Below are positions 1 through 32,500 of a stretch of DNA of 32,500 bases, piece by piece. The stretch is from a bacterium BMS3Bbin05 (lineage in GTDB: Bacteria > Nitrospirota > Thermodesulfovibrionia > Thermodesulfovibrionales > BMS3Bbin05). The first letter of the stretch is position 1. Each line of letters starts with the position of its first letter. The notes beneath the pieces are model-generated. The model ran no database searches, was not told the origin of the DNA, and saw only the letters and a list, made by a program, of their open reading frames with translations. The translations under genes were made by a program, and so were the position numbers. The stretch spans positions 1 through 32,500 of the forward strand of contig BDTO01000070.1 of the NCBI GenBank assembly GCA_002897855.1, read 5' to 3'.

Positions 1-258
1 CCGTTTTTTAACATCACCGCAGGTGGTAGCAGGGTCGACCCTTAAGGAGAGGAGTTCCAGTATCTCCCTGAGAGAAAACCCAAGCTCCTTGGCACGCTTG
101 ATAAATTGAATGCGGGTGACTGTATCCCGGGGATACTGACGATAACCGGATTCCCGCCGGGGAGGCTTCGGTATCAGTCCACGCCGCTCATAATAACGGA
201 TTGTCTCGATATTTACCTCTGACTGTTTTGCTAACTTCCCTATGGTCAATCTCTCCAT
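1..258 (-). CDS. MerR-family metal-responsive regulator (C-terminus cut by window edge)
   Basis: The first 86 codons are present and the gene runs off the left edge. The N-terminus (MERLTIGKLAKQSEVN, then ETIRYYERRGLIPKPPR) is the typical MerR winged helix-turn-helix with its RYYE motif. It is followed by the second helical part (FIKRAKELGFSLREILELL). Near the cut a Cys occurs in the stretch DPATTCGDV, where metal-sensing MerR, ZntR and CueR proteins start their dimerisation helix and place a ligand Cys. Start ATG at 258 lies 20 bases after its own MerR-type -10 box, so autoregulation is likely. Family membership is clear. The inducer (Hg, Pb, Zn or another metal) cannot be told without the C-terminal metal loop. 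Confidence 0.9.
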   Translation of the reverse strand, partial: MERLTIGKLAKQSEVNIETIRYYERRGLIPKPPRRESGYRQYPRDTVTRIQFIKRAKELGFSLREILELLSLRVDPATTCGDVKKR

Positions 259-277
259 CTCTTCACCTCTTATATAC

Positions 278-309
278 AGTATAATCCCTGTATCTAAGTA
301 CGGAGTCAA
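278..309 (-). promoter_or_regulatory. MerR-type promoter/operator of the merR-like gene
   Basis: On the minus strand TTGACT (304-309) and TATACT (278-283) are separated by 20 bases, the over-long spacer typical of MerR-activated promoters. The spacer holds the interrupted dyad GTA-N6-TAC. A near-identical copy lies at 1263-1294. Spacing and dyad are read directly; activation by the adjacent regulator is inferred. Confidence 0.75.
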
Positions 310-342
310 GTCTTTTTTTAGCGGTCATCGAACATGCCCCTC

Positions 343-1044
343 TCATATGCCAGCCAGATATATACTGATGAAGTCGTAAATGTAATAGCTTCCCATAATT
401 AAAAGTAGAATTCCCCCGAGCTTCTCAAATGTCGGGACATACCTTTGGAAGAAGATCAGCTTCTTTATAAGTCCGATTGATACACCGGCGATAAGAAGGG
501 GCAGTCCCCGGCCAAGAGAGAAGAAGAACATGAGAGCAGCGCTGTACCATACATGTCCCGTGGCTGCAGCAATGGTCAGAATGGTAAAAAGAATGGGGAT
601 GCAGAATGGACAGAATGACATCGAAAAGGGAAACCCAAGGAAAAATGCACCTGCAAGACTTCCGGTCTTTCTTCCCTTCATCTCAAACCCCATGCTTCTG
701 AACCTGATTACATTTAACCACCTGAGCCCTAAAATTATGAGTATTATCCCTATAAATACCTCCCACCTGGGGCCATATATCAGACTCACCCTGCCACCGA
801 TATATGCAAATAAAACCCCCAATAACACATCTGCCACAGTCATCCCGAGCACAAAGGCCAAGGCCCTGCTGAAGGATTTGGCTGCCGGGTCATTTCCACG
901 CTGTCCAGCGAGGTAACCCATGATTACAGGGATAATCATGACAGAACGGGGGTTAAAGGCCATCACAAGTCCTGTAAGAAAGACCATCAAGAAGCCTAAC
1001 AGTGAGATGTTTGATAGAATCTGCAGGTTTTCTGTAGAAAACAT
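343..1044 (-). CDS. CcdA/DsbD-beta-like transmembrane protein
   Basis: A polytopic membrane protein of 233 residues with about six hydrophobic segments, the usual CcdA length. The first family signature reads NPRSVMIIPVIMGYLAG (residues 31-47), where CcdA has a proline-cysteine pair; here the Cys is replaced by Arg-Ser. The second signature carries CPFC (residues 145-148). CcdA proteins carry electrons from thioredoxin across the membrane; with one half of the redox pair altered, the role here may differ, for example in metal or thiol handling. ATG 1044 is preceded by GAAG; a GTG at 1116 would add 24 non-hydrophobic residues and has no clear ribosome site. The gene lies behind a duplicated MerR promoter (1263-1294), which suggests metal-induced expression. 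Family assignment is good, substrate unknown. Confidence 0.75.
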   Translation of the reverse strand: MFSTENLQILSNISLLGFLMVFLTGLVMAFNPRSVMIIPVIMGYLAGQRGNDPAAKSFSRALAFVLGMTVADVLLGVLFAYIGGRVSLIYGPRWEVFIGIILIILGLRWLNVIRFRSMGFEMKGRKTGSLAGAFFLGFPFSMSFCPFCIPILFTILTIAAATGHVWYSAALMFFFSLGRGLPLLIAGVSIGLIKKLIFFQRYVPTFEKLGGILLLIMGSYYIYDFISIYLAGI

Positions 1045-1177
1045 CAGTATCTTCGTACTATATAAAGTGATAGTATTAACATCATCTAATTTTCCAGCGC
1101 CTCTAATATCAGGCACTCACTGACCTGACCGCGGCCTTTGCATTCAATTGTCAACTTCATGAGGGTTTTGTTTATCC

Positions 1178-1243
1178 TCATGAGGGTTTGTTGACATTCA
1201 TCCGTGCCGTTTTTACCAACTGACCTGTGGTCAAACTCTCCAT
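1178..1243 (-). pseudogene. 5' stump of a second merR gene
   Basis: Downstream of the second MerR-type promoter, ATG 1243 opens a 21-codon frame beginning MESLTTGQLVKTARMNV and ending KPS-stop. It aligns with the intact regulator's MERLTIGKLAKQSEVNI, and its ATG stands at the same 20-base distance from the -10 box as in the intact copy. After about 18 codons the similarity ends in a short repeat-containing stretch (CTCATGAGGGTTT occurs twice) and a stop. It looks like a duplication of the merR promoter and gene start, now acting at most as a leader ORF for the CcdA-like gene. Confidence 0.7.
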
Positions 1244-1262
1244 CTCTTCACCACCTGAATAC

Positions 1263-1294
1263 AGTATAAACCTTGTACCTAAGTACAGAGTCAA
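1263..1294 (-). promoter_or_regulatory. Second MerR-type promoter/operator, upstream of the CcdA-like gene
   Basis: Minus strand TTGACT (1289-1294), 20-base spacer, TATACT (1263-1268). The dyad TGTAC-TTAG-GTACA is better formed than in the copy at 278-309. The flanking leader and the start codon context (GAAGAGATGGAGAG) are conserved between the copies. Confidence 0.75.
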
Positions 1295-1437
1295 GTCTTT
1301 TTTTTGAATGTGTCATGGAATAAACGGAGATATTTATGACTGAAAAGAATTTCTTCCACTCTGCGTTTTACAGCGTCTGCACGCCTGCCTGTAACAAAAC
1401 CCGGTCAAGTCGCTTTCAGGATATTATATGAGTACGG

Positions 1438-2658
1438 CTAAAAAAACGGGCTGACCGCAGCGTACATCCCTAAAATGCTTGCCGTTGCCACCACCACACC
1501 TACCACCACAGAGTAGCCTCCTTGCAGGCGGTACGGCTCGGGCAGGGCTTTGAGCGCCAGCATGTAGAGAAACCCCAGCACAACCGGCAGCAGTGCCGCG
1601 TTCATCACCTGTACGGCCACGCTCAGATTGACCAGGTTGATCCCCGAAACCACCGTTATGCCTCCTATTACCAGCATGGCGGTGTAGATTATGTAAAACC
1701 ACGGGGCTTTGCGGGGCTGGTGTTCGAGAGACCGCTGGTAACCGCTCACCTCGCCCAATCCCCAGGCAGTCGCAAGTGAGACCACAATCGCTGCCACCAG
1801 TGACGCCCCGACCATGCCCAGTGCAAACAGGATTGTCCCGACCATCTTACCTAAAAACGGCGTCAGTGCGTCCGCTATCTGCTGTACCGTGTTCAGGGAT
1901 TCACCGGGATGATATACGCCAATGGTTGCGGCGACCGTCACCAGTATCGCTATCATGATAAGTTGTGTGATGACCGCGCCTATGGCGGTGTCCCGGCGGG
2001 CTGTCCGTAGATCTTTGGTTGTCATGCCTTTATCCACAACCGCAGACTGATGGTAGAATACCATCCAGGGCATAATCACCGCGCCGATGTTGGCCACGGC
2101 CAGGTACATATATCCGGGCTGGCGCCATGGGATCCGGGTCAAGCCGCTTAACATGGCCGCAGGGCTGGGACGGGCCCACCAGGCCACCACCAGAAAGACC
2201 AATTCAAAGCTGCCGATCAGAATGGCAATACGCTCGACCGAGAGGTACGAACCGGTCCAGGCCACGATCGAAAGCAGCAGCACTGCCATACCTACACTAA
2301 GCCATGGTGGTATACCAAACAGCAGCCCGGCGCCGGCCACCCCGGCAAACTCGGTGACCAAGGCTCCCAGGCATGCAACCATCAGGGTGGAGACCGAAAG
2401 CCATGCCCATCCCTTACCGAAGTGTTCACGGATCAGCTCACCGTGTCCTTTGCCTGTTACCAGCCCCAGCCGCACAGCAAGCTCCTGCACCATGTAGACA
2501 ATAGGGATCAGTAAGATTTGCAGCAGGAGCAGCTTGTACCCCCACACCGCTCCGCTTTGTGCAGCGGTGATTACACTCCCCGCATCGGTATCGGCAAACA
2601 TCACCACCAGACCCGGCCCGAACATCGCAAAAAAACTCAGTATGTTGCGGCGCTTCAT
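1438..2658 (-). CDS. NRAMP-family divalent metal transporter, variant motif
   Basis: A 406-residue protein with about 11 membrane segments and NRAMP organisation. The TM1 unwound motif, DPGN in classical MntH, reads DAGS (residues 25-28) in the context FADTDAGSVITAAQSG. The TM6 motif, normally MPH, reads MPW (196-198). The first Asp and the TM6 Met are kept, while the Asn and His positions are replaced. Such changes mark NRAMP relatives whose metal preference or proton coupling may differ from Mn/Fe MntH. The start ATG 2658 has GGAAGG six bases upstream and overlaps the stop of a short upstream ORF (ATGA). The gene is clearly more GC-rich (36 of 60 in the line at 2281) than its neighbours, suggesting transfer. 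The superfamily call is firm, the substrate is not. Confidence 0.85.
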   Translation of the reverse strand: MKRRNILSFFAMFGPGLVVMFADTDAGSVITAAQSGAVWGYKLLLLQILLIPIVYMVQELAVRLGLVTGKGHGELIREHFGKGWAWLSVSTLMVACLGALVTEFAGVAGAGLLFGIPPWLSVGMAVLLLSIVAWTGSYLSVERIAILIGSFELVFLVVAWWARPSPAAMLSGLTRIPWRQPGYMYLAVANIGAVIMPWMVFYHQSAVVDKGMTTKDLRTARRDTAIGAVITQLIMIAILVTVAATIGVYHPGESLNTVQQIADALTPFLGKMVGTILFALGMVGASLVAAIVVSLATAWGLGEVSGYQRSLEHQPRKAPWFYIIYTAMLVIGGITVVSGINLVNLSVAVQVMNAALLPVVLGFLYMLALKALPEPYRLQGGYSVVVGVVVATASILGMYAAVSPFF

Positions 2659-2831
2659 AACCGCCTTCCCATGGGAAGTTTTGTCTCTGTGATCTGCAAG
2701 GTCAAATGAGATATCCTTTTAAGGAATACTATCCCTGCAATTACTAACATCCGGAAGGCTGTCGTAAGGAAAGGACCGGACCATCCCCGGCCGAAGCCAT
2801 ACACGCCCTCTCTCCACATCCAGCTACTCAT
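2655..2831 (-). CDS. Small putative membrane protein, coupled to the NRAMP gene
   Basis: A 58-codon frame starting MSSWMWREGVYGFGRGW and ending ETKLPMGRRL. ATG 2831 has GGAGG nine bases upstream. Its TGA overlaps the transporter's ATG as ATGA, the usual sign of translational coupling. Residues 20-37 form one hydrophobic segment (PFLTTAFRMLVIAGIVFL) followed by Lys-Arg, which predicts a single-pass protein with a Trp/Gly-rich N-terminus. I do not recognise a family. It could be a small transporter partner, or a leader peptide whose translation sets transporter output. The ribosome site and overlap argue against chance. Confidence 0.55.
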   Translation of the reverse strand: MSSWMWREGVYGFGRGWSGPFLTTAFRMLVIAGIVFLKRISHLTLQITETKLPMGRRL

Positions 2832-3431
2832 TATCCGCTGCCTCCAGTCTTATAGTTGAGCAACCTTGCAATTGTGACGAAAAAAAATATATTTAACTTC
2901 ACGCCTCTTTCATCTCTCTTGTCCCTGCATCAAGGATTTCCTGAAATGTCTGGTATTGAGGGAGTATAAGGCCATCCCGCATTCTTTTAAGTGGGTCATG
3001 ATTCCTGTCACTGGATACCTTCTTCCTCTCACTGCCGGTTATTTCCGGCGTTCATTTATTCTATGCCTCTGTTGAGACCTGTGTTTTCTTTTAAACGTAT
3101 GAACAAATGTTCAACTAATACTAACATTAATAACATCCTGGCTAAGATGCTGTCAACTTTCCTGAAGTTAACCTTAATTATACCGGTTCATCTACTACTA
3201 CTTTATCATCCAGGCTATGGTTTTTATCTCTAAATTAAAATGTTCAGACTCTACAAAACTTATATGTATAGCATACTTTTACTTTTTGAAGAAACGATGA
3301 AGAAAATGCGAAGATATTTCCGGAGGTTAATCCGGGTCTCTTTCTTCTGTCAAATTTTTCTTCAGTGTGTTGCCAGTAACCGTTCTCCTGTCAACTGTTT
3401 TATGTTTTGCTCTGCGGTTTCCACCGTGTAC

Positions 3432-3505
3432 TAAGATAGTGTCCGTGTATAAATTGCCATTTTTTGTTTTTGTCATGTCCCGAAAGCATTCGGGGAATGA
3501 CAGAT
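3432..3505. repeat. Half copy of the 4843-4988 inverted-repeat element
   Basis: The run from GTGTCCGTGTATAAATTGCC through the T-rich stretch to the GTCATGTCCCGAAAGCATTC hairpin is a diverged, reverse-oriented match to the right half of the element at 4843-4988. The other half is not seen here, so this is a truncated copy. Confidence 0.6.
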
Positions 3506-3532
3506 GGAGAGACTGACTTTATCAGGCTGTTG

Positions 3533-3663
3533 AAAAAGGCACAAAACAGTACAATGTGTCATGCTGAATCCCGAATTAAGCTCGGGACATCTAATGAAAT
3601 TAATGGGTCAGGAGACCCTGAAACAAGTTCAGGGTGACAATTAAGGAGTTTTCCAACAACTTG
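3533..3663. repeat. MITE-like element with CTGTTGGAAAA-type ends
   Basis: The left end reads CAGGCTGTTGAAAAA and the right end is TTTTCCAACAACTTG, whose reverse complement is CAAGTTGTTGGAAAA, giving imperfect terminal inverted repeats. The interior has inverted GTCATGCTGAATC and CAGGGTGACAAT motifs and shares blocks with the element at 3860-3990 in the opposite orientation. There is no coding capacity; a transposase elsewhere would be needed to move it. Confidence 0.6.
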
Positions 3664-3859
3664 TTATACACAGACTCCAACTATTATTCACTACTATACG
3701 GGATGAATCTGCGGTTTCTGCAGAGAAATGCAATTTTTTAGTGGATGAATTTTCTGGGCTAAAAACCTTCATACCTTCTTCACATCTTTTGAGTATCCTT
3801 GACATATGCGAGGAGAGCAGCATGATGCACCGGATGTGATTTCTGTGGGATGACTAAAC

Positions 3860-3990
3860 GGGCTGTTGCTCAAACCATAAATTGTCACCCTGAACTTGTT
3901 TCAGGGCTTCCTGACCCATTGTTTTTTATTAGATTCTGGATCAAGTCCGGAATGACAGCATGAGCATTTTCTTATTTGGCGCAACAGCTC
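3860..3990. repeat. MITE-like element with GGGCTGTTGC ends
   Basis: Terminal inverted repeats GGGCTGTTGC (3860-3869) and GCAACAGCTC (3981-3990) bound 131 bases. The interior (TTGTCACCCTGAACTTG, then TTCCTGACCCATT) matches the reverse strand of the element at 3533-3663, so the two are inverted relatives about 200 bases apart. Confidence 0.6.
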
Positions 3991-4066
3991 ATAAAGTCTT
4001 AATCAGGTACTCTCCGGCGGACTATCGCTACGATAGCGTTAATATTAGTAAAAGGAGGAATTCAGG

Positions 4067-4453
4067 ATGAAGTATTATTTCAGCAAGTCAATTGAAATGT
4101 CATTTGATGACGCCCTTAACAGGGTTGTCGAGGAACTGAAAAAAGAGGGGTTCGGAATTCTCACTCAAATCGATGTCGGGGAGACGTTAAAGAAAAAGCT
4201 GAATGTCGATTTTCGGAATTACCGGATCCTCGGTGCATGCAACCCCCCGTTTGCTTACAAAGCCTTGCAGGCAGAGGATAAAATTGGCACCATGCTCCCC
4301 TGCAATGTAGTTGTGCAGGAGACTCAAGAGGGGAAAGTGGATGTGGCGGCAATAGATCCTGTTGTGTCTATGCAGGCTGTTGATAACCCGGGGCTGACGG
4401 AAATAGCGGTACAGATCCAGGCGAAGCTGCGTAATGTAGTTAACAATTTGTAA
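4067..4453 (+). CDS. DUF302 domain protein
   Basis: A 128-residue soluble protein covering one DUF302 domain. The family core is plain: FGILTQIDVGETLKKKL, then YRILGACNPPFAYKAL, then GTMLPCNVVVQ. The two Cys (in GACNPP and LPCNV) are conserved in the family and could bind a ligand or redox partner. No enzymatic role is established for the family, which often sits near thiol, metal or sulfur genes. The start is decided by AGGAGG eight bases before ATG 4067. A short dyad (CTATCG-CTA-CGATAG, 4022-4036) lies just upstream and could be an operator or a leader hairpin. The gene stands alone between repeat elements. Confidence 0.85.
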   Translation: MKYYFSKSIEMSFDDALNRVVEELKKEGFGILTQIDVGETLKKKLNVDFRNYRILGACNPPFAYKALQAEDKIGTMLPCNVVVQETQEGKVDVAAIDPVVSMQAVDNPGLTEIAVQIQAKLRNVVNNL

Positions 4454-4690
4454 GTACGTGCAATAAAGAGAATCTTCAGGGCTGTAGTACGGATGGGTGT
4501 AATGACCTGCTAAGCTTGCCTCGGAAGATGAAAAAAGCGTACCCTGCTACCCCTGCATGAAGGCCCCAACGAGTTTCGGGTATGCCATGAAATAGAAACA
4601 TGCCTCCTATCCTTATACAAAGGATCAGGAGTTGTGATCGGATAGACACAGGAGAGAGACGAAAACCTTATACCCGAATCCAGCGATAAA

Positions 4691-4766
4691 ATTGTCATGC
4701 TGAATTTATTTCAGCATCTCACGAGACACTGAAGCGAGTTTCCCGTACTTGATACGGGGTGACAAT
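4691..4766. repeat. Short dispersed repeat with ATTGTCA ends
   Basis: 76 bases bounded by ATTGTCATGC and its inverted counterpart TGACAAT. The interior has small hairpins (CTGAATTTATTTCAG; CCCGTACTTGATACGGG). It resembles the interiors of the elements at 3533-3663 and 3860-3990. Confidence 0.55.
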
Positions 4767-4842
4767 CAGAATGACTGTTATCAAATCATTTTCAGGACAA
4801 GAGACACCCCTCTCGTAGAAGCTCACAATTCTTCTCTTTATT

Positions 4843-4988
4843 TAGAGTCCGTCCATAAAGACAGTCCCTCTATCTGTTATTCCGGCAGTCCTTAAGCCGG
4901 AATCTATTCTTTTCTATAAGTTCCGGATGCCCCGAATGTTTTCGGGGCATGACAAAAATAAAAAACGGCAATTTATGGACAGACTCTA
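4843..4988. repeat. MITE-like element with 17-bp terminal inverted repeats
   Basis: Left end TAGAGTCCGTCCATAAA (4843-4859). The reverse complement of the right end (4972-4988) is TAGAGTCTGTCCATAAA, a match of 16 in 17. The 146-base interior contains ATTCCGGCAGTCC...GGAAT-type and CCCCGAA...TTCGGGG hairpins. No clear target duplication was found. A half copy in inverse orientation lies at 3432-3505. Confidence 0.7.
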
Positions 4989-5035
4989 TTTATACTCAGC
5001 GAGCAATTAAGATTCAGTTTTGGGTATTATTCAGC

Positions 5036-5266
5036 CTATTCCAATATTTCAAGAACACAACGCTTGCCGATCTTAGTGCCGGCAGCACTCATTATTGTTC
5101 TCATTGCCCGCGCTGTATTTCCCTGTTTCCCGATAACCTTCCCAATATCATCTTTAGCAACACGCAATTCAAAAACAGAGGTTCTTTCTCCCTCTACCAT
5201 GGAAACTACAACTTCCTCCGGACTATCTACCAGAGCCTTTACCATTTGTTCAATTAGTGATTTCAT
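5036..5266 (-). CDS. khpA: KhpA-type KH-domain RNA-binding protein
   Basis: A 76-residue single KH domain protein of the KhpA/UPF0109 family. The RNA-contacting GxxG loop is GKQG (46-49) inside [18 protein letters not shown], followed by the family's C-terminal strand KRCVLEILE. KhpA is a small global RNA-binding protein that in several bacteria pairs with KhpB. ATG 5266 is chosen because GGAGGT lies five bases before it; an ATG at 5278 overlaps that ribosome site and would add four residues. In many genomes khpA sits between rpsP and rimM; here it stands alone next to repeats, so it may be a relocated gene or a second copy. Confidence 0.85.
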
Positions 5267-5676
5267 GTCTACCTCCATTTGAAGCTGAGTTGTTTTTTAC
5301 AGACCCAATGTTTTCAAGGGTTTCTCCACAACATACGTTTGTAGTAACGCAATAAGTGAACGTTGTTGACTATGTGAACCAAGTTCAGTAGCGGACAAAC
5401 TAAAGGCATTTGAGCTTTGTCCTGGCTCCGGATAACGATATAGTATAACCGCTACATTAACCTCTCTATTTATCTGACAGAGCAGGATTTGGTTATGTAC
5501 ATATAATAAGCGATTAAGACTGGATTTGCAATAGGTCATAGAATATGGCTTCCTGTTTGACAGGCTTGCACTTTTGCCGTTCATGTGATCTGAAATCTGA
5601 GGTTGAGAAACGTGTCAGGTTTTGACCTGTGAATTAACGTCCTATTTTCAGATTCATCTTTCAGGGCCACTGGAGG
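5267..5676. other. Stretch between khpA and the PLD-like gene
   Basis: A minus-strand frame at 5297-5584 (95 codons, starting MNGKSASLSNRKPY) ends 18 bases before the khpA ribosome site. I recognise no family and see no good ribosome site, so I do not call it a gene, though it could be a degraded one. A short hairpin CAGGT-TTTG-ACCTG lies near 5617-5630. Confidence 0.3.
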
Positions 5677-6345
5677 CTATGTGCCTGCAAGTTTCTTCAG
5701 TTCTTCCTCATCTATCCGGTATTCTCTTGCAATGTGTTCCGGTGTTGCACCTGTCTGACCGATCACCGCTTTAAGGTCTTCCGTAAAATTAGATTGCTGT
5801 TCACATGTCTCCAGGTAATTTTTAAGCACTATCGCGAGGCCCTCGGAAGGTATCCTGTATCCTTTTTTTGTTGCTTCCTTCTCCCCTGTGCTCTCAGGAA
5901 TGCCTATCACCACAATCCTGTCATCAATAACTATAAAGCGGACATTATGTACCATCAGGCAACTGCTGTACAGAACTTCCGCCCCGGCTTTCATATACAG
6001 ATAGCCCAGATGAAGCCTGTCAGGGAATTTTGGCATGAGGTATCTTACACGCACACCTTTTTTGGTCATTCTCTCGATGTTTGCGATAATGTCCCTGACC
6101 ATTTTTTTATCATCTCCTGAGGGGGGCCTGCCGGTGATACAACCGGTGATCTCCTCTTTTGCGTCCATCATCGAGTCCAGAATCGCAAGGAAATATTCCT
6201 GCCGTGTCAGCACCTTTGTCGCTTTTCCTATTTCGAGTATAAGTTTATTCCGTTGCTTTCCTTCCTTAATGCTGTAAACGAGAAGTATAATAGTTACTAT
6301 AAGCAATATAGATTCAAGGGATAGGAGTCCTATTTCGATAGACAT
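5677..6345 (-). CDS. Membrane-anchored phospholipase D-like domain protein, HKD degenerate
   Basis: 222 residues. Residues 8-26 form one membrane segment, followed by a cytoplasmic linker and a single PLD-like fold. The expected catalytic HxKx4D site aligns with VHNVRFIVIDDRIVVIG, which keeps the His and an Asp but has no Lys at the +2 position. Hydrolysis is therefore doubtful and a binding or regulatory role more likely. Single PLD-like domains of this kind also occur in TrmB-type regulators. The C-terminus (TPEHIAREYRIDEEELKKLAG) looks like a small helical, possibly HTH-like, module. ATG 6345 has GAAGGT upstream. The gene follows moaC at 60 bases and may be the last of the leftward run from bamD. 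Confidence 0.65.
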   Translation of the reverse strand: MSIEIGLLSLESILLIVTIILLVYSIKEGKQRNKLILEIGKATKVLTRQEYFLAILDSMMDAKEEITGCITGRPPSGDDKKMVRDIIANIERMTKKGVRVRYLMPKFPDRLHLGYLYMKAGAEVLYSSCLMVHNVRFIVIDDRIVVIGIPESTGEKEATKKGYRIPSEGLAIVLKNYLETCEQQSNFTEDLKAVIGQTGATPEHIAREYRIDEEELKKLAGT

Positions 6346-6404
6346 TGCTTTACCTTCGGGATATAAATTTCTGGTTCTTCCGCCATTTAATTAATAAACA
6401 GGGT

Positions 6405-6884
6405 TCAGGTCTTTCTCTTGTAAGTTCCGCTCTTGCCGCCTCTTTTCTCAAGCAGCATGATGTCGGTTAGTGTAATACCTCTATCCACGGCCTTGCACAT
6501 GTCATAAATAGTAAGAGCTGCCACGGAAACCGCGGTAAGGGCCTCCATCTCAACGCCGGTTTTCCCCGTAATTTTCGCCCTTGCATATATCCTGATCTCG
6601 TTTTTCATCTCGTCTGTCTCGAACTCCACTTCAACTGACGATATATTGAGGGGGTGGCAAAGCGGTATCAGGGCAGGGGTCTTTTTTGCGGCCATAATAC
6701 CGGCAATCCTTGCAGCAGCATAAACGTCTCCCTTCGGGGTATCCCCGGCCAGTATTATCTCAAGTGTTTCCGGTTTCATCTTAACGGTTGCGGTAGCCAG
6801 CGCCTCCCTTCCGGTCTCTTTCTTCGCTGAAACGTCCACCATAACAGCCCGGCCCCGATCATCAATGTGACTGAGTTTTTTCAT
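6405..6884 (-). CDS. moaC: Cyclic pyranopterin monophosphate synthase MoaC
   Basis: 159 residues, the normal length. MoaC converts the MoaA product 3',8-cyclo-GTP into cyclic pyranopterin monophosphate in molybdenum cofactor synthesis, in the cytoplasm. Family hallmarks are LIPLCHPL (72-79), [16 protein letters not shown] (107-122) and [10 protein letters not shown], which puts Asp128 and Lys131 at the positions of the E. coli catalytic pair. AAAGGAG stands upstream of ATG 6884. It follows the siroheme synthase gene by 70 bases, so both tetrapyrrole and pterin cofactor genes share a direction. No other moa gene is in the window. Confidence 0.97.
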
Positions 6885-6954
6885 GACATACTCCTTTCAT
6901 GCCGGAATAGAACATAACAACCCTCTACGGAAAGCATGCTGGACATTGACTGCA

Positions 6955-7632
6955 TCATACGGAATAACCCTTTCCAAACTCTTTCCTGAGAATAGTATCA
7001 ATATGCTTTTTTGTATCCACAAAACCGCCTTTTTTCAATAAGTCCAATACATCCCTGCCGCCCAGCTTTTTTAAAAGCCCGGACCTCTTTGAGGCTGCGG
7101 TTTTCGTGTTGCCGGGTATAAGTTCTTTGGTCTTTTGACGGACCTCCCTCAGATATGAGAGGTACATTGACAGGTCATCCGGTATGAAATCCTCCAGTTC
7201 TTTCCGGAGGGTCCTTGATATGGCCGGGCTCAGTCCTGAAGATGATATGGCTATTTTAAGAGGTCCTTTTCTTACAACAGACGGGACGATAAAACTGCAG
7301 TATTGAGGCATGTCAACGGTATTTACAAGACATTCGGCAGCATTATAAATCTTTCGGTTGATGTTTTCATCGGACGTGGCGGCGATAACCAGGAAAGCCC
7401 CGCCGAGATCACTCTTTCTGTATTTCCGTGCCCTGTATCTTACCTTCCCGGAAAAGACAAGCTTTTCAAGACGCTCTGTTATGGCGGGGCTTACCACCGT
7501 GACATCGGCGCCGGCATTGAGCAGACCAAGCACCTTCCTGCCGGCAACTTTTCCTCCGCCGATAACAACACATTTCCTGTCTTTAAGATTCAGAAAAACC
7601 GGATAGAAATTATCATACGGCCGGTTATTCAT
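6955..7632 (-). CDS. Precorrin-2 dehydrogenase / sirohydrochlorin ferrochelatase (Met8/CysG N-terminal type)
   Basis: About 225 residues. The N-terminus has the NAD-binding loop VVIGGGKVAGRKVLGLL, then FLVIAATSDENINRKIY and the NTVDMPQYCSFIVPS segment typical of Met8, CysG-B and SirC. The part ISSSGLSPAISRTLRKELE forms the family's dimerisation and active-site region. There is no uroporphyrinogen methyltransferase domain, so the protein would do only the oxidation (and possibly iron insertion) steps of siroheme or cobalt-precorrin synthesis. ATG 7632 overlaps the end of bamD by eight bases; a TTG at 7653 is a weaker choice. The tail (from about residue 155) is longer and more basic than in minimal SirC proteins. 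Confidence 0.9.
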   Translation of the reverse strand: MNNRPYDNFYPVFLNLKDRKCVVIGGGKVAGRKVLGLLNAGADVTVVSPAITERLEKLVFSGKVRYRARKYRKSDLGGAFLVIAATSDENINRKIYNAAECLVNTVDMPQYCSFIVPSVVRKGPLKIAISSSGLSPAISRTLRKELEDFIPDDLSMYLSYLREVRQKTKELIPGNTKTAASKRSGLLKKLGGRDVLDLLKKGGFVDTKKHIDTILRKEFGKGYSV

Positions 7633-8452
7633 CTTCGGAGAATGTTTCAGCAAGTTCTTTTACATATTTGCCTTCAGGAAATTTATTCTTTAATATCTTA
7701 AGATATTTGAGGGCGTTATCCTTGTCACCCTCATGCCTGTAAGATAATGCAATATAATAAAGAACCCGCTCCGTACCTATATAATCGGGATAATTTTTCA
7801 GTATGCCCAGAAACCTGCCGAGCGCGGCACCGTAAGAATCTTTGTCAAAATAGAATTTTCCCACTATAAACTCGTATTCCGCAATGATATTCAGGCATTT
7901 TTTGATATTAATGTCTACTATCTCCTTGTAAGGATTCCGTGGATACATTGACCTCAATTTGCGAAATTCTTTAAGGGCGCTCTTTGCCTCTCCCACCCCC
8001 CTTTCGGGGCCCTGAATCCGGGAAAAATAGAGCATGGCTATCTGATACTGCGCATACGGCGCATACTGACTGTCCGGATAGAGTTCAATAAACCTTTTGT
8101 ATTCCGAAACTGCTTCTTCCGGATTGTCTTCCTTCGCATAAGATTCAGCGATCTTTAATTGTGCGATGGGGGCATATTTTATCGTGGTATCGCTGCCCTT
8201 TACTTCATTCAGCAACCGCCGTGCCTCTTCATACTCTTCATCCCCGATCAGTTTATCGGCCTTTAAAAGCATTGCCTTCGGATCGAGAGGTTCTTTTTTC
8301 ACCTCTTTGGAAGCGCAAGAAAACGATAGAAGTGTTACCACCACAAGAAACAGGGAGCATATGGTCGGCCACACTTTAAATGAGCCATAACCGGCATCAG
8401 ATGACTTCCGTATCGTAGAAGATACAGCTAAATTATATATATTCCGTACCAT
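7625..8452 (-). CDS. bamD: Outer membrane assembly lipoprotein BamD-like
   Basis: 275 residues. A lipoprotein signal (residues 26-46) ends in the lipobox LLSFSC with Cys46, followed by five tetratricopeptide-type repeats with the typical pattern (EAVSEYKRFIELYPDSQYAPYA). BamD is the essential TPR lipoprotein that recruits BamA for beta-barrel insertion. The size, lipobox and the repeat YPDSQYAPYAQYQIAMLYF fit it. The N-terminus before the signal is unusually long (25 residues), and no good ribosome site precedes ATG 8452, so the true start may be internal (for example GTG at codon 27). It is the first gene of the leftward run and diverges from the radical SAM gene. A generic TPR lipoprotein (YbgF-like) is the alternative. 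Confidence 0.8.
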   Translation of the reverse strand: MVRNIYNLAVSSTIRKSSDAGYGSFKVWPTICSLFLVVVTLLSFSCASKEVKKEPLDPKAMLLKADKLIGDEEYEEARRLLNEVKGSDTTIKYAPIAQLKIAESYAKEDNPEEAVSEYKRFIELYPDSQYAPYAQYQIAMLYFSRIQGPERGVGEAKSALKEFRKLRSMYPRNPYKEIVDINIKKCLNIIAEYEFIVGKFYFDKDSYGAALGRFLGILKNYPDYIGTERVLYYIALSYRHEGDKDNALKYLKILKNKFPEGKYVKELAETFSEDE

Positions 8453-8607
8453 AGAGGATCAATAATTGTTTCCGGCTTTGAATAATATTAAATCCTTAAG
8501 GAAGCGACAGTGTCAAGGGGGTCCGGATTTTTGTATTATTTCTGCAGGTTTCGGTTCACTTGGTAATAGCGGCAAATCATGCCATTCTTGCCAAAGCCGG
8601 GAAGCCA

Positions 8608-11058
8608 GTGGTATCCTTATATGTGAATTTAGCCATTTTCAGCAAGCCCGGCAGATATATAAATCACGAAATAAATTCAATACACAGGGCAGATTCCGGC
8701 AACAGAAACCCTGATGTCAGAGTAGCGCTCGCTTTCCCCGATATTTATGACATCGGGATGTCTCACCTCGGACTGAAAATACTCTATAAAATAATCAACG
8801 ACCTGCCATATGCAGTTGCGGAGAGAGTCTTTGCGCCATGGACCGATATGGAGGCATATCTCAGGGCCAGAGGGATTCATTTATGTTCCCTCGAATCAAA
8901 TATACCGCTTAAAGAGTTCCAGATGCTCGGATTCAGCCTTCAATACGAACTCTCGTATACGACTATTCTCAATATGATTGATCTCGCCGGAATTCCCATT
9001 GGAAGACATGACCGGAACAATAAGCACCCCATAATCATGGCAGGCGGCCCATGCTCGGTTAATCCCCTCCCCCTTTCCAGGTATATTGATGCCTTCCTGA
9101 TCGGTGATGCCGAAGAAAAGATAGTTGAGATCATAAATGTATACAGGGACACCCCGGGACAGAAGGACCGGATATTGAAACAACTCTCAGGAATTGAAGG
9201 GGTATTTGTTCCGGAATACACACATGGAAAGACAAAAAGGGTGTTCATAACCGACCTTAATTCAGCGCCATATCCAACAGCGCCCGTCGTCCCGTACGGG
9301 AAAACGGTTCATGACAGGATAAATATAGAGGTCTCCAGGGGCTGTTCAAGGGGATGCAGGTTTTGCCAGGCAGGGTCTGTTTACAGGCCTGTCAGAGAGA
9401 GAGAGCCCGGCAGAATACTCTCACTCGCTGAAGAGACCATAAGGAACACGGGCTATGACGAGGTATCCTTCACATCACTCAGTGCAGGCGATTACTCTCA
9501 GTTAATCCCGCTGCTTAAGGAGTTCAACAGGCGGTTTGCTCAAAAGAGGATTTCCATGTCTCTTCCTTCTCTAAGGGTGGGGGCCGTGAATGACGGGATA
9601 CTGAATGAATTGCAGGGCGTAAGAAGAGGCGGTTTTACTATTGCACCGGAAGCCGCTACCGACAGGCTGAGGCATGTTATCAACAAGGACTTTACAGATG
9701 AAGACTATGAATCCGCTCTCTGTTCTCTTTTCAGGGCAGGGTGGCAGACTGTTAAACTATATTTCATGATCGGCCTGCCTGCCGAGACCTGGCAGGATAT
9801 AGAAGCCATTGTCACTATGGCGAAAAATGCGCTGAAGATAGCCAGGCGGCACACAAAGCACAGGATAAACATAAATGTAGGTATTTCCCCTTTCGTTCCC
9901 AAGCCTCATACACCTTTCCAGTGGCTTGGTCAGGAAGGGACCGGGCAACTTACAGAAAAAAAGAACTTTATCCTGAAGAATCTTTCGAGAAAATATTTTA
10001 CAGTCAAGTCACATAACGAGGCTATGAGTCTGCTCGAGGCCGCTGTTTGTCGCGGGGATGAGAGGATGGGAGAATTGATAGAAAGTGCGTGGAGACTGGG
10101 CAGCAGGCTTGATGCGTGGAGTGAATGTTTCGATTTCAATGTATGGGAAAAAGCAATGGACAGTACAGGTGTAGATGTAAAAGGATATGCAATGGCCAAC
10201 ATTGATATATCTGAGTCATTACCCTGGGATAATATCGATATTGGAGTAAAAAAAGAATACCTGATAAAGGAACTGCAGAGGTCACAGGATAGCAAAATAA
10301 CATCCTGTTGCTCGCAAATATGCAATGCCTGCGGGCTTGAATGTAAAAGCAGGCAGTTTTTAAGCAGGGAAAGATTAAAAACCGAAACCGCAGTATGCAG
10401 AAATCCTGCAAAGAGATTCAGCCCTGTAAAGGTCAGGGTAGAGTATTCAAAAACAGGCAATCTCCGTTACCTTTCCCACCTTGAGCTTGTATCGGCACTA
10501 TTCAGAGCTCTCAGAAGGGCAAATGTCCCTCTGAAATATTCGGAAGGGTTTCATCCGTCGCCGAGAATATCTTTCGGCCCTGCCCTGAGTGTCGGCATAG
10601 AAGGGCAATCGGAGTTCTTTGATATGGAGGTATTTCCACCGTTTGATCGTGAGGTATCAATGAAAGAAATCAATCGTCTGCTGCCCGGGGAAATAGCAAT
10701 AAAAAATATGATATTCATTGACAGGTCCATGCCCTCACTGAGCAGTTTTATCGACTGTTATGAGTATCAATTGAAATTTACGGACGTGGCGCCGGTTAAT
10801 AGATTCTCTGAGTCTAACGGCAATGACCATGATCTGAAATCCATAATAATTGATTCTGTTATAATAGATAATATGACTGTTAAGATCAAAATAAAGGAAA
10901 CTGCCGATACAAAAATTAAACTGGCTGAGATTGTTGAAAGGGCATTTGATATGAAGATGGAAAATATATCAATAATAAGGACAGGCATGTGGGGATTGAT
11001 GGACAGACCTATGTCCCCGATGGAGATATCTATCATGTCCGGGAAAGGATCTGCTTAA
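8608..11058 (+). CDS. TIGR03960-type radical SAM protein fused to DUF2344/TIGR03936
   Basis: About 816 residues. The N-terminal part starts with the family signature KPGRYINHEINSIH, then VRVALAFPDIYDIGMSHLG, a B12-binding-like fold. The radical SAM core carries C246, C250 and C253 (SRGCSRGCRFCQAGS), the CxxxCxxC cluster site. A Cys-rich stretch (CCSQICNACGLEC) follows near residue 570. From about residue 607 comes a DUF2344 domain (VRVEYSKTGNLRYLSHLELV, then YSEGFHPSPRISFGPAL). The two parts are separate neighbouring genes in many bacteria and are fused here. The family is consistently next to RNase G, as here, suggesting a role in tRNA or ribosome modification, but the substrate is unknown. 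The start is uncertain: GTG 8608, GTG 8623 (best family length) or TTG 8560. Confidence 0.92.
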   Translation: MVSLYVNLAIFSKPGRYINHEINSIHRADSGNRNPDVRVALAFPDIYDIGMSHLGLKILYKIINDLPYAVAERVFAPWTDMEAYLRARGIHLCSLESNIPLKEFQMLGFSLQYELSYTTILNMIDLAGIPIGRHDRNNKHPIIMAGGPCSVNPLPLSRYIDAFLIGDAEEKIVEIINVYRDTPGQKDRILKQLSGIEGVFVPEYTHGKTKRVFITDLNSAPYPTAPVVPYGKTVHDRINIEVSRGCSRGCRFCQAGSVYRPVREREPGRILSLAEETIRNTGYDEVSFTSLSAGDYSQLIPLLKEFNRRFAQKRISMSLPSLRVGAVNDGILNELQGVRRGGFTIAPEAATDRLRHVINKDFTDEDYESALCSLFRAGWQTVKLYFMIGLPAETWQDIEAIVTMAKNALKIARRHTKHRININVGISPFVPKPHTPFQWLGQEGTGQLTEKKNFILKNLSRKYFTVKSHNEAMSLLEAAVCRGDERMGELIESAWRLGSRLDAWSECFDFNVWEKAMDSTGVDVKGYAMANIDISESLPWDNIDIGVKKEYLIKELQRSQDSKITSCCSQICNACGLECKSRQFLSRERLKTETAVCRNPAKRFSPVKVRVEYSKTGNLRYLSHLELVSALFRALRRANVPLKYSEGFHPSPRISFGPALSVGIEGQSEFFDMEVFPPFDREVSMKEINRLLPGEIAIKNMIFIDRSMPSLSSFIDCYEYQLKFTDVAPVNRFSESNGNDHDLKSIIIDSVIIDNMTVKIKIKETADTKIKLAEIVERAFDMKMENISIIRTGMWGLMDRPMSPMEISIMSGKGSA

Positions 11059-11105
11059 ACTCCACGTCAGGGATCTGCCGGAACACCCGAAAATAGGGAG
11101 GGGAA

Positions 11106-12617
11106 ATGTCTAACGACATACTGATAAATGTAATCTTTGATGAAACCAGGGTCGGTTTGTTGGAAAACGGCCAACTGGTTGAGTTCTATGTTGAACGCAC
11201 GAGGGAAGCCAGCCTTGTGGGCAACATTTATAAAGGAAGGATCGTCAAGATACTGCCGGGAATGCAGTCTGCTTTTATTGATGTGGGGCTGGAGAAAGCC
11301 GCATTCCTTTATGTAGGTGACATCCGTTCCAATATTGATGATTTTTCGAATATATTTGATGAAGAGGAAGAAAACCGGAATCGGCTTGATGATTTTCATG
11401 GCCGGGGCAAGCCGGATCTGCCTATAGAAGAGCTCGTTCAGGAAGGTCAGGACATTCTTGTCCAGGTGGCAAAGGATCCTATCGGTAGTAAAGGCGCCAG
11501 GGTAACCTCTTATGTAACTATGCCGGGAAGATACCTTGTCCTTATGCCGAACCTTGAACACATAGGTATTTCACGACGTATAACAGATGAAAACGAACGT
11601 GAGAGGTTGAAGACCATAGTAACAAATATAAAACCCCAGGGGTTTGGCCTGATTGTGAGAACTGCAAGTGAAGGCGCTACAAAACACGAACTCAAGACCG
11701 ACCTCGATTTTCTCACCCTGCTCTGGGACAATATACAGATAAAGAAGGAGAAGGTTTCCGCACCATCTCTTCTTTATAGTGATCTGAACCTGGTATTCAG
11801 AAGTGTCAGGGATATCATGAATCATAATATTCAGCGGGTGATAGTAGATTCAAAAGAGGAATATGACAGGATCTTTGATTTCATATCAACTTATTTCCCC
11901 AAGCTTTCCGACAGGTTGCATCTCTACGCTGACGACGAACCTCTTTTTGATGCATATGGTGTAGAACTCGATATTGCGCGGGCCCTGGGAAGAAGGGTAT
12001 GGCTGAAATCGGGCGGCTATATCGTTATAGACCAAACTGAGGCTATGACGGTTATTGATGTGAATACCGGAAAATTCGTAGGGAAGGAAGATCTTGAAGA
12101 TACCTTGCTCAAGACGAATCTCGAGGCGGTCAAGGAGATTGCTTATCAGATACGGCTTCGCAATCTCGGCGGCATTATTATCATAGACTTTATAGATATG
12201 GAACTGCAGGACAGCAGGGACAAGGTCTTTCATGCATTTGTAGATGCAATGAAGAAGGACAGGGCGAAAAACACAATATTCAATATATCCGAACTCGGCC
12301 TCATACAGATGACCAGGAAGCGGGTCCGTGAAAGTCTCGGCAGGTCACTGTGTGAGCCTTGCCCATACTGCGAAGGCAAGGGATTTGTACTCTCTGTGAA
12401 GACGATATGTTTCGAGATATTCAGGAAGCTGAGAAGGATGGGCATACCTGAAGGCGCAAAGGTTCTGATAACTGCTCACCCTGACGTTGCGGAATTCCTT
12501 TCTGACGAAGAACAGTCGGCACTTGAGCATTTGGAAAAAAGCACCGGCGCAAGTTTTATAGTTAAGGGGGATCACGGGCGCCACCAGGAAAAATACGATA
12601 TCAGCATCCTCACATAG
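11106..12617 (+). CDS. rng: Ribonuclease G/E family endoribonuclease
   Basis: 503 residues, RNase G size. The N-terminal S1 domain (VGNIYKGRIVKILPGMQSAFIDVG) carries an acidic insertion at 78-105. The DNase I-like catalytic part has the metal-binding Asp318 (VIDVNTGKFVG) and Asp361 (IIIIDFIDM), and the zinc-link CEPCPYCEGKG (Cys416-422) that holds the dimer. RNase G processes 16S rRNA and mRNA ends. It has no RNase E-type C-terminal scaffold. GGGAGGGGAA directly precedes ATG 11106. It lies 47 bases after the radical SAM gene and two bases before larE, so these are probably one transcript. Confidence 0.96.
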   Translation: MSNDILINVIFDETRVGLLENGQLVEFYVERTREASLVGNIYKGRIVKILPGMQSAFIDVGLEKAAFLYVGDIRSNIDDFSNIFDEEEENRNRLDDFHGRGKPDLPIEELVQEGQDILVQVAKDPIGSKGARVTSYVTMPGRYLVLMPNLEHIGISRRITDENERERLKTIVTNIKPQGFGLIVRTASEGATKHELKTDLDFLTLLWDNIQIKKEKVSAPSLLYSDLNLVFRSVRDIMNHNIQRVIVDSKEEYDRIFDFISTYFPKLSDRLHLYADDEPLFDAYGVELDIARALGRRVWLKSGGYIVIDQTEAMTVIDVNTGKFVGKEDLEDTLLKTNLEAVKEIAYQIRLRNLGGIIIIDFIDMELQDSRDKVFHAFVDAMKKDRAKNTIFNISELGLIQMTRKRVRESLGRSLCEPCPYCEGKGFVLSVKTICFEIFRKLRRMGIPEGAKVLITAHPDVAEFLSDEEQSALEHLEKSTGASFIVKGDHGRHQEKYDISILT

Positions 12618-12619
12618 AC

Positions 12620-13423
12620 ATGCCTGACAAAAACCTGAAGGCACTCATTAAATACCTGAAGACCCTTGATAATTCGATAATTGCCTATTCGGGGGGAGTA
12701 GACAGTTCTTTTCTTGTCAGGGCGGCACAGATGTCCGGCATCAGATTTCTTGCGGTTACGTCCATGTCTGAAACCATGCCGCGGCAGGACCTCGAAAACT
12801 CAAAAATGATTACGGCAAGATTTGGCATCCCGCACCGGGTCATCAGAACGTATGAGCTCACGGACAGCAATTTTGCAGAAAATCCGCCTGACAGGTGTTT
12901 TTACTGTAAAGACAATCTTTTCAGGCGGCTTGAGAAAATAGCCGGAGCAGACGATTACGACCATATACTGGACGGGTCGAACACTGATGATACAAATGAT
13001 TTCAGGCCCGGACTGAGGGCAAATAAGAAGCACGGCATTATCAGCCCCCTTGTTATAACAGGCATGAATAAAGAAGATATCCGTAATCTTTCAAGAACTC
13101 TCGGTCTTCCAACATGGGACCGGCCGTCATCTCCATGCCTTTCTTCAAGATTTCCATATGGTATCGAAATAACGCCCTCGGGTCTCGAAATGGTTTCCAG
13201 GGCTGAAGATTACCTAATGTCGCTTGGCTTCAGAATTGTGCGGGTCAGAACTTCGGGTGCCACTGCCACGATTGAAGTGGGAGTTGCGGAAATCGGGCCG
13301 CTTCTGACCGAAAGCATTCGCAGTAAGGTCATCAGGGAATTTAAAAACATAGGATACCGGGATATTCTGATAGATTTGGAAGGCTACAGGTCCGGCAATC
13401 TTAACAGGTCAATAAATCATTGA
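12620..13423 (+). CDS. larE: LarE-type ATP-dependent sulfur transferase
   Basis: 267 residues with the PP-loop SGGVDSS (24-30) and the LarE signature SSPCLSSRFPYG. LarE adds sulfur to the pyridinium dicarboxylate precursor of the nickel-pincer (NPN) cofactor of LarA-type racemases. Three Cys are placed as in LarE proteins reported to hold a [4Fe-4S] cluster: C93 and C96 (DRCFYCK) plus C173 (PCLSSR). By contrast, single-Cys LarE sacrifices its own sulfur. I infer the catalytic cluster type here. LarA, LarB and LarC are not in the window. The gene starts two bases after rng, and its stop overlaps the next gene. Confidence 0.9.
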   Translation: MPDKNLKALIKYLKTLDNSIIAYSGGVDSSFLVRAAQMSGIRFLAVTSMSETMPRQDLENSKMITARFGIPHRVIRTYELTDSNFAENPPDRCFYCKDNLFRRLEKIAGADDYDHILDGSNTDDTNDFRPGLRANKKHGIISPLVITGMNKEDIRNLSRTLGLPTWDRPSSPCLSSRFPYGIEITPSGLEMVSRAEDYLMSLGFRIVRVRTSGATATIEVGVAEIGPLLTESIRSKVIREFKNIGYRDILIDLEGYRSGNLNRSINH

Positions 13424-14583
13424 ATGAAGAGATGTTCCATAAATCGGTCAGGGATTGCGTAAGATGCGGTACTTGTAAAACGATTTGCCCGACTTATGAA
13501 ACTCTGAGAAATGAAACAATGTCCGGCCGGGGCAGGATCGCCATCCTCGACGCAATCCTGTCCGGGCAGATAAAGCCGTCAGGAAGGGCTGTAGAGAGTA
13601 TATTCAGTTGTATTCAATGCGGGGCATGCGCCCGGAACTGTCCACCCGGGATAAATATTCCTGAAGTTCTGTATACGGGCAGGAAATACCTGAAGAGATA
13701 TGCCGGTGGCTACAAGCTGTTCAGATTGCTGACCGGAATAGCCCTGAAGCACCCTGATATATTGTTCAGTATTTCCAGGCTTCTGAAAAAACCTGTTAAC
13801 AGATTCCTTATAAGAAATAATCTTGTTCCCTGCGGTTTTTCTCTCCCGGACAATTCGCTTACCCGTCTGCCACAGGTTATAAATACCCGGGACAGAAAAG
13901 GAAGGGTCGCCGTTTTCAGGGGTTGCAGCACAAACTACGCATACCCCGAAATAGGTAACTCTCTCATACGCGTTCTGGTAAAACTCGGCTACGAGGTTAT
14001 ACTGCCGAAAGCAGAGGTTTGTTGCGGCACTCCCTTCAGGACACTGGGGATGGAGAAAGAAGCAAGAGCCTTTGCGAGGAAGAATGTAGAGGTATTCGGG
14101 AGATTGAAGGCCGATGCGGTCATTTCAGCCTGTCCCACATGTATACTGGCCTTGAAATATGAATATCCTCTCCTCATAAACAGAGGTATAGAGAATGCGA
14201 TGGACATACCCAGCTTTTTGTCTTTACAGGAAAATATGACTTTAAATAACCCTCTGACAATGAAAGCCTTTTATCACGACCCTTGCCATATGTTATACGG
14301 GCTTAAGGTCAGCAGAGAGCCGAGAGAAATATTGAAAAAGTGTGGCGTAACTCTCACAGGCAATTCAGATCACTCATGCTGCGGTTTTGGAGGTAGTACG
14401 TACAGTATAAAGTTCAGAGACGCATCGTTAAGACTTGCAAAAGCAAGATGGAAAACGATTGAAGAGTCTTCGGCCGAAGCGGTTTTCACATCCTGTCCCG
14501 GCTGCATTCTCCAGCTTAAGAAGGTATGCCGGTCAGTTGATGTCTTCCATGTCATCGAAGCTGTTGATGAGGCAATGGGATAA
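13420..14583 (+). CDS. GlcF/LldE-like Fe-S subunit with CCG domains
   Basis: 387 residues. Two ferredoxin-type clusters come first: CVRCGTCKTICP and CIQCGACARNCP. Two CCG domains follow, with EVCCGTPFRTLG and CHMLYG in the middle and SCCGFGGSTYS near the end; these bind non-cubane or catalytic clusters in this family. It is the electron-transfer subunit type of glycolate oxidase (GlcF), lactate dehydrogenase (LldE) and heterodisulfide reductase-like proteins. The flavin subunit (GlcD-like) is not adjacent. Overlap with larE suggests translation coupling and a role in 2-hydroxy-acid oxidation after racemisation. The start may be TTG 13420 or ATG 13432. Which partner dehydrogenase it serves is open. 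Confidence 0.88.
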   Translation: MNEEMFHKSVRDCVRCGTCKTICPTYETLRNETMSGRGRIAILDAILSGQIKPSGRAVESIFSCIQCGACARNCPPGINIPEVLYTGRKYLKRYAGGYKLFRLLTGIALKHPDILFSISRLLKKPVNRFLIRNNLVPCGFSLPDNSLTRLPQVINTRDRKGRVAVFRGCSTNYAYPEIGNSLIRVLVKLGYEVILPKAEVCCGTPFRTLGMEKEARAFARKNVEVFGRLKADAVISACPTCILALKYEYPLLINRGIENAMDIPSFLSLQENMTLNNPLTMKAFYHDPCHMLYGLKVSREPREILKKCGVTLTGNSDHSCCGFGGSTYSIKFRDASLRLAKARWKTIEESSAEAVFTSCPGCILQLKKVCRSVDVFHVIEAVDEAMG

Positions 14584-14632
14584 CCGTTTCTGTTATAATG
14601 TAATTATAAAGATTCTTTTCGGAGGTCATTAA

Positions 14633-14848
14633 ATGCCGATCTACGAGTATCTGTGCACCAAGTGCAATAAAGAGTTCGAAATACTCGTATTCAATAGCAG
14701 TAAAGTTAAATGCCCGAAATGCGCTTCCGGAGATGTAAAAAAGAAACTCTCCCTCTTCGGAATGAGCGGAGTTGAAAAGCCTTTTGCCGGTTCAACATCA
14801 GCCGGGTGTTCAAGCTGCAGCAAGAATTCCTGCTCTCACTGCAGTTAA
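14633..14848 (+). CDS. FmdB-family zinc ribbon protein
   Basis: 71 residues starting MPIYEYLCTKCNKEFE, the FmdB-type signature, with a second knuckle KCPKC, so a CxxC-x(n)-CxxC zinc site. It ends in a Cys/Ser-rich tail (CSSCSKNSCSHCS) as many family members do. FmdB-like proteins are small regulatory or accessory proteins of unknown exact role. GGAGGT lies upstream of ATG 14633, so the start is firm. It follows the GlcF-like gene by 49 bases and may be the last gene of the run starting with the radical SAM gene. Confidence 0.92.
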   Translation: MPIYEYLCTKCNKEFEILVFNSSKVKCPKCASGDVKKKLSLFGMSGVEKPFAGSTSAGCSSCSKNSCSHCS

Positions 14849-14951
14849 ACGGCTTACAATGAAGGCTGTCTCAGGATGTGTTTTGGTTCCCTCTCCTGTA
14901 CGACATAACCGGATCGTGTCCCGGCAACCGGCAGTCAAATCAAAAGTTAAC

Positions 14952-15383
14952 TTAGTCTGAAAAGGGATTTTCCCTCAGTATCTTTTTCGCAATGAAAGGC
15001 TTATCTTTAATTATAAACACCGCCATACCGGAGGTGTTTTCATCATTCGTCTTTCGCTTATCTTTTTTCTTCCAGGACACATAAAGATGAATTGTCCCTT
15101 CCTCATCGATGTCCACCCATCTCATTGTAAAATCAATTCCTTCTCCTGTATAACTGTCAATATCCCGGGAAAGATCATTGTATAAATCCTTCGAGCAGAG
15201 GTTCTTAAGCATCTTTTTATTGTCATTAAGGAAGGCTTCTTTTATCTTATTGGATAAATCGAATGCCCTGTTTGCGATATCTACCTCAGCGGTAGGCATC
15301 TTCTTTTCATCGGACGCACATGACAAGAGAGTCATAAAAGCAACTAAAGGTAATAAAACATATATGAAATATTTGTATTTCAT
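14952..15383 (-). CDS. Small lipoprotein, unknown function
   Basis: 143 residues from ATG 15383 (MKYKYFIYVLLPLVAF). The signal ends in the lipobox LLSC with Cys22. The mature part (PTAEVDIANRAFDLSNKIKEAF, then IDFTMRWVDIDEEGTIHLYVSW) has the mixed helix/strand look of the NTF2-like fold often found in such lipoproteins, which I only infer. A TTG at 15410 would add nine residues and is unlikely. It converges on the fmdB-like gene and diverges from the HEAT-repeat gene. No family is recognised. Confidence 0.75.
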   Translation of the reverse strand: MKYKYFIYVLLPLVAFMTLLSCASDEKKMPTAEVDIANRAFDLSNKIKEAFLNDNKKMLKNLCSKDLYNDLSRDIDSYTGEGIDFTMRWVDIDEEGTIHLYVSWKKKDKRKTNDENTSGMAVFIIKDKPFIAKKILRENPFSD

Positions 15384-15441
15384 AACACCAATAATAACGT
15401 AAATAATCAAATTTTGTAAAAAAATATGATAATCTATTCAT

Positions 15442-17625
15442 ATGGAAGAGAAGAAGGATCGAATTCCCCTGGACGCAAAACTCCTCAGTCTTGCCTTAAT
15501 CGAACTTAATATATCAAGACGTAATGTATCTATCTACCCGGAAAACCATCCATCTATCAAGGCATCCATTGAAAAGGCCTTCAGACACCTCCAGGAACTT
15601 TTTGAGATAAGAGATGAGATTACACTTGCCATAGCAAAAGATACTCTTATCATAGACGAATACGCACTTGACAGAAAGAATCCGGTTTATAATGAATTTG
15701 CCATGTCACTTTACAATATGGGTATAGCATCACTAACCTTCGTAACAGGAGTTACCGAAGAAGAAATAATAAAATTCCACCGCCTGATAACGACTGATTA
15801 CGATACATTAAAAGAAAAAGGCGGTCTCGAAAAAATGCTGTCAAGGCCCGGAATAAATCATATAAAGATAGGGCTGATCGACTATTCGGCGTTTCATTTC
15901 GTGAAGGGGAAAAAAGATCTCTCAAAAGAAAAAACGAATATCTGGGAGGACTATGTCTACGGACTGATGGAGGGTAAACTTCTTACCGGGGCTGATGCAG
16001 AGGGATTCAGGGCGATCCCCCCTGCTGCACTTTCTGAGATGATCAACAGCACCTTTTCCGGTTCTGAGGATAACGAAACTTATGATAAAGTGATCACAAC
16101 GTATTTGCATGAGACCTCGGAGAAGACGAGACTGAAGAAAGGGGCTTTGGGAAATGTAATGAATTTTATAGAGGGCTTGAACCCATCCCTCAAGAAACAG
16201 TTCCTTTCGGGTACTTTCAGGCATTTGACTGCAGACCCCGCAGAAACGGCAAAGCTTGCCGGGGGCATTTCCTCCGAGAATCTCATGCTCATTCTGAAGG
16301 AAGTAAATGAAAGGGATGAGGTTATCCCCGAAACATTAAAAAACCTGCTTGAGAAATTCTCAAAAATAAAGATGAAAGCAGTTACCATGGATACGAAATG
16401 TCTCAATTCCGGGGAATCGGTAGTTGATGACATACAGCTCTCGCCCGAAGCAATAAAGCTTTTTGAACATGAGAGCAAATCGCGGGACTATGTCAGTGAT
16501 TCTTACAAAGAAGAACTCCGCAAAATAACTGATGCGGAATTCGATAGCGTCGTTGATAAGTCTATCAGCGCGATACAGTCTGAATGCAATGAAGAAAACC
16601 TTGACCGTTTTATTTCCGAACTAGTACTGGAATTTCTTGAAGAAGATTTGTATACAGAGGATGAACTCAATCAGATTCCTGAAAAATTGCTTGAATACAT
16701 AAATTTCTTTCAGCAAACAGGTCAGTTTGATAAACTTACCGTGATCTTTGACAGGATGACTGCGTTTGCATCGATAAATAGATATGAAACTATTTCAGGG
16801 GAAATACTTGATTACATGAATTCTGAAGAGTTTATCGGAGACCTCATGGCTTCTTACAGATTCTGGGGAAGAAAGAGCAGGGCAGAGGTTATAGAGTTCA
16901 GCAGGAGACTTAAAGAGAAGCTTGCGGAGCCTCTTCTTGATACCGTTTCTGCAGAAGATAATACTTTTTTGAGGCATTTCTACCTGGACTTGCTCGCAGG
17001 TTTCGGGGATTATATTATTCCTCTGGCAAGAGAACGGCTTAATGATAAGAGATGGTTTGTAAGAAGAAATATGCTTGTGCTGCTGAGGGAAGTTAACAAA
17101 AGTTCGGTGCTTAAGGATATAAAACCATACTGCACCGACAGGGATATCCGGCTTGCTGCAGAGGCCATTAAGACATATCTTCACTTCAATTCACCTGACG
17201 TGTACAAGTTTATAAGGCTTCATCTGCAGTCCGGCAGGATTGAGGCCAGAGACCAGATTATCAAGCTGATCGCTGCATACAGAGTCAAACGTCTCGTGCC
17301 GGACCTGCTGAAGTTATTTATAAAAAAAGATGCACTGGGCGGTGACTTTCATCTCAAGATACCTATAGTGAAGGCCCTTGGTGAAATTGGGGACACAAGG
17401 GCGTTAAAATATTTACTGGATATCTGCAGGTCAAAGAGTTTTCTCTACCGAAACAGCCTTGAAGAACTGAAACTGGCGATATTTAAATCCCTTAACAAGT
17501 ACCCGTTATCAGATATCAGGCCGTTCGTTACGATAGGGCTAAAATCAAAGAATGATCAAGTTGTCAGTATTTGCAGTATCCTGCTGGAAAAGATGGAGAA
17601 CAGTGAAAGACCAAAAAAAGCTTGA
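15442..17625 (+). CDS. HEAT-repeat protein paired with an HD-GYP gene
   Basis: 727 residues, soluble. The N-terminal 150 residues (LALIELNISRRNVSIYPENH, then PSIKASIEKAF) match in style the start of the next protein (SIVIAVSNCALYSQEHSIVRSL), which suggests a shared domain. The C-terminal 200 residues have HEAT-type alpha-helical repeats (DKRWFVRRNMLVLLREV; IPIVKALGEIGDTRALKYL). Such proteins usually act as docking scaffolds. No catalytic motif is seen. There is no clear ribosome site before ATG 15442. The gene overlaps the HD-GYP gene by 23 bases, so the pair is likely expressed together and works in signalling. Confidence 0.75.
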   Translation: MEEKKDRIPLDAKLLSLALIELNISRRNVSIYPENHPSIKASIEKAFRHLQELFEIRDEITLAIAKDTLIIDEYALDRKNPVYNEFAMSLYNMGIASLTFVTGVTEEEIIKFHRLITTDYDTLKEKGGLEKMLSRPGINHIKIGLIDYSAFHFVKGKKDLSKEKTNIWEDYVYGLMEGKLLTGADAEGFRAIPPAALSEMINSTFSGSEDNETYDKVITTYLHETSEKTRLKKGALGNVMNFIEGLNPSLKKQFLSGTFRHLTADPAETAKLAGGISSENLMLILKEVNERDEVIPETLKNLLEKFSKIKMKAVTMDTKCLNSGESVVDDIQLSPEAIKLFEHESKSRDYVSDSYKEELRKITDAEFDSVVDKSISAIQSECNEENLDRFISELVLEFLEEDLYTEDELNQIPEKLLEYINFFQQTGQFDKLTVIFDRMTAFASINRYETISGEILDYMNSEEFIGDLMASYRFWGRKSRAEVIEFSRRLKEKLAEPLLDTVSAEDNTFLRHFYLDLLAGFGDYIIPLARERLNDKRWFVRRNMLVLLREVNKSSVLKDIKPYCTDRDIRLAAEAIKTYLHFNSPDVYKFIRLHLQSGRIEARDQIIKLIAAYRVKRLVPDLLKLFIKKDALGGDFHLKIPIVKALGEIGDTRALKYLLDICRSKSFLYRNSLEELKLAIFKSLNKYPLSDIRPFVTIGLKSKNDQVVSICSILLEKMENSERPKKA

Positions 17626-18727
17626 GCTCATAACGTCGATCGTTATAGCAGTATCAAATTGCGCACTCTATTCACAGGAACATTCGATTGTCCGGTCCCT
17701 GGCGGAAAAGGCCAAAGATATAATCGATGACCTTATTGGAGATAATGAATCGCTTGAGGTCATGATCATTGATAATGACCTCGTGTTTGACAATAACCCG
17801 TTGAAGAATAAGACAATACACACTGGCAGTTTTATCAAAAAGATACACAGGAAAGGAGTTGATAAAATAATTTTCAAAAAAGGACTTGAGACAGCGGAAC
17901 TCTTGAAACTGATCACCGAAATAGCGGACTCCTCACGAACAGTCTCACAATCCCTGCACATCAGTACAGGTTCCGTGGAAGTCAGGCTTGGTGATCTTTC
18001 TTCAATAACAGGGTTTACCAAAGATGAAGTCGAAAAATTCAGATCTGACCAGGTCACGAATGTCAAAGAGGTATTCGGCGTTGTCAGCAGATACAAGAAG
18101 CTCGATATATCGGGACTCGAAGATATTGTAATCAATTTTATTTCTGCTTTCAGGAAAGAGGTCAATATCCTGAATATTATGTCTCCTTTTAAATCCTATT
18201 CGGAATTCACATATACCCATGCAGCAAATGTTGCCGTCCTCACATTATTCCAGGCCGAGTCACTCGGCATTAAAGGTGACTTGCTGCATGATATCGGGAT
18301 CGCAGCCCTGTTGCATGATGTGGGGAAGATGTTTGTCTCAAATGATATACTTGAAAAAATCGGAAAGCTGGACGAAGACGAATGGAACGAAATAAAGAGA
18401 CATACCCTTTACGGCGCCAAGTATCTGATGGGTCAGGCCGATATCCCGCGGATAGCGGTTTCCGTTGCCTTTGAACATCATCTGCGTTATGATTGCAAGG
18501 GTTATCCGGAGACGAAACTGCTGAAAACCAAACAGCATATATGCAGCCAGATTGTTGCGCTGTCAGATGGCTTTGATGCGGGCCGTGCAGCGAGACCTTA
18601 CAAACAAGGCATTGAGACTGTGGACCTCCTCTCCTTTATCAGAAAAAGCAGCGGAACACTGTTCAATCCCGTTTTAGTAAACAACTTTGTCAAAAATTAT
18701 TCAAACACCCTGAAATTTCAGCAGTGA
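17603..18727 (+). CDS. HD-GYP domain protein (c-di-GMP phosphodiesterase-like)
   Basis: 374 residues from GTG 17603, chosen because GGAGAA lies three bases upstream inside the previous gene. The N-terminal 150 residues resemble the start of the preceding protein. The HD-GYP part has LLHDVGK (about 236-242) and a GYP segment EHHLRYDCKGYPE (about 291), where the family norm is HHExxDGxGYP. The His-His, Asp and GYP are kept, while the Glu is Leu and the Gly after Asp is Cys. The metal ligands therefore seem present, but the site is unusual. HD-GYP enzymes degrade cyclic di-GMP or other cyclic dinucleotides; activity here is not proven. Confidence 0.85.
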   Translation: MKDQKKLELITSIVIAVSNCALYSQEHSIVRSLAEKAKDIIDDLIGDNESLEVMIIDNDLVFDNNPLKNKTIHTGSFIKKIHRKGVDKIIFKKGLETAELLKLITEIADSSRTVSQSLHISTGSVEVRLGDLSSITGFTKDEVEKFRSDQVTNVKEVFGVVSRYKKLDISGLEDIVINFISAFRKEVNILNIMSPFKSYSEFTYTHAANVAVLTLFQAESLGIKGDLLHDIGIAALLHDVGKMFVSNDILEKIGKLDEDEWNEIKRHTLYGAKYLMGQADIPRIAVSVAFEHHLRYDCKGYPETKLLKTKQHICSQIVALSDGFDAGRAARPYKQGIETVDLLSFIRKSSGTLFNPVLVNNFVKNYSNTLKFQQ

Positions 18728-18972
18728 GTTTAAGTGAAGCCTGCGATAATTAATATTCCCTGTGGTAAGACCACGTGGGATACGCTCACTATTCATTGAT
18801 CTTCCCGGTGGTTCTGCCAGCGGGAATCTAATTTTTGAAAGACTCACAGGATATACAAATTTTTTATTTTCCTATCCCGTAGATTTCGTTTCAAAAAAAA
18901 TCTGCCCGAAAGTCATTAAGTTTCAGAAACAATTGAGAGAAATTTTAACTATAGCCCCGGGTTCTTTAATTA

Positions 18973-19005
18973 CGGGAATTTGCCGGCATCCCGGGAGATT
19001 TTTTT
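18973..19005 (+). terminator. Probable rho-independent terminator
   Basis: Stem CGGGA (18973-18977) with TCCCG (18989-18993), GC-rich loop, then AG and a run of seven T at 18999-19005. It would end transcription from the HEAT/HD-GYP pair. Confidence 0.5.
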
Positions 19006-19006
19006 C

Positions 19007-19035
19007 TTGACAAAAGTCTTCATTCCTGTTACTGT
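19007..19035 (+). promoter_or_regulatory. Possible upstream promoter for HU
   Basis: TTGACA (19007-19012), 17 bases, then TACTGT (19030-19035). The -35 is perfect and the -10 weak. It directly follows the terminator. Confidence 0.35.
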
Positions 19036-19118
19036 TACATCAATATATTTATTAATTTTAGTGCCAGTCAATGGCATTCATAATTTATAGATAAATATTT
19101 AATGAGTCTTAATTTCAC

Positions 19119-19133
19119 ATGGTATGATACCAT
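19119..19133 (+). promoter_or_regulatory. HU promoter -10 inside a palindrome
   Basis: ATGGTATGATACCAT is a 15-base palindrome with one central base. It contains TGGTATGAT, an extended -10 box, and lies 38 bases before the HU start codon. A dimeric repressor, or HU itself, could act here. Confidence 0.5.
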
Positions 19134-19170
19134 TTACATTATTAATTAATGAAAGGGGGGCAACACTATT

Positions 19171-19443
19171 ATGACAAAATCAGAACTGATTGATGCCATT
19201 GCATCCGGTGCCGGCCTGACCAAGGCTGATGCAGGAAGGGCGCTTGACTCAGCTTTATCTGCTGTCAAGAAGGCTCTCAAGAAAAACCAGAAGGTAACAC
19301 TTGTAGGGTTTGGAACCTTCTCGGTCAGCAAGAGAAAAGCAAGAAAAGGGCGTAACCCGCAGACCGGCGAGACTATCAGGATCCCGGCCGCCAAGGTACC
19401 CAAATTTACTGCCGGCAAGGGACTGAAGGACGCCATAAAGTAA
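19171..19443 (+). CDS. hup: HU-family DNA-binding protein
   Basis: 90 residues, typical HU length. The start [18 protein letters not shown], the [11 protein letters not shown] core, and the DNA-contacting arm [18 protein letters not shown] followed by [13 protein letters not shown] are all standard. HU bends DNA and compacts the nucleoid. AAAGGGGGG lies upstream of ATG 19171 at a slightly long distance. It has its own promoter and terminator, so it is a single-gene unit. IHF subunits are similar, but the arm and ends fit HU better. Confidence 0.95.
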
Positions 19444-19484
19444 ATCATCTTTTTTATCCGCGGACTTTGGTTAATATGATCTCT

Positions 19485-19517
19485 AAGAGGGGATAACATT
19501 GTTATCCCCTCTTTTTT
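19485..19517 (+). terminator. Rho-independent terminator of HU gene
   Basis: Perfect 13-bp stem AAGAGGGGATAAC with GTTATCCCCTCTT around an ATT loop, followed by T-rich sequence. As it begins with AA and ends in TT it may work in both directions. Confidence 0.9.
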
Positions 19518-19915
19518 AAAATGTACAGTTTTACCGCTTATTGAATTCAGATTTAATCTTCGTCAAAATTTACCCTGCATTAGATTACCGGTGGCAGAGC
19601 CTGCCTGTGCGTGCCGCACGCAGACAGGCCGCTGGGAAGATCAATTCATTATCAAATATAGATTAGTGTAATTTTTTGTGATAGTTGATCGATACTGTAT
19701 ATGCTGTTTATTTCATTTTGCTTTTATTCATCATAATAATTGAGTTTATTTCCTGATTTCTAATAGAATAAATAGATTTATCCCGGCAGGCAGAAGCCCA
19801 CGGCATTTGCGATGGATGAATGCAGTCGGTCACGACAAAATCGGGATTGGTACCATCCCGACGGATAGCCGGGGTGGGGTTCCATCATTGATAAATAATA
19901 TTCTTGCGAGGGCCG
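19518..19915. other. Intergenic leader of the RACo-type gene
   Basis: It contains the hairpin at 19603-19629, an AT-rich part (19660-19770) and a GC-rich part (19785-19890) with a second hairpin, TCGGGAT-TGGTACC-ATCCCGA (19841-19861). A 41-codon frame (19816-19941, start MNAVGHDKIGIGTIPTDSR) overlaps the gene start by 26 bases; it has no ribosome site and is not called as a gene. No known riboswitch was matched. Confidence 0.4.
19603..19629. repeat. Strong GC-rich hairpin, possible REP-like element
   Basis: GCCTGT-GCGTG, loop CCG, CACGC, AG bulge, ACAGGC: 11 paired bases in a 27-base unit, with CAG/CTG extending outside. It has no T run, so it is not a terminator. The form suggests a dispersed extragenic palindrome. 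Confidence 0.5.
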
Positions 19916-21784
19916 ATGAAATTAATACTCTCTTCCGGTGAGGAATTTCAGCTTGATAAAGATGAAAGTCTGTATAACGCACTCAGGAGGCATGAGGAGT
20001 ATATTGTGGCCCCTTGTGGCGGGAAGGGAATCTGCGGCAAGTGTATTGTCAGGGTCATTGAAGGGGAATTTAACGTAAGATCGCACGGTAAACTGTCTGA
20101 AACGGATATCAAATCGGGTCTTGTTCTTGCCTGTCAGACATTTCCTGAATCGGATATATTTATTGAAGTTCCTCAGGTATCCAGATTAATTGTCGGAGAC
20201 AAGATTGCCATAGGTCACTCAAGAGAATTTTTGGAATTATTTGACAAAATGGGGGCCAGGCCTTCTTCCCTCATCAGAAGGGAAAAGATCAAACTGGCTC
20301 TACCAACAATTGATGATAATGTATCTGATCTTGAAAGGTTAAAACAGGCTCTTAATGAAGCAGGCCTTACTCTTTACTTCAGTAAGAATTTTACAACCGG
20401 CCTTTCGGATTCTCTCAGAAAAAATCAATGGACAATAAATTTATGTTATGAGCCCGTTGAAAAGAGAGCACTGTTTGCCGAACCGCCGGGCAGTGAAAGG
20501 TCGAGATATGGCCTTGCCGTTGATATAGGTACAACAACCATCGTTGCGGACCTCGTTGACCTGTCTGATGGAAGAATAATCGATGTCGGGTCAACATATA
20601 ATTCCCAGATGAGATATGGTGATGACGTGATTACAAGGATAGTCTTTGCAACAGAAGGCGGAGGGCTGAATGACCTGAAAGATGCAGTAACAGCAGACAT
20701 AAATAATCTTTCTTCCATTATGTGTGACAGGCATTCCATTGACATATCCGATGTCGAATGCGCCACCATCGCCGGGAATACGACTATGAGTCACATGTTC
20801 TGGGGTCTCAATCCTGAATACATTCGTGAAGAGCCTTATATACCGACAGTAAACAGGTTCCCTCTATGGGATGCAGGGGATGCGCGCCTGGACATAAACC
20901 CCGTTGCCCCGGTATATACAGTTCCATGCATAGCAAGTTACGTCGGGGGTGATGTCGTTGCGGGTGTACTTGCTTCACAGATGCACAGAAATCCGGAAAT
21001 ATCACTATTCATGGATATAGGTACAAATGGTGAGATAGTTATCGGGAACAACGAGTGGTTGATGACCGCCGCCTGCTCGGCGGGGCCATGTTTCGAGGGA
21101 AGCGGTATCCGCTGCGGTATGAGGGCTACAAAAGGAGCTATTGAATCGATAAACTTCGATAGGAACTCCTTTGAACCTTCGATAGGCGTTGTAAATAATG
21201 CAAAACCCCTGGGGATATGCGGATCAGGCATGATAGATGCCGTCGCAGGAATGTACCTCACTGGCATTATCGACCAGAAAGGAAAACTTGCAAAAAACCT
21301 GAATACGGACCGGGTTCAGGAAGGCCCTGAAGGTTATGAATTTGTTTTTCACAGGGACAGGGGGGGTGATATTGTATTGACCGAGGTCGATATCGAGAAT
21401 ATCCTCAGGGCAAAAGCCGCAATTTATGCAGGTATCTCCCTGCTTATAAAGCAGGTTGGACTGACACCCGATGTTATTGAGAAGGTCTATATAGCCGGCG
21501 GCTTCGGAAACTATCTGGATATAAAAAAGGGCATTATCATTGGTATGTTGCCTGATCTCCCGGAAGAAAAATATATATTTCTCGGGAACACGTCCATTGC
21601 CGGAGCCTATCTTTCCCTCATGTCGGAAGATATGAGGAATGAGGCTGAAACCATCGCCTCAAAGATGACATATGTTGAGCTGTCTGTATCCGGCAATTTT
21701 ATGGATGAGTACATGTCCGCAATGTTCCTTCCGCATACGGACATATCCCTCTTTCCGTCGGTACGGAAACTGATAGGAAAATAA
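19916..21784 (+). CDS. RACo-like ATP-dependent reductive activator (2Fe-2S plus DUF4445 ASKHA)
   Basis: 622 residues. The N-terminus is a plant-type 2Fe-2S domain with Cys34, 40, 43 and 73 (APCGGKGICGKC ... LACQT). A linker follows, then an ASKHA ATPase domain with DIGTTT (203-208), the second phosphate motif FMDIGTNGEIV and the ADENOSINE-type motif YIAGGFGNYLD. RACo reduces the Co(II) form of the corrinoid iron-sulfur protein or of corrinoid methyltransferases back to Co(I), using ATP. The presence of this gene suggests a Wood-Ljungdahl or corrinoid methyl-transfer system elsewhere, as no acs gene is adjacent. ATG 19916 has GAGGG just upstream; a TTG at 19904 is in frame. The next gene begins five bases later. 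Confidence 0.9.
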   Translation: MKLILSSGEEFQLDKDESLYNALRRHEEYIVAPCGGKGICGKCIVRVIEGEFNVRSHGKLSETDIKSGLVLACQTFPESDIFIEVPQVSRLIVGDKIAIGHSREFLELFDKMGARPSSLIRREKIKLALPTIDDNVSDLERLKQALNEAGLTLYFSKNFTTGLSDSLRKNQWTINLCYEPVEKRALFAEPPGSERSRYGLAVDIGTTTIVADLVDLSDGRIIDVGSTYNSQMRYGDDVITRIVFATEGGGLNDLKDAVTADINNLSSIMCDRHSIDISDVECATIAGNTTMSHMFWGLNPEYIREEPYIPTVNRFPLWDAGDARLDINPVAPVYTVPCIASYVGGDVVAGVLASQMHRNPEISLFMDIGTNGEIVIGNNEWLMTAACSAGPCFEGSGIRCGMRATKGAIESINFDRNSFEPSIGVVNNAKPLGICGSGMIDAVAGMYLTGIIDQKGKLAKNLNTDRVQEGPEGYEFVFHRDRGGDIVLTEVDIENILRAKAAIYAGISLLIKQVGLTPDVIEKVYIAGGFGNYLDIKKGIIIGMLPDLPEEKYIFLGNTSIAGAYLSLMSEDMRNEAETIASKMTYVELSVSGNFMDEYMSAMFLPHTDISLFPSVRKLIGK

Positions 21785-21789
21785 AGCCA

Positions 21790-22203
21790 GTGGCAAATAG
21801 CAACGATTCGGAATTTATACAGATGGTCGCCGGCCATATGCAGAACGGGTTTCTCGAGAACATCATAGACATGTTCAAACATGACCCCGCTCTTTACTCG
21901 ATGCTCCCGCATCTCATTGCCGATGAACGCCTGGTAGTCCGGATTGGAACCACTGCGCTTATCGAAACCCTTAATGAAGAAGACAGAAACAATGTACAAA
22001 AAGCCGTTCCCTTGTTAATGCCCCTGCTTCTTCACGGCAATCCGAACATAAGGGGTGATGTGGCAAATATACTGGGCATAATCTCCGACAGTGATATCTC
22101 CGGGAGTATGGAACCACTTCTTCACGATAATAACGTTCACGTGAGGGTCATCGCTAAAGAAGCCATTGAAGAAATAAAAGAGAGGATAAGCGGAGGAAGC
22201 TGA
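21790..22203 (+). CDS. Small HEAT-repeat protein
   Basis: 137 residues, soluble and mostly alpha-helical, with two or three HEAT-type repeats (VVRIGTTALIETLNEED; HVRVIAKEAIEEIKERI). HEAT proteins are docking partners rather than enzymes. The start GTG 21790 is five bases after the RACo-type stop, with AGGA about 12 bases upstream; an internal ATG at 21823 is a possible alternative. The tight spacing suggests it helps the activator or its corrinoid target. The function is not established. Confidence 0.8.
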   Translation: MANSNDSEFIQMVAGHMQNGFLENIIDMFKHDPALYSMLPHLIADERLVVRIGTTALIETLNEEDRNNVQKAVPLLMPLLLHGNPNIRGDVANILGIISDSDISGSMEPLLHDNNVHVRVIAKEAIEEIKERISGGS

Positions 22204-22215
22204 GCTCCCTCCGCT
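22189..22215. terminator. Inverted repeat between convergent genes
   Basis: AGCGGAGG (22189-22196) and CCTCCGCT (22208-22215) pair around AAGCTGAGCTC at the tail of the HEAT gene, in front of the hsp20 stop. Symmetry suggests a two-way terminator, but there is no T run. Confidence 0.4.
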
Positions 22216-22220
22216 CCTGG

Positions 22221-22685
22221 TTATGAAACTTCGACCTTGATTTCCTTTGGTTTCGCCTCCTTTTTCTTCGGCAGAACTATCTCTAACATGCCGTTATTGA
22301 CAGTGGCGTTGGCCTTTTCGCTCTCAACCTCTGAAGGCAGTGTGATTGTCCTTGCAAACCTGCCGTAAGATATTTCCGACAGAAGGTAATCTTCTTCATT
22401 TACTTCCTCTCTCTTTTTCAGTTCACCCTTTATAGTAAGGGTATCTTCTGTAATGCTCAGGTCAATGTCCTTCTTATCGATCCCCGGCAGTTCAGCCCTT
22501 ACAAGGAATTCACCTTTCCTGTTGATCAATTCAACGTTTGGCACAAGTGTTCCGCTCTCCGTTAACCGGGGCCACCTTATAAGGTGTCTTCTCGGGAATG
22601 GTTCGATGAATTCATCAACGAGCCTTTCCATATCCCTCCTGATGTTCTCGAGTTCCCTCATCGGAGTCCATTTTACAATAGCCAT
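22221..22685 (-). CDS. Hsp20/alpha-crystallin small heat-shock protein
   Basis: 154 residues. The alpha-crystallin domain spans about residues 48-140, with the family motifs FLVRAELPGIDKKDIDLSI and GRFARTITLPSEVESEKANA, then NNGMLEIVLPKK near the end; the A-x-x-x-n-G-x-L pattern is complete. Small heat-shock proteins hold unfolding proteins until ClpB/DnaK refold them. AGGAGG is upstream of ATG 22685. It is last in the dnaJ-hspR-clpB-hsp20 run, 50 bases after clpB. Confidence 0.95.
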   Translation of the reverse strand: MAIVKWTPMRELENIRRDMERLVDEFIEPFPRRHLIRWPRLTESGTLVPNVELINRKGEFLVRAELPGIDKKDIDLSITEDTLTIKGELKKREEVNEEDYLLSEISYGRFARTITLPSEVESEKANATVNNGMLEIVLPKKKEAKPKEIKVEVS

Positions 22686-22735
22686 TTCAGACCTCCTGTT
22701 TTTTTATGTTTTCCAGGGCCAAGGACCCTTGTTCT

Positions 22736-25378
22736 TCAGGCAGTTATCTCAGCCTGTACAGCCTTGCTGAATAAGAGTTTCCCGTTTTGATAGTCAACCT
22801 CAATGGTATCACCTTCCCGAAACGTGCCGCTCAGTAATTCTTTTGCAAGTCTGTTCAGTACCTCCCTCTGTATCGCCCTCTTCAGCGGACGAGCTCCATA
22901 CACGGGATCGAATCCGATATCAGCAAGATGCTCCTTTGCGCTGCCGGTTAATGTGATATCGATCCTCTTATCCTTGAAATACTTCTTCATCCTGTTTATC
23001 TGTATATCAACTATCTTCGTCAGCAGTTTTTTGGTGAGAGGATTAAATATGATTATCTCATCCACCCTGTTAAGGAATTCAGGCTTGAAAAAGCCCCTGA
23101 GATCATCCATCACCTTCTGCTTCAGTTCCATGTTGTTGCTGTCCCAGTGTGCCGGGGATTTCTTTCCGGATTCCTCCAGAAGCTGCTGAATATGCATACT
23201 TCCTATATTCGAAGTCATTATGACCACACTATTTCTGAAATCCACGGTTCTTCCATGACCGTCCGTTAGCCTGCCGTCATCCAACAACTGGAGCAGGACA
23301 TTAAAGACCTCAGGATGCGCCTTTTCCACCTCGTCAAAAAGGATTACGGAATAGGGCCGTCTCCTTACGGCCTCTGTAAGCTGGCCTCCCTCGTCATAAC
23401 CCACATATCCGGGTGGAGCGCCAATAAGCCTTGAAACCGTATGGCTTTCCTGGTATTCAGACATGTCGATCCTCTGCATCGCACTTTCATCATCAAAAAG
23501 AAATTCCGCAAGCGCCCTGGCAAGTTCCGTCTTTCCAACACCCGTCGGACCGAGAAATATGAAAGAGCCTATGGGTCTGTTGGGGTCCTGTATGCCCGCC
23601 CGTGCCCTCCTTACGGCATTGGAAACCGCTTCCAAGGCCTCATCCTGTCCTATTACCCTCAGTTTAAGCCTTTCCTCCATTTTCAACAGCTTCTCCTTTT
23701 CACCCTCAAGCATCCTGCTTACGGGTATCCCGGTCCATTTGGAGATGACACCTGCTATATCTTCCTCATCGACTTCTTCCTTCAGCATCTTTTTCTTTGA
23801 CTGTTTTTCCGAAAGCCTTCTGTTTTCTTCTTCAAGCTCTTTCTGCAACTGGAGAAGTTTGCCGTATTTGAACTCGGCCGCTTTTGTCAGATCTCCTTCT
23901 CTTTCTGCCTTCTGCGCCTCTATCTTTGTCTGTTCTATCTGCTCCTTGATATCCCTGATCTTCTGTATGGCCTCCTTTTCGCTCAACCAGTGCGCTCTCA
24001 ACTCAGCCCTTTGTTCACCAAGATCGGCAATTTCCCTGTTTATCTCTTCGAGCTTTTCCCTTGCGTCCGCTGAATTGTCTTTAGTTACGGCCTGCTTCTC
24101 TATTTCAAGTTGCCTGATGCGTCTTTCTATCTCATCGAGCTCGATCGGCATGCTGTCGATCTCCATCCTCAGCTTCGATGCCGCCTCATCAATAAGGTCT
24201 ATAGCCTTGTCGGGCAACTGCCTTTCCGTCAGATACCGGTGCGAAAGTATTGCAGCGGCAATGAGCGCAGAATCCTTTATCTTTACCCCGTGATGAACCT
24301 CATACCTCTCTTTCAGCCCCCTGAGTATGGAGATTGTGTCCTCCACAGAAGGTTCCTGTACATAAACCGGCTGGAACCGTCTTTCCAGGGCAGCGTCCTT
24401 TTCGATATATTTTCTGTATTCATTAAGGGTAGTAGCGCCCACACACCTGAGATCACCCCTTGCAAGCGCCGGTTTCAGCATATTCGATGCATCAATAGCA
24501 CCTTCGGCAGCACCTGCGCCGACAAGAGTATGCATTTCATCAATAAAGAGGATTATCCTTCCCCCGGCCTGTTCGATTTCTTTCAGCACGGCTTTAAGCC
24601 TTTCCTCGAATTCGCCCCTGAACTTTGAACCGGCTATAAGCGATCCCATATCGAGGGCAACCACCTTCTTGTCTTTTAATGTCTCCGGCACATCACCTTC
24701 AACGATCCTCTGGGCCAGGCCCTCGGCAATGGCGGTTTTCCCTACACCGGGATCACCTATAAGCACGGGATTGTTCTTCGTTCTCCTCGAGAGTACCTGC
24801 ATAATGCGTCTGATTTCCTCATCTCTCCCTATCACAGGGTCGAGCTTGTGTTTTTTTGCAAGTTCTGTAAGGTCACGCGCATATTTCTTCAGGGCCTGGT
24901 ACTTCTCTTCGGGATTGGCGTCCGTCACACTCTGTCCACCCCTTATATCCTTCATGGCCTTAAGAAAGTTATCCCTGTTCACATTGTATCTCTTCAATAT
25001 CTCTGAAGCCGGTCCGCCCGACGAGATTATCCCGAGCATGATATGTTCGACGGATATGTATTCATCCTTGAGATGTTCAGCCTCCTTTTGTGCCTTCTCG
25101 AAGACCGTTTTCAGACGTGGTGATACATATATCTGTCCAAGCGGAGTAGAGCCCGAAACCTTCGGGAACTTTTCAATCTCTTTATCAATATCACGCTTAA
25201 CAAGCTCAGGAGCAGCGCCAATCGACTGTGTAATCTGATATGCCACGGATTCTGTATCCGAGAACAGGCTGAAAAGAAGGTGTTCAGGCTGTATTTCCTG
25301 ATTCCCTCTTCTCTCAGCTACGGCCTGTGCTTCCTGGAGGGCCTCCTGGCTTTTTATCGTTAATTTATCCAGTCTCAT
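22736..25378 (-). CDS. clpB: ClpB disaggregase
   Basis: 880 residues, the normal ClpB length. It has an N-terminal Clp repeat domain (1-145), the first AAA+ ATPase with Walker A GDPGVGKT (208-215) and LFIDEMHTL, a long coiled-coil middle domain (about 400-530, [16 protein letters not shown] at its end), and a second AAA+ with GPTGVGKT (about 605) and [13 protein letters not shown]. ClpB pulls aggregated proteins apart with DnaK/DnaJ. AGGAGGAAAG lies before ATG 25378. The gene is 29 bases downstream of hspR, and its control by HspR is likely. Confidence 0.98.
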
Positions 25379-25407
25379 ATCTTTCCTCCTGATAAAACCT
25401 TAAAATA

Positions 25408-25752
25408 TTAACTGCTGAAGAGTTTCCTCAGCTTTCTCTCAAACTCCGCCCTTACATCATCTTCAAGCCTGGTCATCATGTCATCCATTTCCCTGTGCAT
25501 GAGTTCAAGTTTTTCACGCATTCTGAGTATTATATCGACACCGGCCTTGTTTACTCCCAACTCTCTCGTCAGCTGAAGAATAAAATTGATCCTTTCTATG
25601 TCCTCTTCAGAGTAAAGCCTCTGCCGGTTGTTTCGCTTCGGACATATAAGCCCTTCTCTTTCATAAAGTCTGAGAGTCTGCGGATGAACTCCCAGCATTC
25701 TTGAAACAACGCTTATCATATATAATGGCTCGCTCCGGTCTCGATTGTTCAT
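25408..25752 (-). CDS. hspR: HspR heat-shock repressor (MerR family)
   Basis: 114 residues with the MerR-type winged helix (MISVVSRMLGVHPQTLRLYEREGLICPKR) and a C-terminal coiled coil (MREKLELMHREMDDMMTRLEDDV). The LYEREGL and NRQRLYSEEDIERI motifs are characteristic of HspR, which represses chaperone operons by binding HAIR sites with DnaK as co-repressor. ATG 25752 shares a base with the dnaJ stop (TAATG), so the two are translationally coupled. A HAIR-like site sits in front of dnaJ (26870-26890), so it controls its own operon. Confidence 0.95.
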   Translation of the reverse strand: MNNRDRSEPLYMISVVSRMLGVHPQTLRLYEREGLICPKRNNRQRLYSEEDIERINFILQLTRELGVNKAGVDIILRMREKLELMHREMDDMMTRLEDDVRAEFERKLRKLFSS

Positions 25753-26837
25753 TATCTCACCATCCCCTTGCGAGGGTTCACGGTATATAATTTCCCAAGT
25801 TTCTCTATAAGCTTCTTTGCTTCATCATTAAGCTTCTGCGGTATTACTATATAGACCTCAACATAGTGGTCGCCCCTTTTCCCGGTCTTTGGTGAAGGCA
25901 TACCCTTTCCCTTCAACCTGAATTTTTTCCCCCCTGATGTACCGGGCGGAATGGTCATGTATGATTCACCCTCAATAGTGGGTACCTTGATCTTCGAACC
26001 GAGAGCGGCTTCGGGTAACGTAATGGGTACCTTTACCAGTATATTATTTCCATCGCGCCTGAATAATTTGTGTGGGAGCACCTTGATCCTGAAGAACAGG
26101 TCTCCAGGCGGTCCTCCATTCTGACCCGGTGCGCCCTTCCCCTTTACTCTGACCCTGGAACCCGTGTCGACACCAACGGGAATCTTTACCTTTATTGTCT
26201 CCCGCTTGAAAACCGTTCCTCTGCCGCCGCATCCGGTGCATACCTTTGAGACGCTCTGACCTGAGCCTCCACAGGACGGGCATTGCTGGGACAAATTGAA
26301 AAAACCCTTTGATGTTTTTACCTTTCCTGTCCCATTACACCTGCGGCACTTTTGAATGGATTCAGCCCCTGTCCCGTTGCAGGATGGGCAGCTTACCTCC
26401 CTGTTCATTGTCACTGAACGTGTTACACCATTAAATGCATCTTCCATTGTCAGCGTCATATCGGAAACAACATCTGCACCGCGCATACTCATATGGCGGC
26501 CGCCAAGGTCAGCGCCGTTGCCAAAGATATCGGAGAAGATATCCGTATAGCCACCTGCTTCAAATCCTCCTCTCCCAAAACCCTGGAAGCCTTCAAATCC
26601 GCCGGCTTCAAAAGGTGTCTTTCCCAGTTCATCATATTCCTTTCTCTTCCTGGGATCTCCCAGTACAGCATAAGCCTCGCTTAGACTCTTAAACTTCTTT
26701 TCAGCCTTCTTGTCTCCGGGATTGAGGTCGGGATGGTATTTCCTCGCAAGTTTCCTGTATACCTTCTTGATTTCATCCTGAGAGGCATTTTTACTTACGC
26801 CAAGTATCTCGTAATAATCTTTTGCCATAGTACTCAT
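25752..26837 (-). CDS. dnaJ: DnaJ co-chaperone
   Basis: 361 residues. J domain (1-70) with HPD in YHPDLNPGD, a Gly/Phe-rich linker (about 78-115), and four zinc knuckles [24 protein letters not shown] and CTGCGGRG, then the C-terminal substrate-binding domains with [19 protein letters not shown]. This is a class I DnaJ, which stimulates the DnaK ATPase. AAGGT precedes ATG 26837; an ATG three codons later is in frame. It heads the operon, and dnaK/grpE are not in the window. Confidence 0.97.
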
Positions 26838-26860
26838 ATATATACCTTTAATACGTTCAT

Positions 26861-26899
26861 ATTATAATACTTGACATAACTCTTGTCAAGATATATTTT
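26861..26899. promoter_or_regulatory. Overlapping divergent promoters with a HAIR-like HspR site
   Basis: CTTGACA-N7-TGTCAAG (26870-26890) is a perfect 7-7-7 inverted repeat resembling the HspR HAIR element (CTTGAGT-N7-ACTCAAG). On the minus strand TTGACA (26884-26889), 17 bases, TATAAT (26861-26866) leads to dnaJ. On the plus strand TTGACA (26871-26876), 17 bases, TATTTT (26894-26899) leads to the DUF362 gene. Each repeat arm contains one -35 box. Confidence 0.8.
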
Positions 26900-26936
26900 A
26901 TGGCTGGTGTCATATTTCTGTGCCCTGGTGAATATT

Positions 26937-28052
26937 ATGTTATATTTAACGATGTCGGAGGTGATTGTAAAAAATGCGGAGGATTATCACGGGAATCTCA
27001 AAATAATTGTTTATGATGTGCTTGACAGGACTATTGGAAATATGTATCTTGACGGTCTCAGTGTATTGGTTAAACCTAACCTGCTTTCGGCTGCATCTCC
27101 TGAAAAGGCCGTCACGACACATCCGCGAATAATCCGGTTCGTGTGCGAATATCTTGCAGAAAAAAATGCCGGGATTACAATATCCGACAGCCCCGCAGTT
27201 GGCTCGTTCAAGAAAATTATTAAGGAGTGCGGGATCGTTGATGAACTGAAAGGTATACCGGTAAAGTTCACTGAATTCAAGAAGAGCCGACAGGTTGAAG
27301 TCAATGCCCCCTTTCACAGGATAGAACTGGCATCGGATGCACTCGATGCCGGACTGATTATCAATCTGCCCAAACTCAAGACACATTCCCAGATGCTGCT
27401 CACACTCGGGGTAAAAAATCTGTTCGGCTGTGTTGTCGGTATGCGGAAGCCGCAATGGCATTTACGTACGGGTGTTGATACTGATATGTTTGCCAGGCTG
27501 CTCATAGAGATTTACCTTTCTTTAAAGCCCTCCATAACCATCCTTGACGGTATCCTGGGAATGGAAGGCCAGGGACCCGGCAAACGCGGCATCCCGAAAC
27601 ATCTTGGAGTAATTCTTGCCAGTGAGGATGCGATTGCTCTCGACTATGTTGTTGCACAGATGCTCAATATTGATCCTATGTCCGTACCGGTAAACAGGGC
27701 AGCCGGCAATATGGGTCTTGTCAGGGATATGGACATTAATGGAGAGATTCGTAAAGTCACCGGCTTTTTGCTCCCGAAGACGGCAGACCTGCTCTTCGGC
27801 CCCGCTTTTCTTCACCGGTTCATGAGAAAAAACCTTACGCAAAGACCGGAGCATGAAGAAGACCTGTGTGAAATGTGCCTTGAATGCATAAATCACTGTC
27901 CTGCCGCTGCAATAAGTACACTCGATAATTCTCTCAGGTTTGATTATGATAGATGTATAAGATGTTACTGCTGTGTCGAGATATGCCCTTTTGGCGCCAT
28001 GAAAACGACGCAACCCCTTATGGGCAGAATTTTTTCCAGGATAATAAAGTAG
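26937..28052 (+). CDS. DUF362 protein with two 4Fe-4S clusters
   Basis: 371 residues from ATG 26937 (a TTG at 26883 lies inside the operator and is unlikely). The DUF362 domain (about 10-310) has VLVKPNLLSAASPEKAVTTH, then LPKLKTHSQMLLTLGVKNLFG. A C-terminal ferredoxin has CEMCLECINHCP and CIRCYCCVEICP, two 4Fe-4S sites. DUF362 proteins are iron-sulfur proteins of unresolved function, common in anaerobes. The promoter shares the HspR-type operator with dnaJ, so heat-shock or redox-linked control is likely. It is followed by a short ribbon-helix-helix gene nine bases later. Confidence 0.85.
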   Translation: MLYLTMSEVIVKNAEDYHGNLKIIVYDVLDRTIGNMYLDGLSVLVKPNLLSAASPEKAVTTHPRIIRFVCEYLAEKNAGITISDSPAVGSFKKIIKECGIVDELKGIPVKFTEFKKSRQVEVNAPFHRIELASDALDAGLIINLPKLKTHSQMLLTLGVKNLFGCVVGMRKPQWHLRTGVDTDMFARLLIEIYLSLKPSITILDGILGMEGQGPGKRGIPKHLGVILASEDAIALDYVVAQMLNIDPMSVPVNRAAGNMGLVRDMDINGEIRKVTGFLLPKTADLLFGPAFLHRFMRKNLTQRPEHEEDLCEMCLECINHCPAAAISTLDNSLRFDYDRCIRCYCCVEICPFGAMKTTQPLMGRIFSRIIK

Positions 28053-28061
28053 GAGGTTTAT

Positions 28062-28235
28062 ATGGATGGCGAAAAACTTGTCAAGACCACCATTTATCTT
28101 GAAGAAGAAGTACTGGAAGCAATTGAGGAGCTAAAGAAAGAGGTAACAAAAGAAACGGGGCAGAAGTGGTCAAACGGCGGTGTGGTAAGGCTTGCCCTGA
28201 GCGAGTTCTTTGCAAGACGAGGAAAGATCCTCTGA
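28062..28235 (+). CDS. Small ribbon-helix-helix (CopG-like) protein
   Basis: 57 residues with AGGAGG seven bases before ATG 28062. The sequence MDGEKLVKTTIYLEEEVLEA, then GGVVRLALSEFFARRGKIL fits the RHH fold: one beta-strand (KTTIYL) and two helices. RHH proteins bind DNA as dimers, often as antitoxins or autorepressors. No toxin gene follows; the next gene is trpF. It is nine bases after the DUF362 gene and probably on the same transcript, so it could regulate that unit. Confidence 0.8.
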   Translation: MDGEKLVKTTIYLEEEVLEAIEELKKEVTKETGQKWSNGGVVRLALSEFFARRGKIL

Positions 28236-28292
28236 TTCAGAATGTTGGATCATTAGTGATATTCTATAATATGGTATGGGGAATTGAATAGA

Positions 28293-28922
28293 ATGGTCAA
28301 AGTGAAAATATGCGGGTTAACCCGGCTGGAGGACGCACTGTCTGCCATTGAGTACGGTGCAGACGCATTGGGATTTGTATTTTATGAAAAAAGCCCGAGA
28401 TTTATGAGTCCCGAGGCAGCCGGCGAGATTGTAAAAAAACTGCCTCCGTTTGTAACAACCGTGGGGGTGTTTGTTAATGATCATCCGTCAAGAATTAATG
28501 AAGTTGTTAAAACTGCCGGCCTTGACATGGTCCAGCTCCATGGTGACGAACCTCAGGAGATGTGCGATATGTGGCCGAGGGTCATAAAGGCCTTCAGGGT
28601 TAGAGATTCCCGGGACCTTGAGAGGTTGAAAAAATATCAGGTTGCGGCATATCTGCTTGATGCATACGACCCCGGTATCCCCGGAGGTACAGGACAGTCC
28701 TTCAACTGGGATATTGCTGTTGAGGCAAAACAGGGTGGAAGGGTTATTCTTGCCGGGGGACTTACGCCTGATAATGTAGAGAAGGCAGTCAGGCGGGTGC
28801 GTCCATATGGTGTTGACGTGAGCAGCGGCGTTGAGAAGAAAAAAGGGATAAAGGATTGCGATAAAATGAAGCTTTTCATCGCAAGGGCCAAGTCAACTGT
28901 TCAACCGGGGGGGGATTTTTAA
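28293..28922 (+). CDS. trpF: Phosphoribosylanthranilate isomerase TrpF
   Basis: 209 residues, an (alpha/beta)8 barrel that isomerises phosphoribosylanthranilate in tryptophan synthesis. The motifs KICGLTRLEDA (catalytic Cys), GFVFYEKSPR, VQLHGDE, LLDAYDPGIPGGTG (catalytic Asp) and LAGGLTPDNV, then VDVSSGVE are all present. GGGGAA precedes ATG 28293; a TTG at 28284 is in frame. Other trp genes are absent, so it is a stand-alone copy. The stop overlaps the next ATG (TAATG). Confidence 0.97.
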   Translation: MVKVKICGLTRLEDALSAIEYGADALGFVFYEKSPRFMSPEAAGEIVKKLPPFVTTVGVFVNDHPSRINEVVKTAGLDMVQLHGDEPQEMCDMWPRVIKAFRVRDSRDLERLKKYQVAAYLLDAYDPGIPGGTGQSFNWDIAVEAKQGGRVILAGGLTPDNVEKAVRRVRPYGVDVSSGVEKKKGIKDCDKMKLFIARAKSTVQPGGDF

Positions 28923-29575
28923 TGTATTTTCTGCCGGTATCATTGGCGTTATTCCTTTTATTTCTTGTACTGGTACCAATTTTGTTTGTCCTTGCCCCGG
29001 CGGTAGTATTTGCAAAATTGGGGTTGAATCCGATCCTTGGATATGCCTTTTTTCTCTTTTGTCTTTTGGGCGGAGGTATCAATATCCCGGTGCACAGAGA
29101 GACTGTTTCTTATAGGTTTGTCCAGGACGATTTTACGGTTTTATTTCGAAAGCTTTTTGGTATCAGGGTCCCTGCATTCAGAGAGAGGATACTGGCAGTT
29201 AATCTCGGCGGGGCTATCCTGCCGGGTGTTTTGAGCCTTTATCTTTTGACCATGACACCTTTTAAGGAAACCTTTCTGGCAACAGTGGTTACATCAGCGG
29301 TTTCATTTATTCTGAGCAAGCCGGTGAAAGGCGTGGGGATTGTCATGCCGGCATTTGTACCCCCAATTGTTGCTGCCATTACTGCAATAATCATTGCAAG
29401 GGAACATGCCCCTCAGGTGGCATATATTTCAGGCGTTATGGGGGTACTCATAGGCGCTGATCTTGTAAGACTGCCGCAGATGAGAAAACTTGAGGCTAAT
29501 TTCCTGAGCATAGGCGGTGCAGGAGTCTTCGATGGGATTTATCTGGTGGGGCTGGTTTCGGTGCTGCTGGCTTGA
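28922..29575 (+). CDS. DUF1614 membrane protein
   Basis: 217 residues with six or so membrane segments. The N-terminus MYFLPVSLALFLLFLVLVPI is hydrophobic. The family traits GGGINIPV and a C-terminal GADLVRLPQM with GGAGVFDGIYLVG are present. DUF1614 proteins are conserved membrane proteins of unknown function, some near metal or redox genes. Start coupling with trpF (TAATG) is seen. It is the last gene of the core block; AT-rich accessory DNA follows. Confidence 0.85.
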   Translation: MYFLPVSLALFLLFLVLVPILFVLAPAVVFAKLGLNPILGYAFFLFCLLGGGINIPVHRETVSYRFVQDDFTVLFRKLFGIRVPAFRERILAVNLGGAILPGVLSLYLLTMTPFKETFLATVVTSAVSFILSKPVKGVGIVMPAFVPPIVAAITAIIIAREHAPQVAYISGVMGVLIGADLVRLPQMRKLEANFLSIGGAGVFDGIYLVGLVSVLLA

Positions 29576-29644
29576 AATTCCAATATCTATTGTCTCTCTG
29601 GTTATAAAGTCTTACATAGCGAGAATCTTGGTGTATAATTAGCA

Positions 29645-30101
29645 TTGGGAAAGCGCATTGAAGCAATTGAAGCCTTTAATAAAGCATTAGAAAAAAAGCA
29701 TTAGAAAAGAATCCCGATTTTGGAGATGCATATGGTGCGCTTGCTGCTGCATACAATTTAATGGGCATGTATCAAGAAGCTTTAGAAGCGCTTGATAAGG
29801 CGGTCAGGATTAAGCCTGTAGACACATTGGAAATGTATAAGTAATCTATTGGGGTATACAAACAGGCTATCATTAAAAAATCAGATTACATTTTATATAG
29901 CTTTTGCTAATAGTTATGGTTAATTAGGCATGATTAAAGGTGCAAAAGAGGTCCTTATACAAGTTACCGGTTTGAACCCAGATGAAGCATACGCCCACTT
30001 TGTGCTTGGTGCGATTTGTGTAAAATTAAATGATATTTATGCGGCGTTATAGGAATATAAAATATTGAAAGACCTTGATCCTCAATTGGCGAGAGGTTGA
30101 G
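29645..30101 (+). pseudogene. Decayed TPR-repeat gene
   Basis: Translation of three frames gives clear tetratricopeptide pieces: RIEAIEAFNKALEK, then NPDFGDAYGALAAAYN with MGMYQEALEALDKAVRIKP, later KGAKEVLIQVTGLNPDEAY and a final DIYAAL-stop-EYKILKDLDP. A 14-base direct duplication (unit GCATTAGAAAAAAA at 29684-29697, then GCATTAGAAAAGA) causes a frameshift; removing it joins KALEK to NPDF exactly. Further stops follow near 29842, 29907-29920 and 30050. No full frame remains. Confidence 0.85.
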
Positions 30102-30112
30102 TTTTACAATTT

Positions 30113-30928
30113 ATGAATGAGTTATATAATTCAAGCTGGCTTACTACTGCAAGAGAAACAGTTACAAGTGATTCTTGGGCATATGATGTTATGGAATTTA
30201 TTCCGGGAAGTGGAGAAGTGTATCTTAAAACCATACAAACCTGGTACGAAGAATATCCTAATATCTCAGAGCATTTAAAAAACCAGTTGGAAAATCTTGA
30301 TACAGCATCTCATCTCGGTGGAGTGAACGAGTTATTTTGGTGGGAGTTGATGAAAAAATTTGGATGGAAAGCCCAGCCAATCAAAGTCGGTTCAGAAAGA
30401 AGACCTGACTTTCATATCACAGGGCCTTCGGAGTTTTTTTGTGAAGTTACAACTTTAAACATTTCTAAAAGTGATAGAACAGCCTTAGAGTGTGAGAATA
30501 GTGTGGAGTTAGATCATGAAGCTACAATTTATAGAGCTTTGAGAAAGATTGCTGAAGATAAAAAAGAACAAATTGACTATGGCTTAAAGAAAGGAGGGGC
30601 CAGTATCCTGGTGTTGTTCGATTATACGACATGGAGCGGTCTTGCAACCAACTTTTCTCAAATTTTTCAACAAAAATTATTTGAAGCTGATAATGGTTTT
30701 TCAAAACTCCCTGAAAGTCTTTCTGCAATTGTGTATATTGAAAAGAAAATTATTTGTGCACGATTTCGTGTCAGCATTGAAAGGTCGGCGGTTTTCCATA
30801 ACCCTTATGCAGAATATCCCCTTTCGGAGACGGTCTTCTTCACGATGTTCTGCCAACATGAAAAAGGAAGAGAAAAGGTACTGCCCTCTACCTCAATAAA
30901 ACTTTGGGAAGGTTGGTTTTGCCTTTGA
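30113..30928 (+). CDS. Hypothetical protein with PD-(D/E)XK-like motif
   Basis: 271 residues, no membrane segment. Residues 71-113 look like a restriction-endonuclease-fold core: GVNELFWWELMKKFGW with Glu73, then RRPDFHI with Asp99, then EFFCEVTT with Glu111 and Thr113 where Lys is usual. Since the ExK lysine is replaced, activity is uncertain. The rest is unfamiliar. It is AT-rich like its neighbours and follows a TPR pseudogene by 11 bases. GAGAGG lies 16-20 bases before ATG 30113, a weak start. It could be a defence nuclease relative or an unrelated domain. Confidence 0.55.
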   Translation: MNELYNSSWLTTARETVTSDSWAYDVMEFIPGSGEVYLKTIQTWYEEYPNISEHLKNQLENLDTASHLGGVNELFWWELMKKFGWKAQPIKVGSERRPDFHITGPSEFFCEVTTLNISKSDRTALECENSVELDHEATIYRALRKIAEDKKEQIDYGLKKGGASILVLFDYTTWSGLATNFSQIFQQKLFEADNGFSKLPESLSAIVYIEKKIICARFRVSIERSAVFHNPYAEYPLSETVFFTMFCQHEKGREKVLPSTSIKLWEGWFCL

Positions 30929-30958
30929 GAAATATTAAAAAATGCAGAATATAAAATA

Positions 30959-31016
30959 ATTGTGATTAATCACAATGAAGATAAATATTGAACTTTTACT
31001 ACAAATATGGAATAAT
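30959..31016 (+). promoter_or_regulatory. Perfect palindrome and candidate promoter
   Basis: ATTGTGATTAATCACAAT (30959-30976) is a perfect 18-base palindrome. Twelve bases downstream TTGAAC (30988-30993), 17 bases and AATAAT (31011-31016) form a likely promoter for the lipoprotein gene at 31056. The palindrome differs from CRP sites by a 4- rather than 6-base centre. Confidence 0.5.
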
Positions 31017-31055
31017 TTAATAAAATACAGCTCATCCATCAAGAGGAGAAAATAC

Positions 31056-31553
31056 ATGAAAGTGAATATTTTCATCTTGCTCCTCCCTGTTTTACTTTTA
31101 ATCAGTTGTGCTACGCCTTATCAAAAAACCGGTTTTAGTGGTGGCTACTCTGACATAAAATTGCAGGAGAATATTTTTAAAGTTGACTTCAGGGGTAACG
31201 GATATACAAGAGTTGAACGGGCTACTGATCTTTGCTTGCTTCGATGCGCGGAGATTACATTAGAGAATGGGTATAAGTATTTTGTTATTGTTGGTAATCA
31301 GCGGGATATAGAAAACCTTACCTTTACAACTCTAACATTTTATTCAACCTACGGAACCATGCATACTTACGGTGGTACAACTTATGGGAGTTTTACCTCA
31401 TATCCATATGGAGGATTTCCAATTTTTATAAGAAAGCCACGTGTCACTTTCATTATTGTAACATTTGAGGAAAAGCCTGAGAATGTACCTGTTGTTTTTA
31501 ATGCCGAAACGCTTCGTGATGCGATTAAGAAAAAATACCAGATAAAAAAGTGA
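31056..31553 (+). CDS. Putative lipoprotein, CC0125/CC1285-like
   Basis: 165 residues from ATG 31056, chosen because AGAGGAG lies nearby; a frame open from 30975 lacks one. The signal peptide (MKVNIFILLLPVLLLISC) ends in a lipobox with Cys18. The mature part has the family pattern GYSDIKLQENIFKVDFRGNG, then ERATDLCLLRCAEITLENGY with YFVIVGNQ, and a Gly/Tyr/Thr-rich middle. It is a periplasmic or outer-membrane lipoprotein of unknown function. The preceding palindrome may control it. Confidence 0.75.
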   Translation: MKVNIFILLLPVLLLISCATPYQKTGFSGGYSDIKLQENIFKVDFRGNGYTRVERATDLCLLRCAEITLENGYKYFVIVGNQRDIENLTFTTLTFYSTYGTMHTYGGTTYGSFTSYPYGGFPIFIRKPRVTFIIVTFEEKPENVPVVFNAETLRDAIKKKYQIKK

Positions 31554-31645
31554 TCGTAAAAACTGATAAGCTATCTTAGATGCTGAGCGGACAGCAGCGT
31601 ATTACAATATTTTTTGAATGCACATAGATGTAGAAGGTGTTATAA

Positions 31646-32266
31646 ATGCGGTTGACCAAAATTGTTCATTTGTTTAAAAAACATGATGAAATACTCAAAT
31701 GGCTTATAGATGCAGATTTAACATACTGTTCTGGAAGATATCTATTAATAAGTGATGAATTTTTCTTTCGAACATCCGGTGGTTATCTCTTACATCAAGC
31801 GGCAGAAAAATATCTTAAGACATTAAGGAAAGTTTTGCGTCCACAAGTAAATATTGAAAAACATGGTCATGAACTGATGAAAATTCTTAAAGACATTAAA
31901 TCAAAGGGAAAAACTTTGTTGCCTGAGAATTTGAAAGAGCCCATTAAAAAAATTAATGAATTTGAAAAGTTTCGATATGTTGATTTAGAAGCGACAACAG
32001 ATATAGAAACAATGGGGGAAGGTTTAAGAGCTATTGATTATTTGGTTGTAAGTGTGCGTAAAGCAATCGAAGAAAAAAGGCCTGACATTACAGAAAGAGC
32101 CATAAAGCGATATATTGAAGGGATTAAAGATAAAGAAGATGTCCTGAATCTTTTAATTGATAGTTTGCTTAATAAGAGCTCTTGCGCTAAATATTGGATA
32201 AAACACTTTTCAGAGATTGATGTAAAAATAGACTGTAAACTAAAAAAGTATCAATCTCAAGGGTAA
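31646..32266 (+). CDS. HEPN-like domain protein
   Basis: 206 residues. The N-terminal half has the HEPN-like helix pattern: DADLTYCSGRYLL, then GGYLLHQAAEKYLKTLRKVL and EKHGHELMKILKDI, and a later FEKFRYVD. A strict RxxxxH catalytic motif is not clear, so an RNase activity is not shown. HEPN proteins occur in toxin-antitoxin and anti-phage systems. AGAAGGTG lies before ATG 31646. It is followed 36 bases later by another gene start. A nucleotidyltransferase partner is not visible. Confidence 0.6.
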   Translation: MRLTKIVHLFKKHDEILKWLIDADLTYCSGRYLLISDEFFFRTSGGYLLHQAAEKYLKTLRKVLRPQVNIEKHGHELMKILKDIKSKGKTLLPENLKEPIKKINEFEKFRYVDLEATTDIETMGEGLRAIDYLVVSVRKAIEEKRPDITERAIKRYIEGIKDKEDVLNLLIDSLLNKSSCAKYWIKHFSEIDVKIDCKLKKYQSQG

Positions 32267-32302
32267 TCCCTGTAAATATATAGGCGATGAAGTGGAGAAT
32301 GT

Positions 32303-32500
32303 ATGAGAATAGGAGATATCCTTTATTTTTCTCCTAAATATACATTTTCAGCCCTGCAGTGGGATAATAAGGATTGTTTGATAGCTGCATTTAGGGATCG
32401 AGTGGAAGGTTTCTACCTAAATCCTGCTGAAGAACTGAATCACAGGAAATATACATTTGCGAGCGGGGTGATGTGCGTAACAACTATTGATTTTCTTGCA
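32303..32500 (+). CDS. Unknown conserved-looking protein, cut by window edge
   Basis: The first 66 codons only. It starts MRIGDILYFSPKYTFSALQW, then LIAAFRDRVEGFYLNPAEEL and FASGVMCVTTIDFLA. GGAG lies nine bases before ATG 32303. No family is recognised. Being 36 bases after the HEPN-like gene on the same strand, it may be co-transcribed. Confidence 0.65.
   Translation, partial: MRIGDILYFSPKYTFSALQWDNKDCLIAAFRDRVEGFYLNPAEELNHRKYTFASGVMCVTTIDFLA

Follow-up and report, generated by a model that had tools for sequence, protein, structure and literature searches.

Does a single inverted repeat, lying between a chaperone operon and a divergent DUF362 gene, control transcription in one direction or in both? 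The repeat occurs in a 32,500-nucleotide stretch of DNA (the window) from bacterium BMS3Bbin05, a member of the Nitrospirota, and a preliminary description of this DNA had proposed that it feeds promoters on both strands. We consider it very likely that the element at 26870–26890 is an autoregulatory operator of the repressor HspR, placed over the promoter of dnaJ-hspR-clpB-hsp20, that the DUF362 gene is probably read from or near this operator and perhaps co-repressed, and that the arrangement is lineage-specific rather than a conserved circuit.

The repeat and the dnaJ promoter

Read directly, CTTGACATAACTCTTGTCAAG at 26870–26890 is a perfect inverted repeat with 7-bp arms and an N7 spacer (CTTGACA TAACTCT TGTCAAG), with its centre of symmetry at about 26880. 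This reproduces exactly the CTTGACA-N7-TGTCAAG element, with a TTGACA in each arm, that had been described earlier, and it is the single exact copy of CTTGACA-N5..9-TGTCAAG in the 2.46-Mb genome, where about 0.01 copies are expected from composition. On the minus strand, the TTGACA at 26889–26884, a -35 conserved across the order, is followed after 17 bp by TATAAT at 26866–26861, confirming the hexamers proposed for the leftward promoter of the dnaJ operon, which match the sigma70 consensus at 12 of 12 bases. On the plus strand, the mirror TTGACA (26871–26876) is followed by TATTTT (26894–26899), a candidate -35 and weak -10 that together match at 10/12 bases, and the exact 17-bp spacing claimed for both strands holds on direct reading.

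The leftward genes, all on the minus strand, are dnaJ (25752–26837, with its start at 26837 or 26828; Pfam DnaJ domains, TIGR02349 above cut-off), the MerR-family repressor gene hspR (25408–25752), whose start shares a single overlapping base with the stop of dnaJ, clpB (22736–25378; TIGR03346 at 1369 bits, above cut-off), and hsp20 (22221–22685; Pfam HSP20). That HspR is encoded in this operon was part of the earlier proposal, and is supported by the gene order, the Pfam MerR_1 match, and the top ranking of HspR models among NCBIfam models. The score against the HspR model NF047375, 98.1 bits, is slightly below the curated cut-off of 105, with the next non-HspR family at 42 bits. This shortfall counts against the HspR-operator account, as do the failure to find dnaK in the 93% complete assembly, in which the HSP70 matches are only of the MreB and FtsA types, and the occurrence in one relative (G007) of symmetric arms with no nearby divergent gene. 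dnaK is present in 12 of 12 relatives tested; the missing gene is probably an assembly gap in this bin.

The published HAIR consensus, CTTGAGT-N7-ACTCAAG (PMC6102357), shares with the window repeat the 7-bp arms, the N7 spacer, and a cognate chaperone operon containing hspR, and 5/7 bases are identical in each arm. Two marks of HAIR membership are found here, a CTTGA..-N7-..TCAAG repeat and its position at the promoter of a chaperone operon that encodes HspR. The arms differ in their last two bases, CA/TG instead of GT/AC, which makes each arm a perfect -35, and the window has one copy where three are reported at S. coelicolor dnaK (PMC6102357). In H. pylori, a HAIR motif overlaps the hspR promoter, both of its arms are essential, and HAIR-dependent repression has been shown at Pcbp (PMC6102357). 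Pcbp (cbpA-hspR) and the window are alike in having a single HAIR-like motif over the promoter of an operon that joins a dnaJ-type gene (cbpA in H. pylori) to hspR (PMC6102357), and autoregulation, predicted here, would be common to both; the H. pylori motif is imperfect, however, and HspR covers 70–80 bp there, whereas the window repeat is perfect and has a divergent gene 46 bp away.

We consider it most likely that, much as in other HspR systems, an HspR dimer, with DnaK as its likely co-repressor, would bind the HAIR-type repeat and block RNA polymerase by lying over the -35 and the spacer of the dnaJ promoter, whose hexamers are consensus, and that misfolded protein would lift repression of the dnaJ operon by titrating the chaperones.

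Conservation of the operator among relatives

Each of the 61 related genomes searched has an HspR-like match, with few exceptions a strong one, and dnaJ-hspR-clpB is the usual order in the 58 regions around such matches. The relatives' dnaJ promoters were picked by their -35 and -10 alone, the 3' arm playing no part in the selection, and 50 of 54 pass, with the consensus TTGACA-17-TATnAT. The passing promoters have an invariant CTTGACA and, inside the 17-bp spacer, a HAIR-type second arm that is usually ACTCAAG, ACTAAAG or TATCAAG. In this 3' arm, at +14 to +20 counted from where the 5' arm starts, each base holds 1.10 bits, against 0.47 for the remaining spacer bases, an information content that indicates selection on both arms beyond their promoter role; T16 and A18 within it are 94–98% fixed among dnaJ promoters, and its mean match is 5.16/7 to the canonical HAIR arm ACTCAAG against 4.26/7 to TGTCAAG. 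The symmetric form TTGACA-N7-TGTCAA-N4-TATNAT has four matches in the 230 genomes of the class, each directly before dnaJ-hspR, and the reversed-pattern control gave zero matches in the same genomes.

The preliminary description asked whether the repeat is conserved in relatives, and the operator is kept order-wide. That description's reading of the repeat as an HspR/HAIR site that would make the dnaJ promoter repressible draws strong support from this conservation and from the fact that the symmetric site is confined to promoters of dnaJ-hspR. Judged from sequence, the repeat is a well-supported candidate HspR operator of ordinary type, with a local twist, and an HspR operator consensus for this Nitrospirota order can be written as CTTGACA-N7-[AT][CA]T[AC]AAG-N3-TATWAT. 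In our reading, the first (5') arm would be drawn to CTTGACA, and held there, by its double role as -35, an added role that we suggest as the cause of this one arm's departure from the Streptomyces HAIR, and the second arm would usually keep the HAIR form. The twist in the window is that the 3' arm also reads CTTGACA on the opposite strand, which would give rise to a second, weaker promoter-like sequence facing the DUF362 gene.

A variant element was seen in family f9, where the dnaJ starts at five loci (L076, L080, L082, L085 and L087) have a near-identical NTTGATA-TAAATTA-ACTCAAT at about -40 and lack a consensus -10 spaced at 17 bp; this variant suggests a shifted promoter or leader. The divergent neighbours of the dnaJ-hspR operon also differ between families in the order, including a peroxiredoxin/thiol-peroxidase-like gene at L077 (G015), at a distance of 101 nt, and one resembling ClpC at L082 (G051), at 217 nt.

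The DUF362 gene and its candidate promoter

The rightward gene (26937–28052, plus strand) encodes a DUF362 protein with two C-terminal 4Fe-4S motifs. Its start is probably ATG 26937, because GGTGA lies upstream and the N-terminus is equally long in the congener, the other candidate being ATG 26952. With the former start the gap to dnaJ is 99 bp (71% A+T), and because the two starts lie this close together transcription of the DUF362 gene probably starts inside the operator or beside it and may come under repression along with the operon, co-repression being plausible in the window species. The best promoter match in the gap is the repeat's own. A palindrome that contains TTGACA forces a mirror TTGACA, however, so the independent evidence for a rightward promoter is the -10 alone. 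TATTTT matches TATAAT at 4/6 bases, and in simulations of such AT-rich DNA the chance of a 4/6 match of the TANNNT type is about 0.06 at a spacing of exactly 17 bp and 0.19 at 16–18 bp, rising to 0.43 for any 4/6 -10 match at 16–18 bp. As a rightward -10, TATTTT stays at background. Of the proposed rightward TTGACA-17-TATTTT, then, the hexamers and spacing stand, but the -10 does not go beyond chance.

On the non-dnaJ side, 15 of 49 relatives carry a -10 that matches at 4/6 or better with 17-bp spacing, and their divergent neighbours vary and are mostly distant. In nine other relatives the rightward -35 matches at 5/6 or better without forming a convincing promoter, and among the relatives we saw no link between a -35-like second arm and a close divergent gene. 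DUF362 orthologues occur in 83 of 176 genomes of the order (E<=1e-50), and the gene is divergent from dnaJ only in the window species and in G001, its single available congener. G001 keeps both the gene order and the operator, with the leftward TTGACA-17-TATAAT intact, but on the DUF362 side its arm reads TTGATA, followed after 17 bp by TTTCAA, so that the shared-arm promoter is not retained; a more distant TATAAT could be part of a different weak promoter.

These comparisons bear first on a one-way reading of the operator, to which we give somewhat less than an even chance, in which the second TTGACA would be just the palindrome of an HspR dimer site, and DUF362 would be transcribed independently of HspR from another weak promoter or by read-through. 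The frequency of -10 matches on the non-dnaJ side, the symmetric arms of G007 with no close divergent gene, and the missing shared-arm promoter of G001 all favour it, but within a 99-bp gap an independent promoter would have to adjoin the operator or sit inside dnaJ, and the repeat still offers the best match in the region.

Genuine sharing, the model of the preliminary description, in which HspR would repress dnaJ and DUF362 jointly and both would rise on heat shock, is a more tentative proposal. It accords with the exact 17-bp spacing both ways, symmetric about 26880, with the position of the operator inside both candidate core promoters, and with the retention of gene order and operator in G001; it sits poorly with a weak -10 whose sequence G001 does not preserve, and with about 110 DUF362 orthologues elsewhere (28 order-level upstream regions and 80 named loci) that have neither a HAIR element nor a dnaJ neighbour. 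We are just as tentative about the idea that one perfectly symmetric HspR operator, its arms serving as -35s for a pair of divergent promoters that overlap completely, would put DUF362 under chaperone-titration control in the genus.

Competition between the promoters seems unlikely to us. The two would overlap totally and admit one RNA polymerase, so that once HspR leaves, the dnaJ promoter, with its 12/12 consensus bases against 10/12, would exclude that of DUF362, whose expression would stay flat or fall on heat shock. The geometry agrees with this, and competition of this type has been demonstrated for bidirectional promoters of E. coli in which transcription one way is strong (PMC12825309); the idea would nevertheless require the rightward promoter to be real. 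The precedent is alike in having overlapping divergent cores that one polymerase or repressor could block, but its promoters share their -10 (PMC12825309), whereas in the window it is the -35/operator region that is shared, with each -35 inside the other's spacer and both -10s outside.

Returning to the preferred reading, an HspR operator over the dnaJ promoter, we think it likely that DUF362 is influenced by the same HspR complex, though the outcome could be no effect, co-repression or competition. The suggestion that one repeat feeds both directions therefore fares unequally, with strong support leftward and weak support rightward, where the -35 is a forced mirror, the -10 is at background level, and the pair is not kept in the congener. 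Conservation of both -10 boxes, the check proposed for relatives, is not borne out: the gene pair exists only in the window species and G001, the rightward promoter is not kept in G001, and no other family examined has the arrangement, so that the bidirectional feature, unlike the operator, is not conserved. The DUF362 link would be a recent and poorly conserved by-product, within the genus, of the way the genes are ordered. Should the rightward promoter be real, a reordering of genes would have brought a non-chaperone gene under a heat-shock operator, a small, clean case of such capture. None of this is yet evidence for placing an iron-sulfur protein in the chaperone regulon.

Most of the nearest named orthologues of the DUF362 protein come from Nitrospirota/Thermodesulfovibrionia and Desulfobacterota bins, and across the 80 loci no neighbours recur beyond small groups. 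A PDB sequence search with the protein matched only its ferredoxin part, leaving the DUF362 domain without a match, and the literature searched contained no link between HspR and DUF362; one study brings in DUF362 solely as an outgroup, from the same clan, for the LarA superfamily (PMC11770544). In one named Thermodesulfovibrionia bin (L170, 486–962 / 1938–2741 / 3001–4101), a HEAT-repeat gene resembling window 21790–22203 lies near the DUF362 orthologue, and between them, at the place taken by the dnaJ operon in the window, is a carbon-nitrogen hydrolase-like gene. At some other loci, hydrolase-like genes of a similar kind are divergent to DUF362. These gene orders suggest that the chaperone operon moved beside DUF362 in the window lineage.

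Heat-shock sites elsewhere in the genome

A wider HspR regulon was also considered. HAIR-like sites with up to 3 mismatches number 193, against 119 for the reversed control, and no other site was accepted; among the 14 best-scoring other sites, 13 are within ORFs of unrelated genes, the remaining one (L125) is just outside an MFS-transporter-like ORF, and none is at a chaperone promoter. In the relatives, no convincing HAIR or CIRCE element was found close to dnaK within the flanks examined. Dual control of the HrcA and HspR types is indicated for the window genome, which contains two perfect elements of the other heat-shock operator class, CIRCE, at G000:C53:32478-32504 (L136) and G000:C75:9838-9864 (L137), one before a second hsp20 and the other before groES-groEL, so that HspR-type and HrcA-type sites coexist in this genome.
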